The notes below the pieces were generated by a model. The model had not been told where the DNA came from. It was given only the letters and a program-made list of their open reading frames with translations, and ran no database searches. Both the position numbers and the translations under genes were made by a program. From Acidaminococcus sp. (lineage in GTDB: Bacteria > Bacillota > Negativicutes > Acidaminococcales > Acidaminococcaceae), in the NCBI GenBank assembly GCA_022482815.1, contig JAKVOM010000001.1, positions 744,001 to 808,000 on the forward strand: a stretch of 64,000 bases of DNA. Reading direction: 5' to 3'. Shown here in pieces: positions 1-64,000 of this stretch (within the stretch, counting starts at the first letter, position 1; each line of letters begins with the position of its first letter).

Positions 1-393
1 GCTCCGAACGACGGCTTTGCTCAATATTTTGTCGGCCAAAGTTATCTGGCTCCGGTATCCACGGAACAGGTCAAAATCTTTAATGTGACGTTTGAACCGG
101 GCTGCCGCAACAACTGGCATGTGCATCATGCCGATAAAGGCGGCGGACAACTGCTGATTTGTGTAGGCGGCAAGGGCATTTACCAGGCCTGGGGTGAAGA
201 ACCTGTGGTCATGACGCCTGGCACAGTTGTCAATATTCCGGCGAATGTGAAGCATTGGCATGGTGCTGTAAACGATTCCTGGTTTGCACATCTGGCAATG
301 GATCCTGCCGGTGAAAATACATCCAACGAATGGTTGGAGGCCGTATCCGATGCAGATTATGCTAAAAGCTGTGAGAAGGCTTCCGAAATTTAA
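1..393 (+). CDS. Cupin domain protein, 5' end outside window
   Basis: The reading frame is open from base 1, so the start lies upstream of the window; the visible part is 130 residues. It shows the two cupin motifs of a metal-binding beta-barrel: WHVHH with a following GGGQLLICVGGKG stretch near visible residues 38-58, and a second motif around PANVKHWHGA. Small single-domain cupins of this kind sit beside carboxymuconolactone-decarboxylase (CMD) proteins in many anaerobes, and the gene about 150 bp downstream here is a CMD-fold protein. No signal peptide can be judged because the N-terminus is missing. The substrate is unknown; the catalytic or sensory role is inferred only from the fold. 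Confidence in the fold is high. Confidence 0.85.
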   Translation, partial: APNDGFAQYFVGQSYLAPVSTEQVKIFNVTFEPGCRNNWHVHHADKGGGQLLICVGGKGIYQAWGEEPVVMTPGTVVNIPANVKHWHGAVNDSWFAHLAMDPAGENTSNEWLEAVSDADYAKSCEKASEI

Positions 394-442
394 ATGACTC
401 TCCTCTGGCATCCCCGGCGGAGAGCGAAAGAAGGTCATCATA

Positions 443-505
443 ATGAAAAAAATTATTCTGTTTCTGTTAGGATTCGGAACAACAGGTGATGATTGGCTCC
501 GCTAA
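443..505 (+). CDS. Possible 20-codon remnant with signal-like start
   Basis: A short frame beginning MKKIILFLLGFG stops after 20 codons. A weak ribosome binding site (AAGG) precedes it. Its first residues resemble the signal peptide of the flavodoxin lipoprotein further downstream, so it may be the stub of a deleted secreted-protein gene rather than a working gene. Chance cannot be excluded. Confidence 0.25.
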   Translation: MKKIILFLLGFGTTGDDWLR

Positions 506-542
506 GGGGCAGGGGAAGTCATGCGGCTGGAAAGGAGACTGC

Positions 543-980
543 ATGATGAAGAAAGCGGTAATGGTTCTATTGACTTGTATGCTGATGGTTTCCGGGGGTA
601 CTGTAAAGGCAGCGGCCGCAGAAGCGGTACCGCAGCAGCGCGAAAAAATTGTACAGACAGCCGGGCGGAAGCAGCTTGGTTCTTTCGCCCCGATTTTTGC
701 CGAAGCCAATGATGATGTGCTCTTTGGTAAGGTATGGAATGATCCTTCTGTTGATTTGAAGACCAGATGTATCATTACGGTTACATCCCTCGTTTCTATG
801 GGAGTTACGGACAGTTCTCTGAAATACCATTTGCAAAATGCCAAGAATCACGGCGTAACCCGTGAGGAAATTGCCGGTGTGCTGACACAAGTCGGTTTCT
901 ATGCCGGCTGGCCGAAAGCATGGGCAGCATTTAACATGGCAAAGGAAGTATGGCCGGAAGAGACTTCCGCAAAAAAATAA
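543..980 (+). CDS. Secreted carboxymuconolactone decarboxylase-family protein
   Basis: The 145-residue product has an N-terminal signal peptide (MMKKAVMVLLTCMLM, then a small-residue region ending near AAAAEA) followed by an all-alpha CMD/AhpD-type domain; the segments TRCIITVTSLVSMG and GVLTQVGFYAGWPKAW are typical of the family. The peroxidase-type CxxC pair of AhpD is absent, so a disulfide-reductase role is unlikely. I chose the start at 543 because AAAGGAGA lies 4-11 bases upstream; a longer frame beginning at 486 lacks a signal-like start. It sits between a cupin gene and a flavodoxin lipoprotein gene (12-bp gap), which suggests a small envelope redox or decarboxylation module. Substrate unknown. 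Confidence 0.8.
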   Translation: MMKKAVMVLLTCMLMVSGGTVKAAAAEAVPQQREKIVQTAGRKQLGSFAPIFAEANDDVLFGKVWNDPSVDLKTRCIITVTSLVSMGVTDSSLKYHLQNAKNHGVTREEIAGVLTQVGFYAGWPKAWAAFNMAKEVWPEETSAKK

Positions 981-992
981 AGGAGAAAGATC

Positions 993-1592
993 ATGAAAAA
1001 AATAATCGGGTTATTGGCAGTGCTGTTTACAGTGTTTGCTGTGGGCTGCTCCAGTGCCGGCAGCCAGTCAGCTTCCAAGAGCGAACCGGCAAAGGCAGCT
1101 CCGGCTGCTTCTGCTGCTAAGCAGGGTGAAGTGGCCGTTGTCTATTATTCCGCTACAGGTAATACGCGGAAATTAGCGACGACTGCGGCTAAGGCACTTA
1201 AGGCAGATCTTATCGAAATTAAACCGGCCCAGCCATATACGGACGCGGATTTGGATTATAATAATCCTGAGAGCCGTGTATCCAAGGAACATAAAGATGG
1301 CAAAGTCCGTCCGGCCGTAGCTAATCAGGCGGATTTGTCCAAGTATAAGGCCGTTGTGGTAGCTTATCCGATTTGGTGGGGTGAGGCACCGTCCGTAGTT
1401 TATACATTTGTTGAAAATGCAAAGCTGTCCGGGAAGAATGTGGGTGCTATTTGCACTGCATACTCCAGCCAGATTGGCGACAGCGGTGAAAACGTGGCTA
1501 AAGCAGCCGGCGCTAAGTATGTAGGCGGCCAGCGCTTCAGCCCGAATGCTTCTGAGGCAGAAATTCAGAAATTCTTCTCCGGAAAGCTGTAA
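993..1592 (+). CDS. Flavodoxin-like lipoprotein
   Basis: The 199-residue protein begins with a lipoprotein signal (MKKIIGLLAVLFTVFAVGC, lipobox AVGC with the modified Cys at residue 19), then a low-complexity Ala/Ser/Pro/Lys linker to about residue 45, then a flavodoxin domain. The FMN phosphate-binding loop is visible as YYSATGNTRKLA near residues 52-63, and IWWGEAPSVVYTF is the typical flavodoxin_4 segment. A surface-anchored flavodoxin probably moves electrons at the outer face of the cytoplasmic membrane, perhaps for the co-located secreted CMD protein. AAAGGAG precedes the ATG. A terminator hairpin follows closely, so this is likely the last gene of the cupin-CMD-flavodoxin unit. Confidence 0.88.
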   Translation: MKKIIGLLAVLFTVFAVGCSSAGSQSASKSEPAKAAPAASAAKQGEVAVVYYSATGNTRKLATTAAKALKADLIEIKPAQPYTDADLDYNNPESRVSKEHKDGKVRPAVANQADLSKYKAVVVAYPIWWGEAPSVVYTFVENAKLSGKNVGAICTAYSSQIGDSGENVAKAAGAKYVGGQRFSPNASEAEIQKFFSGKL

Positions 1593-1633
1593 GAGAAGTT
1601 TTCGTCGGTTGGCTTCCTATCAGAATGGAGGAA

Positions 1634-1677
1634 GGGACTGTGAACAATGAGCAATCATTATTTCACAGCCCCTTTTT
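1634..1677 (+). terminator. Rho-independent terminator after flavodoxin gene
   Basis: An 11-bp stem (GGGACTGTGAA with TTCACAGCCCC, one mismatch) is followed by CTTTTTG. The arms belong to the same GGGGCTGTGAA...TTCACAGCCCC type that ends the dispersed intergenic repeats of this window. Confidence 0.75.
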
Positions 1678-1711
1678 GTATTGTCACCCGGCAGGCTGAG
1701 GTTCATAAATC

Positions 1712-1776
1712 AAAAGACACTGCGCAGGCAGGTGCTGTACGGGGTACTAGTACAGGCTGCTTTTGCAGTGTCTTTT
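1712..1776. repeat. Long inverted repeat between flavodoxin gene and ilvC
   Basis: AAAAGACACTGC at 1712-1723 is perfectly complementary to GCAGTGTCTTTT at 1765-1776, and a second inner pair (CTGTAC with GTACAG) lies between them. The arms end in A and T runs on either side, so the structure could terminate transcription from both directions. It lies between two convergent genes. The rest of 1777-1935 holds no gene I can support. Confidence 0.6.
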
Positions 1777-1935
1777 GTTGTGAATGAAGATAAGACTTCA
1801 TTCACGCAGAGTAGAGATCCTTCGTGGAAGATGGCTCTTCCACATAGAGGGCGGAATCAATTTTTATGAAGCTCCACTGGACTGCCTGTTGACTTTGAAC
1901 AAGCAGCAGGAAAATCAGGCAATGGGTGGTTCTTC

Positions 1936-2985
<1,050 letters not shown>

Positions 2986-3002
2986 TCAGGGCTGGAATGA
3001 TA

Positions 3003-3297
3003 CATAAAAAAACTCCGTCCCTTCTAAAGGGACGGAGTAAAGTTCCGCGATACCACCCTGATTCCCGGTGCATTACTGCTTCCGGGCACTCTGCAACGTA
3101 CCAACATACGCGTTCCCTCTAACGTGGGACCACCGTAAGCGCCTACTGAGAAATCCTTTTCAGCACTTCTCCTCGGGAACCAGTTTCACTGCTCTGTCCT
3201 CATCGGCTCGCACCTGCCGCCGACTCTCTGAAGATGGACTGGAGAAGCTACTCTTTCCGTCATCGGATTTGTCATATTTGCTCTTTTTGAAGAGCTT
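3003..3297 (-). promoter_or_regulatory. T-box riboswitch leader of ilvC copy 1
   Basis: Read on the minus strand, the leader shows the 5' stem I element GATGACGGAAAGAGTA, the AG-loop region CAGAGAG, the conserved T-box AGGGTGGTATCGCGG (complement of 3045-3059), and a terminator stem CTCCGTCCC/GGGACGGAG (3013-3037) ending in seven U residues. T-boxes read the charging state of a tRNA and antiterminate when it is uncharged. The amino acid is presumably a branched-chain one from the gene context; I could not assign the specifier codon with confidence. Confidence 0.93.
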
Positions 3298-3303
3298 GAG
3301 TGC

Positions 3304-3332
3304 ATTCTACAAAAACAAATTCTTTCTGTCAA
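3304..3332 (-). promoter_or_regulatory. Promoter of the ilvC copy 1 leader
   Basis: On the minus strand TTGACA (3332-3327) and TAGAAT (3309-3304) are separated by 17 bp, a near-consensus sigma-70/A promoter that places the start of transcription just before the T-box stem I. Confidence 0.85.
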
Positions 3333-3414
3333 GGATTTTTTCAAAAAAGTTTATAACAAAGTGAATCTGCGGGAGAGTATTACATATAAGTGTAACGTTA
3401 GTTACGTTTTCGTG

Positions 3415-4041
3415 CTATCGTCTGACTGGAATCCTGCCGCCGGCAGGTCTTGACGCGCCGCTGCCATAAATCGGGCGGGCCGGACGACGACGTGGCTTAA
3501 CCGTGGTTATCACAGATTGGTTCGGCCGGGCCGGACGGACGAGATACGGGGTGGAAGACCTCTTCTGCGTGCTGCGCTGGACAGCGCTTGGCGATTTTAC
3601 TGCTGTTGGCAGTTTAGCAAGCTTTACGGGCGGCGCTCCGAAAGGATCTACCACTACGATACGAGGATTATGGGGCAGGTATGGCCGTACAGTCGGACTT
3701 GCGGGCAGCGTCGGAGTAAAGTTTCCCAGTGTTGTTACTGGTTTCCAAACGGTAAGCTGCGTGGCAGCAAGGGCCGAACTCGTCATAGGAAAAAGACTTC
3801 CGCCGCCCGTTTCCGCAGCCATTTGTTCTGACAAATCACGGTGATAGGGCTGCAGGAAACCGGTGGAAGCTGCCGGTGATACGGGATTAGTTACGAAGGT
3901 TTTGCCGTCATGGGTGACTACGCGGGAACGGCGTGACAGATCGCCGTAGGACGCCCCGGAAGATAACCCACGGGCGGGAACCAGCAGGACTGCGGACGCC
4001 AAAAGGCAGCACAGCACTGTAGTATAGCGATGAATGTTCAT
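3415..4041 (-). CDS. Secreted protein of unknown function, Pro/Arg-rich C-terminus
   Basis: I do not recognise this 208-residue protein. It begins with a signal peptide (MNIHRYTTVLCCLLASAVLLVPARG); the start at 4041 is set by AGGAGG seven bases upstream, rather than an upstream ATG that would place hydrophilic residues before the signal. After cleavage the chain is low in recognisable domain motifs, with repeated Thr/Pro-rich segments, and the last 60 residues are strongly basic and Pro/Arg-rich (for example VKPRRRPARPIYG). It may bind anionic envelope polymers, but that is only a guess. It is a single gene between convergent and divergent neighbours. Confidence 0.7.
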   Translation of the reverse strand: MNIHRYTTVLCCLLASAVLLVPARGLSSGASYGDLSRRSRVVTHDGKTFVTNPVSPAASTGFLQPYHRDLSEQMAAETGGGSLFPMTSSALAATQLTVWKPVTTLGNFTPTLPASPTVRPYLPHNPRIVVVDPFGAPPVKLAKLPTAVKSPSAVQRSTQKRSSTPYLVRPARPNQSVITTVKPRRRPARPIYGSGASRPAGGRIPVRR

Positions 4042-4197
4042 GACAGCACCTCCTTTCTGGCTGCTGGAGATAAGCAGGTCATTCATGCTGCCGGCTGCTT
4101 AGCAGGCTTTTCCTCATTTTGCCTATGCACAGCAGCATGATATAATATAACTATTCTAAATTATACTATTATCATACCAAATAGGAGTGATAAACTC

Positions 4198-5151
4198 ATG
4201 GCATTTTTGAAAAAAATCCTTTTTTTGACAACAGGCGGTACCATCTCTTGTCAGGTTACTGATGACGGTCTGGAACCGACTTTGTCTGGGAATGATATCT
4301 TGAACGCAGTCCCTGAACTGCGCCGTTTGGGAGATATTACCGTACAGGATCTGACTCTTGTAGACAGCAGTAATATCCATCCGGAACAGTGGTCTGACTG
4401 GGCCGGGGTCATCGGAGATAATTATTCGGAATATGATGCGTTTGTCCTGACACATGGAACCGATACAATGGCCTATACCGCTTCCGCACTGTCCTATATG
4501 CTGATCAATCTTGGCAAACCGGTTGTCCTGACGGGGTCACAGGTGCCGCTGAGTATGACAAACAGCGATGCCCGCAGCAATCTGGAACTGGCCTTCACCG
4601 TTGCAGCCAGCGGACTGCCCGGAGTATTCATTGCTTTTGGCAATAAAGTCATCAAAGGGGTATGCGCTAAAAAAATCTTCACCCGTAATTTCAACGCCTT
4701 CGAAAGTGTCAATGAATCGCCTGTGCTGTATTTTGGCAAGGATGGTGTCAGAAAAAATCTGCCGAGCCGTGAAGTCGTCGGCGGCTTCCGTGTAGAAAAT
4801 AAAGTGGAGCCGAAGGTGATGGCGATTACCGTTACGCCGGGACTTAAACCGGATATCATTGATTACGCGGTGGCAAGAGGTTATAAAGGACTCGTACTCG
4901 AATGTTACGGCGCCGGTGGTGTCAATACGGCAAAGGACAACTTCCTGCCGGCTATCCGCCGGGCTATTAAAGCCGGCGTGCGGATTATCTGTGTATCTCA
5001 GTGCCTTTTTGACGGCGTGGATCTGTCTCTTTACCCGATGGGCATTCTGGCTGCTCAGGCCGGCGTGGAATCGGGCGGACCGATGACGCTGGAAGCAGCG
5101 CTCACCAAACTCATGTGGGCTCTTGCCAACAACCCGGTGGAAGAAGAGTAA
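4198..5151 (+). CDS. ansA: L-asparaginase (type I-like)
   Basis: The enzyme hydrolyses L-asparagine to aspartate and ammonia in the cytoplasm; there is no signal peptide. The 317-residue length fits type I bacterial asparaginases. The first nucleophile motif is LTTGGTIS near residues 10-17, and the second catalytic threonine-lysine region shows THGTDTMAYTASAL near residues 84-97. The C-terminal segment ISQCLFDGV is replaced here by VSQCLFDGVDLSLY as expected for this family. AGGAG lies nine bases before the ATG. In an amino-acid-fermenting anaerobe it would feed aspartate and ammonia metabolism. A copy of the intergenic repeat family follows the gene. Confidence 0.92.
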   Translation: MAFLKKILFLTTGGTISCQVTDDGLEPTLSGNDILNAVPELRRLGDITVQDLTLVDSSNIHPEQWSDWAGVIGDNYSEYDAFVLTHGTDTMAYTASALSYMLINLGKPVVLTGSQVPLSMTNSDARSNLELAFTVAASGLPGVFIAFGNKVIKGVCAKKIFTRNFNAFESVNESPVLYFGKDGVRKNLPSREVVGGFRVENKVEPKVMAITVTPGLKPDIIDYAVARGYKGLVLECYGAGGVNTAKDNFLPAIRRAIKAGVRIICVSQCLFDGVDLSLYPMGILAAQAGVESGGPMTLEAALTKLMWALANNPVEEE

Positions 5152-5205
5152 CAAAACGAACAGCGGAAAAGGTGATTTTGTGTTTAATGCAGACTCACCT
5201 GTCAG

Positions 5206-5505
5206 ATTGCTTCCACGGGCGGGATGCGTAAAAGAGGCTGTGAAAAAAATAAAAAGCGCTTCTGGCATTTGACCTATGGCATTTAGCCTCGTCTGCAACA
5301 GCGTGTTAAAGCTTTTGATTCAAGTGAAATATGATATAAAACCTGAAATTTAGCAGTTAATCTAAATTCCAGGTTTTATTTTTATAAGTTCAAAGAAAAA
5401 TACCTTGGTCATTTTGCTTCCACGGGCGGAATGCGGACGGCGGGCTGCGGAAAGCGTGAAACAGGGGCTGGGAAAGAATACGTATGCATTTCCCAGCCCC
5501 TTTGT
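5206..5505 (+). repeat. Dispersed intergenic repeat, copy A
   Basis: This is the most complete copy. It runs from CTGTGAAAAAAATAAAAAGC through an A+T-rich centre containing the hairpin AAACCTGAAATTTAG/CTAAATTCCAGGTTT followed by TATTTTTAT (about 5338-5382), then a GC-rich part with TTCCACGGGCGG and short GCGGAC-type repeats, and ends in a hairpin CAGGGGCTGGGAAA/TTTCCCAGCCCC (5462-5500). It fills the gap between the convergent ansA and M48 genes and probably terminates both. A short fragment of the repeat's end (CTTCCACGGGCGGGATGCG) precedes it. Confidence 0.8.
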
Positions 5506-5541
5506 TTAGCTATTGGTTCTTGAGGACGTTATCCCCTCGTA

Positions 5542-6870
5542 CTATTTATTTGTCTCCTGCGCTGCGCGTGCAGCACGATATGCTTCTACGCGCTGACGAA
5601 ATGTTGTTTTAGTCTGAGTATCTTTGGAAGATGTTTTCGTTTCCTGCTTTACTTTTTTATCCTGTTTTTCTTTTAGCTCCTTTGCCTCTCTGGCTTCCTT
5701 CTCCTGCTTCTCTTTTTGCTCTTTTTCTTCTTTTGCTTTCTTTTTCAGAAGCTTGTCATCTTCAGGCTTAACGGCCGCGTTGAGATTCTGAACCCAGGCT
5801 GCTTCGTTATCGCCTGCAGTAAAGCGCATAATGCGGGTCCCGCCAAAGTAAAGATCGGAACCGTCACTGGAGGCAGAGAGAACCGTTTCAGGCTGATCGT
5901 GGTACACTTTGGCAAGTCTGCCTGCAACAGTATAAGAACGTTCGCGTGCACTCATGGAAGAAGTGGCGGCCGGCTGACCGATGGTCTTTTTATTGACCAC
6001 AACAGCACCGGACTCTTTATCCACTGCCACGTGGTCACCGCTGAATTCATACATCCGTTTTGCATAACGGTCGCGGCGTGCTTCGTTGCCCGGGTGATCG
6101 GAAGGATTGAATACGGAGCCCAGGAAAGACTGTTTCCGCGTTCCCATTTTTTCGATGACGCGCTGCCACAGGGCGGCACCGGCTCCGGGGTTGTAGCCGG
6201 CCTTGGAGGCATAGTCAAAACCGAGTACGTCCGCTCTTTTTTCCATCGGCAGAGTAATCATTTTAGCCGATCCCATATTGGCCAGCACATTGGCTCCGAC
6301 GGCCTCCAGCATGTTGCCCTGGGAGCCGGCAACCGCGGCCAGAAGAGCCAGCGGGAAAGTCTTTTTCACACCGTTTGCCGGGTCATTTTTCTGACCGTGT
6401 CCAAGTTCGTGCCCCACGACAAAGGCAACTTCATCTTCATTGTAGTCCAGCATCTTAAAGAGGCCGATATTCACGGAAAGATTGTGGCCCAGCGTGCAGT
6501 AGGCATTAAAATTCTCGTTATTGTTGACAAAATAGTTATACGGTTTTTCGGCGAGCTTCGGATCTTCCTTACCGATGACCGTGGTCAGACGCCCCATGAC
6601 GCGGTCCAGCATGGCGTTGGCCGCATAATCGTCAGAAACGCCTTCTTTGTCTTTCATCGACTGCAGAAATTCATGACGGCCCTTTCCATCGAGGTAGTTT
6701 ACCTGATCGTTTAACATGGAATATTCTGCCGTGACGCCGATCATAGCACCGATTGCATCACCCCAGTCAAATGCATGTACTGTGGCAGGTGCCGCGGCTC
6801 CGCCAAGGGTCAGCATGACAGCTGCCGCAAGCGCGACCGCGCGCTGTTTAAACTTAAATTTCTTTACCAT
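5542..6870 (-). CDS. M48-family metalloprotease, exported
   Basis: The 442-residue protein starts with a signal peptide (about residues 1-33, cleavage near VHA-F). A peptidase M48 domain follows with the zinc motif HELGH at residues 154-158 and a later EKRADVLGFDYA helix that should supply the third zinc ligand. The M48 fold in this form resembles YcaL/LoiP/BepA-type periplasmic proteases, which degrade or help assemble envelope proteins. The last 80 residues are a Lys/Glu-rich, probably coiled-coil tail (KEEKEQKEKQEKEAREAKE), unlike BepA, which carries TPRs. AGGAGGAG lies upstream of the ATG. It stands alone between two gene deserts. Confidence 0.9.
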   Translation of the reverse strand: MVKKFKFKQRAVALAAAVMLTLGGAAAPATVHAFDWGDAIGAMIGVTAEYSMLNDQVNYLDGKGRHEFLQSMKDKEGVSDDYAANAMLDRVMGRLTTVIGKEDPKLAEKPYNYFVNNNENFNAYCTLGHNLSVNIGLFKMLDYNEDEVAFVVGHELGHGQKNDPANGVKKTFPLALLAAVAGSQGNMLEAVGANVLANMGSAKMITLPMEKRADVLGFDYASKAGYNPGAGAALWQRVIEKMGTRKQSFLGSVFNPSDHPGNEARRDRYAKRMYEFSGDHVAVDKESGAVVVNKKTIGQPAATSSMSARERSYTVAGRLAKVYHDQPETVLSASSDGSDLYFGGTRIMRFTAGDNEAAWVQNLNAAVKPEDDKLLKKKAKEEKEQKEKQEKEAREAKELKEKQDKKVKQETKTSSKDTQTKTTFRQRVEAYRAARAAQETNK

Positions 6871-7193
6871 CGTAATCTCCTCCTATTGCGCAGGAAAGAA
6901 CAATTTTGTTTTCTTTAATGATAATACAAACTGCCGGGTTTCGCCATAAAGAAGTCGAAAAATTTTGTGAAATATAACCTGCTGATGAATCTGATTTTTC
7001 TGTTAACATTTCCCCGATAAAGTAATCTCGTATGATGATTTCCGGCACTGTTTTATTGCCGCTTCTTTTACCTTTTCATCAAAAATACACTTGTATATGT
7101 TATAATTTGAATTAAATAATTGCAAAAATTGTTTTTTTTATAAACAAATTTTAAAAGCTTATTCCATAATGGGGAAAAGAAGGTGGCGCGAAA

Positions 7194-8402
7194 ATGAAAT
7201 TAGCCAAACTACGTTCGCAATATCTGCATAAATTAACAGAACGATTCGGAGGACGATCCCGCAGGAGTAATCCGGAACCGGAAAAACCACAGGAAGCGGA
7301 AGCTCCTCAAAAGAGCCTGAAGGACATCCTTCCGCCGCCTGACCAATATCGGGAACTGGCTATGCGCTTCTTCGAGGCCTGGCAGAAAGACCGGCAGAAA
7401 AAAATCAAGATTTGTTTGTTCGGCCAGCCCGGTGCAGGGAAGAGTTCCCTTGTTAATGAACTGACAGGGAAGAAACTGGCGAAGGTCAGTGAAGTAACGG
7501 ATACGACCCAGGAAGCACAGATCATCGAGACGGATGATGTAGTCTATGTGGATCTGCCGGGATATAATACGGCCCGTTTCCCTGCTCATTCCTATTTTTC
7601 GACGTTCGATCCGCTGCAGTACGATTTGTTTCTTTGCGTGTTTGCCGGTAAATTATCCGATGCGGATACGGATTTCTTCAACCGACTGACGAGCCTTGGA
7701 CGGGTATGTATTTTTGTCCGTAACAAAAAAGACGGACTTCCGCGTAATGAGGAAGAATTGGCGGATGCAGAATATGCAATCCGTAATGACGTGTTCCATA
7801 AAGTAGGACCGCAGGCCACTATTGTTTTCACAAGCTGCCGCAAGAACTGGGGTACGGCCGAAACGCGAGGCATACCGGAGCTGCAGAGCGCTATCATAGA
7901 CCATTTGCTGCCGGCCCGGCGTGACCGCTATGTTCGCCATATCAAGGCCTATACGGAACAGACCCTTTTGGCGAAACGCCGTGCTGCTGATAAGCTGGTG
8001 CGCCGTTACACCGCTCTTGCCGCGGCAAATGGACTTAATCCTGTCCTGGGCATGGATGCGACGATTGATGAGCACATTTTGAGAAATATGTACCAGGGCA
8101 TTCGTGACGCCTTCAGTCTTGGTGCCTGGGATGTACCTCCGGAAGGCAAAGCACCGGCCCTCATCCGTAAAATGGCCGGCGGCGTGACCGGAGAACGGTT
8201 GTCCAAGGCGCTGGGCCTGCTGCTCCGCAAAAAGGCCGGCGAGCGGGCTGCCAAATTGCTCCCCGTTGCCGGTGCAGCCACAGCTATGGGCATCAATGCC
8301 GGAAGTATGTACTATATAGGCAAACAATATGTCCGGACGTGTTATGACTTTGCGGATAAGCGTCTGCAGACAGAAATCCAGTGGGGTGCGCATGACAAGT
8401 GA
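7194..8402 (+). CDS. IRG-like GTPase 1
   Basis: The 402-residue protein has a basic N-terminal extension (about 60 residues), then a G domain: P-loop GQPGAGKS at about 77-84, G3 DLPG at 120-123 and a G4-like RNKKD near 176-180. After the G domain comes a helical region that contains NGLNPVLGMDATIDEHILRN and an IRDAFSL motif, in the place where immunity-related GTPases have a PVPG...D...IL...FGL segment. The order G domain then helical domain, the DLPGYNTARFP run and the YDLFLCVFAG strand fit IRG-type rather than Era-type GTPases; this is my judgement from pattern, not a search. The next gene encodes a paralogue and overlaps its end. Role unknown; membrane interaction is plausible. Confidence 0.8.
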   Translation: MKLAKLRSQYLHKLTERFGGRSRRSNPEPEKPQEAEAPQKSLKDILPPPDQYRELAMRFFEAWQKDRQKKIKICLFGQPGAGKSSLVNELTGKKLAKVSEVTDTTQEAQIIETDDVVYVDLPGYNTARFPAHSYFSTFDPLQYDLFLCVFAGKLSDADTDFFNRLTSLGRVCIFVRNKKDGLPRNEEELADAEYAIRNDVFHKVGPQATIVFTSCRKNWGTAETRGIPELQSAIIDHLLPARRDRYVRHIKAYTEQTLLAKRRAADKLVRRYTALAAANGLNPVLGMDATIDEHILRNMYQGIRDAFSLGAWDVPPEGKAPALIRKMAGGVTGERLSKALGLLLRKKAGERAAKLLPVAGAATAMGINAGSMYYIGKQYVRTCYDFADKRLQTEIQWGAHDK

Positions 8403-9435
8403 AATTGATTCTTTGAAAGAAAAATTGAAAACTATAGATGAGGAGAATGTGACCATCGTTCTGTTCGGCCAGCCGGGCAGTGGTAAATCGAGCCTTATCA
8501 ATGCTGTCTGCGGACGAAAAGCCGTGGAGACCGGGGAAGAAACGGATACGACGAAGGATGCCGTGGTCGTTGAAAACGGCGACGTGACTTTTATCGATTT
8601 GCCCGGATACGGGACAGCTGGTTTTCCGGAAGAGGCGTTTTTGGAGAAATTCCAGCCTTTTCAGTACGACTTGTTCCTCTGCGTCTTTTCCGATAAACTG
8701 CGGGCTGCCGATACGCGGCTTTTCAGACTTCTGGAAGCCATGAAAAAGCCATGCATCTTTGTCCGCAACAAGATCGATCTTATCTATGAAGAAGGCAGGA
8801 CGCTGGAGGAAAGCGAGGCATCCATCCGGCGGGATATTGAATTCCAGCTTGGACGGAACGATTTTGACCTTGTCTTTGTTTCTACACGCAAGGATGACTG
8901 CCAGGGTATCGGCCACTTAAATGACGTTATTTTGAGTAAAATGGATGAGGCCCGGCGGGAAAAATATATCCTTACGGCAGAAGCCAAGACGAGGGAACAA
9001 CTGGAAGAAAAGAAAAAAGCGGCGATGGGCTTTGTCCGCCGCAGTTCCACCTATTCGGCCTATAACGGACTGAATCCGCTGATGGTTCTTGATGTGACGG
9101 TGGATCTCATGATTTTGTATCAGATGTATACATCTATCCGGCAGGCTTTCGGCATTACGCCGGCTATGATTCGGGAAAGCAAACAGCTTTCGCTGAAAGA
9201 TAAAAAACTGATCCTCGGCGGAATGAGCCGCGAAGGAATTCGCATGATCTTAAAAAATGCCAGCCGTCAGCTGGTGGCCCGGACATTTTTAAAAGTCGTA
9301 CCGGTAGTAGGACAGGCAACGGCTGCCTTTATCGGCTACAAGCTTGTTTCCAAGACGGGCCGTGATTACGTGAATGCTTGTTATAAACTGGCGCAGGAGC
9401 GGCTGCTCAAGGCACTGGATGCCAAACGTCAATAA
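8392..9435 (+). CDS. IRG-like GTPase 2
   Basis: This 347-residue paralogue of the preceding GTPase lacks the basic N-terminal extension. P-loop GQPGSGKS is at 26-33, DLPG at 70-73 and a canonical G4 RNKID at about 125-129. The C-terminal helical domain repeats the pattern NGLNPLMVLDVTVDLMILYQ followed by QAFGI, and ends in a Gly/Ala-rich hydrophobic stretch (PVVGQATAAFIGYKL). I chose the ATG at 8392, which overlaps the stop codon of the upstream gene (ATGACAAGTGA), implying translational coupling and joint function, possibly as a heterodimer. A longer frame upstream would overlap more and has no better start signal. Confidence 0.8.
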   Translation: MTSEIDSLKEKLKTIDEENVTIVLFGQPGSGKSSLINAVCGRKAVETGEETDTTKDAVVVENGDVTFIDLPGYGTAGFPEEAFLEKFQPFQYDLFLCVFSDKLRAADTRLFRLLEAMKKPCIFVRNKIDLIYEEGRTLEESEASIRRDIEFQLGRNDFDLVFVSTRKDDCQGIGHLNDVILSKMDEARREKYILTAEAKTREQLEEKKKAAMGFVRRSSTYSAYNGLNPLMVLDVTVDLMILYQMYTSIRQAFGITPAMIRESKQLSLKDKKLILGGMSREGIRMILKNASRQLVARTFLKVVPVVGQATAAFIGYKLVSKTGRDYVNACYKLAQERLLKALDAKRQ

Positions 9436-9502
9436 AAAGACAACAGGCTGCAGGACGTTAGAGTGCATAGTGCCATCAGAACAAGAAAGGGATGGGGAAG
9501 CG

Positions 9503-10924
9503 ATGAGTGAATATCTGCCTGAAGCGTATGAGGAAAAATTGAAGGCTCTCAACAAGACCATCTGGGAAGCGGCGGAATTAAAGTTTGCTGAAAAAAAGTC
9601 TGCCCGTGCTATGATGGAATTCCTGAAAGAGGAAGGATTCACGGTGACGCAGCCCGTTTCTTACCTTGATACGGCCTATGTCGCAGAATATGGCAGCGGT
9701 CATCCGATTATTGCCATCTTGGCTGAATTTGATGCACTTTCCGGGCTCAGCCAGGAACTGGATGCGGCAGAAAAGAAACCCCGTCCGGGCTGCACTACCG
9801 GCCACGGATGCGGACATTGCCTCCTGGGGACGGCTGCAGTGGGGGCGGGCCTTCTGCTCCGGGATTATTTAAAAGCTCATCCGGGCGCCGGCACGGTTCG
9901 TGTCTATGGGTGCCCTGCCGAAGAAGGCGGCAGCGGCAAGACGTATATGGCCCGGGAAGGCTGCTTTGATGATGTGGATGCGGCTTTCACCTGGCACCCT
10001 GCAACTCAGAACAGTGTGGCTACAGGCAGTAACCAGGCTAATATTCAGGCAGCGTTTACCTTTACGGGACGGGCTGCTCATGCGGCAGGGGCACCCCAAA
10101 ATGGACGTAGTGCCCTGGATGCCGTGGAACTGATGGACGTAGGCGTCAATTATATGCGGGAACATATGGCGGATTATGAACGCGTCCATTATGCAATCCT
10201 TGATACCGGCGGTGTGTCTCCGAATGTAGTTCAGCCTACGGCTGAGGTACTCTATCTTATTCGGTCGAAGACGAACGCTGAAACCAAAAAATTGTATGAC
10301 CGCGTTGTCAATATTGCCAAGGGTGCAGCGTTAATGACAGAAACGACGGTATCCGTCCGCTTTGATAAAGCTGTTTCCAATCTCGTCCGGAATGATGTAC
10401 TGGCGAAATTGATGTATGATACGATGGTTGAAGTCGGGGCTCCGAAGCGTACCGAGGCCGAAAAAGCTTATTACGACAAATTCCAGGCAACTGTGCCGGA
10501 ATTCAACGTGATTCATGATCCCGGCATGACGCCGGTGCCGGATCCGACGATTTTGGAAGAACTGATCAGTAAGGATCGGTACGGAGAATTTATCGTGCCG
10601 TTCATGCCCAACTCAATTACCATGATGGGCTCCTCCGATGTGGGCGACGTCAGCTATGTGACGCCAACAGCCCAGATGTATGCGGCTACTTTCCCGGTCG
10701 GGACCAGTGCCCATACCTGGCAGTGGGTGGCAGAAGGGCAGAGCAGTACGGCGCTCAAGGGGTGCTTCTACGCTGCTAAAGTGATGGCAGAAAGCGCCCG
10801 TAAGGCAATGGAACAACCGCAGCTGATTGCCGATGCCAAAGCAGAGCTGAAAAAGCGGCTGCACGGTGAGAAATATGTTTGCCCGATTCCTCCTGAGATT
10901 ATGCCTACGAAATACGCTAAGTAA
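9503..10924 (+). CDS. M20-family amidohydrolase (AbgB-like)
   Basis: The 473-residue protein belongs to the M20D amidohydrolases; length and motifs (GHGCGHCLLGTAAVGAG, YGCPAEEGGSGKTYMAREG, DAAFTWHPATQN, AAHAAGAPQNGRSALDAVELM) resemble the B subunit of p-aminobenzoyl-glutamate hydrolase. These enzymes remove an acyl or amide group from an amino acid using one or two metal ions; His and Glu ligands are visible in GHGCGH and PAEEGG. Start at 9503 is supported by AAAGGGATGGGGAAGCG upstream. It follows the GTPase pair by 67 bp and might be co-transcribed, although no functional link is evident. It ends before a copy of the intergenic repeat. Confidence 0.88.
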   Translation: MSEYLPEAYEEKLKALNKTIWEAAELKFAEKKSARAMMEFLKEEGFTVTQPVSYLDTAYVAEYGSGHPIIAILAEFDALSGLSQELDAAEKKPRPGCTTGHGCGHCLLGTAAVGAGLLLRDYLKAHPGAGTVRVYGCPAEEGGSGKTYMAREGCFDDVDAAFTWHPATQNSVATGSNQANIQAAFTFTGRAAHAAGAPQNGRSALDAVELMDVGVNYMREHMADYERVHYAILDTGGVSPNVVQPTAEVLYLIRSKTNAETKKLYDRVVNIAKGAALMTETTVSVRFDKAVSNLVRNDVLAKLMYDTMVEVGAPKRTEAEKAYYDKFQATVPEFNVIHDPGMTPVPDPTILEELISKDRYGEFIVPFMPNSITMMGSSDVGDVSYVTPTAQMYAATFPVGTSAHTWQWVAEGQSSTALKGCFYAAKVMAESARKAMEQPQLIADAKAELKKRLHGEKYVCPIPPEIMPTKYAK

Positions 10925-10929
10925 ATTAA

Positions 10930-11140
10930 AAAGGGCTGTGAAAAAATAAAAAGGCGCTTTTGGCTTTTAGCGCATGGCATTTAGCCTCGTCTGCAGTAGT
11001 GCGGTAAGGCTTTTGATTCAAATAAAATAATATAAACCTAAAATTTAGCAGATAACCTAAATTTTAGGTTTTATTTTTATAAGTTCGTTCAAAAATGCCC
11101 TGGCAATTTTTCTTCCACGGGCGACACGCGGCCAGCGACC
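10930..11140 (+). repeat. Dispersed intergenic repeat, copy B, left part
   Basis: This is the left and central part of the repeat: GGGCTGTGAAAAAATAAAAA, the TTTTGATTCAAAT segment, the AAACCTAAAATTTAG/CTAAATTTTAGGTTT hairpin followed by TATTTTTAT, and TTCTTCCACGGGCGAC. It is interrupted at 11140 by the IS3-type element; the remaining repeat continues at 12894. The last three bases, ACC, are duplicated on the other side of the insertion. Confidence 0.85.
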
Positions 11141-11215
11141 TGGTGTGCTCCCCGTCAAGCGGAGACTAAAACATTTCAAAATCCTGCTTAAAAATGTATC
11201 ATTTCTTACATATTC

Positions 11216-12136
11216 TTAAACAGCACTGGCATAGAAATTGTGGAACGCCATCGGGGACATTCTCATCAGTTTACGTTGAGTTCTCTTTGTATTGTAATAT
11301 AGAATGTAATCCCGGATATCCCACTCCAGTTCTTCGATACTGTAGTATGTATGCATATAGATTCTTTCCCGCTTTAACATTCCCCAGAACCCTTCCATTG
11401 GGGCATTATCAAGGCATCTGCCGGTTCTGGACATACTTCTTGTTAAGTTGTACTGTTCTGCCATTTCCAGATATTCATTGCTTGTATATTGAAAACCCTG
11501 GTCTGTATGGACCAATGGATGTGCATTGGGATTCTGTTTGAAGGCTTTCCTGAAAGTCTCCATAACAAGAGGTGTATCATTACGGTCACTCATCGCATAG
11601 GATACAATTCTATGGTCATATAGATCTAAAATCGCGCTTAAATAGAGATGTTTAACAATATAAGTTCCACTGACAGGGCCTGGAATGTTAAGCCGGAATT
11701 CGGATACATCTGTCACCCACTTCTGGTCAGGCATGTCTGCATGGAATTTCCTGTTCAGTACGTTCTCTGCTTTGCGTGGACTGTTCTTGCCTACACGGCT
11801 ATGGGTGCAGCCTTTTGGTCTCCATTTAATCTGGGAATGAATATGCAGCTTACGAAAAAGACGGTAACACCGTTTATCAGAGATATCGATGTTGCATTCT
11901 TCCCTTAATTTATCAGCCATCATGCGGTATCCCGCTTCAGGATATTTAATATGAAGCCTGAGAATATGGCAGCAGATCCCCTTGTTTATGAGCTCATTCA
12001 GGCTAAGGGGCGTCTTGCGCCAGCTATAGTAGGCAGAGGGGGAAACGTGCAGGATAGCACAACACTTTTGCACGGAAGCCCCATTTTCCTCGCAAACCTC
12101 TTGAATCGCTTCATACTGCTTACGATTACGAGTCAA
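11216..12136 (-). CDS. IS150-type transposase catalytic subunit (OrfB)
   Basis: The 306-residue frame has an HTH_21 region and an rve integrase core. DDE residues are visible as WVTDVSEFRL, HTDQGFQYTS and the ENAP-like DNAPMEGFWGMLKRE segment. The frame begins at a TTG that overlaps the end of orfA and lacks an obvious ribosome binding site, consistent with expression as an OrfAB fusion by -1 frameshifting. The frame relation is correct: orfB lies in the -1 frame relative to orfA and is open back to the slippery A7 run. Confidence 0.92.
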   Translation of the reverse strand: MTRNRKQYEAIQEVCEENGASVQKCCAILHVSPSAYYSWRKTPLSLNELINKGICCHILRLHIKYPEAGYRMMADKLREECNIDISDKRCYRLFRKLHIHSQIKWRPKGCTHSRVGKNSPRKAENVLNRKFHADMPDQKWVTDVSEFRLNIPGPVSGTYIVKHLYLSAILDLYDHRIVSYAMSDRNDTPLVMETFRKAFKQNPNAHPLVHTDQGFQYTSNEYLEMAEQYNLTRSMSRTGRCLDNAPMEGFWGMLKRERIYMHTYYSIEELEWDIRDYILYYNTKRTQRKLMRMSPMAFHNFYASAV

Positions 12137-12834
12137 CGAAAGCGATTCCTTTTCGTCAACTCGTCCAGTTTTTTTAGAAGCAAAATCTCCAATTCGAGAT
12201 CCTTGACTTTTTGTCTCAGGCGCACCAGTTCCTCATCTTTTGTTTCCTTGTGGGAAGGATCCATCGGCTTCTTCTTGGGTCTACCCTGATGGTTGGCCAG
12301 TCCTGAATTCCCGTCCTTTTCGTAGCGTTTAACCCAGTTGTAGACCTGACGATAGGAATAACCGTATTTTTCGGCTACAGAACGGTAATCACGGTTGGAT
12401 TCCAGACATTCCTTGACGATTTTGCAGCGTTCTTCAAGGGTACTTGCCTTACCTTTCATGGATTTATCACATCTCTCTTGATAAGCGTAAGAATCTAATT
12501 CTCCATGAATATTATAATGCTTAACCCAGTCTGCAAGAACCCTGGGGGAACGGATCTTGTATTTCTTACAGATTTGAATGTAGCTGCCTTTACCATTCAG
12601 ATAATCCTTAACGGCATTTTCCATAAGGGAAAGGGGATAGGTTTTCTTTCCCTTTTTCGGGGAAAAGGCTTCTGCACCCTCGTTCTTGTAATTCATTACC
12701 CAAACAGAAACGTTCTGCCGCCGGATACCAAGCTTTTTAGCCACTTGGTAGGTGTTGGATCTGTGTTCAAGGATATCTTTGACAGCGTTAAGTTTAATCT
12801 CAGGAGAGATGAATTTATTATTGCTCTTTACCAT
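12133..12834 (-). CDS. IS150-type transposase DNA-binding subunit (OrfA)
   Basis: The 233-residue protein carries several helix-turn-helix segments in tandem, for example QVAKKLGIRRQNVSVWVMNY near the N-terminus and SVAEKYGYSYRQVYNWVKRY near residue 160, and a C-terminal leucine-zipper-like stretch (DEELVRLRQKVKDLELEIL) that would mediate multimerisation. This layout matches OrfA of the IS150 group, which is longer than OrfA of IS2 or IS3. It provides sequence-specific binding to the element's ends. AGGAGGC precedes the ATG. Confidence 0.9.
   Translation of the reverse strand: MVKSNNKFISPEIKLNAVKDILEHRSNTYQVAKKLGIRRQNVSVWVMNYKNEGAEAFSPKKGKKTYPLSLMENAVKDYLNGKGSYIQICKKYKIRSPRVLADWVKHYNIHGELDSYAYQERCDKSMKGKASTLEERCKIVKECLESNRDYRSVAEKYGYSYRQVYNWVKRYEKDGNSGLANHQGRPKKKPMDPSHKETKDEELVRLRQKVKDLELEILLLKKLDELTKRNRFR
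12169..12175 (-). other. Programmed -1 frameshift slippery run
   Basis: Read on the minus strand, seven consecutive A residues lie in the context CTTCTAAAAAAACTGG, 30-40 bases before the end of orfA. Slippage back by one base here joins orfA to the open orfB frame. A7 and A6G runs are the usual frameshift signals in IS3-family elements. Confidence 0.7.
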
Positions 12835-12893
12835 GACATGCCTCCTTAAAACATTGACATAATTTTTTTCTCCGTCTTAAGGGGAGCATATCA

Positions 12894-12957
12894 ACCGGCG
12901 ACCTGCGTAAAAGGGGTTGTGCAATAATGTGTACGCATTATTGCACAGCCCCTTGGT
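12894..12957 (+). repeat. Dispersed intergenic repeat, copy B, right part with terminator hairpin
   Basis: ACCGGCGACCTGCGTAAAAG continues the repeat after the IS3 element. It ends in a near-perfect 17-bp stem, GGGGTTGTGCAATAATG (12913-12929) with CATTATTGCACAGCCCC (12936-12952). The hairpin lies two bases after the end of the ldh gene on the minus strand and probably terminates it. Confidence 0.85.
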
Positions 12958-12958
12958 G

Positions 12959-13915
12959 CTACTTCAAATCCAGGCTGTCGGCCGTTTCTTTCAGAATGCG
13001 TGCCGATTCATGCAGAGCTGCACTTTCTTCTTCGTTGAGGGAAAAAGGCAGGATCTTTTGAATGCCGGTCTGGCCGATAATAGCAGGCACGCTCAGTGTG
13101 ACGTCATTGAGGCCGTATTCGCCTTCCAGGTAGCAGGAGACCGGCAGTACGCTTCTCTCATTCCGGACAATGGCGGAACAGATATAACGCACGGCCATGG
13201 CAATGCCGTAATAAGTGGCTTTTTTGCGTTTGATGATTTCGTAGGCACTGTCCTTGACGGATTGGGCCAGGCGGTGCATAGAGGCCTGATGTTCATGGAA
13301 GCCGCGGATTTCGCAGAACGTGTTGAGGGGGATACCGGAAACATAAGCACTGCTCCAGACTGGAATTTCGCTGTCGCCGTGCTCCCCGATGATATAAGAC
13401 TGGACACCGCGGTAATCAACGTTGAGGTGTTCTCCGATGAGGTACTTCAGGCGCGCCGTATCCAGCACTGTGCCGGAACCGAAGACACGATTGCGGGGGA
13501 AGCCGGAAAGCTTCAAAGCCACATGGGTCAGGATATCTACCGGATTGGAGACGATAAGGAGAATTCCCTGATAATCCCGTTTCGCAATTTCCGGGACAAT
13601 CGTACCCAGGATGGCCGCATTTTTCTTTACCAGATCCAGACGCGTTTCTCCGACCTTCTGACTGGCACCGGCCGTGATGACAATGATGGCGGCGTCCATG
13701 ATATCATCATAGCCGCCTGCATAGATATTCATTGGAGAGAGGAAAGTCATGGCATGGTTGATATCCATGGCTTCGCCTTCGGCACGTTCCCTGTGTGCAT
13801 TGACGAGAACGATTTCCGAGAACAATCCCTGTTCCATAATCGTATAGGCACTGGTAGAACCGACCATACCGGTTCCGATGATGGCAATTTTCCGCATATT
13901 GATGGCTTTTGACAT
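12959..13915 (-). CDS. ldh: L-lactate dehydrogenase
   Basis: The 318-residue enzyme reduces pyruvate to L-lactate with NADH (or the reverse). The Rossmann motif is IGTGMVGSTSAY near residues 13-24. The substrate loop reads ASQKVGETRLDLV: a Gln at the specificity position and the mobile-loop Arg point to lactate rather than malate. The active-site His lies in IGEHGDSE, with NPVDIL before it. AGGAGG is six bases from the ATG. It is a single-gene unit with a good promoter upstream and a hairpin terminator just after it. A 2-hydroxyacid other than lactate (for example 2-hydroxyisocaproate) is possible in an amino-acid fermenter but not indicated by the motifs. Confidence 0.92.
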   Translation of the reverse strand: MSKAINMRKIAIIGTGMVGSTSAYTIMEQGLFSEIVLVNAHRERAEGEAMDINHAMTFLSPMNIYAGGYDDIMDAAIIVITAGASQKVGETRLDLVKKNAAILGTIVPEIAKRDYQGILLIVSNPVDILTHVALKLSGFPRNRVFGSGTVLDTARLKYLIGEHLNVDYRGVQSYIIGEHGDSEIPVWSSAYVSGIPLNTFCEIRGFHEHQASMHRLAQSVKDSAYEIIKRKKATYYGIAMAVRYICSAIVRNERSVLPVSCYLEGEYGLNDVTLSVPAIIGQTGIQKILPFSLNEEESAALHESARILKETADSLDLK

Positions 13916-13966
13916 GGTTTTCCTCCTAAATGTATTTATTTTCGTTACAGTATTATTACTACGAGT

Positions 13967-13995
13967 ATTTTAGAAAATCATTTTCCATAAATCAA
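13967..13995 (-). promoter_or_regulatory. Promoter of ldh
   Basis: On the minus strand TTGATT (13995-13990) and TAAAAT (13972-13967) are spaced 17 bp apart, about 50 bp before the ldh start. The gap 13996-14350 also holds a GGCAGCC/GGCTGCC stem near 14124-14165 but no gene I can support. Confidence 0.6.
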
Positions 13996-14355
13996 TAGCA
14001 AAACATATATTGAGACTAGCAAAAGTAGTTTGAAAATTACAAAGAAGCTGATTGCTCAGGGAGGATATCGGCAAAGATCGAAATAAGGTAATGGATGGTG
14101 CGCTGTGAAAAAAAACAGGCAGCCTTCTCCCGATTTTGGCATGGCATGAATGCAGCGGCTGCCTTTCTCTATTCTTTTGTTTCCGGCGTTTCGAAAAATG
14201 CAGAAAAGGGTCCTGCTTTGGCTCGGAACGCATCTATAATATTTCCTTTTTCGCCGCACGGCGTGAGACTTAGAACGTCTTGAATGAGAAACCGCAGCCC
14301 CATGCTTTACGGCAATCGGCGGCGCGGCTCTTGTTCCCCCAAACCCTGTAAAGTA

Positions 14356-14364
14356 TGGTATAAT
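14356..14364 (+). promoter_or_regulatory. Extended -10 promoter of murI
   Basis: TGG followed by TATAAT gives an extended -10 element (TGnTATAAT) about 77 bp before the murI start. No good -35 box sits at 17 bp. The 12-base string GTATGGTATAAT occurs again before the DUF697 gene near 60614. Confidence 0.55.
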
Positions 14365-14440
14365 AAGGGACGCAAAGGGGACTGAATTTGGATTTCAGTT
14401 CCGTGATATGGAACGGAGCGATATTTTAGGAGGTCTTACG

Positions 14441-15241
14441 ATGAACAAATCGCAACCTATCGGCGTCATCGATTCCGGCGTTGGCGGCATGACCGTACTG
14501 AAATGGCTGCAGGAAAAGATGCCCCATGAGCACTTCATTTTCATAGGAGATACAGCAAGGACTCCATATGGTGATCGTTCTCGTGAAGAGATTATCAAGT
14601 TTGTCAGTGAGATGACGGACTATCTGGAACGCAGGCATATCAAAGAGCTGGTCGTGGCCTGTAATACCATTACCGTCCTTGGTACCGATGTCATCCGTGG
14701 TTCACACGATTTCGGCGTCATTGGCATGGACAAAGGTTCCCGTATGGTAGAAGGCGTCACAAAGAATAATCTTGTGGGCTTTATGGCGACGGATTTTACA
14801 GTTTCTACGGGAGCCCACAAAGCTGAGATTGAGCGGCTTGATCCGGAAGTCAAGGTATTCGGGCAAGGCTGCCCCAAGCTTGTGCCGCTGATTGAAAACG
14901 GTGAGTTCCATACGCCTGCGGTCAAAGCTGCAGTGAAGGAGTATGTAGATTTACTGAAACAGCATCATGTGGATACGGTGCTGCTGTCTTGTACGCATTA
15001 TCCTTTTCTTCAGGATGAAATCCAGGCAGCTTTTGGCAGCGGAGTGACGATTCTCGATCCCGCGGAAATGACAACAGCGGATGCTATGGAAGACTTGAAG
15101 GAAAAAGATTTGCTGAATCCGGATGGTGACGGCCGCGCCGATGTCTGCTTCACGGCGGATCTTGAACGGGCAAAAGGTCTGGCTGCCCATATGCTGGACA
15201 TGAATCGCTGCGATTTCCATCTGATTGATTTAAAAAAATAA
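14441..15241 (+). CDS. murI: Glutamate racemase
   Basis: MurI interconverts L- and D-glutamate without cofactor and supplies D-glutamate for peptidoglycan. The 266-residue length is normal. Catalytic cysteines are visible in LVVACNT (near residue 73) and LLSCTHYPFL (near residue 185); the N-terminal IGVIDSGVGGMTVLKWL and DTARTPYG motifs are diagnostic. The start at 14441 is supported by AGGAGG eight bases upstream; a frame starting at 14408 would be extended by 11 residues without a binding site. It is followed closely by tRNA-Thr. Confidence 0.95.
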   Translation: MNKSQPIGVIDSGVGGMTVLKWLQEKMPHEHFIFIGDTARTPYGDRSREEIIKFVSEMTDYLERRHIKELVVACNTITVLGTDVIRGSHDFGVIGMDKGSRMVEGVTKNNLVGFMATDFTVSTGAHKAEIERLDPEVKVFGQGCPKLVPLIENGEFHTPAVKAAVKEYVDLLKQHHVDTVLLSCTHYPFLQDEIQAAFGSGVTILDPAEMTTADAMEDLKEKDLLNPDGDGRADVCFTADLERAKGLAAHMLDMNRCDFHLIDLKK

Positions 15242-15250
15242 GGGAAATGC

Positions 15251-15279
15251 TTGCGAATTTTGCAGAATTATGATAGAAT
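15251..15279 (+). promoter_or_regulatory. Promoter of tRNA-Thr
   Basis: TTGCGA (15251-15256) and TAGAAT (15274-15279) are separated by 17 bp and lie 13 bp before the 5' end of the tRNA. Confidence 0.7.
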
Positions 15280-15291
15280 CATCCCGTTGAT

Positions 15292-15367
15292 GCTACTGTA
15301 GCTCAGTTGGTAGAGCGGCTGATTCGTAATCAGCAGGTCGCAGGTTCAAATCCTGTCGGTAGCTCCA
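15292..15367 (+). tRNA. tRNA-Thr (anticodon CGT)
   Basis: The 76-nt gene folds as a normal cloverleaf: a 7-bp acceptor stem (GCTACTG with CGGTAGC), D arm GCTC...GAGC, anticodon stem CTGAT/ATCAG with loop TTCGTAA (anticodon CGT at 15325-15327, reading ACG), and T arm CAGG-TTCAAAT-CCTG. The discriminator is T and CCA is encoded. Its own promoter and terminator are recognisable. Confidence 0.97.
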
Positions 15368-15379
15368 GATGCAAGAACG

Positions 15380-15412
15380 GGCTCTCGAAATATCGAGAGC
15401 CTTTATTTTTTT
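15380..15412 (+). terminator. Terminator after tRNA-Thr
   Basis: A perfect 9-bp stem GGCTCTCGA/TCGAGAGCC with a 4-base loop is followed by TTTATTTTTTT. Confidence 0.93.
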
Positions 15413-15499
15413 GTCTTTATTTCCGTGATATCATAGAGACTGTAATCGGTGAAGCCCTCAAGGCTTTCGGCAATCGGGTCAGGAAAGGGGACATACCTC

Positions 15500-16048
15500 A
15501 TGAATATTACAGTATACTGCGGTTCTTCTTTCGGCAATCGGGACAGTTACCGGGCAGCGGCTCAGGAGCTTGGCCAATGGATAGGCTCGCAGGGACATAC
15601 CCTGGTTTTCGGCGGCGGAAAAATTGGCCTGATGGGGACGCTGGCAGATGCAGTGCTCGCTTCCGGCGGAAGGGTCATTGGTGTGATTCCTGAGTTTCTG
15701 CATACGCCGGAAAAAACACATACAGGCCTTACTGCTCTCTATACGGTGCCTTCCATGGCACAGCGCAAGGCGAAGATGATTGAGCTGGGGGAGGCTTTTA
15801 TCGCGCTTCCGGGCGGCCCGGGTACTTTGGAAGAAATCTCAGAGGTAATTTCGCTGCGCCGCCTGGGAAAGACCGACGCACCCTGTTTCTTTTATAATGT
15901 GGACGGGTATTATGACCTGATGGAAACCTTTTTCCAACAGATTAATGACCGGGAATTCCTGGCGTATCCTTATACCGAAATCGTGCACTTCCCGACTTCA
16001 CTTGCGGAACTTGCGGCACACCTTCCTGCAAAGAGTGGAAATTCGTGA
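15500..16048 (+). CDS. LOG-family (TIGR00730) Rossmann-fold protein
   Basis: The 182-residue protein matches the Lonely-Guy/lysine-decarboxylase-like family, whose studied members release nucleobases from nucleoside 5'-monophosphates. Visible motifs are VYCGSSFGNRDSY at the start, the nucleotide-binding VFGGGKIGLMG, and the signature ALPGGPGTLEEISE near residues 101-114 with the catalytic Glu. The start at 15500 is preceded by AGGAAAGGGG; a longer frame from 15449 has no such site. The gene follows the tRNA-Thr terminator. Its product is likely a soluble nucleotide-processing enzyme; the in vivo substrate is unknown. Confidence 0.9.
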   Translation: MNITVYCGSSFGNRDSYRAAAQELGQWIGSQGHTLVFGGGKIGLMGTLADAVLASGGRVIGVIPEFLHTPEKTHTGLTALYTVPSMAQRKAKMIELGEAFIALPGGPGTLEEISEVISLRRLGKTDAPCFFYNVDGYYDLMETFFQQINDREFLAYPYTEIVHFPTSLAELAAHLPAKSGNS

Positions 16049-16170
16049 ATCTCCGGTCACCGAGGGAACGGATGTTTTTCCTATGATTTCCATTCGCTCC
16101 ATGGTAAAATAAAAGGACATATAAAACGGTATGCAGTACCTTTTAATTAAGTACGAAAGGACTTTTTGTA

Positions 16171-17316
16171 ATGGCAAAATCAACTCATAAACCTAATCTC
16201 CAGATTCTCCAGGGCGGTAATGAATCAACAATGTCGGAAAAGGATAAGGCCGACCAATTCCTTGATACTTTCCTGGCTCAGCTGCCTGACAAGGGAAATC
16301 CCTTGCCATTTTTGGAGGCAATCAAGGCTGAGTTCGGACAGGATCCGTCATGGCAAGCTGTAATGCCCCGCCTTGACCGGCTGATTGAAGAGGCTAAGGC
16401 TAAACAGCAGAATAAACCCCGTCCGACAGCCGGCGCTCGTGAAGAGTTTGCTTCCCGCTGCAATGAAAAAATCGAAGAGGCAGATCAGCTGATTGCCCGT
16501 AAAGACATGGCAGGGGCTGCCAAAATCATTTTCCCGCTGTTGGAAGAATTTGAGATGAACGGATTTTATGACGATAAAAAGGGAATGGAACTGTGCTCTC
16601 CCTGCGCCCCTTATGAATTTCCTCTCTTCCTTTCCCGTCATTACTCCTTATACGACAACGATAACTACGAATTCGTAGAAATTCCTGTCAGCACACTGTA
16701 CGCAAAAATGGGTGCTATCGTCTGGGCTGCCGACAATGAAGAAATGGCGTCCGATCTCTTTGAACAGAGCATTGCCTGGAACCCCGTGTCGGCTCCGACA
16801 TACCTGATGTATGCAGCACTGGAACAAAGTTATAAGCATTATGATAAAATGCTGACGATGACCAAGGCAGCTCATCAATGTGCCGTGCAGACGGAGATTA
16901 TTGCCCATTGTTTTCTCAATTACGGCACCTACTATCAGCACCGGAAAAAGCCTCTCTACGCGCTTGCTATGTTCCGTATGGCTCGGAAATATTTCGGAGA
17001 ACAGAAAGACGAAAATCTGGATCAGACCATCAGGGAGTGCGAAAAGAATCTCGGTAAGATTATCTCGGAAACGGATTCGGAAAATGAAGCACGGGAAATT
17101 TGCCGCCGCCTGGAAGTTTCCTTTGGTATCAGCGAATTCGTAGCGAGCGTGATTTGTACGAGTGTGGAAGAAGGCATTAAGGGAGATGCCCAATTGCCGC
17201 TGGAAACCTTCGGACCTATGCTGGAAAAGCTGAATTACGAAGGCGACGAGGCTGAAATCATTGAATTGATTGCTCAGACAAGACAAAAGTACGCTGCTTA
17301 TAAAGAAAAACATTAA
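16171..17316 (+). CDS. Tetratricopeptide-like protein of unknown function
   Basis: The 381-residue soluble protein is predicted to be almost wholly helical. It has no signal peptide. The middle (about residues 100-300) contains helix-pair segments of TPR type, such as SDLFEQSIAWNPVSAPTYLMYAALEQSY and the following HYQHRKKPLYALAMFRMARK-like stretch, where a residue pattern A..LF..A...P recurs. I do not recognise a named family. AAGGAC lies before the ATG. It is a single gene with a terminator directly after the stop codon. A scaffold or interaction role is inferred only from the fold. Confidence 0.75.
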   Translation: MAKSTHKPNLQILQGGNESTMSEKDKADQFLDTFLAQLPDKGNPLPFLEAIKAEFGQDPSWQAVMPRLDRLIEEAKAKQQNKPRPTAGAREEFASRCNEKIEEADQLIARKDMAGAAKIIFPLLEEFEMNGFYDDKKGMELCSPCAPYEFPLFLSRHYSLYDNDNYEFVEIPVSTLYAKMGAIVWAADNEEMASDLFEQSIAWNPVSAPTYLMYAALEQSYKHYDKMLTMTKAAHQCAVQTEIIAHCFLNYGTYYQHRKKPLYALAMFRMARKYFGEQKDENLDQTIRECEKNLGKIISETDSENEAREICRRLEVSFGISEFVASVICTSVEEGIKGDAQLPLETFGPMLEKLNYEGDEAEIIELIAQTRQKYAAYKEKH

Positions 17317-17322
17317 AAGACT

Positions 17323-17374
17323 GAAAAAATGAGGAACTGCTGCATCATATAGTTGCGGCAGCTCCTCATTTTTC
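17323..17374 (+). terminator. Terminator after the TPR-like gene
   Basis: A long stem pairs GAAAAAATGAGGAACTGC with GCAGCTCCTCATTTTTC (one mismatch), ending in a T-rich run just after the stop codon. Confidence 0.8.
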
Positions 17375-17392
17375 AGATTAACAGTAGGCATT

Positions 17393-17607
17393 GAAAAGTA
17401 AAAGGCGCATTTGGCCTTTAGCATCTTGCATTTAGCCTCGTCTGCAGCAGTGTGGTAAGGCTTTTGATTTAAATAAAAAATAAAAACCTAAAATTCAGCA
17501 GATAACCTGAATTTTAGGTTTTATTTTTATAAGTTCGTAGAAAAATGCGCTGGCAATTTTTCTTCCACGGGCGACCTGCGGCCAGCGACTGACGACCTGC
17601 GAAAAAA
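17393..17607 (+). repeat. Dispersed intergenic repeat, copy C
   Basis: The copy includes AAAGGCGCATTTGGCCTTT, TTAGCCTCGTCTGCAGCAGT, the AAACCTAAAATTCAG/CTGAATTTTAGGTTT hairpin with TATTTTTAT, and TTCTTCCACGGGCGACCTG. It stops at the run of six A residues beside the IS1182-type element, in the place where other copies have their final hairpin. Confidence 0.82.
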
Positions 17608-19487
17608 GGGGGCTGTCGCATTTTGCGACGGCCTCTTTTGTATCAAAAGCAAGGCGCGGCCTCATTGAATGAGACCGCGCCTTGGTGTAGAATTTAAATA
17701 TGCAAAAAAACAAACCTACACAAAAGGATTATACAAAAATTGGTAGTTCTTATCAACTTTTTCTTCCTCTAAATTTTGAAGTACAAATCCCTAATGACGA
17801 TCCTGTTCGCTTGGTGCGTGCCATGGTAGAAGGGATGGATGTAAAGGCATTGTATGACACGTATTCTCATGTCGAGAATAAATTAACGTCACCAATTCAG
17901 CTGCTGGAAATCGTCATTTATGCATGTATGGAAGGAATTCGTGGTTCGCGTAAGATAGAGCAATCCTGTAAAAGAGACACTCATTTCATGTTTCTCTTAG
18001 ATGGGAAAAAAGCTCCGGATAATGCAACCATTGCAAGATTTTGTTCCCTCCATCTAAAACCATGTATCAAGAAACTCATGATTCAGATGGATAAATGGCT
18101 GCTGGCTCGCGGTTTCATCACTCTGGATAGCCTGTTCATCGATGGGACAAAAATTGAATCTGTGGCAAACAAGTACAAATTTGTTTGGAAAAACAGAGTC
18201 TTAGGCAGCCAGAACAAACTCATAGAGAAACTGGAGCAACTGGTTCCCGAAATCGAGGAACGTTTCGGAATCAAGGTCTGTTACGGAAACACTTTCCACA
18301 TCCGTCATTTAAAGAAGCTCCTAAAAAAACTGCTTGTCATAAAGCGGGCTGAGGGAATCGAGTTTGTTCACGGATGTGGGAAAAGAAAGACCATTCTACA
18401 GAAGTACTATGAGATTTTAGCTAACTATCTCAAACGGCTTAAGGTGTATACGAAGCAGCTTCACATCTGTGGGGAACGGAACAGCTTTGCCAAAACAGAC
18501 CCGGATGCTACCTTTATGAGGATGAAAGAAGATGCCATGCTTAATGGCGCCTTAAAGCCGGGATACAATGTCCAATATGCAAACAATTCCGGTTTTACCT
18601 TGTTTGCAGATGTGAGTGCACATCCCACAGATATGCGGACACTCATTCCTTTTCTTGAAGGATTTGAAGCCCACTTCGGTCAGAAATTTGCAAACATTGT
18701 AGCCGATGCAGGCTATGAAAGCGAAGAGAACTTGGTCTGGCTGAAGAAGAATCAGTATACTTCATATATCAAGCCTAACAATTATGAAAGAAGCAAGAGG
18801 AAAAAGTATAAGAACGACATCGGCAAAGCAGAAAACATGACATATTTGCCTGATCAAGACATGTATATCTGTAAAGGTAGGAGACTGCTGAAAGTCAGCA
18901 AAGTAACCCAGGTAAAGAACCGGTCGGGATATGTGTCAGAGAAAACATATTACGAATGTAAGGACTGCAGCGGTTGTCCCTACAAGGAACAGTGCATCCA
19001 TGGGAACAATTGCAGGACACCTATGGAGAAAAGAAACAAGAAATTAGTGGTCTCGAAGAATTTTGCTGCATTGAGGGCAGAATCCCTGAAGAACATTACT
19101 TCCGAATATGGTAAGGAACTGAGGATGAACCGCAGTATACAGGCAGAAGGAGCCTTTGCGGATCTCAAGGATTCATTAAACGTCAGAAGATTAGAAACCC
19201 GAGGCAAAGGAAATGCCCTGGTAACAGTGGGAATATGTGCCATGGCACGGAATGTCCTGAAGGTCCATCACAAAGTTCAAGACGGCAAAGAGGATTTGCA
19301 CTTATATCCGCTGAAAAAAGAGGCCTAAAAGATACAAAAAGAGCGCTCGAAAAAAAGCAACTTAGGGTTGCTTAATTTCGTGCGCCCTTTTTTCATCTCA
19401 AAACATATCCAACTAAAAAGTAAGGCAAATTGGGGCCTTTAGCAAGTTATTTCAGGGATTAAAAATCGGTCACTTGCGACAGCCCCC
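17608..19487 (+). mobile_element. IS1182-family insertion sequence
   Basis: The left end GGGGGCTGTCGCA (17608-17620) is exactly complementary to TGCGACAGCCCCC (19475-19487); with flanking A6 and T6 runs the inverted match is 19 bp. One transposase gene of IS1182 type fills the interior. A perfect hairpin AAGGCGCGG...CCGCGCCTT (17651-17683) just before the transposase would block read-through from outside. I find no direct target duplication. The outer arms may belong to the element or to the terminal hairpin of repeat copy C, so the exact borders are uncertain. Confidence 0.8.
17700..19328 (+). CDS. IS1182-family transposase
   Basis: The 542-residue transposase has an N-terminal DUF772-like domain (SPIQLLEIVIYACMEGIRGS) and a DDE catalytic domain: DSLFIDGTKIES holds the first Asp, IVADAGYESEENL the second, and the Glu lies within MNRSIQAEGAFADLKD. 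A Cys-rich zinc-like segment (CKDCSGCPYKEQC) precedes the last motif, typical of IS1182. The gene appears intact. The ATG lies only seven bases after a TAGAAT box, so the transcript may have a very short leader. Confidence 0.93.
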   Translation: MQKNKPTQKDYTKIGSSYQLFLPLNFEVQIPNDDPVRLVRAMVEGMDVKALYDTYSHVENKLTSPIQLLEIVIYACMEGIRGSRKIEQSCKRDTHFMFLLDGKKAPDNATIARFCSLHLKPCIKKLMIQMDKWLLARGFITLDSLFIDGTKIESVANKYKFVWKNRVLGSQNKLIEKLEQLVPEIEERFGIKVCYGNTFHIRHLKKLLKKLLVIKRAEGIEFVHGCGKRKTILQKYYEILANYLKRLKVYTKQLHICGERNSFAKTDPDATFMRMKEDAMLNGALKPGYNVQYANNSGFTLFADVSAHPTDMRTLIPFLEGFEAHFGQKFANIVADAGYESEENLVWLKKNQYTSYIKPNNYERSKRKKYKNDIGKAENMTYLPDQDMYICKGRRLLKVSKVTQVKNRSGYVSEKTYYECKDCSGCPYKEQCIHGNNCRTPMEKRNKKLVVSKNFAALRAESLKNITSEYGKELRMNRSIQAEGAFADLKDSLNVRRLETRGKGNALVTVGICAMARNVLKVHHKVQDGKEDLHLYPLKKEA

Positions 19488-19495
19488 TTTTTTAA

Positions 19496-20954
19496 GGTTC
19501 TTCACGGAAATTTGTGGACTAAAAGACATTTGACTATTGAAAAAGGACATTAACTCCTCCAAAATATAATCGTCGAAACCATACCTTGGGAGGAGAAAAT
19601 GTCCTTTACTAATTACACTATTCAAAATAATGCAGAATGTCAAGATGTCTTTTACAATGTCTTCATGCCGGAAGACCCTTTTGATGACAGCCAGGAGATT
19701 GTTATTTGCAGTGAAAAGAAATATACCGACTTCTGTTGTCCTAAATGTGGTCAGAAAATGTATTCTTACGAGCCATTTTCCACCTACTTGAAAAGCTTCC
19801 CTGCGTATCCTGAGCATACCAGGATAATCCGCTTTGAAGGGCATCGCTTCCGTTGCTCCTGCTGCCATGCAACCATCACTGAGCCTACTCCCTTTAAATA
19901 TCCCGGAACTCGCATTACCATGAGGGCTTCCCTTTGGATTGAGACGCTGCTTCGTAATGGAATCCCTGCCAATGCAATTGCTAAGATGTCAGGAATTCAC
20001 TGGAGCACGATTCGCTATGTCCACAAACAGCTCATGGATGAATCTCTCGATAAATATGAAATGGAATTGGAGCTGACCTCTTACAGGCCCCGTTTCCTGG
20101 CCATCGATGAGTTTGCTATCCATAAGGGACACACTTATGCCACTTGCGTCATGGATTTAGCGACAGGTTATATTCTCTGGGTTGGCAGAGGTCGGGCGAT
20201 AGCTGACTTCGAGCATTTCTTCAAGGAATATGATCAGACGAAGCTGACAGAGGTCAAGGCAGTCGCCATGGATATGAACGCTTCCTACAACAAGCTGGTA
20301 CAAGAACATCTGCCGCAAGCTAAGGTCGTGTATGATCGTTACCACATGCAGGCTCAATTCGGGAAGGAAGTATTAGGTGTAGTAAGACTTGATGAGGCCA
20401 GAATGCATAGGGATAAAGCCAGAGACATGCAAGAAGCATTAAAAGACGCAAGCAATGAAGACAAGCCGGTTTTAAAAGAGCGGATATCCGAGGAAAAGAA
20501 GAACTACCGCACATTGAAGAAAGTCCGCTGGCCGTTACTCACCAATGAAGATAAGCTGAATCCTAAGGGCAAAGAAGCGTTGCAGGACATCTTTGCAGAG
20601 CACGAGGATCTGGCAATATGTTATTCCATGAAGGAAGAGATGATAGCCCTCTATGAATTAAGGGACTATGACAAGGCTCTTGCAGGATGGAAGCGCTGGT
20701 TTGAAGCAGCACTGGGCAGCGGGATTCCGGCCCTGGTTAGGTTTGCTAAGATAAAGCTGCCAAGAATAGACGGACTGGTGAACCATGCCCTGTACCCGAT
20801 AAACACAGGGAAGCTTGAAGGCTTCAACAACAAGATTAAAGTGGCAAAAAGAAGAGCGTACGGATACAGAGATGATGAGTACTTTTTCACGTTAATTCGC
20901 TACCTCTCAATTCCGACCGTAAGGGGTATACTCCCGAAAAAACCGTGAAGAACC
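19496..20954 (+). mobile_element. ISL3-family insertion sequence
   Basis: The element is 1,459 bp. GGTTCTTCACGG (19496-19507) at the left end is perfectly complementary to CCGTGAAGAACC (20943-20954) at the right end. It encodes one transposase. The right-hand target copy ends at the base before the ilvC stop codon complement, so the insertion lies exactly behind ilvC copy 2. Ends, single gene and 8-bp duplication agree, and the element seems recent and intact. Confidence 0.93.
19599..20948 (+). CDS. ISL3-family transposase
   Basis: The 449-residue protein has the ISL3 layout: an N-terminal zinc ribbon (CCPKCGQKM and a later CSCCHATI), a helix-turn-helix (NAIAKMSGIHWSTIRYVHKQ), and a DDE domain starting FLAIDEFAIHKGHTYAT, with DMNASYNKL as second Asp motif and EGFNNKIKVAKRRAYG holding the Glu. 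AGGAG precedes the ATG. The gene ends six bases before the right inverted repeat. Confidence 0.94.
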   Translation: MSFTNYTIQNNAECQDVFYNVFMPEDPFDDSQEIVICSEKKYTDFCCPKCGQKMYSYEPFSTYLKSFPAYPEHTRIIRFEGHRFRCSCCHATITEPTPFKYPGTRITMRASLWIETLLRNGIPANAIAKMSGIHWSTIRYVHKQLMDESLDKYEMELELTSYRPRFLAIDEFAIHKGHTYATCVMDLATGYILWVGRGRAIADFEHFFKEYDQTKLTEVKAVAMDMNASYNKLVQEHLPQAKVVYDRYHMQAQFGKEVLGVVRLDEARMHRDKARDMQEALKDASNEDKPVLKERISEEKKNYRTLKKVRWPLLTNEDKLNPKGKEALQDIFAEHEDLAICYSMKEEMIALYELRDYDKALAGWKRWFEAALGSGIPALVRFAKIKLPRIDGLVNHALYPINTGKLEGFNNKIKVAKRRAYGYRDDEYFFTLIRYLSIPTVRGILPKKP

Positions 20955-20962
20955 TTTTTTAA

Positions 20963-21976
<1,014 letters not shown>

Positions 21977-22030
21977 TCATTACCTCCGTTTAATTATTTT
22001 TGGCAGATTTTTATGTTGTAGGGAAATAAA

Positions 22031-22338
22031 AAATCCGTCCCCCGCACTGCGAGGGACGGATTTAAAATTCCGCGTTACCACCCTGATTCCCAGCCGGTTA
22101 CCCGGACTGAGCACTCTACTACGTACTAACATACGCGTTTCTGTTAACGGTGAAAAGCCGTCTGTGCTTAATAAGGCTTCAGCACATCTCCTACGGGAGG
22201 ATTTTCGCTAATCTGTGATTTACCGGCTTTCACCAGCCGCCGGCTCTCTGCAAATCAACCTGATCGGTTACTCTTTCCCATCATCGGATTTGGATATGAA
22301 GTTTTGTCCACTTGGAGAAGTCATCTCTCGATGAACAC
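22031..22338 (-). promoter_or_regulatory. T-box riboswitch leader of ilvC copy 2
   Basis: On the minus strand the leader shows GATGATGGGAAAGAGTAA (stem I base), GCAGAGAG (AG loop), T-box AGGGTGGTAACGCGG (complement of 22070-22084), and a terminator AAATCCGTCCC/GGGACGGATTT (22031-22063) ending in a U run. It is similar in plan to the first ilvC leader but clearly diverged in stem I, so the two may respond to different tRNAs. I could not fix the specifier codon by eye. Confidence 0.93.
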
Positions 22339-22344
22339 AAACGC

Positions 22345-22373
22345 ATTCTAACGAAAAACTTTTAACTTGTCAA
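22345..22373 (-). promoter_or_regulatory. Promoter of the ilvC copy 2 leader
   Basis: On the minus strand TTGACA (22373-22368) and TAGAAT (22350-22345) are 17 bp apart, the same hexamers and spacing as the promoter of copy 1. Bases 22374-22541 between this promoter and the DUF815 gene hold nothing else I can name. Confidence 0.85.
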
Positions 22374-22541
22374 CGGATTTTTAAAATATTTTTTTGAAAG
22401 TGTAATAAAAACGAGAATAGTGTTAAAAATAATACAATAGTGAAGGACACAAGCGTCACTAACAGTCAAACTGCAGTCAGAAATTCGTCAAACTGGCACA
22501 GTAGTTTTTCGTGAAAGTCTGCATCTGCGCGGATATATGCC

Positions 22542-23780
22542 TTACTTTCTTCCCAGATACCACCGCACAAACTGATGGGCAATGCGTCCGTTGCGGCCGG
22601 AGTGTTCCATTTCCCACCGTACGCCTTCAATGCGCAGCGTTTCAGGCGGCAGAGTAATCCCGGCCTTTTTCAGTTCGTTGTCGATCATTGCGAGGTATTC
22701 GTCCTGGGTCGGGGTCGAATAATACAGATGCAGGCCGAAACGGTCAGACAGGGAGATGGATTCATTCGTGCTGTCATCACGGTAAACTTCGTCCAGTTCG
22801 TCACTGCGGTCTTTCCACGTTTCCTTGAGCAAGTGACGGCGGTTTGAGGTAGCGCACAGCATGATATTCGAGGGCTGCGGAGAAACGCCGCCGTCCATAG
22901 CGGATTTCAGATATTTGTATTCAGTTTCATTCTCATCAAAGGAGAGGTCGTCAAAGAAGAAAATAAACTTTTTGCTTTTCAGGACACCCAATTTTTCCAT
23001 CAGTTCCTGCAGCAGGGGAAGCTGGGTCCGGGTGACCTGGACGAGGCGCAGTCCTTCCTCACTGAAACGGCTTACAAGCGCTTTGATGGAAGTGGATTTG
23101 CCCGTCCCGCGGGCCCCCGTCAGGAGCACATTGTTGTAAGGACGGCCTGCCAGAAAGGCTTCCGCATTAGCGAGCAATTTCTCCTTTTGAGCGGCATATC
23201 CGATGAGGTCATCCCAGGCAAAAGGCGGAAAGGGGTCAATTCCGATGAAATGCCCCTCATCATCCAGACGGAAAGCGGTATAACGGGCAAGCGGCCCGCG
23301 TCCGCAGTGGATGTAGTGATTAATCAGGGCACCGGCAGCCTCTTCGGCATTTTTCTGGCTCAGTAATACATTTTGCAGCTTTTCACGATATGCCGGTACG
23401 CTGCCGCCGGCCGGTTCGTAAGCGTCGAACAGATCCGTACCCATATAGGTCGAGGGTTTTTCTACCAGATAGGGCCACAGGATGGCCAGGTCAGACGCGA
23501 AAGCTTTTTGGAGGCTGCTTCCGGCACGGCCGGCCTTTTCCACGGCCTCGGCGGCAGGAAAATTGCCTTCTGCAAGCAGATAAATCAGATAGGCCTGTAC
23601 CGCATTTCCGGTGAGCGGCAGGTCTTCTGCTTTTTGCAGCAGCAGAGAGGCTGCTGCTGCCTGGGCGGCAGTCAGTTCGGACGCCGGAGCATTTTGCAGC
23701 GCCTCGATGCGGGCCAGAACCGGATCTTCCAGGAATGCGCGGCAGGCGGCGAGGCCATTCAGACTTTTGTTGTTATCCAT
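22542..23780 (-). CDS. DUF815 AAA-type ATPase
   Basis: The 412-residue protein has an Ala/Leu-rich helical N-terminal half and a C-terminal P-loop ATPase domain. Walker A is GARGTGKST near residue 225, Walker B is FIFFFDDLSFD near residue 270, and the sensor region reads IMLCATSNRRHL. These match the DUF815 family, whose function is not established. I chose the third in-frame ATG (23780) because AAGGAGG would be too close to the two upstream ATGs. It is a single gene; the ilvC leader lies downstream and a LysR gene upstream on the same strand. Confidence 0.88.
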   Translation of the reverse strand: MDNNKSLNGLAACRAFLEDPVLARIEALQNAPASELTAAQAAAASLLLQKAEDLPLTGNAVQAYLIYLLAEGNFPAAEAVEKAGRAGSSLQKAFASDLAILWPYLVEKPSTYMGTDLFDAYEPAGGSVPAYREKLQNVLLSQKNAEEAAGALINHYIHCGRGPLARYTAFRLDDEGHFIGIDPFPPFAWDDLIGYAAQKEKLLANAEAFLAGRPYNNVLLTGARGTGKSTSIKALVSRFSEEGLRLVQVTRTQLPLLQELMEKLGVLKSKKFIFFFDDLSFDENETEYKYLKSAMDGGVSPQPSNIMLCATSNRRHLLKETWKDRSDELDEVYRDDSTNESISLSDRFGLHLYYSTPTQDEYLAMIDNELKKAGITLPPETLRIEGVRWEMEHSGRNGRIAHQFVRWYLGRK

Positions 23781-23996
23781 AAGCATCATCCTCCTTCAGG
23801 TGACACGCAGGTGATACTGCAAGCAAGTTAATTTTACTTATTATAAACGCGAAAATCATGATTTTCAATGCATTCATCAGAGACTGCAGGCTGCTTTTTT
23901 GTCAGGAATTTATCATTCCTAAAAAGAATGGTAAAAATGAAAAATGACCATTTTACTGAATATTTGTAATCCTCTATAATGACAATTGAAGGAAGC

Positions 23997-24860
23997 CTAA
24001 CGAATGTGATGGTAGGCACGAAGAGCCGAAAGAAAAGCCTTCATGGACGGCAGTTCCGATTGCCCGTGGGAAACCAAGACGTAGGTACTGCGCAGGAAAG
24101 GCGTTCCGTCGGCGTAAATGATAGGCTTCAAATTTCCTCTGAAAGTATCGAGACAAATCTTCGGAAGAATCGACCATCCCGTTCCCTTCTGGACCACATC
24201 CCGGCAGGCGTCAATGCTGCTGAGCCACATGGCAGCATCAGGCAGCGGCAGGTGATGCTCGAAAAACCAGCGGTCAATATGAAACATCGTATCCGAATCT
24301 GTCCGGTGGCCGATATAAGGCTCTTGTTTCAACATCTCCTGGGAAAGGGGATGGGTACTGACAAGGTAGAAGGGCTCCGAATCTAAAAGAATGCGGGTGT
24401 CCGACCACTTATATTCTCCGCGGATGACGGCCGCATCGAGCCGGCGGTTCAGAAGATCGCTGTAAAGTCTTTCGCTGTGACCGTCAATGACCGAGAGATG
24501 CACATAGGGGTACGCTTTTACGAAGCGCTGCAGCAAGGCCGGGAAATGATGGTTCATGTAGTTCAGGGAAAGCCCGATAGTGAGCGACCCGGTTACGGCA
24601 TTTTCCGGAGCTGTGACAGTTTCACGAAAGCGGCTTTCAAGCTGCAGGATATCCCGGCAGAGTTTGACAAAGAGTTCTCCTTCCCGCGTGAAACCGACAC
24701 CTTTGCGGGAACGGGTCAGGAGCTTGCAGTGATATTCCTCTTCCAGCGACTGAATCATCTTCGTCAGGGCTGACTGAGTGATAAAAAGTTCCTTGGCCGT
24801 GTGCGTAATATTTCGGTTTTCGTAAAGACGCAGAAAATATTCAAGTTTTTGAGTGTCCAT
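23997..24860 (-). CDS. LysR-family transcriptional regulator
   Basis: The 287-residue protein has the LysR winged HTH at residues 1-60 (ITHTAKELFITQSALTKMIQSLEEE) and a periplasmic-binding-protein-like co-inducer domain from about residue 90. It is transcribed away from the prpF-like gene, 214 bp apart, the standard layout for a LysR protein controlling its divergent operon. I infer that it senses the tricarboxylate or a pathway intermediate. E. coli ybhD is a LysR gene in the same relative position beside ybhHIJ. The ATG is preceded by AAAGGAA, which overlaps an inverted repeat (ATTCCT/AGGAAT at 24865-24879) that may allow autoregulation. Confidence 0.9.
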   Translation of the reverse strand: MDTQKLEYFLRLYENRNITHTAKELFITQSALTKMIQSLEEEYHCKLLTRSRKGVGFTREGELFVKLCRDILQLESRFRETVTAPENAVTGSLTIGLSLNYMNHHFPALLQRFVKAYPYVHLSVIDGHSERLYSDLLNRRLDAAVIRGEYKWSDTRILLDSEPFYLVSTHPLSQEMLKQEPYIGHRTDSDTMFHIDRWFFEHHLPLPDAAMWLSSIDACRDVVQKGTGWSILPKICLDTFRGNLKPIIYADGTPFLRSTYVLVSHGQSELPSMKAFLSALRAYHHIR

Positions 24861-24897
24861 GACAATTCCTTTCAGGAATGAAAAATAAAATATTTAG

Positions 24898-24911
24898 ATT
24901 CTAATCAGAAT
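24898..24911. promoter_or_regulatory. Candidate LysR half-site pair
   Basis: ATTCT and AGAAT form an inverted repeat around AATC. A related pair, ATTCCT/AGGAAT, lies 33 bp away at 24865-24879, about three helical turns. Both are close to the lysR start, so they are candidates for autoregulation. Confidence 0.4.
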
Positions 24912-24965
24912 GATTTTAACACAGAAAAAACGCGGGTGTCAAAACGCGGAAAACAGCATTGGCAA

Positions 24966-24986
24966 ACAAACCGCACTGCGGTTTGT
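24966..24986. promoter_or_regulatory. 21-bp perfect palindrome, candidate operator
   Basis: ACAAACCGCA and TGCGGTTTGT are exact complements around a single central C. It lies about 90 bp before the start of the prpF-like gene in the divergent region and upstream of a weak TTGTTG-17-TAATCA promoter (near 25003-25031). Position and symmetry suggest an activator site for the divergent LysR regulator, though a different regulator is possible. Confidence 0.6.
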
Positions 24987-25074
24987 ATATAAAAAATAAA
25001 TTTTGTTGTGTAATTTTTAAGTCTTTAATCACTGTAGGGTTGAAGTGATCTTGCATTCAAGGAGGCAATGTAAA

Positions 25075-26196
25075 ATGGCAGTAAGAAAGTTTCCGTGTGT
25101 GTATATGAGAGGCGGTACGAGTAAGGCCGTAATTTTCCACAAAGAGGACCTTCCGGCGGACAAATCCCAGTGGGATGAAATTTTCCTGAAGGTAATGGGA
25201 ACTCCGGATGTCAAGCAGATTGACGGTATGGGCGGCACCGTTTCCTCAACGAGTAAAATCGCAATTATTTCCAAGTCGGAACGGCCTGACGCCGACGTAG
25301 ATTACACTTTCTGCCAGGTGGATATCAAGCAGCCGACACTGGGCTGGAATGCCAACTGCGGCAATATCTCCTCGGCTGTAGGACCGTACGCAGTAGATGA
25401 AGGGCTGGTCAAAGCCGTGGAACCGGTTACTGTCGTTCGCGTTTTCAATACGAATACCAAGAAAATCATTGAAGAACATGTCCGCGTCAAGGATGGTCAT
25501 GCAGAAGTATATGGAGATGCTTCCATCAAGGGCGTACCGGGAACGGGTTCCCCGATTGACATGTACTTCCTGGATCCGGCCGGTGCTGCTACGGGTAAGC
25601 TCCTGCCGACAGGCAACAAAAAAGATACACTCGATGTTCCGGGCTATGGACCGATTGAAGTCTCTATCCTGGACTGCTCTAATCCGGTTGTGTTCATCCG
25701 TGCAAAGGATCTGGGCATCAAAGGGACGGAGCTCACCGAACTGAATGCCAATAAGGACGTAATGGAGCATATCGAACGCATCCGTGACCTCGCTGCCGTG
25801 AAATGCGGCCTTGTAGAAAAATGGGAAGATGCCCGCACAAAGAGTACTTCCATTCCGAAGGTTTCTATTGTTTCGGCACCACAGGATTACGTTAGCATGG
25901 ACGGCGTGACGGTCAAGGCAGAAGACATGGATCTCTGCGTCCGCGGTATTTCCGTGGGCTCTCTGCATAAGGCTTATCCTATGACCGTGACGGTCTGCAC
26001 CGGAGCCGCTGCCCTCCTGCCGGGAACGATTGTCAATGAAATCGTAAAACCCGCACCGGGCACGCATAAACTTATGCTGGGTCATGCCAGCGGGGTGACG
26101 GACGTTGATATGGAAATGGACGGCGAACGTGTCGTGAAGGGCGGCGTTCTGAGAACGGCCCGCCGCATCATGGATGGCTATGTGTATATCCGCTGA
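25075..26196 (+). CDS. PrpF-family isomerase, probable aconitate isomerase
   Basis: The 373-residue protein belongs to the PrpF/DUF453 family (diaminopimelate-epimerase fold), whose members isomerise double bonds of 2-methylaconitate, aconitate or oxalomesaconate. MRGGTSKAVIF opens the N-terminal motif; GGTVSSTSK places a candidate catalytic Lys at residue 61 and WNANCGNISSAVG the Cys at residue 95, in line with the Lys/Cys pair known for PrpF. AAGGAGG lies nine bases before the ATG, which fixes the start. First gene of the operon, 14 bp before an aconitase homologue. With that neighbour, trans/cis-aconitate isomerisation is the most likely reaction; E. coli YbhH is the closest named relative I can propose. 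Confidence 0.85.
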   Translation: MAVRKFPCVYMRGGTSKAVIFHKEDLPADKSQWDEIFLKVMGTPDVKQIDGMGGTVSSTSKIAIISKSERPDADVDYTFCQVDIKQPTLGWNANCGNISSAVGPYAVDEGLVKAVEPVTVVRVFNTNTKKIIEEHVRVKDGHAEVYGDASIKGVPGTGSPIDMYFLDPAGAATGKLLPTGNKKDTLDVPGYGPIEVSILDCSNPVVFIRAKDLGIKGTELTELNANKDVMEHIERIRDLAAVKCGLVEKWEDARTKSTSIPKVSIVSAPQDYVSMDGVTVKAEDMDLCVRGISVGSLHKAYPMTVTVCTGAAALLPGTIVNEIVKPAPGTHKLMLGHASGVTDVDMEMDGERVVKGGVLRTARRIMDGYVYIR

Positions 26197-26210
26197 AAGG
26201 GGAGCACGAA

Positions 26211-28484
26211 ATGATTAAATTATACAGTGAACCGACTTACGTACTGAAAAACCAATGCATCCACACGGGCGAAGAAAACGTGGGGACAACCCCGGAGGAA
26301 GCCCGCAAGGAAACCATGACCTATCAGGTTTTGAAAGCACACAATCAGACCAACGATATGAAAAACCTGAACATCAAGTTCGATTCCATGGGTGTATATG
26401 ACAATACGTACGTAGGAATCCTGCAGACGGCAATTGCCAGCGGCCTCAAGGAATTTCCGATGCCCTGCGTATTTACGAACTGCCACAACTGCCTGAATGC
26501 TGTCGGCGGTACCATCAACGAAGATGTTCATAAATATGCCCTTTCTGCCTGCAAGAAGTACGGCGGCATCTTTGTACCGCCCCACGAAGCCGTTATTCAC
26601 CAGTACATGCGCGAAATGATGGTCAACAGTGGTGAAATGTCCATCGTTTCCGACAGCCATACCCGTTACGGTTCCCTGGGTTCCCTGTCCATCGGCGAAG
26701 GTGGTCCGGAACTGGCCAAAGCCATGCTCGGTAAGAGCTATGCGCTGAAGTACCCGAAAGTGGTCGGTGTCTTCATGACGGGCACACCGAAACCCTGGGT
26801 CGGCCCGATGGATGTAGTTCTGTCCATTATCGGTCAGGTCTTCAAGAATGGGTTTGTCAAAAACTGCGTCCTCGAATTTGTCGGTCCCGGCGTCAAGAAT
26901 CTTTCTATGGACTTCCGCAACGGCATTGATACGATGACGACTGAATCGGCTTGCCTGTCCTCTCTGTGGACGACGGACGAAAAGACCGAGGAATATTTTG
27001 CCATTCACGGCCGCCCCGAAGGCTACAAGGAAATGAAGCCGGGCCAGGCAGCCCTCTACGATAAACTGATTGAAGTAGATCTCGATACGATTGAACCGGT
27101 CATCGCGCTTCCGTTCCATCCGAGCAATGTCTACAGCCTGGATGAAGTGATCAAGAATCCGAAGGATGCTCTGGCTGTTATTGATGCGAATGCTAAGAAA
27201 ACCTTTGAAAACAACCCTAATGTACATTGGGACCTTGCCGGTAAGATCCATGATGACGGTAAGCTTTATGCCGATCAGTCCATCATCGCGGGCTGCTGCT
27301 CCGGTTCCTTCGAAAACATCTACGCCGTTGGCAAGATTGCGGAACACATGAACAAGGGCGTCGGCAGCTACAACTTCAACGTGTACCCTGCCAGCCAGCC
27401 GATTATGACGGCCCTGATGGAAGCCGGCACGCTGGAAACCCTGATGAATTACGGTGTCCGTGTCAAGACCGCATTCTGCGGACCTTGCTTCGGCGCCGGC
27501 GATACACCTGCCAACAACGAATTCTCCATCCGTCATACGACGCGTAACTTCCCGAACCGCGAAGGTTCAAACCCTGCTATGAACCAATTCTCCTGTGTGG
27601 CCCTCATGGATTCCCGCAGCATTGCCGCTACTTCCTTTAACGGCGGCCGTCTGACAAGTGCTGCCGACGTCTGGGAAGATTTCACTTATCCGAAATATCA
27701 TTTTAACAGCAAGATTTATGACAACACCGTTTACAATGGCTTCAAAAAGCCGGAAAAAGAGACCGAAATGGTTTACGGGCCGGATATCCGCGACTGGCCG
27801 AAGATGACGGAGCTTGCCGATGATCTGCTGCTCCGCGTGACCAGCGTCATTCGTGATGAAGTCACAACGACGGATGAACTGATTCCTTCCGGCGAAACGG
27901 CTTCCTACCGTTCCAACCCGGAAAAGATTTCCGAATTCACCCTGATTCGTAAGGATCCGAAGTATGTCGGCCGCGCCAAGGCTGTCCGTGAGTATGAACG
28001 GGCTCGTCTGGCCGGTGACAAGGCAAAAGCTATGGAATACTTTGACATCCTGAAGAAGGCCGGCATCGAGGTCGATGAAGATCGCCTGATGAAGCATACC
28101 GGCATCGGCAGCGTCCTTTATGCAAAGCGCCCCGGCGACGGCAGTGCTCGTGAATATGCTGCCAGCTGTCAGAAAGTGCTTGGTGGATTTGCCAATATCT
28201 GCATCGAATATGCTACGAAGCGCTATCGTTCTAACTGCGTGAACTGGGGCATCCTGCCTTTCACTTGCGCTGATTACAAGATTCAGCTGGAACCGGGTGA
28301 ATACATCTATCTGCCGGGAATCCGCAAGCAAGTGGAAGACGGCGTGACGGAAATCAACGCAACCGTTATTTCCCCGGACGGAAAAACCAGAACCCTGAAA
28401 CTCAACCTGCCTGACGTGACGGAGGCTGAAAAAGAAGTTCTGCTGGCCGGCTGCCTGATCAACTACTACAAACTCAGTAAATAA
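26211..28484 (+). CDS. Aconitase-family hydratase (YbhJ-like)
   Basis: The 757-residue protein is an aconitase homologue of the length of E. coli YbhJ. [4Fe-4S] ligands are visible as AGCCSGS near residue 364 and CGPCFGAG near residues 423-426. Substrate-site segments include VSDSHTRYGSLGSLSIGEGG near residues 145-164 and, near the C-terminus, the swivelling-domain region with NWGILPF. It should add or remove water on an aconitate-type tricarboxylate, giving citrate, isocitrate or a relative. It directly follows the PrpF-type isomerase, so it would use the isomerised product. GGGGAG lies before the ATG. A terminator-like hairpin follows and may reduce expression of the distal genes. Confidence 0.87.
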   Translation: MIKLYSEPTYVLKNQCIHTGEENVGTTPEEARKETMTYQVLKAHNQTNDMKNLNIKFDSMGVYDNTYVGILQTAIASGLKEFPMPCVFTNCHNCLNAVGGTINEDVHKYALSACKKYGGIFVPPHEAVIHQYMREMMVNSGEMSIVSDSHTRYGSLGSLSIGEGGPELAKAMLGKSYALKYPKVVGVFMTGTPKPWVGPMDVVLSIIGQVFKNGFVKNCVLEFVGPGVKNLSMDFRNGIDTMTTESACLSSLWTTDEKTEEYFAIHGRPEGYKEMKPGQAALYDKLIEVDLDTIEPVIALPFHPSNVYSLDEVIKNPKDALAVIDANAKKTFENNPNVHWDLAGKIHDDGKLYADQSIIAGCCSGSFENIYAVGKIAEHMNKGVGSYNFNVYPASQPIMTALMEAGTLETLMNYGVRVKTAFCGPCFGAGDTPANNEFSIRHTTRNFPNREGSNPAMNQFSCVALMDSRSIAATSFNGGRLTSAADVWEDFTYPKYHFNSKIYDNTVYNGFKKPEKETEMVYGPDIRDWPKMTELADDLLLRVTSVIRDEVTTTDELIPSGETASYRSNPEKISEFTLIRKDPKYVGRAKAVREYERARLAGDKAKAMEYFDILKKAGIEVDEDRLMKHTGIGSVLYAKRPGDGSAREYAASCQKVLGGFANICIEYATKRYRSNCVNWGILPFTCADYKIQLEPGEYIYLPGIRKQVEDGVTEINATVISPDGKTRTLKLNLPDVTEAEKEVLLAGCLINYYKLSK

Positions 28485-28534
28485 CAATCCATACTTCGCC
28501 GTTAATTCCCTGAAATGTGGGAGAAAGGCAAAAA

Positions 28535-28570
28535 GGGAAACGGGTAGTACAATCTCCCGTTTCCTTTTTT
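28535..28570 (+). terminator. Internal terminator/attenuator in the tricarboxylate operon
   Basis: GGGAAACGGG pairs with CCCGTTTCCT across an 11-base loop and is followed by TTTTT. It lies between the aconitase homologue and the carrier gene. Confidence 0.7.
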
Positions 28571-28599
28571 ATACATTTTGAAAGTGAAGGTGACTGAAT

Positions 28600-29769
28600 A
28601 TGCAGGCGATTTCTTTGCTTGTGCTCATTGCATCTATTGCCATCGGCTTTGTCAAGAAAATCAACGTCGGTATCGTGTCCCTGGCTCTGGGCTTTGTGCT
28701 TACTACCGCGACCGGCATGAGTGTTAAAGTGCTTGTGGCGGGATTTCCGACCAAACTGTTTCTGACACTGCTTGGAACGATGTACTTCTTCGCACTGCTG
28801 CAGGATAACAAGACATTGGAACTTCTTTCGCAAAAAATAATCGGAATTTTTCGAACCAGACCTTTTCTTATGCCTGTTGTTATTTACGTTGTTTCCTATG
28901 TCATGTCAGCAGCGGGCCCGGGCGCTATATCCGTGCAGTCCGTTATGGTTATCTTTGCGGTAAGTCTTGCCGAGCAGATGCATGCCAATCCGGTGCTGCT
29001 TGCCGTTATGGCTATTTTGGGAGCAGTCGGCGGGACTGCTTCTCCGATTGCCCTCACCGGGATTATCGTTACGGATCTGACGGCTTCGCTTAATGTGCCG
29101 GGCATTGCCACGCCGGTTTTCTACGGTGTTACGGCAGCGAATCTCTTTATTGCAGTTGTATTTTACTTTGCCTTGGGCGGCTACAAGATTCGCATGGACG
29201 CTTCCCTGGAAGCCCAGGCAAGCACGGCCTTTACCAAGAATCAGAAAGTTTGTCTGGTCGGGCTGCTGGCCCTCGTTATCATGGTCGTTATTTTCCGGAT
29301 GGACGTCGGATTTGTATCTTTCTTCCTCGCTTTCGTTCTGATGCTTCTCGGTGCAGCCGATAAGAAGCGCCCGGTCAAACTTGTTCCGTGGAACGTCCTG
29401 ATTCTGATCTGCGGTATCAGCGTCCTCATGAGCGTCATTAAAAAAGCCGGCGGCATCAAGCTGCTCGCCGATCTCCTGGCCTCCATGATGACGGAGGGCA
29501 CGGCAGCGGGACTTATCGTGGCAACGGCCGGTTTCATGAGCTGGTTCAGTTCTGCCAACGGTGTTGTTTTCCCGACTCTGATTCCGACCTTGCCGGAAAT
29601 CATTGCTAAAGTAGGCGGTAACGTTCGCCTGGTGGATATGCTCGTCGGAGTAGTCGCTGCAGCGACGGTAGCTGGTATCAGCCCGCTGTCTACGGGCGGA
29701 AGTCTGATAATGGCAACGATGGCACAGGCGGAAGATATTTCGCCGAAGAGTCTTCGAAGCTCTTTTTGA
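28600..29769 (+). CDS. SLC13/MatC-like carboxylate carrier, C-terminus frameshifted
   Basis: The visible frame encodes 389 residues with about ten hydrophobic segments. It resembles C4-dicarboxylate MatC/CitMHS-type carriers of the ion transporter superfamily; GAVGGTASPIALTGIIV and AGISPLSTGGSLIMA are the two re-entrant SPI/SPL motifs. The frame ends ...AEDISPKSLRSSF. One base earlier in frame, the DNA continues as KLFLKLFLLSFCAVVLV... to a stop at 29852, an obvious last membrane helix. Adding one G after 29745 restores ISPEESSKLF and joins both frames. So this is either a natural inactivating deletion or a sequencing error. It would import the substrate of the operon. AAGGTG lies before the ATG. 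Confidence 0.85.
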   Translation: MQAISLLVLIASIAIGFVKKINVGIVSLALGFVLTTATGMSVKVLVAGFPTKLFLTLLGTMYFFALLQDNKTLELLSQKIIGIFRTRPFLMPVVIYVVSYVMSAAGPGAISVQSVMVIFAVSLAEQMHANPVLLAVMAILGAVGGTASPIALTGIIVTDLTASLNVPGIATPVFYGVTAANLFIAVVFYFALGGYKIRMDASLEAQASTAFTKNQKVCLVGLLALVIMVVIFRMDVGFVSFFLAFVLMLLGAADKKRPVKLVPWNVLILICGISVLMSVIKKAGGIKLLADLLASMMTEGTAAGLIVATAGFMSWFSSANGVVFPTLIPTLPEIIAKVGGNVRLVDMLVGVVAAATVAGISPLSTGGSLIMATMAQAEDISPKSLRSSF

Positions 29770-29852
29770 AGCTGTTCCTCCTGTCTTTCTGCGCTGTTGT
29801 CTTGGTCGTGGTATTTGCCCTGGCGGGCGGAACCAAACTGATTGTATATTGA
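29746..29852 (+). pseudogene. Displaced 3' end of the carrier gene
   Basis: This stretch encodes the final transmembrane helix of the carrier in a shifted frame, ending GGTKLIVY and TGA at 29850-29852. The break lies in CGCCGAAGAG, where a single missing G after position 29745 accounts for it. The next gene starts 27 bp after this stop, normal operon spacing, which supports the restored frame. Confidence 0.8.
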
Positions 29853-29878
29853 GTCACTGCTGAAAGGAGTATGCGAAT

Positions 29879-30919
29879 ATGTTTGCTTATATAGGCTGCC
29901 GGACTACAAAGGAACGCAATGCAACGGGAAAGGGCATTTCCGTATATCAGATTGGAAGTAACGGCAAATGGAACCTGATCCAACTGGTTCCCCACCTGGT
30001 CAATCCTTCGTTCCAATGTTTTGATGAAACAGGGAAATATCTATACTCCATCCATGGGGATTTCAGTGAAATCAGCGCTTTTAAAGTCAATCGTAAGAAC
30101 GGACATCTGACATATTTGAATACGGCAAATACAGGCGGCACCAACCCCGTCCATCTGACCGTGGACCGCAATAACAAATGGATTTATGTCGCTAACCTGG
30201 CGACCGGCATGGTTTCGGTCATTCCTCGTCATGAGGACGGTACCGTCGGAGATTATCTGAACCGCTACGCCATTCCGGGCAAGGAAGAGGGCCATATTTC
30301 CCATCCCCATCAGGTGCTGCAGGATCCTTCCCGGGAATACCTGATTGTTTCCTGCCAGGGCAGAAAGTATGGGTATGGGCAGGTAGACGTATTTAAAATC
30401 AACCACGATGGTACTCTGACGCGTACGGACATTGTTCACAGCCGGGAAATTGCCGAACCGCGTCATATCGCTTTTACCGGACCTGAGACCTGCTATGGAG
30501 TCAATGAAAAGGATTATACCGTGACGGCTTACCATTTTGACGCCGCTGAAGGCAAGCTGAAGCCTTTCCAGATTGTGCCGACGCTGCCGGATACTTTTAC
30601 CGATGACGGATGGGCAAGCGGAATTGTGGCCGGAAAAGATGGCCGGTATGTGTACGTGTCCAACCGTAAAGCGGATTCGGTCAGTGTCTTTGCTGCGGAT
30701 CCTGAGTCCGGGAAACTCAGTCTCCGGCAATGGATGCCCGCGGGCGGAAAACAGCCGCGCTTTATTACATTGACTCCGGACGGAAAGAATCTCGTTGTCG
30801 CGAACGAGCTTTCCGCCTCCATCCGGGTATATAATATTGATGAAGAGACCGGAAAGCTGATGCAGTGCGTTGAAACCATTGAAACGCCCAATCCGGTGTG
30901 TGTGACTTTTGCCGAATAA
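29879..30919 (+). CDS. Seven-bladed lactonase (YbhE/Pgl-type)
   Basis: The 346-residue protein is a beta-propeller of the 3-carboxymuconate-cyclase/6-phosphogluconolactonase type. Repeating blade motifs are clear, such as GKYLYSIHGDFSEISAFKV, NKWIYVANLATGMVSVI, GRYVYVSNRKADSVSVF and GKNLVVANELSASIRVY. E. coli Pgl (YbhE) is a 6-phosphogluconolactonase and lies beside ybhD-ybhHIJ. In this operon there is no pentose-phosphate gene, so a lactone formed from a tricarboxylate is a more likely substrate; members of this fold also act on carboxymuconolactone. AAAGGAG lies before the ATG. No signal peptide. Confidence 0.87.
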   Translation: MFAYIGCRTTKERNATGKGISVYQIGSNGKWNLIQLVPHLVNPSFQCFDETGKYLYSIHGDFSEISAFKVNRKNGHLTYLNTANTGGTNPVHLTVDRNNKWIYVANLATGMVSVIPRHEDGTVGDYLNRYAIPGKEEGHISHPHQVLQDPSREYLIVSCQGRKYGYGQVDVFKINHDGTLTRTDIVHSREIAEPRHIAFTGPETCYGVNEKDYTVTAYHFDAAEGKLKPFQIVPTLPDTFTDDGWASGIVAGKDGRYVYVSNRKADSVSVFAADPESGKLSLRQWMPAGGKQPRFITLTPDGKNLVVANELSASIRVYNIDEETGKLMQCVETIETPNPVCVTFAE

Positions 30920-30955
30920 GTAAATAGGGGATCTTGTGCTGAAAGGAACGTAAAA

Positions 30956-32302
30956 ATGAAAAATCCTGTGAAGCTCGTATCTTGTGATTTACGTGATGGA
31001 CAGCAGGCCTGCATTGCCACCCGTATGACGACGCAGGAAATGCTGCCGGTACTGCAGCCGCTGGATCATTTTGGCTTTGCGGCACTGGAAGTGTGGGGCG
31101 GTGCTACGTTTGACGCGTGCATTCGTTTTCTGAACGAAGACCCTTGGGACCGGCTCAAGACAATCAAGAAGTACTGCACCAGGACTCCGCTCAGGATGCT
31201 GCTGCGCGGACAGAACCTCCTGGGGTATGCACCGTATCCGGATGATATCGTCGATAAATTTGTTACGAAAGCTGCTGAAGACGGAATCGATATCTTCCTG
31301 ATTTTCGATGGCTTGAACGATGTGCGCAACGTGCGCCGGGCGGCGGAAGCTGCCTTGAAGGCCGGGAAAAAGGTCGAAGCCAACATTCAGTTCACGTCCA
31401 GCCCTGTTCATACGATAGAGTCCTTTGTCAAAACGGCGCAGGACTACGTAGACGTCGGAGCGACGGCACTGCATCTGGAGGATATGGGCGGTATGATTAC
31501 GCCGCGGGCAGCTGCGGCAACGGTCAAGGCACTTAAAGAAAATTTTGATTTGCCGGTGCACTATCACGCTCACTGCACGGGCGGTATGACAGATGTCACC
31601 TATTGGGAAGTCATCCGGGCCGGAGCAGATGTCGTGGATGTGGATACAGCCGCATTTGCACTGGGGACGGGCCAGCCCTGCGCCGAGAGCATGATTGCGA
31701 TGCTGCAGGGAACGGAGCGCGATACGGGACTTGATTATACAAAATTGACGCCGATTTCGGATTATCTGAAGCTGGTCAGGGCCAGTCACCCCAAGTATGA
31801 AACAAAGCTGAAAGGCGTCGATATCAACGTCGTCCGGCACCAGATTCCCGGTGGGATGCGGTCCAATCTGGAATCGCAGCTGGCCGATATGAAGGCACTC
31901 GATAAACTGCCGCAGGTGCTGGAAGAAGTCGTGAATGTACGCCGTGACCTTGGCTATCCGCCGCTGGGAACACCTTTCTCCCAGATGTGCGGTGCCCAGG
32001 CCACGATGAATGTCATGAGCGGCGAACGCTATAAAGTTATCATGAAAGAAATCAAGGACTATGTCATGGGGAAATACGGAAAAGCACCGGGACCTGTGTC
32101 GGAAACCTTGAAAAAAATGATTTTGAAGGATGGGCAGCAGCCGCTGACGTGCCGCCCGGCCGATCTGATTCCTCCCGGATGGGATAAGGCAGTTGCGGAA
32201 AGCCGCGCTTTTGCCCGCAGCGAGGAAGATGTATTGACATATGCTCTATTCCCTCAGGTGGGAAAAGAATTTTTGCAGAAAAAATATCATATCAGGAGTT
32301 AA
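30956..32302 (+). CDS. Carboxyltransferase-domain protein, oxaloacetate-decarboxylase-alpha-like, no biotin domain
   Basis: The 448-residue protein is an HMGL-like TIM barrel with the C-terminal PYC_OADA domain, as in oxaloacetate decarboxylase alpha and pyruvate carboxylase B. Motifs: SCDLRDGQQACIATRM (metal-binding Asp and Arg) near residues 9-24, GFAALEVWGGATFDACIRF near 42-60, DIFLIFDGLNDVRN, the metal-binding HYHAHCTGG near 203-211, and GGMRSNLESQL. The chain ends after this domain; the biotin-carrying lipoyl-type domain with its MKM motif is absent. It may decarboxylate a beta-keto acid of the pathway directly, or work with a biotin carrier encoded elsewhere. The gene begins 36 bp after the lactonase and ends 4 bp before the next. 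Confidence 0.87.
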   Translation: MKNPVKLVSCDLRDGQQACIATRMTTQEMLPVLQPLDHFGFAALEVWGGATFDACIRFLNEDPWDRLKTIKKYCTRTPLRMLLRGQNLLGYAPYPDDIVDKFVTKAAEDGIDIFLIFDGLNDVRNVRRAAEAALKAGKKVEANIQFTSSPVHTIESFVKTAQDYVDVGATALHLEDMGGMITPRAAAATVKALKENFDLPVHYHAHCTGGMTDVTYWEVIRAGADVVDVDTAAFALGTGQPCAESMIAMLQGTERDTGLDYTKLTPISDYLKLVRASHPKYETKLKGVDINVVRHQIPGGMRSNLESQLADMKALDKLPQVLEEVVNVRRDLGYPPLGTPFSQMCGAQATMNVMSGERYKVIMKEIKDYVMGKYGKAPGPVSETLKKMILKDGQQPLTCRPADLIPPGWDKAVAESRAFARSEEDVLTYALFPQVGKEFLQKKYHIRS

Positions 32303-32306
32303 TAGC

Positions 32307-32624
32307 ATGGAGAAAAAACAAGCCTATCATTGGAGATTGATGGAACAGGAAAATCCTGAACTCTATACGAAGGTTCAGGCCTGGAGAAACGAACTGAGCG
32401 ATAATGACGTGATTCCGCCTAAATATAAGCAGCTTATCATGCTTGCCATGGCGTGCGCACTGCGCTATGAAAGGGGCATCCGGACGCATGGCCGGATGGC
32501 ACTGGAAGCCGGGGCCACGAGGGAAGAACTTTATGCCACGGTAGCACAGTCCATGACGATTGGCGGCATCCCGGCCTATCGGACCGGCTGCGATGTGCTG
32601 GAAGAAATATTTGGGGAAGCATAA
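32307..32624 (+). CDS. Small CMD-fold protein of the tricarboxylate operon
   Basis: The 105-residue cytoplasmic protein has the carboxymuconolactone-decarboxylase fold: LIMLAMACALRYERGIRTHGRMALEAGATREELYATVAQ... gives the helical CMD core with the usual His after the alanine-rich helix (TH in RTHGRMA). The AhpD CxxC pair is not present. The start at 32307 has AGGAG eight bases upstream. It follows the carboxyltransferase gene by four bases and precedes a strong terminator, so it is the last gene of the operon. A decarboxylation or lactone step is possible. Together with the lactonase-type propeller it recalls protocatechuate-type chemistry. Confidence 0.82.
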   Translation: MEKKQAYHWRLMEQENPELYTKVQAWRNELSDNDVIPPKYKQLIMLAMACALRYERGIRTHGRMALEAGATREELYATVAQSMTIGGIPAYRTGCDVLEEIFGEA

Positions 32625-32628
32625 AAAG

Positions 32629-32687
32629 CACCTGGCCAAATAGAGTCCTCGGCTTGTCTCGGACGTCTATTTGGCCAGGTGTTTATA
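32629..32687 (+). terminator. Terminator of the tricarboxylate operon
   Basis: A perfect 16-bp stem, CACCTGGCCAAATAGA with TCTATTTGGCCAGGTG, encloses a 21-base loop and is followed by TTTATA. It starts five bases after the last stop codon. Confidence 0.85.
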
Positions 32688-32700
32688 CAGATGTTTTAAC

Positions 32701-32875
32701 AGGCAGGCTGCGAAAAAAGGCGCATTTGGCTTTTGGCCTATGGCATATAGTCTTCTCTGCCACAGTGTGTTAAAACTTTTGATTCAAAGGGCGCTCCGCG
32801 GTCAGCGACCGGCGACCTGCGTAAAAGGGGCTGTGAATATAATGCATGTGCATTATTTCACAGTCCCTTTATAAA
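32701..32875 (+). repeat. Dispersed intergenic repeat, copy D (internally deleted)
   Basis: The left part (AAAGGCGCATTTGGCTTTTG, ending at TTTTGATTCAAA) is joined directly to the right part (GCGACCGGCGACCTGCGTAA), without the central AAACCTGAAATTTAG hairpin. It ends in the usual hairpin, here GGGGCTGTGAA...TTCACAGTCCC. No gene is evident between 32625 and 32977. Confidence 0.75.
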
Positions 32876-32977
32876 TTTCACGTATAAACAGAATTTTAAC
32901 TAAGAACTACCTTACTGTCACAGAATAGGAAAATTACGCTCCTGGGGCAAATTTCACGCTCATAAGACCGTTTTCTT

Positions 32978-33400
32978 TTATGAACTGGCTTTGCTGAATT
33001 TGTTTGCCTCTGACATAGCCCGTTTTATGTCTGCATTCCGGCTGCGAAGCTTCGCTTCAAGGGCACTGCAAAGGCGGGCAAAAGTTTCCGTCCGCAGCGC
33101 TTTCCTGGGCAGATGAATGACCGCGATGCCCTTCTTTCCGAATGATCTGGTCCGTTGGGCGGCCGGTGTCGAACCTCTTTGAAAATCGTGCTTTTTGGCA
33201 TTGATTTCGATCACAACTTTCAGGGAGGGAGAATAAAATTCGGCAAAGCAGCCTTCAATCCACGTAAGGCGGTGGAAACGGCCGGGATGCTTTTTGAGAA
33301 AATGCTCCCACAGAAGGCTTTCTTCCGGTGTCATATGATTTTTTCTTGCGTCTGCGTAGCGCATGCGTTTTTCGAATAAAGGATTGGGATTGGTGTTCAT
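32978..33400 (-). CDS. DUF559 endonuclease-like protein
   Basis: The 140-residue protein has the DUF559 layout of the restriction-endonuclease/Vsr-like fold: a basic start followed by MTPEESLLWEHFLKKH near residues 23-38, then the core FAEFYSPSLKVVIEINAKKHD and IAVIHLPRKAL. In typical members the core reads DF..P...LVIEVDG..H; here one acidic position is changed (EFYSP) and DG is replaced by NAKKH, so nuclease activity is uncertain. The Glu of VIEIN is kept. It lies directly downstream of the AmmeMemoRadiSam radical SAM gene on the same strand, about 70 bp away. Confidence 0.8.
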   Translation of the reverse strand: MNTNPNPLFEKRMRYADARKNHMTPEESLLWEHFLKKHPGRFHRLTWIEGCFAEFYSPSLKVVIEINAKKHDFQRGSTPAAQRTRSFGKKGIAVIHLPRKALRTETFARLCSALEAKLRSRNADIKRAMSEANKFSKASS

Positions 33401-33471
33401 ATAAATTCCTCCGATTGGACTGGGATGCGGGGTGGGAATTGAGTGGGAAAAGGGCGGCGCAGTGCGGGCAG

Positions 33472-34311
33472 TTACCAGTTGCCCAGGTAGACAAAGTGCA
33501 GATATTTAGTGGCTTCTTCCTTGAGTGCCATGAGGGTCTGGTCCGGTGTCATGGGGATGCTGCAGTGCCAGCGCGGGAAATAGCGAGACAGATGGAGCGG
33601 CAGATCGGGAGACAGCAGGGAAAGCCACCGGGCCTCCCGGTTCATATCTTCCAGACTGTCATTTTTGCCCGGGATGACCAAGGTCGTCACTTCGACGTGG
33701 ACGCCGGCATAATAGGCGGCCTTGATGTTTTCTTTGACCGATGCGAGATCTCCGTGGCACCAGTCGTAAAATTCCTGTGTAAATCCCTTGAGATCAATGT
33801 TCATGGCATCGACCAGAGGGAGCAGCTCGCGGAACTTATCCGGCTCCAGACAGCCGTTCGTCACGAGGACGACGATGAGATTCTTTGCTTTGAGCAGTGC
33901 GGCTGTTTCTTTGACAAATTCGAAACTCATCAGCGGTTCGTTGTACGTAAAGGCAAGCCCCAGATTATGGCTCTTGATGTGGTACTCTTCCGCCAGATCG
34001 GCCAGTTCCTGCGGGGTGGCCACCAGCTGTGAGGCCTCGGGGCCGGCCTGGGAAATGGTATGATTCTGACAGAAAGGACAGCGCAGATTGCAGCCGAAAC
34101 TGCCGACGGATAAAATAAAGGAACCAGGATGGAAGCGGGCGAGCGGCTTTTTTTCGATGGGATCAAGAGCGAGGCTGGTAATCTTACCGTAATTTATCGA
34201 TTTAATCTGCCCATCGAGGTTAGCCCGGGTCCGGCAGAAGCCAACGGCACCGGGAGCCAGTTTGCAGTGATGGAAACAGAGCGGGCAGGTAAGTGTCTCT
34301 GTATCAGCCAT
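33472..34311 (-). CDS. amrS: AmmeMemoRadiSam system radical SAM enzyme
   Basis: The 279-residue protein opens with an N-terminal cysteine cluster (CPLCFHHCKL and GFCRTR) and has the radical SAM motif CNLRCPFCQN near residues 74-83, with YNEPL and GHLRC-like later motifs. This is the pattern of the AmrS family, which co-occurs with Memo and AMMECR1 domain proteins; members are iron-sulfur enzymes that bind S-adenosylmethionine. The partner proteins are fused in the adjacent upstream gene, so the full three-part system is present in two genes. Substrate not known to me. AAAGGGATG precedes the ATG. Confidence 0.93.
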   Translation of the reverse strand: MADTETLTCPLCFHHCKLAPGAVGFCRTRANLDGQIKSINYGKITSLALDPIEKKPLARFHPGSFILSVGSFGCNLRCPFCQNHTISQAGPEASQLVATPQELADLAEEYHIKSHNLGLAFTYNEPLMSFEFVKETAALLKAKNLIVVLVTNGCLEPDKFRELLPLVDAMNIDLKGFTQEFYDWCHGDLASVKENIKAAYYAGVHVEVTTLVIPGKNDSLEDMNREARWLSLLSPDLPLHLSRYFPRWHCSIPMTPDQTLMALKEEATKYLHFVYLGNW

Positions 34312-34401
34312 ATCATCATCCCTTTCAAAAGACGCAGGTCATGGGCACCGGGCAGCTTTTTTAACAGGTACCATGACCGTCAGCCGATGACAATCAAAAA
34401 T

Positions 34402-35799
34402 TCAATGGTGCCTTGTGACCGTAAACCGCCAAAGCTTGATCGGTTCTTTCGGCCCGATATTTCCCTTCTGACGAGCGATACTGATTTGCTTAGCAACTGT
34501 GTCAACGCCATCCAAATCAGGCAGGAGAAGCCCTCTGCGGCTGTCAGAAGCAGCCTGGACAATGACACCATACTTCTTAACGTCCAGAGCTTCCGGACCG
34601 GCAATGGGTTCGGGGTCTTCCAGCACATCGACGCTGTATTCCAGATCCGGCAGCTCATCGGGCCGTACCGGATAGAAGCGTGGATCCTGGGAGCAGGCGG
34701 ATATCCCATTGTAGAGGATTTCCTGAGCCACATTCTTCCTCACGGGCGAAATTGTCCCGATGCAGCCGCGCAGCTGCCCGTAAAGGTGCAGGCTGACAAA
34801 AGCACCGTGACGGGCGGTCAGCATTTCCGGCGGCAGATTATCCGGGAGTGAAGCAGGGCTGCCGGTCCTGACATACGTCTCTACGCTGCGGCGCGCCAGT
34901 TTTACGTAGGGATCTTCATTGTTTTTCCGGATTTCCCGGCGGTGAAACATGACATCGTGAAGCTGTTCATACCAGTTGTTTTCCGGATCATCACCCTTGA
35001 TGGTGATGGCAGCGACACCATAGCCGACACCGAAGACGTCTTCGTGGGAAAGCACCTTCGTGCTTACGGCTTTGCGGTCAAGCGCCCCCGTCATAATCCA
35101 GAAAGAGCGGAGACCGCATTCGGCCGCGCGTTCGCAGAGACTGTGATCCATTGTAAGAAGGGCCAGAAAATCGCCGCGGGCAATGGCATCCATGCAGTCA
35201 CGGTCGAAAACAGGGCCTTCCGGGGCAAATCCGTAGGGCCCATCTTCCTTGAGCTTGTGGGATAAGTCGCCGCTTGCGATAAAGACGACCCGGCGGTTCA
35301 GCTTATCCGCACATTCGGCAATCGTTTTGCCCAGGCGGTAATGCTCGCCGGCAGACTGCCCGGAGAGTCCGATACGGACGACTTTGACCTGATCGAGCGG
35401 CATGAACTGGCGGAAGAAATAAAGCGGAATCATCGTGCCGTGGTCGAGCTCATCATGACGCGTAGCTTCGAGTCCGGCAGGAATTTCTTTTTCCTTGCAG
35501 GCCTTGGCAATCGTTTTGGCCAGCTCTTCATCGTAGGTTACGTGGATTTTGACCTGAGGTGCGCGGAACTGACCGAAGTCGCCGTATGCCTCCCGGCCCG
35601 GTGAGATGGGATGATAATCCAGATAGGCATCGGCATGCGGGCTTGTGATGACAAGGGTATCCGGCTTTAATTCAGCCGCAGCTTTCATGACCTGACGATA
35701 CGCTTCCGTAGTACGCGCAATTTTCTTTTCTTCACCGCGTCCGATTTCCGGCAGGATAATCGGGGGATGAGGAACAACAAAAGCAGCTAAAATCGCCAT
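34402..35799 (-). CDS. AmmeMemoRadiSam proteins B and A fused (MEMO1-AMMECR1)
   Basis: The 465-residue protein combines a MEMO1-like domain (about residues 1-265; it begins AAFVVPHPPIILPEIGRGE and shows ITSPHADAYLDYHPI, HGTMIPLYFF and a SGDLSHKL motif related to LigB dioxygenases) and a C-terminal AMMECR1 domain (about 290-465; ...LHLYGQLRGCIGTISP and EYSVDVLEDPEPI). Start at 35799 is fixed by AAGGAAG. In many organisms these are separate genes; here they are fused and followed by the amrS gene 90 bp downstream. The His and Asp metal ligands of the LigB-like site seem present, so an enzymatic role is possible. Confidence 0.92.
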   Translation of the reverse strand: MAILAAFVVPHPPIILPEIGRGEEKKIARTTEAYRQVMKAAAELKPDTLVITSPHADAYLDYHPISPGREAYGDFGQFRAPQVKIHVTYDEELAKTIAKACKEKEIPAGLEATRHDELDHGTMIPLYFFRQFMPLDQVKVVRIGLSGQSAGEHYRLGKTIAECADKLNRRVVFIASGDLSHKLKEDGPYGFAPEGPVFDRDCMDAIARGDFLALLTMDHSLCERAAECGLRSFWIMTGALDRKAVSTKVLSHEDVFGVGYGVAAITIKGDDPENNWYEQLHDVMFHRREIRKNNEDPYVKLARRSVETYVRTGSPASLPDNLPPEMLTARHGAFVSLHLYGQLRGCIGTISPVRKNVAQEILYNGISACSQDPRFYPVRPDELPDLEYSVDVLEDPEPIAGPEALDVKKYGVIVQAASDSRRGLLLPDLDGVDTVAKQISIARQKGNIGPKEPIKLWRFTVTRHH

Positions 35800-35908
35800 G
35801 GTAACACTTCCTTTTTGAAACCAGCAAATACAAGTCAGCAAAGGGTAAAGTACTGCTATTTTCCCATCTTCCATTGTAACATAATTCTGACAGAAATTTT
35901 AACGGCGC

Positions 35909-36182
35909 AAGGGGGCTGTGAAAAAATAAAAAGCGCTTTTGGCTTTTAGCATATGGCATTTAGCCTAGCCCGCAGCAGAGTGTTAAAGCTTTTGATTCAA
36001 GTAAGATATGATATAAAACCTGAAATTTAGTACTTAACCTAAATTTCAGGCTTTATTTTTATAAATTCGTAGAAAAATGCCCTGGCAATTTTTCTTCCAC
36101 GAGCGACCCGCGGCCAGCAACCGGCGACCAGCGGAAAAACAAAATCCCGTACGGAATGATTTTGCTCCGTACGGGATTTTTG
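35909..36182 (+). repeat. Dispersed intergenic repeat, copy E
   Basis: A complete copy: GGGGCTGTGAAAAAATAAAA, TTTTGATTCAAGTAAGATAT, the AAACCTGAAATTTAG/CTAAATTTCAGGCTT hairpin with TATTTTTAT, TTCTTCCACGAGCGACC. Unlike the others its last hairpin is unrelated in sequence: AAATCCCGTACGG/CCGTACGGGATTT (36142-36179), a strong terminator with T runs on both sides. Confidence 0.82.
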
Positions 36183-36444
36183 TATTCGCAGGAATATTGC
36201 TTTAGAAAAGAAAGGAGTCTAAGATAAACTGTGGTGTGGTCACCCCTTTAAACAAAATTGTGGTCGGTACTGACCTATAGCATTTCTGTGGTTTGCTTTA
36301 AATTATCCTGTGGTCATACCTTTAACGAAGCTGTGGTTTTGCGTTTTAAAGGCAGGCGGGAAAATTAGTCTGAAAATATAAAGAAACCTCTTCCATTAAA
36401 ATAGAAGCGCTTGAACTTCTATTTCTAATTAGGAGGTAAAACAA

Positions 36445-36483
36445 ATGTCGTTAGAGCAGTTTATTTCAAAATTTTTAACGTAA
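36445..36483 (+). CDS. 12-codon frame inside the TGTGGT-array element
   Basis: ATG at 36445 follows TTAGGAGGTAAAACAA, a strong ribosome binding site, and encodes MSLEQFISKFLT then TAA. It may be the truncated start of a lost transposition gene or a leader peptide. A further open stretch with a possible ATG near 36556 (MLSVSETLINTRDFTKARNR...) runs into the palindrome. Confidence 0.3.
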   Translation: MSLEQFISKFLT

Positions 36484-36661
36484 AAACAACTTAGATTCAG
36501 AAGCTTATCACTGTTACCCTCGATAATGTCGTTGTTCTAGTTGATCTGTATTTGATGCTTTCAGTGTCTGAGACACTGATTAATACTCGCGATTTTACAA
36601 AAGCAAGAAACAGAATTTTGTATTGTTTCAATAAGGAGGACATTTCCATTATAATGGGTAA

Positions 36662-36705
36662 AAAGCCGGACTCAAAGCAGCATATGCTGCTTTGAGTCCG
36701 GCTTT
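36662..36705. terminator. Perfect 44-bp palindrome, probable terminator
   Basis: AAAGCCGGACTCAAAGCAGC, central ATAT, then the exact complement. The arms start in A and end in T runs, so it could stop transcription both ways within the mobile element. Confidence 0.65.
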
Positions 36706-36853
36706 GAATTTGCTTTAAATGGTGTCAAAACCACAATTTTTGGAAAGCACCCACCACAAAAATATTTAAAGCAAACCACAATTTTGATAAAGGGTACACC
36801 ACAGTCGGTTTGGAGGGCCGACCACAGGAAAATTTAAATACCCGAAAAGAATA

Positions 36854-38002
36854 TCAGAAGCTTCCTGCTTCCTTCTCAGCCAGGAATAACTTCGTCCGAA
36901 CGACTCGGTGAACAGCTTCATCCACTCGTGCTTTATCAATTTTGCCGCTTTCGTAAGCTGACAGAAGTCCATCAAAGACCTCTTTCATATGGTCATAATC
37001 ATGGCAGACAAGAACGATATCAGCGCCGCTTTCTACGGCACGGACACCCATTTCAGAAAAAGCATAATGCTTGGCCATCGCGCCCATTTCCATATCGTCC
37101 GTCAGGATAATTCCCTCATAATGATAGGTGCCGCGCAGCAGCGTATTCATGACAGCCGCAGAAAGACAGGCCGGTTGGCGGGCATCCAGCTGAGGAAAGG
37201 TAACATTGGAAACCATCACATAGGTGTACTCCGGATGTGTCTGGGAAATGAGTTCCCGAAAGGGTCTGCCGTCTTCCTGGTTCAGTTCCTCACGGGTCAG
37301 CGTCACGACATCCCCGTCGTCATGAGGATCGGTCTGAACTTTGCCAATGCCGGGAAAATGCTTAAGGCAGGTGGAAAGGCCCACGGAAGAATAGCCGTCA
37401 ATCGCGGCTTTGGCATACGGAACGACTTGCTGCGGCGTACTTCCGTAGGAACGATTTTTAGCACTGTTCAAATCCACGACGGGCGCAAAGTTCAAAGTAA
37501 AACCAAGATTTCGAAGGGAACCGCCGGTTTTTACGGCCCACTGCTTTGTCTGTTCAGGAGAAGTCTGCCCCAGGGCGCGGGCTGAAGGCATAGCCGGCAG
37601 ATAATTCTTCATGCGTCTGACATAGCCGCCTTCCTGATCAATGGCAACGAATGGCTGCAGTCCGCCGCTGGTGTTTTTCATCGTCTTTTTCAGCTCCTGA
37701 TTGAGTGTGCGGACCTGGTCGGGATTTTTCAGGTTGCGGTCAAATAAGATTACATTGCCGAAAGGATATTCCTTCAGCATCACCCGTGTCTCTTCATCCA
37801 GGTGGGAACCGGAAACTCCTATCATCAGCAGCTGCCCGATTTTTTGACGAGCGCTCATCGCGGACACTGCCTTATCCGCTTTATCGTCCCAGGTCTCCGG
37901 AACGGTGCCGGGAGGCGCCGCGGTCTTTTCCTTCGGCAAAGTATGACAGCCGCTGCCGGCAGCTGTCAGCAGAAGCAGTAAAAGTATAACGAATTTTTTC
38001 AT
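36854..38002 (-). CDS. NagZ-like beta-N-acetylhexosaminidase lipoprotein (GH3)
   Basis: The 382-residue protein starts with a lipoprotein signal (lipobox AGSGC, Cys at residue 19) followed by a glycoside hydrolase family 3 N-terminal domain. The family signature KHFPGIG is near residue 230, with TDPHDDGD after it and the catalytic region VILTDDMEMGAMAKHY near residues 310-325. NagZ-type enzymes remove N-acetylglucosamine from peptidoglycan fragments; the lipoprotein signal places this one outside the cytoplasm, as in YbbD of Bacillus. There is no good ribosome binding site before the ATG. The 3' end is only 28 bp from the TGTGGT-array element. Confidence 0.92.
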   Translation of the reverse strand: MKKFVILLLLLLTAAGSGCHTLPKEKTAAPPGTVPETWDDKADKAVSAMSARQKIGQLLMIGVSGSHLDEETRVMLKEYPFGNVILFDRNLKNPDQVRTLNQELKKTMKNTSGGLQPFVAIDQEGGYVRRMKNYLPAMPSARALGQTSPEQTKQWAVKTGGSLRNLGFTLNFAPVVDLNSAKNRSYGSTPQQVVPYAKAAIDGYSSVGLSTCLKHFPGIGKVQTDPHDDGDVVTLTREELNQEDGRPFRELISQTHPEYTYVMVSNVTFPQLDARQPACLSAAVMNTLLRGTYHYEGIILTDDMEMGAMAKHYAFSEMGVRAVESGADIVLVCHDYDHMKEVFDGLLSAYESGKIDKARVDEAVHRVVRTKLFLAEKEAGSF

Positions 38003-38186
38003 CTAAATACGGGCAGGATACTCCCGCCTCTTTGGGCGGTGGGGTGGAATGCCCGCCTCACTTTCTTAAATATTGGATTTTGACAAAAGATATAATTCCT
38101 TGATGAAGCAATTGTGACCCATTGCATATCTAAAACACTCGTCGAGCAATATGGCAAAGACACGCTTTTCGTACTGGAAGACCTGA

Positions 38187-39023
38187 CTATTCCGTTTCCA
38201 CAATGACGATACCGGCCATAATCATGATCATGCCAATCAGAGTCTGCAGGGTTGGGATTTCGCCCAGGAAGATGATGCCGCCGGCGACACTGACGGCAGG
38301 AACTGCAAGCAGGGCGGTTGAGGCTTTGCCGGCTTCGGCATGACGCAGTACGATGTTCCACAAATACTGGATGTAGGCAGAAGGAATGAAAATGCCGAAG
38401 AGTAGCGTCCAGACGGCCGTGAAGTTCCAGATGACCGGTTCCTGCGGAGTGAGAAGATAATATAAAAAGAGCGGCACGGCGCCGGAACTCATCTGCCAGC
38501 CTGTGACAGTTAGCATGTTCTGACCGGTCATTTTCAGTTTGTAGATAATATTGGCTCCGGCCCACAGCACACCGCTCAAAAGACCGAGTAGCAGGGCAGA
38601 TAAGTCACCGGAGGCGGAGACACCCATCAGTATGGCGAGGCCGGCAAAACTGAGCAGGATGCCGCCGATTTTGCGGAAGGAAAGGGATTCGCCAAGAAAG
38701 AAATAGGCAAGGAGTGAAACCCATAGCGGCATACTATAGTTCAGCACGGAAACCATGCCGGCGTCCAGCGTTTTGATACTGATTTGGACGGCCAGGTTGC
38801 ACAGCGTGACCTGCAGAATGCCCGCTGCCACAATCCAGGGCCAGCATTTGCGTTCCGGCTGGGGATAATGGTTCAGCATCCCAAAGAGCAGCAGCACGGC
38901 GCCTCCCAGTCCAAAGCGGACCGATACGTAGAAAGCCGGAGGGAAGCAGCCGGCCGCCAGTTTCATGACGACCCAGTTGAGTCCCCAGCCCAGATAAATC
39001 AGGACCATTTCTTTCCAGAGCAT
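38187..39023 (-). CDS. EamA/DMT-family transporter
   Basis: The 278-residue membrane protein has ten predicted helices in two EamA repeats, each about five helices. Typical segments are WGLNWVVMKLAAG at the start, LNYSMPLWVSLLAYFFLGESLSFRKIGGILLSFAGL closing the first repeat and AVPAVSVAGGIIFLGEIPTLQTLIGMIMIMAGI closing the second. Substrates of the family include amino acids and nucleotide-sugar precursors; none can be assigned here. AAGGAG precedes the start; GTG at 39026 and ATG at 39023 are both possible and I prefer the ATG. Single gene, 184 bp upstream of the NagZ gene start on the same strand. Confidence 0.88.
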   Translation of the reverse strand: MLWKEMVLIYLGWGLNWVVMKLAAGCFPPAFYVSVRFGLGGAVLLLFGMLNHYPQPERKCWPWIVAAGILQVTLCNLAVQISIKTLDAGMVSVLNYSMPLWVSLLAYFFLGESLSFRKIGGILLSFAGLAILMGVSASGDLSALLLGLLSGVLWAGANIIYKLKMTGQNMLTVTGWQMSSGAVPLFLYYLLTPQEPVIWNFTAVWTLLFGIFIPSAYIQYLWNIVLRHAEAGKASTALLAVPAVSVAGGIIFLGEIPTLQTLIGMIMIMAGIVIVETE

Positions 39024-39120
39024 CACGCACGTCTCCTTCCGCTGCCGGCTGCTGTTGCCGGGGATTGATTAAAAATATTTTAGCATACTATGAATGAAAA
39101 ATCCGCAACCCGGGAAGGAA

Positions 39121-39361
39121 TCACTAAGTGGTCAGTGATTAGGATTAGTGGTCAGTGGCCAGTGGCTAGTACAATAAGTAAAATATGAAATAAAGCCTGA
39201 AATTTAGGAGTTAGTCTAAATTTCAGGTTTTATTTTTTAAGTTCAAAGCAAAATGTCTTGGTCATTTTGCTTCCATGGGCGGACAGCGGACGGCTGGAAT
39301 GCGGACAGCGAAAAATAGGCTGTGAAGAATAAAAATTCATTTCTTCACAGCCTATTTTTTA
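39121..39361 (+). repeat. Dispersed intergenic repeat, copy F (left end lost)
   Basis: The copy starts with short TAGTGGTCAGTGGCCAGTGG-type repeats, then AAGTAAAATATGAAATAAAG, the AGCCTGAAATTTAG/CTAAATTTCAGGTTT hairpin, TTGCTTCCATGGGCGGACAG and a final hairpin ATAGGCTGTGAAGAA/TTCTTCACAGCCTAT (39315-39357). The hairpin lies at the end of the UDG gene (minus strand), which it probably terminates. Confidence 0.78.
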
Positions 39362-40018
39362 TGCATGTCTTCTCGTCAAATGTTCAAAGAACGGGTAAGG
39401 CTTTTCTGATTTAAATTGATAATTCGGAACTGCTTCCAGGGCCTTTGCCTTGGCTGCCTGGAGATCATGGAAGACGTCCCACTTGGCGGCTGTCTGGGCC
39501 TGGCCATGGAGCCGCAGGAGATAGGATGGGTGATAGGTTGCGATGGTATCAAAGCCTTGATAGGTTTTGAACCAGCAGCCGCGCGCCCTGGAAATGCGGG
39601 CATCCGGTCCCAGCAAATAATGCAGGGCGACGTTGCCTAGTGCCACAATCACTTTAGGCTGCAGACAATCCAGTTCCTTGTACAGGAAACGCTTGGCACA
39701 AAAGTCTGCTTCTTCGATGGTAGGTGTACGGTTGCCCGTGGGCCGGCATTTGATGACGTTAGTCGTCAGCACCCGATCCCGCGTGATGCCGACGGACCAA
39801 AGTGCTTTATCGAGCAGCTGGCCGCTCGGCCCGATCAGGGGGCAGCCGTAGCTGTCCTCGACGCCGCCGGGGCCTTCGGCCACAATGACGAGGGGGCTTT
39901 CGGCCGCACCGAACCAGCCTACAGGGGCGATGCATTCGCCTCGCAGGTGGCAGGCTGCACAATCCTCCAATTCACGAGCAAGATTAGCGAGTACTTCTTC
40001 TTTTTTTGGATCTGCCAC
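39359..40018 (-). CDS. Uracil-DNA glycosylase, family 4
   Basis: The 219-residue enzyme removes uracil from DNA and carries a [4Fe-4S] cluster. Motif A reads VAEGPGGVEDSYGCPLIGPSG near residues 48-68, motif B HPSYLL near residue 170, and cluster cysteines occur in CAACHLRGEC near the N-terminus and in ARGCWF. I chose the GTG at 40018, eight bases after AGGGAGG, rather than the earlier GTG at 40042, which has no site. It overlaps the preceding Gx-transporter gene by 35 bp, indicating translational coupling and placing this repair enzyme at the end of the rnf-apbE transcript. Confidence 0.92.
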   Translation of the reverse strand: MADPKKEEVLANLARELEDCAACHLRGECIAPVGWFGAAESPLVIVAEGPGGVEDSYGCPLIGPSGQLLDKALWSVGITRDRVLTTNVIKCRPTGNRTPTIEEADFCAKRFLYKELDCLQPKVIVALGNVALHYLLGPDARISRARGCWFKTYQGFDTIATYHPSYLLRLHGQAQTAAKWDVFHDLQAAKAKALEAVPNYQFKSEKPYPFFEHLTRRHA

Positions 40019-40547
40019 GACGGGTACCTCCCTTAGAGACACGTTTCAGAAAGATTCCGGCCAGGGTCCCTGTAAAGAGGCCGGTCGGGATGCCGATGGC
40101 GATAAGGACGGGCAGGTAGGTAATAATTGCTGTCGTTCTCATCAAAAACATAGCCACAATTAACTGGCCGCAGTTATGGGTGAAGGCTCCCAGTACACCG
40201 ACACCAACTGCTGAAAACCAATTTCTGCGAATGGCTGCATCCATGGCTAGGAAGCTAAGAACTGCACCTCCGAGACCAATCAGAAAGCCCGGTGTGAAAA
40301 GGCCTGTAAACAAAAGGCCTGTAATCAGGATGCGCGTCGCTAAAAAGAGGGCACCGCGTTTTGTCCCGTACAGGTACAGGACGATGATCGTGACACAGTT
40401 GGCAAGACCTAAGCGGAAGCCGGGAATGGGCAGCAGGTAACCGGATGCCATTTCTACAAGACGCAGGGCAATGGCAGCGGCCAGCAGGACTCCCAACTGG
40501 GTAATATCCCGGGTCGTTAGTTTACCGGACGATGGCGTCATTCGCAT
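39984..40547 (-). CDS. Gx transporter family protein
   Basis: The 187-residue membrane protein (about five helices) belongs to the Gx transporter family, formerly called heptaprenyl diphosphate synthase component I. Motifs: DITQLGVLLAAAIALRLVE, LPIPGFRLGLANCVTIIVLY and GALTHN-like FTHNCGQLIVAM. ECF-type substrate-binding subunits and FMN/ApbE-linked membrane proteins commonly neighbour it; the same pairing with a NusG-II protein and apbE is common downstream of rnf or nqr genes. It overlaps its upstream neighbour by 26 bp. The C-terminal tail is strongly basic (RRGRSKKRRSTR), positive-inside. The substrate is not known. Confidence 0.88.
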   Translation of the reverse strand: MRMTPSSGKLTTRDITQLGVLLAAAIALRLVEMASGYLLPIPGFRLGLANCVTIIVLYLYGTKRGALFLATRILITGLLFTGLFTPGFLIGLGGAVLSFLAMDAAIRRNWFSAVGVGVLGAFTHNCGQLIVAMFLMRTTAIITYLPVLIAIGIPTGLFTGTLAGIFLKRVSKGGTRRGRSKKRRSTR

Positions 40548-40905
40548 TCTCCTTTTCCTTGTCGTTTGTAGTGAGCGTAATCAGGATTTTTTCAGGGACG
40601 CAGGCGATGGTTTGACCGCCGCGCGTGATTTTGCCCTGATGGATGCAGACTTTATCGGGACAGGGGGAAGAAAGGACGCGTGCTCCTTCCTGATCATACT
40701 GCAATACCAGCTGCCCGTCATCCACGGCGAGGGGCAGCTTTTTTTCCGAGGTTACTTTGCTGAGATCGATGCGTTGGACTACTTTTTGTTCTTTTTGGAC
40801 AATCAGGATTTTTTGCTCTTTGCCTGCGCTGCCGCGCAGCGCCAGCCAGGCTGCTGCGCAGAAGACGGCAAGGATAGCAATGAGCCGTTTGTCGCTTTTT
40901 CTCAT
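40522..40905 (-). CDS. NusG domain II-containing membrane-anchored protein
   Basis: The 127-residue protein has a single N-terminal hydrophobic anchor (about residues 8-24) and an extracytoplasmic NusG-domain-II fold. The characteristic cysteines are seen in SSPCPDKVCIHQGKI and GGQTIACVP. The family accompanies ApbE, Gx transporter and Rnf/Nqr genes and may help assemble flavinylated electron-transfer proteins. It lies 12 bp after apbE with AGGAGA before the ATG. Its C-terminus is charged (NDKEKENANDAIVR) and coded in the overlap with the next gene. Confidence 0.88.
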   Translation of the reverse strand: MRKSDKRLIAILAVFCAAAWLALRGSAGKEQKILIVQKEQKVVQRIDLSKVTSEKKLPLAVDDGQLVLQYDQEGARVLSSPCPDKVCIHQGKITRGGQTIACVPEKILITLTTNDKEKENANDAIVR

Positions 40906-40917
40906 AGGTAATTTCTC

Positions 40918-41928
40918 CTAGCTGCCTTGCTTGAAAGAATCTTTCAGTCCCGATGATACGGTAATGGTACCGTCGGCAGCCACATAGATCATTTCAAGAT
41001 CAGGCGTTGCGTCGACAAATTTCATGGCCGCGTCCGGTGTCATGACAAATAGCATGGTTGAATAATAGTCTGACATGGCCGCGGATTTAGTCACAACCGT
41101 TACGGCGTGGGCATGGCGGGCCGGCCATCCGGTCTTGGGATCGAGAATGTGATGGTAGCGGATGCCGTTCACTTCATAGTAGCGCTGATAATCGCCGCTC
41201 GTGGCAATGGCAGTACCGGAGGGTACGGTCAGGGTACCAAGCAGTTTTTCCGCATCAGCCGGGTCCTGAACGCCGATGCGCCAGGGCTTGCCGTCCGGCT
41301 TTTTGCCGATGACTTTGATGTTGCCGCCGGCATTGATAAGAGCGGAAGTGATGTTCTTATCTTTGGCAAGTTCCTGAGATACTTGTTCCACCGCGTACCC
41401 TTTTGCTACAGCCCCCAGGTCGAGCTGCGTACCGGCAGCAAGTGTCAGGGTCTTTTGATCATCAGAGAGTTCATAGTGCCCTTTTTGCGATGCATCGAGG
41501 GCCGCAGCGACTTCTTCCTTAGTCGGTACGGTACCCGCTTCTTTATGGCGGTTCCACAGCGAAATAGCAGGCCCCAGGGTGAGACTGATTGCGTCCTCGT
41601 GATGCAGAGGCTGCAGCATTTTTAAAAGGTCGTAGAGGTGAGGTGCTGCTTTTTGCGGGCCTTGTCCCGCTCTGCTGTTGATGGCATAAAGCATATCATC
41701 GCCCTGGGCCGTGTAGGAATCCGTTTCATCAGCAATCGTCTGGAAAAGCGTAAAAGCATTGTTCGTTGCTTCGGTCAGCGCTTTTTCGTCTTTACCGGTC
41801 GTCTGGATGGAAACGATGGTATCCATGACAAACCGGGTATCTTCATGTTTTTTCTCTTGAAAAAAGCAGCCTTGCAGAAGCAGGCTGCTTAAAAGAAGTA
41901 TAAAACTCTTTTTTATGATGTGGTTCAT
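40918..41928 (-). CDS. apbE: FAD:protein FMN transferase (ApbE)
   Basis: The 336-residue lipoprotein (signal with lipobox LLQGC, Cys at residue 21) attaches FMN covalently to Thr/Ser of target proteins such as RnfG and RnfD. Motifs: FVMDTIVSIQ after the linker, INSRAG, LDLGAVAKGYAVEQVSQ, INAGGNIKVIGKKPDGKPW and HILDPKTGWPA, all diagnostic of ApbE. It overlaps the end of rnfB by 4 bp, so it is co-translated with its substrates' operon. Its acceptors are very likely RnfG and RnfD in this operon. Confidence 0.96.
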   Translation of the reverse strand: MNHIIKKSFILLLSSLLLQGCFFQEKKHEDTRFVMDTIVSIQTTGKDEKALTEATNNAFTLFQTIADETDSYTAQGDDMLYAINSRAGQGPQKAAPHLYDLLKMLQPLHHEDAISLTLGPAISLWNRHKEAGTVPTKEEVAAALDASQKGHYELSDDQKTLTLAAGTQLDLGAVAKGYAVEQVSQELAKDKNITSALINAGGNIKVIGKKPDGKPWRIGVQDPADAEKLLGTLTVPSGTAIATSGDYQRYYEVNGIRYHHILDPKTGWPARHAHAVTVVTKSAAMSDYYSTMLFVMTPDAAMKFVDATPDLEMIYVAADGTITVSSGLKDSFKQGS

Positions 41929-42974
41929 TGTTGTTGACTCTGTTGTGCTTGGGCAGCCTGAGTCGGCTGTGCAGTCGCTGCAGGGTCTACAGCCGGTTTG
42001 GCAGCGGGTGCCGGTTTAGCGGCAGGGGCTTTCTTCGGCAGTTCTCTCGGCTGTACGGAAGGTTCCGGTTCAGATACCTTGGACGGGCAGCTTGCAGCAA
42101 GTTTGCAGGACTGGCATCCGGCAGCAACCGGATTCTTGACGACAACTTTGCCGCCTTCGATAGGAACCACTTTGACAAGGCACTTGCGCGGGCACTTCAT
42201 AGTGCAGAGACCGCAGCCAACGCACTTGTCGTAGTCGATAACAGGGATACTGCCGTTCACGCCATCTTCAATGGTGATAGCTTGTTTCGGGCAGGTCTTG
42301 GCGCAGATACCGCAGCTGATGCAGGAAACGTTGCAGTTGGTCATAGCAGCTTTACCCTTTTCACGGTTGTTGCACTGAACCAGAACTTTGTTGGTAGCTT
42401 TCTGCATTTCAATGAGGAGCTGCGGGCAGGCCTTGGAGCAGGCACCGCAGCCAACGCACTTGTCATAGTCAAAAACAGGCAGGCCGTTTTTACCGATCGA
42501 CAGGGCACCGAAGTTGCAGGCGTCAGCGCAGGCACCGAAGCCGAAGCAGCCGAAGTTGCATTTCAGGGAACCGCCGAAAGTAGCAGCTGCTACGTAGCAG
42601 TTCTTGATGCCTTCGCGGTTAGCAATCGGTTTACGGTTTACTACGCAGCCATTGCAGTGCAGGCGCGGAATCATGCGGACAGCGTTTTCGTCGTCGCCTT
42701 CATCCAGGCCCATGATGGCTTTAATTTGTTTTTTGTTTTCGGCGGAGCAGGCAGCGCATTTTACAGCACCCGGTTCCTTGCCGGAAACAATCGCATCAGC
42801 CATGGAAGCGCAGCCGGCGTAGCCGCAGCCGCCACAGTTGGCGCCAGGCAGCAGGCCGACGATCTGCCCGATACGGGGATCTTCTTCAACGGCAAATTTC
42901 TTGCTGGCCGTGGCCAGTACCAGACCGAAGACACCGCCCAGTACTGCGACCAGAATAGCAGCAGTTATAATCAT
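41925..42974 (-). CDS. rnfB: Rnf complex subunit RnfB
   Basis: RnfB is the ferredoxin-like entry subunit of the ferredoxin:NAD+ oxidoreductase. The 349-residue chain has an N-terminal membrane helix (AAILVAVLGGVFGLVLA), the 4Fe-4S motif LPGANCGGCGYAGC near residues 45-58, and at least six further cysteine clusters, including CVGCGACSKACPQ, CISCGICAKTCPK and CVGCGLCTMKCPR. A Pro/Ala/Gln-rich tail of about 60 residues (VQPRELPKKAPAAKPAPAA... to QQSQQQ) extends past the last cluster. It is 17 bp after rnfA; GGAG precedes the ATG. Confidence 0.96.
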   Translation of the reverse strand: MIITAAILVAVLGGVFGLVLATASKKFAVEEDPRIGQIVGLLPGANCGGCGYAGCASMADAIVSGKEPGAVKCAACSAENKKQIKAIMGLDEGDDENAVRMIPRLHCNGCVVNRKPIANREGIKNCYVAAATFGGSLKCNFGCFGFGACADACNFGALSIGKNGLPVFDYDKCVGCGACSKACPQLLIEMQKATNKVLVQCNNREKGKAAMTNCNVSCISCGICAKTCPKQAITIEDGVNGSIPVIDYDKCVGCGLCTMKCPRKCLVKVVPIEGGKVVVKNPVAAGCQSCKLAASCPSKVSEPEPSVQPRELPKKAPAAKPAPAAKPAVDPAATAQPTQAAQAQQSQQQ

Positions 42975-42991
42975 AGTGTTCAGCTCCTAAC

Positions 42992-43567
42992 TCAATGGAT
43001 ACCGCTCATTCCCATCATGGAGATGGACATGCAGCTGGCAGTGATCAAAGCAATAGGAAGGTTCTGCAGGCACTTGGGTAGGGCCTTTTCGTTCAGACGT
43101 TCACGGATGCAGGAGAACAGCAGGATAGCCATCGTATAACCGATGGAAGTACCGATGGAGTTCACGCAGGAATCGATGAAGTTGTAATTGCTTTCTACGT
43201 TGATCAGGGCAATACCCAGGATAGCGCAGTTGGTGGTGATCAGAGGGAGGTAAATACCCATTGCCTTATGCAGGGCAGGCATTGCTTTCTTCATGAACAT
43301 TTCAACCAGCTGTACCAGCGTAGCAATGGCCAGGATGAAGACCAGGGTCTTCAAATATTCCAGATGGAACGGAACCAGGAGCAGGTGGTAGCAAGCGTAG
43401 GAAAGCATGGTAGCCAGCAGCATTACGAAGGATACTGCGGCGCTCATCCCTACAGAGTTCTTGAAGTTCTTGGACACGCCCAGAAAGGAGCACATACCAA
43501 GGAACCGGGACAAGATGATGTTGGAAACGAAGATGGAACTAAAGAGAATGCCAAAAGTACCGTTCAT
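42992..43567 (-). CDS. rnfA: Rnf complex subunit RnfA
   Basis: The 191-residue membrane protein has six helices and the conserved RnfA segments FVSNIILSRFLGMCSFLGVSKN and TNCAILGIALINV; the cysteine in TNC and its counterpart in RnfE coordinate a shared [2Fe-2S] cluster inside the membrane. It helps form the ion channel (Na+ or H+). Its start overlaps the last base of rnfE. Confidence 0.96.
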   Translation of the reverse strand: MNGTFGILFSSIFVSNIILSRFLGMCSFLGVSKNFKNSVGMSAAVSFVMLLATMLSYACYHLLLVPFHLEYLKTLVFILAIATLVQLVEMFMKKAMPALHKAMGIYLPLITTNCAILGIALINVESNYNFIDSCVNSIGTSIGYTMAILLFSCIRERLNEKALPKCLQNLPIALITASCMSISMMGMSGIH

Positions 43568-44166
43568 TAATGAGCACCTCTTTCCTTGAAGTAGTTAACT
43601 GCGGCGAATACAAAGCCCATGGTAAGGAATGCACCGGCCGGCAGAATGAAGATCAGGATAGGCTGATAGGATGCAGGCAGAACGACATGGTCGAACAGTT
43701 TGCCGGAACCAATCAGTTCACGGAAGAAAGCGATGCAGCACAGAGCGAAGGAATAGCCAATGCCCATGCCGATAGCATCGAGTGCGGAAGCAACAATTCC
43801 ATGGTCGCAGGCGAAAGCTTCGGCACGACCCAGAACGATACAGTTAACAACGATCAGAGGAACGAATACGCCCAGAGCTGCATACAGCGCCGGAACAAAA
43901 GCGTTCATCAGCATTTCCAGTACAGTTACTACGGAAGCAATAACTACGATGTAGCAGGGAATGTGGATCTGGTCCGGGATGAGTTTCCGGATGGCAGCGA
44001 TGATCATGTTGGTGAAAAACAGTACGAAGGTAAAGGCACAGCCCATACCGATTGCGTTTGTCAGGGAAGTACTCGTTGCCAGTGAAGGACATACACCTAA
44101 CAGCTGAACGAACAACGGGTTTTCCTTGATGATACCTTTAGTTAATTCATGCAGCATATCAATCAT
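43567..44166 (-). CDS. rnfE: Rnf complex subunit RnfE
   Basis: The 199-residue membrane protein is the partner of RnfA, with NPLFVQLLGVCPSLATSTSLTNAIGMG near the start and VNCIVLGRAEAFACDHG in the centre, the site of the other cluster cysteines. Six helices can be counted. It overlaps rnfG by 4 bp and rnfA by 1 bp. Confidence 0.96.
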   Translation of the reverse strand: MIDMLHELTKGIIKENPLFVQLLGVCPSLATSTSLTNAIGMGCAFTFVLFFTNMIIAAIRKLIPDQIHIPCYIVVIASVVTVLEMLMNAFVPALYAALGVFVPLIVVNCIVLGRAEAFACDHGIVASALDAIGMGIGYSFALCCIAFFRELIGSGKLFDHVVLPASYQPILIFILPAGAFLTMGFVFAAVNYFKERGAH

Positions 44167-44732
44167 TCCTTTCCGCCAGCATGGTTCTTCATGTAGTCCT
44201 CACGGGCCGCATTCAGACCGGAGACAACGCCTCTGGAGGTGATGGTGGCCGCCGTGATGGCTTTGACATCGTTCGGTTTAGCAGGATCTTGTTTGGTAAC
44301 AACCAGAGCATCTTTCATAGGTTTACCCTTGAATTGCTCCTGCCATGCAGGGTCCGTGCTCTTGGCACCCAGACCAGGGGTTTCGCTGTGGCTCATGATT
44401 TTGATACCGGTCATTTTGTCTCCGTCCTTGGAGATGCCAAGCATGATGGTGATTTTTCCGCCGTAGCCGCTCGGGGTTACGGTGTAGATGTAACCATTGA
44501 CTTTTCCGGACTTAGTGGATTGCTGCACGTCAGTGATAAGACCGCCGGGAGCCGGCAGTTTTTTCAGTTCACCAACGTCAGGAAGAACAACTTTGTAAGC
44601 GGCAAGAACATCTGCCTGATGTTTTTTAGCAATGGTATCCTTGGTGCCTTCGTTTGCGGCTGCGACCAGACCTACGCTGACGCCGCAGATGACGGCCAGG
44701 ATGCCCGTGTATTTAACAAAGAGGTTACTCAT
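44163..44732 (-). CDS. rnfG: Rnf complex subunit RnfG
   Basis: The 189-residue protein has one N-terminal membrane helix and an extracytoplasmic FMN-binding domain. ITAATITSRGVVSGLNAA near residues 158-175 contains the flavinylation site; the Thr of AATITS is the expected covalent FMN acceptor of ApbE. GYGGKITIMLGIS and SETPGLGAKSTDPAW are other typical stretches. Overlaps rnfD by 4 bp. Confidence 0.96.
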   Translation of the reverse strand: MSNLFVKYTGILAVICGVSVGLVAAANEGTKDTIAKKHQADVLAAYKVVLPDVGELKKLPAPGGLITDVQQSTKSGKVNGYIYTVTPSGYGGKITIMLGISKDGDKMTGIKIMSHSETPGLGAKSTDPAWQEQFKGKPMKDALVVTKQDPAKPNDVKAITAATITSRGVVSGLNAAREDYMKNHAGGKE

Positions 44733-45724
44733 TTCTTCTGACCTCCTCCGAAGGATACATTCCGTACGAAACGGTCAATCATAGGAGTGACCATGTTCAT
44801 CATCAGGATAGAGTAGCAGACACCTTCGGTGTAGCTGCCACGCAGACGAATCAGAGAGGTCAGGACGCCCAGACCGATAGCATAGATGATTTTGCCTTTT
44901 CTGGTGATCGGGGAAGTTACCCAGTCAGTAGCCATGAAGAAAGCACCAATCATCAGGCCGCCGGCACACAGATGGTACAGCGGGAAGACGGAAGGATACC
45001 CCATAACGGCACCGTAAATGCCGGTCAGGATGGCTACTGTCAGCAGATAGAAGACAGGAATGCGCCAATCGATAAGTTTCTTGTAGATGAGGTACAGACC
45101 GCCAAGAACAAGGGCCGGTACACAGGTTTCACCGAGGCTTCCGCCGACATTGCCCATGAACAGGGCACCCAGATCGGGGAGCTTGGCGGCAGCAGCGGCA
45201 CCGCCGCTTTGCCAGATTGTTTCAGTAGCTCTCATGACAGCCAGCGGCGTAGCAGCCGTCGTGCCGTCTACCGGAGAAATAAAGGTGGTCATCTGCTGAG
45301 GGAAAGATGCCAGCAGGATGGCACGGCCGATATGAGCCGGGTTGAAGATGTTGCAGCCCAGACCGCCGAACACAGCCTTGCCGATAACGATGGCAAAGAA
45401 GCTGCCGATTGCGGCGAACAGGGGAGAGAAGGTCGGGGGCAGGCACATAGCCAGCAGCAGACCGGTCAGAGCGGCAGAGCCATCACTGATCGTATTGGGC
45501 TTACCCATGACCTTATTTGCTAATGTTTCAAATACGATTGCAGAAATCATGCAAGTGACCATCACAATCACTGCATTCATACGGAAATAATAGATAGAAG
45601 CGAGAACTGCAGGTACCAGGGCCAGCATCACTTCTTTCATGGACTTGCTGATGGTCAGCCCGCAATGCATATGCGGGGAAGAGGAAACGAGAACCATCGG
45701 CTTTGGCTCTTTGATAGGTTCCAT
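44729..45724 (-). CDS. rnfD: Rnf complex subunit RnfD
   Basis: The 331-residue membrane protein has about ten helices in the NqrB/RnfD pattern. FNPAHIGRAILLASFPQ and VDGTTAATPLAVMR (near residues 150-165) include the second covalent FMN site, the Thr of TAATPL. The protein forms the main part of the ion path. It starts 27 bp after rnfC on the same transcript. Confidence 0.96.
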   Translation of the reverse strand: MEPIKEPKPMVLVSSSPHMHCGLTISKSMKEVMLALVPAVLASIYYFRMNAVIVMVTCMISAIVFETLANKVMGKPNTISDGSAALTGLLLAMCLPPTFSPLFAAIGSFFAIVIGKAVFGGLGCNIFNPAHIGRAILLASFPQQMTTFISPVDGTTAATPLAVMRATETIWQSGGAAAAAKLPDLGALFMGNVGGSLGETCVPALVLGGLYLIYKKLIDWRIPVFYLLTVAILTGIYGAVMGYPSVFPLYHLCAGGLMIGAFFMATDWVTSPITRKGKIIYAIGLGVLTSLIRLRGSYTEGVCYSILMMNMVTPMIDRFVRNVSFGGGQKK

Positions 45725-45751
45725 AGTTTATATCCAGTCCTTTCGCGTTAT

Positions 45752-47119
45752 TTATTTACTCAGTTTATAGAACGGGTTGTGACCGCCGTCACCTTTTCCT
45801 CTGACAAACTGCTTACCCATACGGATGTATTGGACCAGAGGAATGTGTGCCGGGCAGACAAATGCACAAGAACCGCATTCGATGCAGGCGTGGCAGTAGA
45901 ATCTTTCTGCTTCGTCCCAATCCTGCTTCTTGACGGCTTGTACAATTTCCGTCGGTTCCAGTCTCATCGGGCATGCATCTACGCAGCGTGCGCAGTGTAC
46001 GCAGGGACCGGGTTCTACATAAACGGCGAAAGGAGATTTGCTGTTGAATACGAGCAGACCGCCGGAACCTTTGGTAATCGGATAATCCAGAGAGTTGACG
46101 GCAAAGCCCATCATCATACCGCCGGAAATAATCTTGCCGGGTTCACCTTCAAGACCACCGGCTGCCAGGTTGATGGCATCGCTGTAAAGCGTACCCAGAC
46201 GGACAATGTAGTTGCCCGGCTTCTTGACGCCGTCACCGCTGATGGTAACGACTCTTTCCACCATCGGGATGTTCTTCTTCACAGCACGGTAGCAGGCCAC
46301 AGCCGTTCCCACGTTATCTACGATAACGCCGGCATCGGCAGGAAGCCCGCGGTCAGGAACCGTACGGCCCGTAGCTGCGTAAATCAAATGCTTTTCAGAA
46401 CCTTGCGGATACTTTTCAGCGCATACGCAGACTTCGATGTTCGGTTCATTGGCGACTTTTTCTTTCATCAGGGCAATGGCATCGGGCTTGTTGTCTTCGA
46501 TGCCGATAACGCCCTTCTTTGCGCCGGAGGCCATCATAAAGTACTTCAGGCCCTGGATGATTTCATCCGGGTACTCAAGCAGGGTACGATGGTCGCATGT
46601 TACGAACGGTTCACATTCGATACCGTTCAGGACTACCGTGTCAATCGGACGAGCCCCTTCTTTAGGAGGCGCATACTTGACAGCGGTCGGGAAGGTTGCA
46701 CCGCCCATACCGGCTACGCCGGCATCCCGTAATACCTGGCGGATGAGATCGGGAGTGATTTCACTGTCATCGCGGTCTTTAATCGTGTCACACAGGGTAT
46801 CCTGTTTGTCATTCTTAATGACTACGCATTGGGAAATCAACCCGTTTGGACTGTAGCGATTTTCCAGTCTCATAACCATACCGCTGACGCTGGAATGGAT
46901 ATTCGTGCTGACGAAACCGCCTGCCTCACCGATGACCTGACCGAGCGTTACCTTATCACCAGGTTTGACAACCGGAGTTGCCGGTTTGCCAATGTGCTGG
47001 GATAGGGGAATATACACCATGTCAGGGGCGGGACATTTAGTAATGGCCACCTTGTCGGTTAAGGACTTGCTGGGAGGTACTGCGACACCACCCACAAAAG
47101 TTGCTTCTTGTGCAGACAT
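45752..47119 (-). CDS. rnfC: Rnf complex subunit RnfC
   Basis: The 455-residue peripheral subunit holds the NADH and FMN site and two [4Fe-4S] clusters. GMGGATFPTAVKYAPP (FMN binding, near residue 140), then IVDNVGTAVACYRAV, and the cluster motifs CVHCARCVDACPM (near residue 375) and CIECGSCAFVCPAHIP (near 415) are visible. I chose the start at 47119, preceded by AGAGGTG, over the frame start at 47155. As first gene of rnfCDGEAB it defines the operon; in amino-acid fermenters this complex couples ferredoxin oxidation to an ion gradient. Confidence 0.96.
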   Translation of the reverse strand: MSAQEATFVGGVAVPPSKSLTDKVAITKCPAPDMVYIPLSQHIGKPATPVVKPGDKVTLGQVIGEAGGFVSTNIHSSVSGMVMRLENRYSPNGLISQCVVIKNDKQDTLCDTIKDRDDSEITPDLIRQVLRDAGVAGMGGATFPTAVKYAPPKEGARPIDTVVLNGIECEPFVTCDHRTLLEYPDEIIQGLKYFMMASGAKKGVIGIEDNKPDAIALMKEKVANEPNIEVCVCAEKYPQGSEKHLIYAATGRTVPDRGLPADAGVIVDNVGTAVACYRAVKKNIPMVERVVTISGDGVKKPGNYIVRLGTLYSDAINLAAGGLEGEPGKIISGGMMMGFAVNSLDYPITKGSGGLLVFNSKSPFAVYVEPGPCVHCARCVDACPMRLEPTEIVQAVKKQDWDEAERFYCHACIECGSCAFVCPAHIPLVQYIRMGKQFVRGKGDGGHNPFYKLSK

Positions 47120-47161
47120 GTAGTTCACCTCTAACCTTTCATGTGTCAACTTCAAAATAAA

Positions 47162-47190
47162 ATTATATATTGTTAGGTAATAAAAAACAA
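47162..47190 (-). promoter_or_regulatory. Promoter of the rnf operon
   Basis: On the minus strand TTGTTT (47190-47185) and TATAAT (47167-47162) are 17 bp apart, about 43 bp before the rnfC start. Bases 47191-47414 are A+T-rich and may also carry the promoter of the divergent radical SAM gene; TATAAT occurs near 47292 and 47360 without clear -35 boxes. Confidence 0.65.
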
Positions 47191-47414
47191 GTATTAGACG
47201 TTAGTAAAATTGTAGATAAGCGATAATTAATAAAGGAAAATATTTTTCAAAAACGTTACAAAAATTGGTGTAAAAAAGTGTAAAATAGTTTATAATAATT
47301 AACACAATGCACATATGTCTATATAAGTGTGTGGTTTGTTCCCATAAATGAGCCATTATCATAATATATTGGAAAGAATTTTCCAGTGCTACAATAAAGA
47401 GGAGGGGCGGGACC

Positions 47415-48323
47415 ATGTTTGGACTCTATTTCGATGACTATGATACGCCTGTTTTTCGTCCTCCCAGTGAGGCTAATAGCTTTATTCTGCGGGTAACGCG
47501 GGGGTGCGCCCATAATCAGTGTACGTTCTGCGCCATGTATAAGGATGTTGATTTTGCTGTCTGCCCGGATCAGGAAATTTCCCGGCAGATTGCGATGGCG
47601 GCCCATTATGCCAAGAATCAGGTCAGACGGATTTTTCTGGCAGACGGGGACGCGCTCGTGCTTCCTACTGAAAAACTGCTCCGGATTCTGGGTGCGCTTT
47701 ATAATCTTTTTCCGAATCTGCAGCGTGTGACTTCTTATGCGGGACCGAAGGATATCCTGCGTAAAAGTGACGAAGAGCTCAGGACACTGCGGGAGGCGGG
47801 TCTCAAAATGTTGTATTTTGGCCTGGAAACAGGTGATACTGAACTGCTTCGTAAAATCAAAAAGGGTGTGACTGCCGAGGAAAGCATTGCAGCAGGACAG
47901 AAAGTCGTCCGCAGCGGCATGAAGCTTTCCATGATGGTTATTGCCGGCCTTGGCGGCAAAGCAGGCACCCATCAGCATGCCCTGGAGACCGCAAAAGCAG
48001 TGTCCGCAATTTCTCCCGATATGCTGAGCTTTCTGACCCTGCGCTTATACAAAGGTACGGAAATGCTGAGACAGTACGAGAACGGCGAATTTGAACTGCT
48101 TTCCCCAAAAGAACTGGCTGAAGAGGCGTATGAGATGCTGGCACACATCGATATCGCAGAAGGGCGCCATACGCTCGTACGCAGCAACCACATTTCAAAC
48201 TATGTCAACCTGAAGGGAACCCTGCCGCAGGATAAGGAGAAGCTGCTGCAGGATTTGAAAACTGCCATTGCCCATTTGTCAAAATTGACGGATTGGGAAG
48301 TTTATACTAACATGGAGTATTGA
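47415..48323 (+). CDS. Radical SAM protein of unknown substrate
   Basis: The 302-residue protein has a radical SAM domain with RGCAHNQCTFCAMYKDV (CxxxxCxxC spacing as C-AHNQ-C-TF-C) near residues 34-50. The following ISRQIAMAAHYAKNQVRRIFLADGDAL and LKMLYFGLETGDTELLRKIKKG are standard barrel motifs of the Elp3/MiaB-type subgroup. There is no extra iron-sulfur domain at the C-terminus. It is divergent from rnfC and 51 bp before an NlpC/P60 gene. AGGAGGGGCGGG precedes the ATG. Function unknown beyond the chemistry class. Confidence 0.88.
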   Translation: MFGLYFDDYDTPVFRPPSEANSFILRVTRGCAHNQCTFCAMYKDVDFAVCPDQEISRQIAMAAHYAKNQVRRIFLADGDALVLPTEKLLRILGALYNLFPNLQRVTSYAGPKDILRKSDEELRTLREAGLKMLYFGLETGDTELLRKIKKGVTAEESIAAGQKVVRSGMKLSMMVIAGLGGKAGTHQHALETAKAVSAISPDMLSFLTLRLYKGTEMLRQYENGEFELLSPKELAEEAYEMLAHIDIAEGRHTLVRSNHISNYVNLKGTLPQDKEKLLQDLKTAIAHLSKLTDWEVYTNMEY

Positions 48324-48374
48324 GAGTCATTTGCGAAAAGAAGAAGTTGTAATTTGAAAGAAAAGAGGCTTTTT

Positions 48375-49079
48375 ATGAATATTCGTAAAACGTTAACGAC
48401 TATGCTGGTCGTATTCGTTGCGCTGCCTCTGTCTGTCAGTTTCGCAGCGACGAAAAATCGGCCTTTGAAAGTCGGGGATAAGGGTTGGAAGGTGAAAACC
48501 GTCCAAATCAAATTGAATACGCTGGGTATGAAGACTCCGAAGACGGGCCGCTATACCCGTGAGACGGAACGTCAGGTTCGCGCCTTCCAGCAGACTCACC
48601 ACCTGAAAGTAACGGGTAAGGTGGATGATACCACCTATTTCCGGATCAACGAAGCGGCTTTTGAAAAGGAAGGTATCCACGGTATCCGGGGTAAAGATAT
48701 CGTCAAGACGGCTTCCAAGTACAAAGGCGTGCCATACAGCTTCGGCGGTACGACGCCGCGGGCATTCGACTGCTCCGGTTTTGTGCAGTATGTATTCAAG
48801 AAACACAATGCGAAGCTGCCGCGCACGGCGGATCTTCAGTATCAGCAGGGGCTCTTTGTGACGCAGCGTCAGCTGCAGCCCGGGGATCTGGTATTCTTCA
48901 CGACGTATGAACCGGGGGCTTCTCACGTCGGTATCTACGCCGGCAACGGACTTTTCTGGAATGCCACTTCTTCTCGCGGCGTCCAGCTGTGCAGTTTGTC
49001 TGATGATTATTGGAAGAGACGGTATTACGGGGCGAAGAGGGTACTCGTCCCAGTAGATAAAAAAAGATCATATCGCTAA
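48375..49079 (+). CDS. Secreted NlpC/P60 peptidoglycan hydrolase with PG-binding domain
   Basis: The 234-residue protein has a signal peptide (to about SFA-A, residue 26), a peptidoglycan-binding 1 domain (KVGDKGWKVKTVQIKLNTLG ... AFQQTHHLKVTGKVDD, residues 32-90), and an NlpC/P60 cysteine peptidase domain from about residue 110: AFDCSGFVQYVFKKH holds the catalytic Cys, ASHVGIYAGNGLFWNA the His. It should cleave gamma-D-glutamyl-meso-diaminopimelate bonds in peptidoglycan stems. I prefer the ATG at 48375 to the TTG at 48354. Confidence 0.92.
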   Translation: MNIRKTLTTMLVVFVALPLSVSFAATKNRPLKVGDKGWKVKTVQIKLNTLGMKTPKTGRYTRETERQVRAFQQTHHLKVTGKVDDTTYFRINEAAFEKEGIHGIRGKDIVKTASKYKGVPYSFGGTTPRAFDCSGFVQYVFKKHNAKLPRTADLQYQQGLFVTQRQLQPGDLVFFTTYEPGASHVGIYAGNGLFWNATSSRGVQLCSLSDDYWKRRYYGAKRVLVPVDKKRSYR

Positions 49080-49104
49080 ATGATGAGGGAGGATCTTGAT
49101 TTGT

Positions 49105-50991
49105 ATGATAAGGGAACGGCGGAATAAAGAAAAACTGACAGGTTATTACAATAAGTTTATTGATGAGGGCATTATCGATCCTAACGTGCATCCGTGGGTT
49201 GCCGAATCCTGGCGCCGCTGCGACGCTCGTCAGCTGAACCACGAAACCATGCCGGTAGACGGCGTACGCCTGAGCCAGGAAGAACTGGCCGGCAGACTGG
49301 AACTGCACCGTGATGTGCTGCATTATGTGGATGGCTTGTTTGAACAAAACAAGCAGTATTTCAACTCCCACAACCTCTCCATGATTCTGGTGGATGAAGA
49401 TGGGTACGTACTGAAGAATTATGCTCTGCCGTTTTTTCAGCGCAGTATCGAAGATATCCAGGGCATGCGCGTCCTGGAGGAGGATGTAGGTACCTCCAGT
49501 CTTTCTGTGGCACGCGCTCACAATGTACCTTTCCTGATGTTCGGCCCGGAAATGTGGATCCGCGAATGTCATTCCGGTGATGCGTGCTCCGCTCCAATCA
49601 GTGTAGAAGGTGAAGCCCGCTATTTTCTGGCTATGTTCTCTTTGGACCAGAACGAGCTCCCTTATGATATCCTGCTGAGTCTTCTGATGACGATGAAGTA
49701 CTCACTGGAAAATTATCTCAGTATGTTGGAATATTGGAAAGCCAGCAGCTTGATGGCAGAAGATATTCCGGCCGCCGTGTTCTGGGTCAATCGTGACGGA
49801 AGCATCCGCTACTGTAACGAACGCGCCCGGAAACGTCTGGACGGCCATGAAAAATTGGAAGATGTCTTCCTGAATTATGAGCATATCCCTGTTCAGAAGG
49901 GATTTGAAGGTAAAAAAACAGTCCGCAAGGAAATTACCTGGATTACCCAGGATCGTACGTATGAAGATGTAACGAGCGTCCTGCCTGTTACCATCAGCGG
50001 CCGTGTCGACAGTGTGGTAGTGGTGACGATGGCTATCGAGGATTTGAAAACAACCATTGCTCACGCAACGGGATACAGCTCCCGGTACAGCCTCTACAGC
50101 ATGGTCGGTAACTCCAGCGAGTTCCTGGCTTTGCAGCATAAGGCAGCCCGTGTGGCCCGCGGCGATAACAATATCCTTCTTCAGGGTGAACCGGGTACGG
50201 GCAAGCAGCGTCTGGCCCATGGCATCCATCAGGCCAGCCCGAGGGCAGCGGCTCCACTTATTACGGTCCGCGGTCACGAAGGCAATGAAAAAGAATTGGA
50301 AGAAGAATTCTTTGGTCACGATGACGGTGCCGGCCATGTAACGCCGGGCAGTCTGGAACTGGCTAACGGAGGAACACTGTTCCTGGATGAAATCGAGAAG
50401 TTTCCGACGGCCCTGGGCGATGTACTGGCAGATGCCCTGAAAAATGGTGTCCTCAATAAAGAAACCGGCGTCCGCCGTAAATTCAACGTGCGGGTCATCG
50501 CCGCCTGCGATTCTAACTTGAAACGGCTTACTGATAAGGGCCTGTTCTCCAGAGCCCTCTATGAACTCGTCATTGGTACGGTAATCCGTGTTCCGCCGCT
50601 GTGGGAACGCGGGGAAGATGTGGAAATCATTGCCAATCATATCCTTACGGAAATGGCAGCACGGCATAATCTGCCGGCTAAGACCCTTTCGAAGGAAGCC
50701 ATGCAGCTTCTTAACACGTGCCATTGGCCCGGCAACATCAAACAGCTGCAGGGTGTTATTGAGCAGGCATTCTTCCATACGGCGGGCAGCGTAATCGAAG
50801 CTGATCAAATCAAGCTGCCGGGTGAACATCGCATTGAAAAGTCCTGGAAACATGATAAGGATGCCTTTATTGCTTCCTGGAAACAGGCCGGCGGTAATAT
50901 CAGTAAACTGGCACTGATGCTGGATGTCAGCCGTGTTACGCTTTACCGGTACCTGAAGAAGTACGATTTAGGGCCTAAGAAAAACAAATAA
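49105..50991 (+). CDS. AcoR/DhaR-like regulator with degenerate GAFTGA loop
   Basis: The 628-residue protein has an N-terminal GAF-like sensor (residues 1-200; VHPWVAESWRRC is typical of AcoR/DhaR), a PAS domain (about 215-320), an AAA+ domain and a C-terminal Fis-type HTH (GGNISKLALMLDVSRVTLYRYLKKY). Walker A GEPGTGK is near residue 360 and Walker B GGTLFLDEIEK near residue 425. Where sigma-54 activators have GAFTGA the sequence reads FGHDDGAGHVTPG, and the usual PPLRER is PPLWER. This suggests it does not activate sigma-54 polymerase and works otherwise. The start ATG is 12 bases after GGGAGG; a TTG at 49096 is an alternative. Confidence 0.85.
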   Translation: MIRERRNKEKLTGYYNKFIDEGIIDPNVHPWVAESWRRCDARQLNHETMPVDGVRLSQEELAGRLELHRDVLHYVDGLFEQNKQYFNSHNLSMILVDEDGYVLKNYALPFFQRSIEDIQGMRVLEEDVGTSSLSVARAHNVPFLMFGPEMWIRECHSGDACSAPISVEGEARYFLAMFSLDQNELPYDILLSLLMTMKYSLENYLSMLEYWKASSLMAEDIPAAVFWVNRDGSIRYCNERARKRLDGHEKLEDVFLNYEHIPVQKGFEGKKTVRKEITWITQDRTYEDVTSVLPVTISGRVDSVVVVTMAIEDLKTTIAHATGYSSRYSLYSMVGNSSEFLALQHKAARVARGDNNILLQGEPGTGKQRLAHGIHQASPRAAAPLITVRGHEGNEKELEEEFFGHDDGAGHVTPGSLELANGGTLFLDEIEKFPTALGDVLADALKNGVLNKETGVRRKFNVRVIAACDSNLKRLTDKGLFSRALYELVIGTVIRVPPLWERGEDVEIIANHILTEMAARHNLPAKTLSKEAMQLLNTCHWPGNIKQLQGVIEQAFFHTAGSVIEADQIKLPGEHRIEKSWKHDKDAFIASWKQAGGNISKLALMLDVSRVTLYRYLKKYDLGPKKNK

Positions 50992-51152
50992 AAAGCGGCT
51001 GAAAAAGTCGGGAAGATGCGCTTTGCAATACGACAAAACGCATCTTCTGTGATTTTAGGGGATTTTTAATCCTGCGGAAATTCGTTTTACGAATACGCTG
51101 CGCATTGAAGCCTATACTAGAATAAACAAGAAATCATAGGGAGAAAATTGTA

Positions 51153-51791
51153 ATGAGACTCAGAAAGAAACCTTGGATGGCTCAGGCTCTGGAAGCTTAT
51201 ACAGGCAAAGAACTTCTGGAAGAGGGACTGGAGGAACATAAGGGACAATGGTCCGCTTTTATGGGCGGACGGCCGATTCGTCTGGAAATTGGCTGCGGTA
51301 AAGGCAAATTTCTGGCCACTCTCAGCGGAATGCATCCGGATATTGCATTTTTAGGGATGGAAAGCCAGCGGGATGTGTGTTACTATGCTGTCAAGAAACT
51401 GCGGGAGCAGAAACTGGATAATGCCCGTGTGCTTCGGGCCGATGCTGCTCATTTGCTTGACTGGTTTGAGCCGGGTGAAGTGGATATGATTTACCTCAAT
51501 TTCAGTGATCCCTGGCCGAAGGCCCGTCATGCCAAGCGCCGTCTGACTTTCCACACGTTCCTGGCGGAATACAAACAGATTCTTAAGCCGCATGGTCATT
51601 TGCGTTTTAAGACGGATAATGATGATTTGTTTGATTTTTCCCTTGAGGAATTTAATAATTTCGGCGTGCAGATTGTAGCTCTTACACGGGATCTTCATCA
51701 GTCCGATATCTTGAATGAGGCTACTACGGAATATGAAGATCGTTTCAGTGGTCTGGGCAAAAATATTAATTTCTGTGAGATTGTGTTTTAA
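51153..51791 (+). CDS. trmB: tRNA (guanine-N7)-methyltransferase
   Basis: TrmB methylates G46 in the variable loop of tRNAs using S-adenosylmethionine. The 212-residue length is normal. IRLEIGCGKGKFLATLS near residues 47-62 is the SAM site, NFSDPWPKARHAKRRL near 128-143 the family signature, and TDNDDLFDFS follows. GGGAG lies before the ATG. It precedes ftsW by 23 bp. Confidence 0.95.
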   Translation: MRLRKKPWMAQALEAYTGKELLEEGLEEHKGQWSAFMGGRPIRLEIGCGKGKFLATLSGMHPDIAFLGMESQRDVCYYAVKKLREQKLDNARVLRADAAHLLDWFEPGEVDMIYLNFSDPWPKARHAKRRLTFHTFLAEYKQILKPHGHLRFKTDNDDLFDFSLEEFNNFGVQIVALTRDLHQSDILNEATTEYEDRFSGLGKNINFCEIVF

Positions 51792-51814
51792 CATAGAAAA
51801 GGAGCTAGAAAAAG

Positions 51815-53050
51815 ATGTTGCGTAAGCGTTTCCTGATCTGGGATAACCCTAAGGATGCTATGGTGGCCTTTGTGCTTTTTTTAATGGGCCTTGGGGCTAT
51901 AAATGTATTCAGCGCCAGCTTTGTCATGGCTGCCGCTTCAGGGTCGCCTTACCACTATTTGTTTCGTTATTTGATTTTTGCTGTCATCGGCGTTGCCGTG
52001 ATGATTTTTCTCGGCAGGAAGGATTATCATATCTGGCTGAAACATGATCATCTCATCTATGGTTTCTGCCTGGTAATGCTGCTTGCGGTAGAGGTACTGG
52101 GCCGGTCGGTCAAAGGTGCCCAGCGCTGGATTATCATCGGACATTTTTCCTTCCAGCCGTCAGAAATTGTCAAGCTGGCCATTATCCTTGTGGGGGCCGC
52201 CTGGCTTGGCAAGATGATGGACAAGGGAGTCCGGCCCCAGCTCTTTTCACACACGATGCCGCCTATTCTCTTTATGACGCGTAAAGCAGTCCCCATGATT
52301 GCCACGTTGATTCCGGCAGCGCTCGTTTTTCACCAGCCTGATATGGGCACTGCAGCAATTATTCTTGCACTTATACTCATCATGTATTACCTTGCGGGGC
52401 TGGAAAAATGGGAGATAGGATTGATATTTCTGCTGCTTGCAGCCGCTGTCGTCATGGCCGTTAAGATGTTTCCGTACCGACTGAACCGCATTTATGTCTG
52501 GCTGGATCCATGGAAAGATGCCCAGAATTATGGATATCAGGCTGTTCAGTCATTCGTGACTATTGGCAGCGGCGGACTTATCGGCGATCCGGTGGGCATG
52601 GGATCCGGTAAGTTTTTCTACCTGCCGGAAGCACATACGGACTTTGCTTTTGCTATTTTTTGCCAGGAAATGGGCTTTATCGGTGCAGTGGCGCTGATTC
52701 TGCTCTTCTCTTTGCTCTCTCTTGCAATTTTCAATATTGGCCGGAATACGCAGGATAGAAGCGGATTCCTTCTCGTGACGGGGGTTAATTTCCTTGTCGT
52801 CGGACAAGCTTTTGCTAATATGGCCATGGTAACGGGAATTCTCCCCGTCATCGGTGTGCCCCTTTCCTTTATCAGTTACGGTGGTACCAGTCTGATTGTG
52901 AGTCTGGCTGCCATTGGCCTCGCTATTTCGGTGTACAGGGATGAAGTGCGCCGTGAAGAGGCCGAAATACCGAAGAAACCACCGGTACCGGTCTATCATG
53001 ATTCCCATTATGTGGGACACAGACGTCCCGGCGGGAGGTGGTCACGGTGA
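51815..53050 (+). CDS. ftsW: FtsW/RodA-family peptidoglycan polymerase
   Basis: This SEDS glycosyltransferase polymerises lipid II. The 411-residue chain has about ten helices; GAQRWIIIGHFSFQPSEIVKLAIILV, FHQPDMGTAAIIL (catalytic Asp), the SGKFFYLPEAHTDFAFAIFCQEMGF loop and VGVPLSFISYGGTSLI are diagnostic. The next gene is a class B PBP with overlapping start, the usual SEDS-bPBP pair, so FtsW is preferred over RodA, though spore-type SpoVE is also possible. The C-terminal tail is Pro/Arg-rich. AAGGAG precedes the ATG. Confidence 0.9.
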   Translation: MLRKRFLIWDNPKDAMVAFVLFLMGLGAINVFSASFVMAAASGSPYHYLFRYLIFAVIGVAVMIFLGRKDYHIWLKHDHLIYGFCLVMLLAVEVLGRSVKGAQRWIIIGHFSFQPSEIVKLAIILVGAAWLGKMMDKGVRPQLFSHTMPPILFMTRKAVPMIATLIPAALVFHQPDMGTAAIILALILIMYYLAGLEKWEIGLIFLLLAAAVVMAVKMFPYRLNRIYVWLDPWKDAQNYGYQAVQSFVTIGSGGLIGDPVGMGSGKFFYLPEAHTDFAFAIFCQEMGFIGAVALILLFSLLSLAIFNIGRNTQDRSGFLLVTGVNFLVVGQAFANMAMVTGILPVIGVPLSFISYGGTSLIVSLAAIGLAISVYRDEVRREEAEIPKKPPVPVYHDSHYVGHRRPGGRWSR

Positions 53051-55230
53051 AACTGAAGTTTCCGCACCTGGGAAAGAAGAAAGAAACGAAACCGGAAGAA
53101 ACTAAGAATTCGGTGCCCCGCTGGCATCATCCGGGAGCGAGTGAATATCGGACCTTTCTCAGAAAAGAGGGTGTACGGGGAGATTTTCATCCCCAAAATA
53201 AGATTTTGAAACTGGAACCGGACAAGGGACTGCTCAGTCAGGGCAAGAACCGGGCTCGTCATATTGTTTTTGTCGTCGGAGCTGTACTTGTCGTAATTAT
53301 AGGCCGACTTTTCTATCTGCAGGTTATTGACCGGGCCAACCTTCAGCAAAAAGCGGTCGAGCAGATCAGCGGGGAACATATGGAAGTTTCTCCCCGCGGC
53401 AGTATTGTGGACCGCAACGGGGAAGAACTGGCTGTCAGTATGATCAGCCAGTCCCTCTACGTGGACCCGCAGGAAGTTCGCGACAATCCGGAAAATTTCC
53501 CGGGCGGCAAAGCCCCCATTCGTGATCCCCGCCGCGTGGCGGCTCAAAAGCTGGCTCCAATTCTTGGGATGGAAGAAAATGACCTTTTTGAGCGTATCAG
53601 TTCGCCGGATCTCCGCTTTGTCTGGATCAAGCGTATGCTGGATCCTTATGAAGAACTGGAAGTCAAAAAGATGCTCAAGGAAGAAAAGCTTACAGGCTTC
53701 CATTTCCAGGAAGAAAGCAAACGTTATTATACAAAGAACAAACTGGCGGCCCAGCTTCTCGGCTTTGTCGGTATGGACGACAAAGGACTGGAAGGCATTG
53801 AATCGTCCATGGACGATGTGCTCAAGGGCAAGCCAAAGAAACAGAACAACTTCTTCGATGCTAAGGGCAACCGCATCGGCAAATCCGGGTTTAATGAGGT
53901 CATTACACGCCGCATGAACACAGTGGAACTTACAATCGATGCGAATATGCAGTTTATCCTCGAAAGAAGTCTGGACGATGCTATTGCCCGGACCAAGGCC
54001 GCCAGTGCGGCTGCCATCCTGATGGACCCGAATACAGGGGAAATCCTGGGGATGGCCAGCCGGCCGACCTTTGATCCGAACGATTTCAGTGAGGCCAACC
54101 AGGAAGCCTTTAAGAACAGGGCTGTCAATATCATTTATGAACCAGGTTCTGTCTTTAAACCTATCATGGGCTGCGCCGGGCTGATGGAAGGCATTATCAC
54201 GCCGGATACTCCCTTTGACGACCAGGGATCCATTGATGTCGGCGGACGCCGGATCCGTAACTGGGATGGTCACGGCAGAGGACATATAAAATTTGAAGAT
54301 GTTATCAAGTTTTCCATCAATACCGGTATGGCGGCCTTAGGCCTCAAGCTGGGCGGTGAAAAAGAAACGGAATATGCCAAGAGTTTCGGTTTTGGGGCAC
54401 CGACGGGTACGGATGTACCAGGTGAACAGAGCGGCATCCTTTATGATCCGAAAGATATGGTACCTTCCGATGTGGCTACCATGGCTATCGGCCAGGGCAT
54501 TGCCGTAACACCGCTCCAAATGATTCGTGCCATCTGTGCGATTGCCAACGGCGGGAAACTGGTGCGCCCCTATGTGGTGCGCCGTGTCATCGCGCCGAAC
54601 GGTGAGGTCATCGAAGAGACTAAACCGCAGGTAGATCGTCAGGTCATCAGTGAAGAAGTAGCCGCAGAAATGCGGGATATGATGGAAAAAGTAGTTTCTG
54701 AAGGCGGCGGCAGGACTGCTCAGATTAAAGGCTATAAAATTGCCGGTAAGACGGGTACGGCTGAAAAATTGTCTCCCAAGGGAGGCTATATTCCCGGTGT
54801 TTACATCGCTTCATTTGTCGGATTTGTACCTAGTGATCATCCGCAGTATGCCATGCTGATTATGCTCGATTCCCCGCAGGGGGCTTTCTACGGATCTCAG
54901 GTTGCAGCGCCTATCTTTAAGGACACGCTGCAGCAGATCCTGGTGGCCAAGGGCGTACAGCCGAGTGATTCACGGGATCTTCCTTCCGTTGAATCCCTGA
55001 CTTTGAAGAATCAGCCTGAACCTGTTGAACTGCCGGAACTTACGCCGGACGAGGAAGGAAATGTAAAACTGCCGAAACTGGAAGGTTATACCATCCGCCA
55101 GGTACAGACAATCCTCTACGGAGGCGGACTTTTCCTGGTACCGGAGGGCAGCGGAATCAGCTGGAAGCAGGATCCTCCGCCGGGCACGGTACTTCATGCG
55201 GGAGACACGGTGACCGTATCGTTCCGCTAG
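53047..55230 (+). CDS. Class B penicillin-binding protein with PASTA domain
   Basis: The 727-residue transpeptidase has an N-terminal cytoplasmic tail (about 70 residues), one membrane helix (HIVFVVGAVLVVIIGRLFYL), a dimerisation domain, and the transpeptidase domain with SVFK (active-site Ser) near residue 370, SINTG near 430, and KTGTA near 580. A PASTA domain follows (KLEGYTIRQVQTILYGGGL). The combination matches FtsI/SpoVD. The GTG at 53047 overlaps the ftsW stop codon as GTGA and follows GGGAGG by eight bases, so the pair is coupled. It crosslinks septal peptidoglycan with its SEDS partner. Confidence 0.93.
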   Translation: MKLKFPHLGKKKETKPEETKNSVPRWHHPGASEYRTFLRKEGVRGDFHPQNKILKLEPDKGLLSQGKNRARHIVFVVGAVLVVIIGRLFYLQVIDRANLQQKAVEQISGEHMEVSPRGSIVDRNGEELAVSMISQSLYVDPQEVRDNPENFPGGKAPIRDPRRVAAQKLAPILGMEENDLFERISSPDLRFVWIKRMLDPYEELEVKKMLKEEKLTGFHFQEESKRYYTKNKLAAQLLGFVGMDDKGLEGIESSMDDVLKGKPKKQNNFFDAKGNRIGKSGFNEVITRRMNTVELTIDANMQFILERSLDDAIARTKAASAAAILMDPNTGEILGMASRPTFDPNDFSEANQEAFKNRAVNIIYEPGSVFKPIMGCAGLMEGIITPDTPFDDQGSIDVGGRRIRNWDGHGRGHIKFEDVIKFSINTGMAALGLKLGGEKETEYAKSFGFGAPTGTDVPGEQSGILYDPKDMVPSDVATMAIGQGIAVTPLQMIRAICAIANGGKLVRPYVVRRVIAPNGEVIEETKPQVDRQVISEEVAAEMRDMMEKVVSEGGGRTAQIKGYKIAGKTGTAEKLSPKGGYIPGVYIASFVGFVPSDHPQYAMLIMLDSPQGAFYGSQVAAPIFKDTLQQILVAKGVQPSDSRDLPSVESLTLKNQPEPVELPELTPDEEGNVKLPKLEGYTIRQVQTILYGGGLFLVPEGSGISWKQDPPPGTVLHAGDTVTVSFR

Positions 55231-55512
55231 CGGGCAGCTGTTTTCCGGGGAATGAACCGGAGATAGCTAAACGGTGAGAAATCGAACCAGAAACTGGTAA
55301 ATCTTGCCGCAGTTCGTATCTCGGCTGCCAGCGGCGGTCCGAGTGGAAAAGCTATTCTTTCCGGCCTTCTCCGTTTGCCATAGCTGCTTTCTTTGTAGTA
55401 AAATAAACCGACGCAGTAATGGGATGCAGATTCCATTTTGACAGACAATTTCTGATAGGAAACGGTGAAGCTGTGCCAATCCCGGCTGCGTAGCTGATGA
55501 GGAGGATGCAAG

Positions 55513-56334
55513 TTGAAAAGAACGCTCGTTCTCAGAGGAAAACCGGTTGCTGATGAAATTCGCAGCAGTTTGAAGGAAGTTTTTGCGAATTCGGAAGCCA
55601 CGCTGGCAACCTATATTATTGGAGATGACCCGGCGGCCCATGTCTACAAGCGCAGTTTGATCAAATGTGCCCATGGGCTTGGCGTCAATACCCGTGATGT
55701 TGAACTGCCGGCTGATATTTCTCAGGAAGAAGCGGAAGCTGAGCTGATAAAACTCAGCGAGGACCCGACTGTGACAGGCATCTTGCCGCTTATGCCGGTA
55801 CCGCCGCAGATCAGCCAGATGGCTCTGATGAATTGTATCGATCCCAGGAAGGACATGGACTGCCTGCATCCGCTGAACAGCGGGGAGTTCTATCTGGGCA
55901 TCAGTCCCTGGGGACCCTGTACGCCAAGAGCCTGCATGAAAATCATAGATTACTACCATATTCCGCTGGTAGGCCGGCGCGTTGTCATGGTCGGCTACGG
56001 AGACGTAGTTGGCCGGCCGCTGACTTTAATGCTGGTCGATCGTCATGCCACAGTGACGGTTTGCCGCTCTAAAACAAAAAATCTGCCCAACATTTTGAGT
56101 CAGGCAGATATAATTTTCAGTGCTGTCGGAAAACCGAACCTGATCACTGAAGATATGGTGCGGGAGAACTGTGTACTGATTGATATCGGACTGTCCTCCC
56201 AGGACGGGAAACTGGTCGGTGACATCTCAGAAGGAGCAAAGCTCCATAAGGCAGCGGCATATACGCCGGTGCCCGGCGGTGTCGGTGTACTCAGTAACCT
56301 GATGGTCATGGAAACACTGACCCGCAATCTTTAA
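55513..56334 (+). CDS. folD: FolD-family protein lacking the canonical cyclohydrolase lysine
   Basis: The 273-residue protein has the FolD layout: N-terminal catalytic domain and NAD(P)-binding domain with VVMVGYGDVVGRPLTLML near residues 156-173. It starts at TTG, seven bases after GGAGG. The usual motif Y-V-x-S-K-x-K-x-C reads YKRSLIKCA, so the catalytic Lys is Leu (residue 54 region); the following VQLPLP motif reads LPLMPVP, replacing the Gln. KDMDCLHP keeps the Asp of KDVDG. By analogy with human Lys56 substitutions, cyclohydrolase activity should be lost while dehydrogenase might remain. The C-terminal TPVPGGVGVLSNLMVMET is normal. It may be a divergent, specialised FolD. Confidence 0.85.
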   Translation: MKRTLVLRGKPVADEIRSSLKEVFANSEATLATYIIGDDPAAHVYKRSLIKCAHGLGVNTRDVELPADISQEEAEAELIKLSEDPTVTGILPLMPVPPQISQMALMNCIDPRKDMDCLHPLNSGEFYLGISPWGPCTPRACMKIIDYYHIPLVGRRVVMVGYGDVVGRPLTLMLVDRHATVTVCRSKTKNLPNILSQADIIFSAVGKPNLITEDMVRENCVLIDIGLSSQDGKLVGDISEGAKLHKAAAYTPVPGGVGVLSNLMVMETLTRNL

Positions 56335-56339
56335 GTGGA

Positions 56340-56735
56340 TTAGTCGTTGTATTTGGCAGCGAGCTTGGCCATGAACTTATCCTTTTTAACGAGGAAACGT
56401 TCGTGGGAGCCTTGCCCGATAATGCCATGTTCGTCGGAAGCTGTGACCTTGAAGGAAAGCTTTCTTCCATCCACGCCGACCAGGACGGCTTTGGCAGTGA
56501 CTTTTTTACCGACGGCCGTAGGTGCATCGTGAGAAATGGAAACACTGATACCGACGCTGGTCGTGTCTTCATCGAGACACGGATCTACAAGTGCGCAGGC
56601 GGCTTTTTCCATGAGACCCAACAGGGCGGGCGTAGCATAGACATCGAGAGATCCGCTGCCCATGGCCTTGGCCGTATTCGTGTGCATAACCATTTCACTG
56701 GCTTCGGCGGCTGCACCGATTCTAAGTTCTTTCAT
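56340..56735 (-). CDS. Hotdog-fold thioesterase (FlK-like)
   Basis: The 131-residue protein has a hotdog-fold pattern: YATPALLGLMEKAACALVDP near residues 33-52, VGISVSISHDAPT and GRKLSFKVTASDEHGIIGQGSHERFLV. The order Thr/Glu/His in ATPALLGLMEKA and SISHDAPT resembles fluoroacetyl-CoA-type thioesterases, which hydrolyse small acyl-CoA esters. AAAGAAG precedes the ATG at 56735; a GTG nine bases upstream is less likely. It is convergent with folD (five bases apart) and divergent from the acyl-CoA ligase, so ligase and esterase may act on related substrates. Confidence 0.85.
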   Translation of the reverse strand: MKELRIGAAAEASEMVMHTNTAKAMGSGSLDVYATPALLGLMEKAACALVDPCLDEDTTSVGISVSISHDAPTAVGKKVTAKAVLVGVDGRKLSFKVTASDEHGIIGQGSHERFLVKKDKFMAKLAAKYND

Positions 56736-56841
56736 GAGATTCACTTCTTTCCATAAAGTTTATTTTAGTTTACCGCAATCATTGTATTCGTTTTCCTGCG
56801 TGAAAGCAAGTTGAGCGCAGCGCAAGGAGGGGGTAGCGCGC

Positions 56842-58338
56842 ATGCTGTTTTTTGATATTTATGCCAATCATCCTGATGAAGCAGAAGCCATTATCGATCA
56901 GGACCGTCATGTAACTTACGGAGAACTGCGGAGACTCGTTGATCAGTGGGCCGGCGTGTTCCAGAAAAAAGGTGTTCAGCCGGGTGACCGGGTAGGTCTG
57001 TTCAGTAAAAACTGTATTGATTTTATTTTGACGTATTTTGCGGTAGTGCGTGCCGGCGGGGTTGTTGTACCTATTAACTTCCAGCTGGTTCCGCGCGAAG
57101 TGGCCTATATTGTTCATGATGCAGGTATCAAGCTGCTTGTTGTTAAAAAACCGATGGCGCTGGAAGATCCCCTGAAAGAGATGGGCGGCCCTGAATGCGA
57201 GCAGGTTACGTTTGCTGAGCTTGAACAGGCTCCTGCGGAAACGCTGAAGGAAGTTCCGATGCAGCCGGATGATAACTGCAGCATTATTTATACATCCGGT
57301 ACGACGGGCAGCCCGAAAGGGGCCATGCTGAGCCATACGGACCTGTGTGCCAATGCCCGGGATTTCACCATGGCTGTCCCATACAATGAAAAAGATACGG
57401 TCTTGTGTCTGCTCCCGATGTATCATTGCTTTGCCTGGACCGTGTGTGTTGCCAGCACCCTTCTGCACGGCGGACGCATTGTCATTCAGTCCGTTTATAA
57501 CTTCAAGACCGCCATGCGGCTTGTGAGAAAACATAAAGTTACGGTGTTTACCGGTGTACCGGCTGTGTTCCGTCTGCTTTGTGAAAGCCGTGACCTCGAG
57601 TCGGTGGAATCGGTGCGCTTCTTTATCAGTGGTGCCGCACCGCTGGGCCTTGATCTCGGCCGCACGTTTGCTGTGAAATACGGGCGCCCCGTCTTTGAAG
57701 GGTATGGCCTTTCCGAAGCATCTCCGGTTGTTACTTTTAATTATCCCGGAAAAATCAAGATCGGTTCCATCGGAGTACCTATTCCGAACGTACAGGTGAA
57801 AATTGTCAGCCCCGACGGTAAGGAAATGGAACGCTGCGAACGCGGCGAAGTACTCGTCAAGGGACCTAACGTCATGTTAGGATATCTGAACCGGCCTGAA
57901 GAGACAAAGAGTACAATCGTTGACGGATGGCTTCATACTGGTGATGTGGGATATATTGACGAAGACGGTTTTGTGTTCCTTGTTGACCGGATCAAAGATC
58001 TCATTATTTCCAGCGGTGAAAACGTATATCCCCGGGAAATCGAAGAGGCCGCCTGCAAGTTTGAAGGCATCGCGGAAGCGGCTGTCATTGGTGTCCCGGA
58101 TAAACTTCGCGGTGAATCAATCTGTATCTATGTGGTGCCGCAGGAAGGCATAAAGCCGAATCTGAAAGCGCTGCGTCAGTATTTGCTCGGTCAGGTTGCT
58201 CCTTATAAAGTCCCTCGCGAGTATTTTCTCGTTTCCGAGCTTCCGCGCACGGGACTTGGAAAAGTGCGCAAACCCGAACTGCGTAAAAAGGCGATTGCCG
58301 TGCTGTCGGAAAACAGGCTTGCCGGGAGGGTTTTATGA
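56842..58338 (+). CDS. AMP-forming acyl-CoA ligase
   Basis: The 498-residue ANL-family enzyme activates a carboxylic acid with ATP and CoA. A3-type P-loop YTSGTTGSPKGAMLSH is near residues 153-168, EGYGLSEASP near 290, GWLHTGDVGYIDEDGFVFLVDRIKDLI near 362-388, and the C-terminal catalytic Lys in LPRTGLGKVRKPEL. FNFQLVPREV and the hydrophobic acyl-site residues suggest medium to long fatty acids, but chain length cannot be set. AAGGAGGGGG lies before the ATG. A DUF3153 lipoprotein gene overlaps its end by four bases. Confidence 0.9.
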   Translation: MLFFDIYANHPDEAEAIIDQDRHVTYGELRRLVDQWAGVFQKKGVQPGDRVGLFSKNCIDFILTYFAVVRAGGVVVPINFQLVPREVAYIVHDAGIKLLVVKKPMALEDPLKEMGGPECEQVTFAELEQAPAETLKEVPMQPDDNCSIIYTSGTTGSPKGAMLSHTDLCANARDFTMAVPYNEKDTVLCLLPMYHCFAWTVCVASTLLHGGRIVIQSVYNFKTAMRLVRKHKVTVFTGVPAVFRLLCESRDLESVESVRFFISGAAPLGLDLGRTFAVKYGRPVFEGYGLSEASPVVTFNYPGKIKIGSIGVPIPNVQVKIVSPDGKEMERCERGEVLVKGPNVMLGYLNRPEETKSTIVDGWLHTGDVGYIDEDGFVFLVDRIKDLIISSGENVYPREIEEAACKFEGIAEAAVIGVPDKLRGESICIYVVPQEGIKPNLKALRQYLLGQVAPYKVPREYFLVSELPRTGLGKVRKPELRKKAIAVLSENRLAGRVL

Positions 58339-59225
58339 AAAAGCTGCTTGCAGCGCTCTGCGTATTGCTGGCCTGCCTCGTAAGCGGGTGTGCCAAGGGT
58401 GTCATTACTTTGGAAGTCACACGTCTCGGGGCAGCTGACGTGACGTGCCGCCTGACGGCACTTCCGATTTTGCAGCCGACGGCGCAGACTTTTGAGGAAG
58501 ATTTCAGGAAGGACGGCTATCAGGTTCGTCCGGTGGATGATGGTGATTATAAGGGCTTTGAGGCTCATAAGCATTTCAACCAGCTGAAAGATATCAAAAA
58601 ATCCAAGGTGCTGCGCACGTTTAATTTCAAGACCTGGGAAGAGGGCGCCCGCGGGGCACTCGGACAGGCGGATACGGGTAACGGCATTAATCCGGACGCA
58701 AAAGGCGCCACGAATGATGTACGGCCGAAATTGCCTGACAAAGAAGAAAAACCGATTGTGACGATGCACAGCGGACTGCTTTTTGACACGATTGACGTGA
58801 ATACTACGATGGCCCTGGAATCTAAGGAAAGCGTCAAGGATGAAAACGTCAAGGCCGTATTGAAGAACCTGATGAGCCAGTTTGACCTGCGGTTTGTGCT
58901 TAAACTGCCGACTCGTGTGGATCAAAGCAATGCCACTAAAGTCAGTGATGACGGGCGTGTCCTCGTCTGGAAGATTCCGATGGGAGAAGATACGCCGCTT
59001 CAGGCGTCTGTGACTTATCTCAATCCCGTTAAAGCGGCCGGCTGGGTGGTCGTGCTGCTTGTCATCGGTGGTGTGGCAGCTGCTTATTCGCGTAAACTGC
59101 GCCGGCAAAAAGCTCTGGAGGAATGGACAAAGAAACAAGAAAAAAGTGATCATATATTGCCGCTTCCAGAAGAGCAAATCGATGATAATAGCGAGAAAGA
59201 CGCTCATAAAGACGAAAAATTGTAA
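58335..59225 (+). CDS. DUF3153-like lipoprotein with C-terminal membrane helix
   Basis: The 296-residue protein begins with a lipoprotein signal (lipobox LVSGC, Cys at residue 19), then an exported domain of about 220 residues resembling DUF3153, then a membrane helix near residues 236-254 (AAGWVVVLLVIGGVAAAY), and a cytoplasmic, charged C-terminal tail. The start codon overlaps the stop of the acyl-CoA ligase (ATGA), so they are coupled. Function unknown; association with lipid metabolism is inferred from the neighbour. It is odd in having both a lipid anchor and a helix. Confidence 0.78.
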   Translation: MKKLLAALCVLLACLVSGCAKGVITLEVTRLGAADVTCRLTALPILQPTAQTFEEDFRKDGYQVRPVDDGDYKGFEAHKHFNQLKDIKKSKVLRTFNFKTWEEGARGALGQADTGNGINPDAKGATNDVRPKLPDKEEKPIVTMHSGLLFDTIDVNTTMALESKESVKDENVKAVLKNLMSQFDLRFVLKLPTRVDQSNATKVSDDGRVLVWKIPMGEDTPLQASVTYLNPVKAAGWVVVLLVIGGVAAAYSRKLRRQKALEEWTKKQEKSDHILPLPEEQIDDNSEKDAHKDEKL

Positions 59226-59307
59226 GTATATGTTACAAAATCAACAAATTTTTGCCAAAATTCCTATGTTATGCTAAAATACAGAAAAAAGGAATGGAGG
59301 GTAAAAA

Positions 59308-59706
59308 ATGGCAGCGGAATTCATAAAATTAAAACAGCTTATTATATTCGTCGGAGAAGATTTTTTCTGTGGAGACAGACCTTTTTATAAGGTCATGCTG
59401 GATGTAGCAGCAAAGTATAAACTTGCCGGCTGCACAGTGTTCCGCGGCCTTCAGGGCTATGGCAGCCGTGTACGCGGCCGTGAGAGAAGAATGCTCATCA
59501 GTGTTTCCGATGCAATTAATCTGCCAGTCATCATCACGATCATCGATACGGAAGCACAGATTAACAGAGTCATTCCTTTCCTGCAGGAAAATCTGACCCA
59601 TGGTGTTGCAATTGTTGACGATGTCAACATGCTGGCTACTGATTTTGTGAAAAAACGTTTCAGTAAAGCTGTGGAAGATCGTGAAAATCCTGCACTGCAG
59701 GAGTAA
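59308..59706 (+). CDS. DUF190-family protein
   Basis: The 132-residue protein is of the DUF190 (UPF0166) family, a PII-like fold. Motifs: LIIFVGEDFFCGDRPFYKVML, AGCTVFRGLQGYGSRVRGRE and LPVIITIIDTEAQINRVIPFL. Many members sit beside CrcB fluoride channels and can be small-molecule sensors; no crcB is visible here. GGAGGG lies before the ATG. A terminator follows the stop codon. Confidence 0.92.
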   Translation: MAAEFIKLKQLIIFVGEDFFCGDRPFYKVMLDVAAKYKLAGCTVFRGLQGYGSRVRGRERRMLISVSDAINLPVIITIIDTEAQINRVIPFLQENLTHGVAIVDDVNMLATDFVKKRFSKAVEDRENPALQE

Positions 59707-59723
59707 ATCAGAATTGAAAACAA

Positions 59724-59770
59724 AATCAGCCGGTACTTGTATACAGGTGCCGGCTGATTACTTTTTAGAT
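59724..59770 (+). terminator. Terminator after DUF190 gene
   Basis: AATCAGCCGG pairs with CCGGCTGATT around a 16-base loop, followed by ACTTTTTAG. Confidence 0.82.
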
Positions 59771-59799
59771 TTTGTCTCTTTGCTGAGATAGGGAAGTAC

Positions 59800-59832
59800 A
59801 AAAGTGGGCTGCCGCGTTTTGCGGCAGCCCAT
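59800..59832 (-). terminator. Terminator of the LysM gene
   Basis: A perfect 10-bp stem GGGCTGCCGC/GCGGCAGCCC with a 5-base loop, followed on the minus strand by ACTTTTG. It lies 66 bp after the LysM gene. The purine-rich AAGAAAGATAAAAG repeats at 59840-59890 separate them. Confidence 0.75.
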
Positions 59833-59895
59833 TGTAAAGGAAAGAAGAAAGATAAAAGAAAGATAAAAGAAAGAAGAAAGAATAGAGAAAATATT

Positions 59896-60186
59896 TTATT
59901 TAACAGCAAGCTGCTGACCTGCTCCTTTGACAGTGACAATGAGAACCTGTCCGGGCTGGATGGCCTGGGTTTGGTCCAGTTTATTTTCTTTGACGATACG
60001 ATCAATCACTTCGCGGACGTCTTCACCGTCGGCAGTCCGACGGCTGGCAATGCTCCAGAGACTGTCGCCGGAGTAGACCATGACGCGTTCTTTGTGGAAT
60101 TGTACAGTGTCTTCTTTTGAGAATGCAAAACCAAGGCAGAAAAGTCCGGCCATGACCAAAAGTAAAAGACAGCTCAAACGTTTCAT
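59896..60186 (-). CDS. Small LysM protein under SOS control, YneA-like
   Basis: The 96-residue protein consists of an N-terminal hydrophobic segment (LSCLLLLVMAGLFCLGFAF), a short linker, and a LysM domain (VMVYSGDSLWSIASRR ... IQPGQVLIV). Size and order match YneA of Bacillus subtilis, an SOS-induced inhibitor of cell division. A LexA-type box lies between promoter and start. The ATG at 60186 follows AGGAG by eight bases; a GTG three codons upstream is less likely. The role as a division inhibitor is inferred from similarity and regulation. It stands alone. Confidence 0.85.
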   Translation of the reverse strand: MKRLSCLLLLVMAGLFCLGFAFSKEDTVQFHKERVMVYSGDSLWSIASRRTADGEDVREVIDRIVKENKLDQTQAIQPGQVLIVTVKGAGQQLAVK

Positions 60187-60205
60187 GATATTCACTCCTA
60201 TCTAA

Positions 60206-60219
60206 CGAACTTTCGTTCG
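60206..60219. promoter_or_regulatory. LexA (SOS) box
   Basis: CGAAC-TTTC-GTTCG is a perfect inverted repeat of the Gram-positive LexA consensus GAAC-N4-GTTC. It lies just downstream of the -10 element of the LysM gene and 20 bp before its start codon. Confidence 0.85.
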
Positions 60220-60228
60220 GTTATTTGC

Positions 60229-60257
60229 ATAATATCACTATGAATGTAATTTTACAA
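60229..60257 (-). promoter_or_regulatory. Promoter of the LysM gene
   Basis: On the minus strand TTGTAA (60257-60252) and TATTAT (60234-60229) are 17 bp apart. The LexA box begins about 10 bp after the -10 box, so bound LexA would block initiation. The region 60258-60610 holds no gene I can support. Confidence 0.75.
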
Positions 60258-60616
60258 GAGAAAAAAACAAAAATTTGTTCGTTTTTATAACTAAAAAGCG
60301 TACAAGTCCTGAAAAATGACCACTTTATAAAAAATAGTTGCAAAGGTATGAAAAAAGTGATATAAAGATTAATTTTCTGACGATACAGCGGTCATCGAAA
60401 GGGAAATGAAGCCATATTAGTATAGATTTGAGGATGTTTCGGGCCACTGCCGAAAATGCAGCAGAAAAAATCGGATACTGCCGCAGAGGAAAGAATGAGT
60501 GTAAATTTGCATCTTCGTAAATTGGAAAAAGCGTGACAACAGTCTGTGCATGAGACTTGTCTTTAATCGCCCACAGTGCTGTTTTTCCCAATTGTCACAA
60601 TTTTCCACATGCGGTA

Positions 60617-60625
60617 TGGTATAAT
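60617..60625 (+). promoter_or_regulatory. Extended -10 promoter of the DUF697 gene
   Basis: TGG-TATAAT gives an extended -10 box about 48 bp before the start. The 12 bases GTATGGTATAAT are identical to those before murI. Confidence 0.55.
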
Positions 60626-60673
60626 GTCACTAAAGAATGTCCACAAAGTGAGACAATATAGGAGGGATTCCTT

Positions 60674-62044
60674 ATGAGTGAAGAAACCCGTGAATTTGAC
60701 AATGAGAACCAGGCTGCTGCCGATCAGGCTGCAGAAGCTGCAGCGGACAAGGCTGCAGAGAATGCCGCTGATACTTCGGACGATGTTGTGGAAGCAGAAG
60801 CTGAATCCATTCCGGAAGGTACCCTTGTCAAGACAGAAACAGAACTTGATCCGCAGGACATTGAGAAAGAAGCCGAGAGCATCTGCCGCTGGGGTGCTGC
60901 CCGTGCCAGTGTCATTGTTATGACGCCGTTTTTAGGTTCCCTGGCCCTGATGGCAAACGAAGTCTATATGGTTGTCCGCCTGGGTGATCTGCGCGGTATT
61001 GAATTGGAGTCGAGCGCTATCACCGGTCTTATCAGTTCCCTGGGCGCTTCTTTTGTCGGACAGACTCTCTTTACTCTGATTCCGTTCCCGCCGCTTCAGG
61101 TTCCTATGGGCGTGGCAATTACTTATGCCGTAGGTAAGGCCGCCAATGCCTGGCTGAAAGCCGGCCAGCCTAAAGATATGGAACGGATCCGTGAAATCTT
61201 TGAAGAGGCCAAAAAAGAAGGATTGGCCCGCTTTAAAGAATTCAAGGAAGATCCTACCCGCAACCTGCCTCTGGGCGATGAGACAAAGCTGAAAATGAAG
61301 GAGAAAGCTCGTCCCATCTTCGATAAGATCAAAACGACAGCAGATGAAGCTGCTGATAAGGTTTCCAGCACTTATGAGGATATCCGCAATAGTAAGGAAG
61401 GCCCGAAGGGCAAGGTGGCTTCCGTGATGAATAACGTTGAGGAAGTTGCGGACAGTGTAGCAGAAAAACTGCAGCCTTATAAGGAAATAGCCACTCGTTG
61501 GATTTCCGTTCAAACCTGGGAGCAGCTGAGAAGCGGTGCCATTGTAGTCCCGTACCTGGATTTGTCCAAGGGAATCAGTGAAGCCTTGAAAGACAGCGAT
61601 TTCAAACTGGCAGGATGCTCCTATTACGGCGATCATAAGCTTTCCCTCTCCGTAGAAAATGAAAAATACGGTACCATTACGGCCGTAATCGGTATTGAAG
61701 GATTTGCCCTCAATAATACGGCCTCCTACGGGCGTTTCAAGATTTATGATTTTGCAGTTGCTGATAATAAGCTTGGCGAATTGGTCGTCAAGCTGCTGGG
61801 TACGAGAATTATCATGTCCCTCGTCAATGCTGTTTTCAATATGAAAACAGTAAGCAAGGATGACCTGATCTGCACATATAATCAAAATACGTTAACAGTT
61901 GACTTTACAGACGTTATTAGAAAGAATAAAGTATCACAATACAAAATTGCGGACAGAAACTTGTTCGATGTTGTTCAGCTGACTGCTCTTGTACCCGATG
62001 AAAAAGGTATTCATGTATGCAGCAAATGGACAATTAAAAAATAA
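60674..62044 (+). CDS. DUF697-like protein with acidic N-terminus
   Basis: The 456-residue protein has an Ala/Glu/Asp-rich N-terminal 65 residues, then a DUF697-like segment (RWGAARASVIVMTPFLGSL..., residues 75-155, with glycine/serine-rich hydrophobic helices ending in VPMGVAITYAVGKAANAWL), a charged helical part to about 270, and a C-terminal mixed domain of unknown type. DUF697 regions often occur at the C-terminus of, or next to, dynamin-like or Era-type GTPases; the two IRG-like GTPases lie elsewhere in this window. No signal peptide. AGGAGG lies before the ATG. Function unknown. Confidence 0.72.
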   Translation: MSEETREFDNENQAAADQAAEAAADKAAENAADTSDDVVEAEAESIPEGTLVKTETELDPQDIEKEAESICRWGAARASVIVMTPFLGSLALMANEVYMVVRLGDLRGIELESSAITGLISSLGASFVGQTLFTLIPFPPLQVPMGVAITYAVGKAANAWLKAGQPKDMERIREIFEEAKKEGLARFKEFKEDPTRNLPLGDETKLKMKEKARPIFDKIKTTADEAADKVSSTYEDIRNSKEGPKGKVASVMNNVEEVADSVAEKLQPYKEIATRWISVQTWEQLRSGAIVVPYLDLSKGISEALKDSDFKLAGCSYYGDHKLSLSVENEKYGTITAVIGIEGFALNNTASYGRFKIYDFAVADNKLGELVVKLLGTRIIMSLVNAVFNMKTVSKDDLICTYNQNTLTVDFTDVIRKNKVSQYKIADRNLFDVVQLTALVPDEKGIHVCSKWTIKK

Positions 62045-62058
62045 ACAGGAATTTTTGA

Positions 62059-62091
62059 AAGGGCAGGAATTTAGACCTGCCCTTATTTTTT
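62059..62091 (+). terminator. Terminator after the DUF697 gene
   Basis: AAGGGCAGG pairs with CCTGCCCTT around an 8-base loop and is followed by ATTTTTTG. Confidence 0.9.
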
Positions 62092-62268
62092 GTTCTGTTT
62101 GTCCTTTCTGGACCGGCAATTGTTTATTTGCCACATACAAAATTGAATGAAAAATCATAAAGATAATGAAAATAATAAAAATTGTATAGATTTTAAATTG
62201 TAAAGAGTCTATAATGAAAGGGTAAATGAAAAAGCGAAACTAAACTTTCGCAGAAGGGGGTTAATGTA

Positions 62269-63708
62269 ATGATTAGCTTTTTTGTGTGTCTTGCTATCCT
62301 AATTCTTGGCTATTTCATTTACGGCGGGTATGTTGAGAGCTGCTTCCGTCCTCCTATCGATGACAGAAAGACTCCGGCATACAGACTGGAAGATGGCGTT
62401 GACTATGTCCCGATGGACACGCCGCGCGTATTCCTTATCCAGCTGCTGAACATTGCTGGCCTGGGTCCTATCTTTGGTGCTCTGGCTGGTGCAATGTGGG
62501 GTCCTGCCGTATTCCTGTGGATCACCTTCGGTACGGTGTTTGCCGGCGGTGTCCATGACTTCATTTCCGGCCTGCTGTCCGAACGTAATGACGGCGCCAG
62601 CATCGCTGAAATCGTAGGTAAGTACCTTGGCCCTACGATGAAGACGGTTATGCGTGTCTTCTCTGTTGTCCTGTTGATCCTTGTAGGTGTTGCCTTCACG
62701 ACTGGCCCTGCCGGCCTGCTGACGAAGATTACGACTCAGAGCTTCAACTTCTGGCTGGTTGTTCTGCTGATTTACTATTTCGTCGCAACCTTCCTGCCAA
62801 TTGATAAAGTCATTGGCAGACTGTATCCGGTCTTTGGCTTCTGCCTGATTTTCATGGCAGTCGGCGTTTGTGTAATGCTCTTTGCTAAAGGTTACAACAT
62901 TCCTGAAATTGCTTTCGTCAATATGCATCCGAAAGGAACTCCGGTTTGGCCGATTATGTTCATCACCGTTGCCTGCGGTGCTATTTCCGGTTTCCATTCC
63001 ACTCAGTCTCCTCTGATGGCTCGCTGCATCAAGAGTGAACGTGAATGCCATAAGATTTTCTACGGTGCTATGGTTTGCGAAGGTATCATTGCTCTGATTT
63101 GGGCTGCAGCTGGCTGCTCCTTCTACAATGGTACTTCCGGACTGGCTAAAGCTTTCGTCACCTACAAAGGTGCCGGCGGCGTTGTCTATGATATCTGCAA
63201 AGGCCTGATGGGCGGTGTTGGTACCGTTATCGCTATGATCGGTGTTATTGCCTGCCCTGTATCTTCTGCTGATACGGCATTCCGCAGTGCTCGTTACACC
63301 ATTTGCGACTGGTTCCGCATTGATCAGAAGACTATTGCAAGCCGTCTGAAACTTTCTGTACCTATCATCCTGATTGGTGGTATTCTGACTCAGGTTGACG
63401 TAACCATTCTTTGGAGATATTTCTCCTGGACGAACCAGACTCTGGCTATGTTTGTTCTGTGGGCCGGTGCTATGTACCTGCTGGCTAACAAGGGCAACTA
63501 CTGGATTGCTCTGATTCCTGGTACCTTCATGAGTGCAGTATCCTGCACCTACATTCTGATGGCTAAGGAAGGCCTTGGTCTTTCTACTACCGTCGCTTAT
63601 CCTGCTGGTATCGTTGTCGCTATCATTGCAAACATCCTGTTCTGGAAGCGCGCAAAGAGAGTTGAAAAGGGCGAAATCGATCTGGCTGATAAACCTGTTG
63701 AAGGCTGA
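62269..63708 (+). CDS. cstA: CstA-family carbon-starvation/pyruvate-type transporter
   Basis: The 479-residue membrane protein is a short-form CstA. N-terminal YFIYGGYVESCFR, then GPIFGALAGAMWGPAVFLWITFGTVFAGGVHDFISG, and GAISGFHSTQSPLMARCIKSE are signature segments; about 14 helices. E. coli homologues CstA and BtsT carry peptides or pyruvate with protons. The short form without the long C-terminal domain is common in Firmicutes. It has a TATAAT box near 62210 but no clear -35. AGAAGGGGG lies before the ATG. A terminator follows. Confidence 0.92.
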   Translation: MISFFVCLAILILGYFIYGGYVESCFRPPIDDRKTPAYRLEDGVDYVPMDTPRVFLIQLLNIAGLGPIFGALAGAMWGPAVFLWITFGTVFAGGVHDFISGLLSERNDGASIAEIVGKYLGPTMKTVMRVFSVVLLILVGVAFTTGPAGLLTKITTQSFNFWLVVLLIYYFVATFLPIDKVIGRLYPVFGFCLIFMAVGVCVMLFAKGYNIPEIAFVNMHPKGTPVWPIMFITVACGAISGFHSTQSPLMARCIKSERECHKIFYGAMVCEGIIALIWAAAGCSFYNGTSGLAKAFVTYKGAGGVVYDICKGLMGGVGTVIAMIGVIACPVSSADTAFRSARYTICDWFRIDQKTIASRLKLSVPIILIGGILTQVDVTILWRYFSWTNQTLAMFVLWAGAMYLLANKGNYWIALIPGTFMSAVSCTYILMAKEGLGLSTTVAYPAGIVVAIIANILFWKRAKRVEKGEIDLADKPVEG

Positions 63709-63725
63709 TTGCTTTACAAGACACG

Positions 63726-63760
63726 AAAAACTGCGGTGCGAATGCACCGCAGTTTTTTTT
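63726..63760 (+). terminator. Terminator after cstA
   Basis: A perfect stem AAAACTGCGGTGC/GCACCGCAGTTTT with a 4-base loop is followed by more T residues. Confidence 0.95.
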
Positions 63761-63784
63761 ATAATAAAATAATTCAGGAGGTTT

Positions 63785-64000
63785 TTGCTTTACTCCTGCA
63801 ATCAGCTTCCGCATAGTCGGAAGCTGGGGAAACTTATTGAGGCAGAGGATTGTCATCAATCAGGGCAACCGGCACAGAAAATTTATCATTTTATAAAGGC
63901 GTTTTATTTGCAGCGTTCACTATGTGGGCACTCACCAAATCATAAAGAATTCATAAGAAAATTCACAAAAAAAACACAAAGTATTTATAATATATTCATG
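63785..64000 (+). CDS. Possible open frame at window end, doubtful
   Basis: A frame beginning at TTG after AGGAGG (63776-63781) stays open for 72 codons to the window edge. The product starts MLYSCNQLPHSRKLGKL and has no recognisable motif. An 8-bp hairpin AGCTTCCG/CGGAAGCT lies at 63804-63825, and a TTCACA-18-TATAAT promoter at 63962-63991 suggests that a different gene begins further right. I regard the frame as doubtful and list it only because it is not closed. Confidence 0.15.
   Translation, partial: MLYSCNQLPHSRKLGKLIEAEDCHQSGQPAQKIYHFIKAFYLQRSLCGHSPNHKEFIRKFTKKTQSIYNIFM
63962..63991 (+). promoter_or_regulatory. Promoter for a gene beyond the window
   Basis: TTCACA (63962-63967) and TATAAT (63986-63991) are separated by 18 bp in a very A+T-rich region directly before the window edge. 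Confidence 0.5.

Follow-up and report, generated by a model that had tools for sequence, protein, structure and literature searches.

Which acid is served by a gene set that joins a PrpF-family isomerase and an aconitase-superfamily hydratase to a lactonase, a carboxyltransferase-domain protein and a CMD-fold protein, opposite a LysR-type regulator? We addressed this question in a 64,000-nucleotide stretch of Acidaminococcus sp. DNA (the window), whose initial annotation had described a complete operon for an aconitate-like tricarboxylate. Domain and family matches directly bore out the gene content and order (LysR, PrpF, YbhJ, carrier, lactonase, carboxyltransferase, CMD), an order that is far from chance, and yielded the following features.

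23997-24860, minus strand: LysR-type regulator (PF03466/PF00126), divergent from the operon
24861-25074, no strand: intergenic control region, defined from the sequence, holding the palindrome CAAACCGCACTGCGGTTTG (about 24967-24985)
25075-26196, plus strand: PrpF-family isomerase, clade A (PF04303; Mii comparison; PrpF tree)
26211-28484, plus strand: YbhJ-type aconitase-superfamily hydratase, 757 aa (NF008503; active-site alignment)
28530-28570, plus strand: terminator-like hairpin with U run between the hydratase and carrier genes (z -6.5)
28600-29769, plus strand: MatC/CitMHS (DASS-type) tricarboxylate carrier, truncated (MatC_N/CitMHS domains; comparison with relatives)
29879-30919, plus strand: YbhE-fold lactonase, 7-bladed, of the aconitase-linked subfamily (AYIGCRTTKERNATGKGI; subfamily and neighbourhood comparison)
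30956-32302, plus strand: stand-alone Glu-type carboxyltransferase-domain protein without biotin domain (PYC_OADA/HMGL)
32307-32624, plus strand: CMD-fold protein, 105 aa, without CxxC, of the type that partners Glu-type carboxyltransferases
32626-32684, plus strand: strong terminal hairpin (-38 kcal/mol, z -8.9)

Organization of the locus

The operon is complete in its genes and their order, but not in having an intact carrier or in forming a single transcription unit. The carrier, read from 28600, is truncated and has lost its last helix: compared with three relatives, whose frame continues to 29852, one nucleotide is missing at 29744/29745, which may reflect a true lesion or an error in sequencing. 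The internal hairpin is classically terminator-like (U6, -22.2 kcal/mol), and hairpins stand at the equivalent position in RUG14209 and A. intestini, suggesting that the operon is not one uniform transcription unit. The strong terminator claimed for its end was recovered as a hairpin, although only a short U run follows it. A PrpF start at 25075 is the better one, being preceded by GGAGG and yielding 373 aa as in the relatives, and 32307 is the likelier start of the CMD gene. CcpC was the top-scoring NCBIfam model for the LysR protein, with a score below its cut-off, and the protein shares 70% identity with the divergent LysR of A. intestini. From its sequence, the palindrome is a possible operator or attenuator.

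A similar set is found in E. coli at ybhD / ybhH-ybhI-ybhJ, with a divergent LysR gene (YbhD, a repressor of ybhH; PMC9068703), a PrpF-family gene, a DASS carrier and a YbhJ hydratase 51% identical to that of the window, adjoined by the YbhE-fold gene pgl (ybhE). However, the E. coli set has no carboxyltransferase or CMD gene, the N-terminal signature that marks the aconitase-linked lactonases is missing from its Pgl, and YbhH, 38% identical to the window PrpF, groups with LigU. The Bacillus velezensis tar operon (TarA/TarB/TarR; PMC11495376) likewise combines a PrpF-family isomerase, a carrier and an adjacent regulator, but TarB is an MFS carrier and hydratase, lactonase, carboxyltransferase and CMD are absent. 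The window carrier is of the MatC_N/CitMHS type, and the tar system (PrpF isomerase plus MFS importer TarB) was set apart on carrier type.

Isomerase and hydratase

The isomerase belongs to the PrpF family (PF04303, 440 bits against a cut-off of 27) and carries the TSK lysine and NCGN cysteine motifs, aligned with those of Mii and PrpF, residues that we take to be catalytic. Its nearest solved relative is the 3-methylitaconate isomerase Mii (3g7k, 47.6% identity); it scored 363 bits against Mii of Eubacterium barkeri versus 262 for PrpF and 223 for LigU, and remained below the NCBIfam equivalog cut-offs for PrpF as 2-methylaconitate isomerase (311 versus 440.6 bits) and for OMA tautomerase (334 versus 440 bits). 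In the nicotinate fermentation genes of E. barkeri, Mii is likewise followed by an aconitase-superfamily hydratase, DmdAB, whereas the window hydratase is YbhJ-type; we know of no counterparts there of the lactonase, carboxyltransferase or CMD. Nearness to Mii, an isomerase of methylated C5-C6 dicarboxylates, was counted against the explanation that we favour below. The PrpF tree contains no proven bacterial aconitate isomerase such as TarA or TbrA.

The hydratase matched the 'hydratase' model NF008503 at 1101 bits (equivalog cut-off 641). Its three cluster cysteines are present, as initially noted, together with all four substrate arginines of aconitase, which fits a tricarboxylate substrate. 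It stayed below the aconitase family cut-off (AcnA/AcnB/PRK07229; 349.6 versus 612 bits) and that of the AcnD equivalog (2-methylcitrate cycle, AcnD plus PrpF; 77.7 versus 1419.9 bits). The catalytic pair Asp100-His101 of aconitase is not present in YbhJ, Cys91-His92-Asn93 standing at its site in the window protein and Cys-His-Asn in 98/98 YbhJ proteins, with the register uncertain by one residue. A literature search on YbhJ function gave nothing direct.

Within YbhJ, the window protein falls into a 10-member subfamily (clade A) that we observed to differ from 88 relatives at 18 fixed positions, active-site changes included. It is accompanied by a clade-matched PrpF, by a carrier of MatC type and by a lactonase with the YbhE fold: the joint set of PrpF, YbhJ, lactonase and carrier occurred at 9 of the 10 clade-A loci and at none of 75 other YbhJ loci (Fisher p 2e-11, relatedness ignored), the tenth locus (G029) having its carrier and lactonase on a separate contig. 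This conserved co-occurrence extends over Acidaminococcus, Enterocloster and Lachnospiraceae loci. Clade-A clusters without a carboxyltransferase usually contain an isocitrate-dehydrogenase-like (IDH-like) gene, a MmgE/PrpD gene or both (the gene adjoining YbhJ being Iso_dh, PF00180), which fits decarboxylation by other means.

A lactonase subfamily linked to aconitase

The lactonase reached 145.9 bits against the 6-phosphogluconolactonase (Pgl) equivalog cut-off of 370, and a Pgl function was rejected on this score and on its membership of the aconitase-linked subfamily. In nearly all Acidaminococcaceae cases, members of this subfamily adjoin aconitases. Among its plasmid copies, 11 of 13 adjoin acnA and CitMHS/Tct/MFS carriers (Alpha-, Beta- and Gammaproteobacteria, Bacilli), in comparison to 0/7 of the more distant lactonases beside acnA. 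This count is independent of the N-terminal signature motif, whose own p value of 0.005 is weak because the motif was picked after inspection of the data. In a phylum-wide search at 1e-40, close relatives came from the window genome only, and distant ones from a single family. In several phyla the subfamily keeps company with aconitase and with carriers of tricarboxylates, which supports a substrate or by-product that is the lactone of an acid of the aconitate or isocitrate class; the acnA-lactonase neighbourhood could stem from the repair of a by-product formed spontaneously instead of from substrate entry. Our literature search on isocitrate lactone lactonases gave nothing direct.

A Glu-type carboxyltransferase and its CMD partner

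The carboxyltransferase shares its HMGL-like and PYC_OADA domains with oxaloacetate decarboxylase alpha, pyruvate carboxylase subunit B and transcarboxylase 5S, and carries conserved Asp, His-x-His, Arg-Gly-x-Asn and QIPGG motifs. Unlike in oxaloacetate decarboxylase alpha-type proteins, Glu175 replaces the metal-binding carboxylysine Lys, and this Glu recurs throughout a single clade (100/99), types being assigned from aligned columns. We found no biotin domain, adjacent biotin carrier or OadB for the protein, and the genome's only OAD_beta gene lies elsewhere, away from the operon. Judged by its sequence, it is not an ordinary, biotin-dependent oxaloacetate decarboxylase alpha; a Lys-type protein is present in every Acidaminococcus genome searched.

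The small downstream protein matched the CMD fold family (51.5 bits), with 28.5 bits against the cut-off of 155.7 for 4-carboxymuconolactone decarboxylase (PcaC). An AhpD-type peroxidase was rejected, as CxxC is lacking. All seven CMD2-type genes found in 380 genomes directly adjoin a Glu-type carboxyltransferase gene (7/7), and a CMD gene accompanies most Glu-type carboxyltransferases; the clusters concerned further include hydratases and oxidoreductases or acyl-kinase genes, elsewhere LeuC/LeuD-like hydratases, PFOR or KorABG, and Ptb/Buk. Identity of the window CMD to those partnered elsewhere is only about 30-40% and covers part of its length. The orthologous operons of A. intestini, RUG14209 and G029 have no CMD gene, so that it is not part of the operon in 3 of the 4 genomes with this operon type; no plasmid homologue of CMD2 was found, and a literature search found no description of the pairing. 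The pair is an unusual module, and together with the lactonase it upholds the initial expectation of chemistry beyond isomerase and hydratase. We tentatively suggest, while rating the contrary somewhat higher, that the two could form an undescribed two-part, biotin-independent beta-oxo acid decarboxylase/lyase of several Negativicutes anaerobic hydroxy-acid pathways, which in the window would be combined with a PrpF/YbhJ/lactonase module acting on a tricarboxylate that forms lactones.

Discussion

We favour, with roughly even confidence, a LysR-controlled operon that breaks down a tricarboxylic acid of the aconitate/isocitrate class, part of which enters or arises as a gamma-lactone. The initial assignment to an aconitate-class acid with extra chemistry is supported, whereas the reading as a plain trans-aconitate operon finds only partial support. 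The MatC-type carrier would import the acid, the lactonase would open a 2-hydroxy-tricarboxylate lactone, the iron-sulfur YbhJ hydratase would interconvert hydroxy and unsaturated acid, PrpF would link the two forms by allylic (cis/trans or delta) isomerisation or tautomerisation, and the Glu-type carboxyltransferase with CMD would remove CO2 from the resulting beta-oxo acid, passing 2-oxo acids to fermentation. All substrates, the sequence in which the steps follow one another and the action of the last two proteins as one enzyme are predictions. The lack of the CMD gene from the operon in three of four genomes, the limited identity of the window CMD to those partnered elsewhere, the truncated carrier and possible by-product repair were counted against this explanation.

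A plain trans-aconitate operon, which we consider unlikely, would have PrpF form cis-aconitate, YbhJ form citrate and a citrate lyase encoded elsewhere split it, with the carboxyltransferase as oxaloacetate decarboxylase alpha and the lactonase incidental. The PrpF family does include proven aconitate isomerases (TarA, TbrA, Adi1), A. intestini is a predicted trans-aconitate user (both PMC11495376, PMC4720413), and citF is present three times in the window genome. However, A. fermentans (G001), the proven trans-aconitate user, has no orthologues of the window PrpF and YbhJ, so that an assignment by homology alone was rejected; that the window operon underlies the trans-aconitate use known for Acidaminococcus is not supported. 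In A. fermentans two other lineages of PrpF-YbhJ are used (PrpF clades B and C), and both PrpF lineages also occur in the window genome, where locus L012 is of the same type as the A. fermentans PrpF-carrier-YbhJ locus. Its loci L159 and L160 resemble the window in their PrpF-YbhJ pairs, MatC-type carriers and aconitase-lactonase-carrier-IDH operon, but lack clade-A YbhJ and a Glu-type carboxyltransferase. The carboxyltransferase step had been placed outside the textbook route, yet A. fermentans ferments trans-aconitate via citrate, oxaloacetate and pyruvate, which includes oxaloacetate decarboxylation (cited in PMC3035267); the gene listed for it, Acfer_1362 (annotated oxaloacetate decarboxylase/pyruvate carboxyltransferase; PMC3035267), fits the A. 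fermentans Lys-type protein, whereas the window protein is Glu-type. The clade-specific YbhJ changes and a lactonase that is not a chance neighbour also argue against this route.

A substrate of the branched dicarboxylate kind (itaconate, 3-methylitaconate, citraconate or similar) appears improbable; here PrpF would act in the manner of Mii, YbhJ in that of dimethylmaleate hydratase, and the carboxyltransferase/CMD pair would be a carbon-carbon lyase or decarboxylase. Mii, the nearest solved relative, also accepts itaconate (PMC4720413), and the companions of Glu-type/CMD pairs elsewhere would suit such a substrate, but the four tricarboxylate-binding arginines of YbhJ and the company of the lactonase subfamily with acnA and citrate-type carriers speak for a tricarboxylate. 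Hydroxycitrate (Garcinia/Hibiscus acid) lactone is a very unlikely substrate: its opening by the lactonase, dehydration of hydroxycitrate to an enol by YbhJ, conversion to oxalosuccinate by PrpF and decarboxylation by carboxyltransferase/CMD to 2-oxoglutarate, entering the genus's glutamate fermentation, would account, with no dehydrogenase needed, for lactonase, tautomerase-type PrpF, hydratase and a decarboxylase of beta-oxo acids, and the IDH-like gene in most clade-A clusters without carboxyltransferase agrees with it. This proposal is one of chemistry, with no sequence feature specific to hydroxycitrate, and a literature search on hydroxycitrate breakdown found nothing. That the locus is decaying in this strain, non-functional or served by another carrier, seems highly improbable: the carrier deletion points that way, but it affects the last helix alone and could be a sequencing error, and the other genes are intact and strongly conserved (relatives 83-93% identical).

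The operon is a switchable gene set through which a gut bacterium probably imports and degrades an aconitate- or isocitrate-like plant acid. Our comparison cautions that trans-aconitate use should not be read from PrpF homology alone, as a 30% similarity rule does. If the favoured explanation is right, three families whose annotation is widely wrong or missing would gain roles open to testing: the YbhJ 'hydratases', found in E. coli too; the YbhE-fold 'lactonases', neighbours of aconitase in several phyla whose common name is 6-phosphogluconolactonase-like; and the carboxyltransferases that go under the annotation pyruvate carboxylase/oxaloacetate decarboxylase and form a clade without a defining lysine.

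Operon layout and carrier frame

Through gene calls and domain and family profile scores, we recovered all seven genes of the initial annotation, namely a LysR gene divergent from genes for PrpF, a YbhJ hydratase, a MatC-type carrier, a lactonase, a carboxyltransferase and a CMD protein (23997-32624 of the window, G000:C1:744001-808000, in a genome of 3.06 Mb). The nearest relatives of this operon are in the same genus, in RUG14209 and A. intestini. Features within and around it are as follows.

22049-22293 (-), T-box leader (RF00230, 130 bits)
24967-24985, perfect palindrome CAAACCGCACTGCGGTTTG between LysR and PrpF, a possible operator
25075, likeliest start of PrpF (373 aa, the same length as its relatives)
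28530-28570, terminator-like hairpin with U run between the hydratase and carrier genes (-22.2 kcal/mol, z -6.5)
28600-29852, carrier
32307, likeliest start of the CMD gene
32626-32684, terminal hairpin (-38 kcal/mol, z -8.9)
33472-35874 (-), AmmeMemoRadiSam-type radical SAM gene adjoining an apparent Memo/AMMECR1 fusion gene

The operon had been called complete, but its carrier frame is broken by a 1-nt deletion in comparison to RUG14209, A. intestini and another Acidaminococcaceae genome, G029. The open reading frame stops at 29769, whereas the ancestral frame runs to 29852 and encodes a final helix that is missing from the window version; the deletion is either a true lesion or a sequencing error. 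The strong terminator proposed for the operon end was partly upheld, as the hairpin is strong but its U run is short. The hydratase-carrier gap also holds hairpins in both relatives tested. Expression of the operon is therefore probably graded, with PrpF-YbhJ higher than the remaining genes.

PrpF clades and the trans-aconitate phenotype

Aconitate isomerases of the PrpF family (PMC11495376, PMC4720413) and the A. fermentans trans-aconitate route (PMC3035267) are already known. The window genome carries three PrpF and three YbhJ genes, and the PrpF tree contains three genus clades. The window gene falls in clade A, together with orthologues from RUG14209, A. intestini and G029, other members of the genus and Enterocloster/Lachnospiraceae proteins. 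Clade B corresponds to a locus of LysR and PrpF-carrier-YbhJ (L012 in the window genome, L160 in A. fermentans), and clade C to an amidohydrolase-2HCT-PrpF locus (L013 and, with YbhJ added, L159, respectively). The initial annotation had tied the window operon to the known trans-aconitate use of Acidaminococcus. However, A. fermentans VR4, a proven user of trans-aconitate and citrate, possesses clades B and C and lacks clade A; therefore, the window operon is not the one behind the known phenotype. The B-type locus of A. fermentans is also present in the window genome. The 2HCT carrier gene of the A. fermentans clade C locus (L159 13760-14624) appears to lie in two frames, so the type strain may have a broken copy.

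A distinct YbhJ subfamily

The window YbhJ scored well over its own family model and under every aconitase model. Across the aligned YbhJ set (n=98), the three cluster cysteines and the equivalents of Arg447, Arg452, Arg580 and Arg644 are conserved, and the aconitase Asp100-His101 site reads Cys-His-Asn in 98 of 98, with a register uncertain by one residue. Given this uncertainty, the change would be either Asp-His to His-Asn or Asp to Cys with His retained. Between clade A YbhJ (n=10) and the others (n=88) we observed 18 near-fixed differences, several inside active-site motifs, including Val-Tyr-Asp-Asn versus Ser-His-Asp-Ile and Tyr versus Gln after Ser-Ala-Arg-Glu. Lactonase, PrpF and carrier genes lie within reach of YbhJ at 9/10 clade A loci versus 0/75 other YbhJ loci (Fisher p 2e-11, ignoring kinship among loci); the exception is G029, in which the lactonase and carrier are on a separate contig. 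Clade A YbhJ thus appears to be a subfamily acting on a substrate different from that of the others. In E. coli, the ybhDHIJ/pgl arrangement is already known, with its function unassigned (PMC9068703).

An aconitase-linked lactonase

In Acidaminococcaceae, full-length relatives of the lactonase have an aconitase or YbhJ gene as neighbour. They occur either in the PrpF-YbhJ operon or in a locus of LysR and aconitase-lactonase-carrier, the latter with an extra IDH-like gene in A. fermentans. The two exceptions are a G002 copy that adjoins just a carrier and that of G029, which shares a short contig with a carrier. As an independent test of the aconitase link, we examined plasmid-borne homologues. 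Thirteen of these show 33-42% identity, and for 11 of the 13 acnA lies no more than about 2.5 kb away, in most cases alongside a carrier gene (CitMHS, Tct or MFS). The 11 loci come from Paraburkholderia, Roseomonas, Agrobacterium, Comamonadaceae, Rhizobium, Variovorax, Pantoea and Priestia; the Priestia locus has the same LysR, acnA-lactonase-carrier order. By contrast, acnA neighbours none of seven more distant lactonases (27-33% identity). Since most plasmid loci lack PrpF, we infer that the common factor is an acid handled by aconitase itself. Isocitrate readily forms a gamma-lactone, making isocitrate-type lactones the leading candidate substrates; our literature search found no paper describing a lactonase for them.

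Elsewhere in the window genome (980-996 kb; L153 7256-11146), the citrate lyase genes citD, citE and citF accompany LysR, a carrier and an amidohydrolase with kinship to 4-sulfomuconolactone hydrolase; here a tricarboxylate cluster contains another type of lactonase. A comparable amidohydrolase occurs at L013 with 2HCT and PrpF. The genome has three citrate lyase alpha genes, which suggests several citrate-like substrates.

Glu-type carboxyltransferase and CMD

By domain, the carboxyltransferase belongs to the family of pyruvate carboxylase subunit B and oxaloacetate decarboxylase alpha, and it lacks a biotin domain. In that family, a carboxylated Lys serves as metal ligand. Alignment with solved relatives placed Glu175 of the window protein in this column, together with Lys184 of transcarboxylase 5S, the carboxylated residue in that protein. 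Glu-type proteins (n=11) form a single supported clade (100/99); those of clusters L205 and L207 also have Glu there, with motifs IEDT and VEDG. Every Acidaminococcus genome searched additionally encodes a Lys-type protein; the one of A. fermentans is presumably Acfer_1362, to which the oxaloacetate step is assigned (PMC3035267).

The CMD protein of the window operon has a divergent sequence. Its gene is missing from the orthologues of this operon in A. intestini, RUG14209 and G029; A. intestini and G029 encode a second CMD type, CMD2, elsewhere. A CMD2 search of 380 Negativicutes genomes yielded seven genes in six genomes, all seven directly adjoining a Glu-type carboxyltransferase gene, and no Lys-type locus compared had CMD2. 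These clusters also carry LeuC/LeuD-like hydratase genes and, in most cases, a 2HCT or DASS carrier, PFOR or 2-oxoacid:ferredoxin oxidoreductase (KorABG) genes and Ptb/Buk, with names read from sequences, partly from domain matches. Undescribed-looking clusters combining Glu-type carboxyltransferase, CMD and LeuC/LeuD-like genes are L155, L156, L157, L205, L206, L207 and L208, some adjoining a LacI regulator. The only OAD_beta gene of the window genome is far from the operon. We interpret carboxyltransferase and CMD as the two parts of a putative decarboxylase or lyase that would act on a beta-oxo or hydroxy acid, and we put this forward only tentatively as a distinct new enzyme type.

Proposed role of the operon

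The YbhJ subfamily split, the aconitase-linked lactonase subfamily and the association of Glu-type carboxyltransferase with CMD are apparently new. We lean towards the view that clade A PrpF, YbhJ, carrier and lactonase jointly serve the catabolism of a tricarboxylate of the aconitate/isocitrate class that has a lactone form. Clade A clusters without the carboxyltransferase usually have an IDH-like and/or MmgE/PrpD gene, which fits decarboxylation being supplied by different means in different clusters. The full reading, in which carboxyltransferase and CMD would add decarboxylation to this module, is offered as a direction that we consider evenly balanced.
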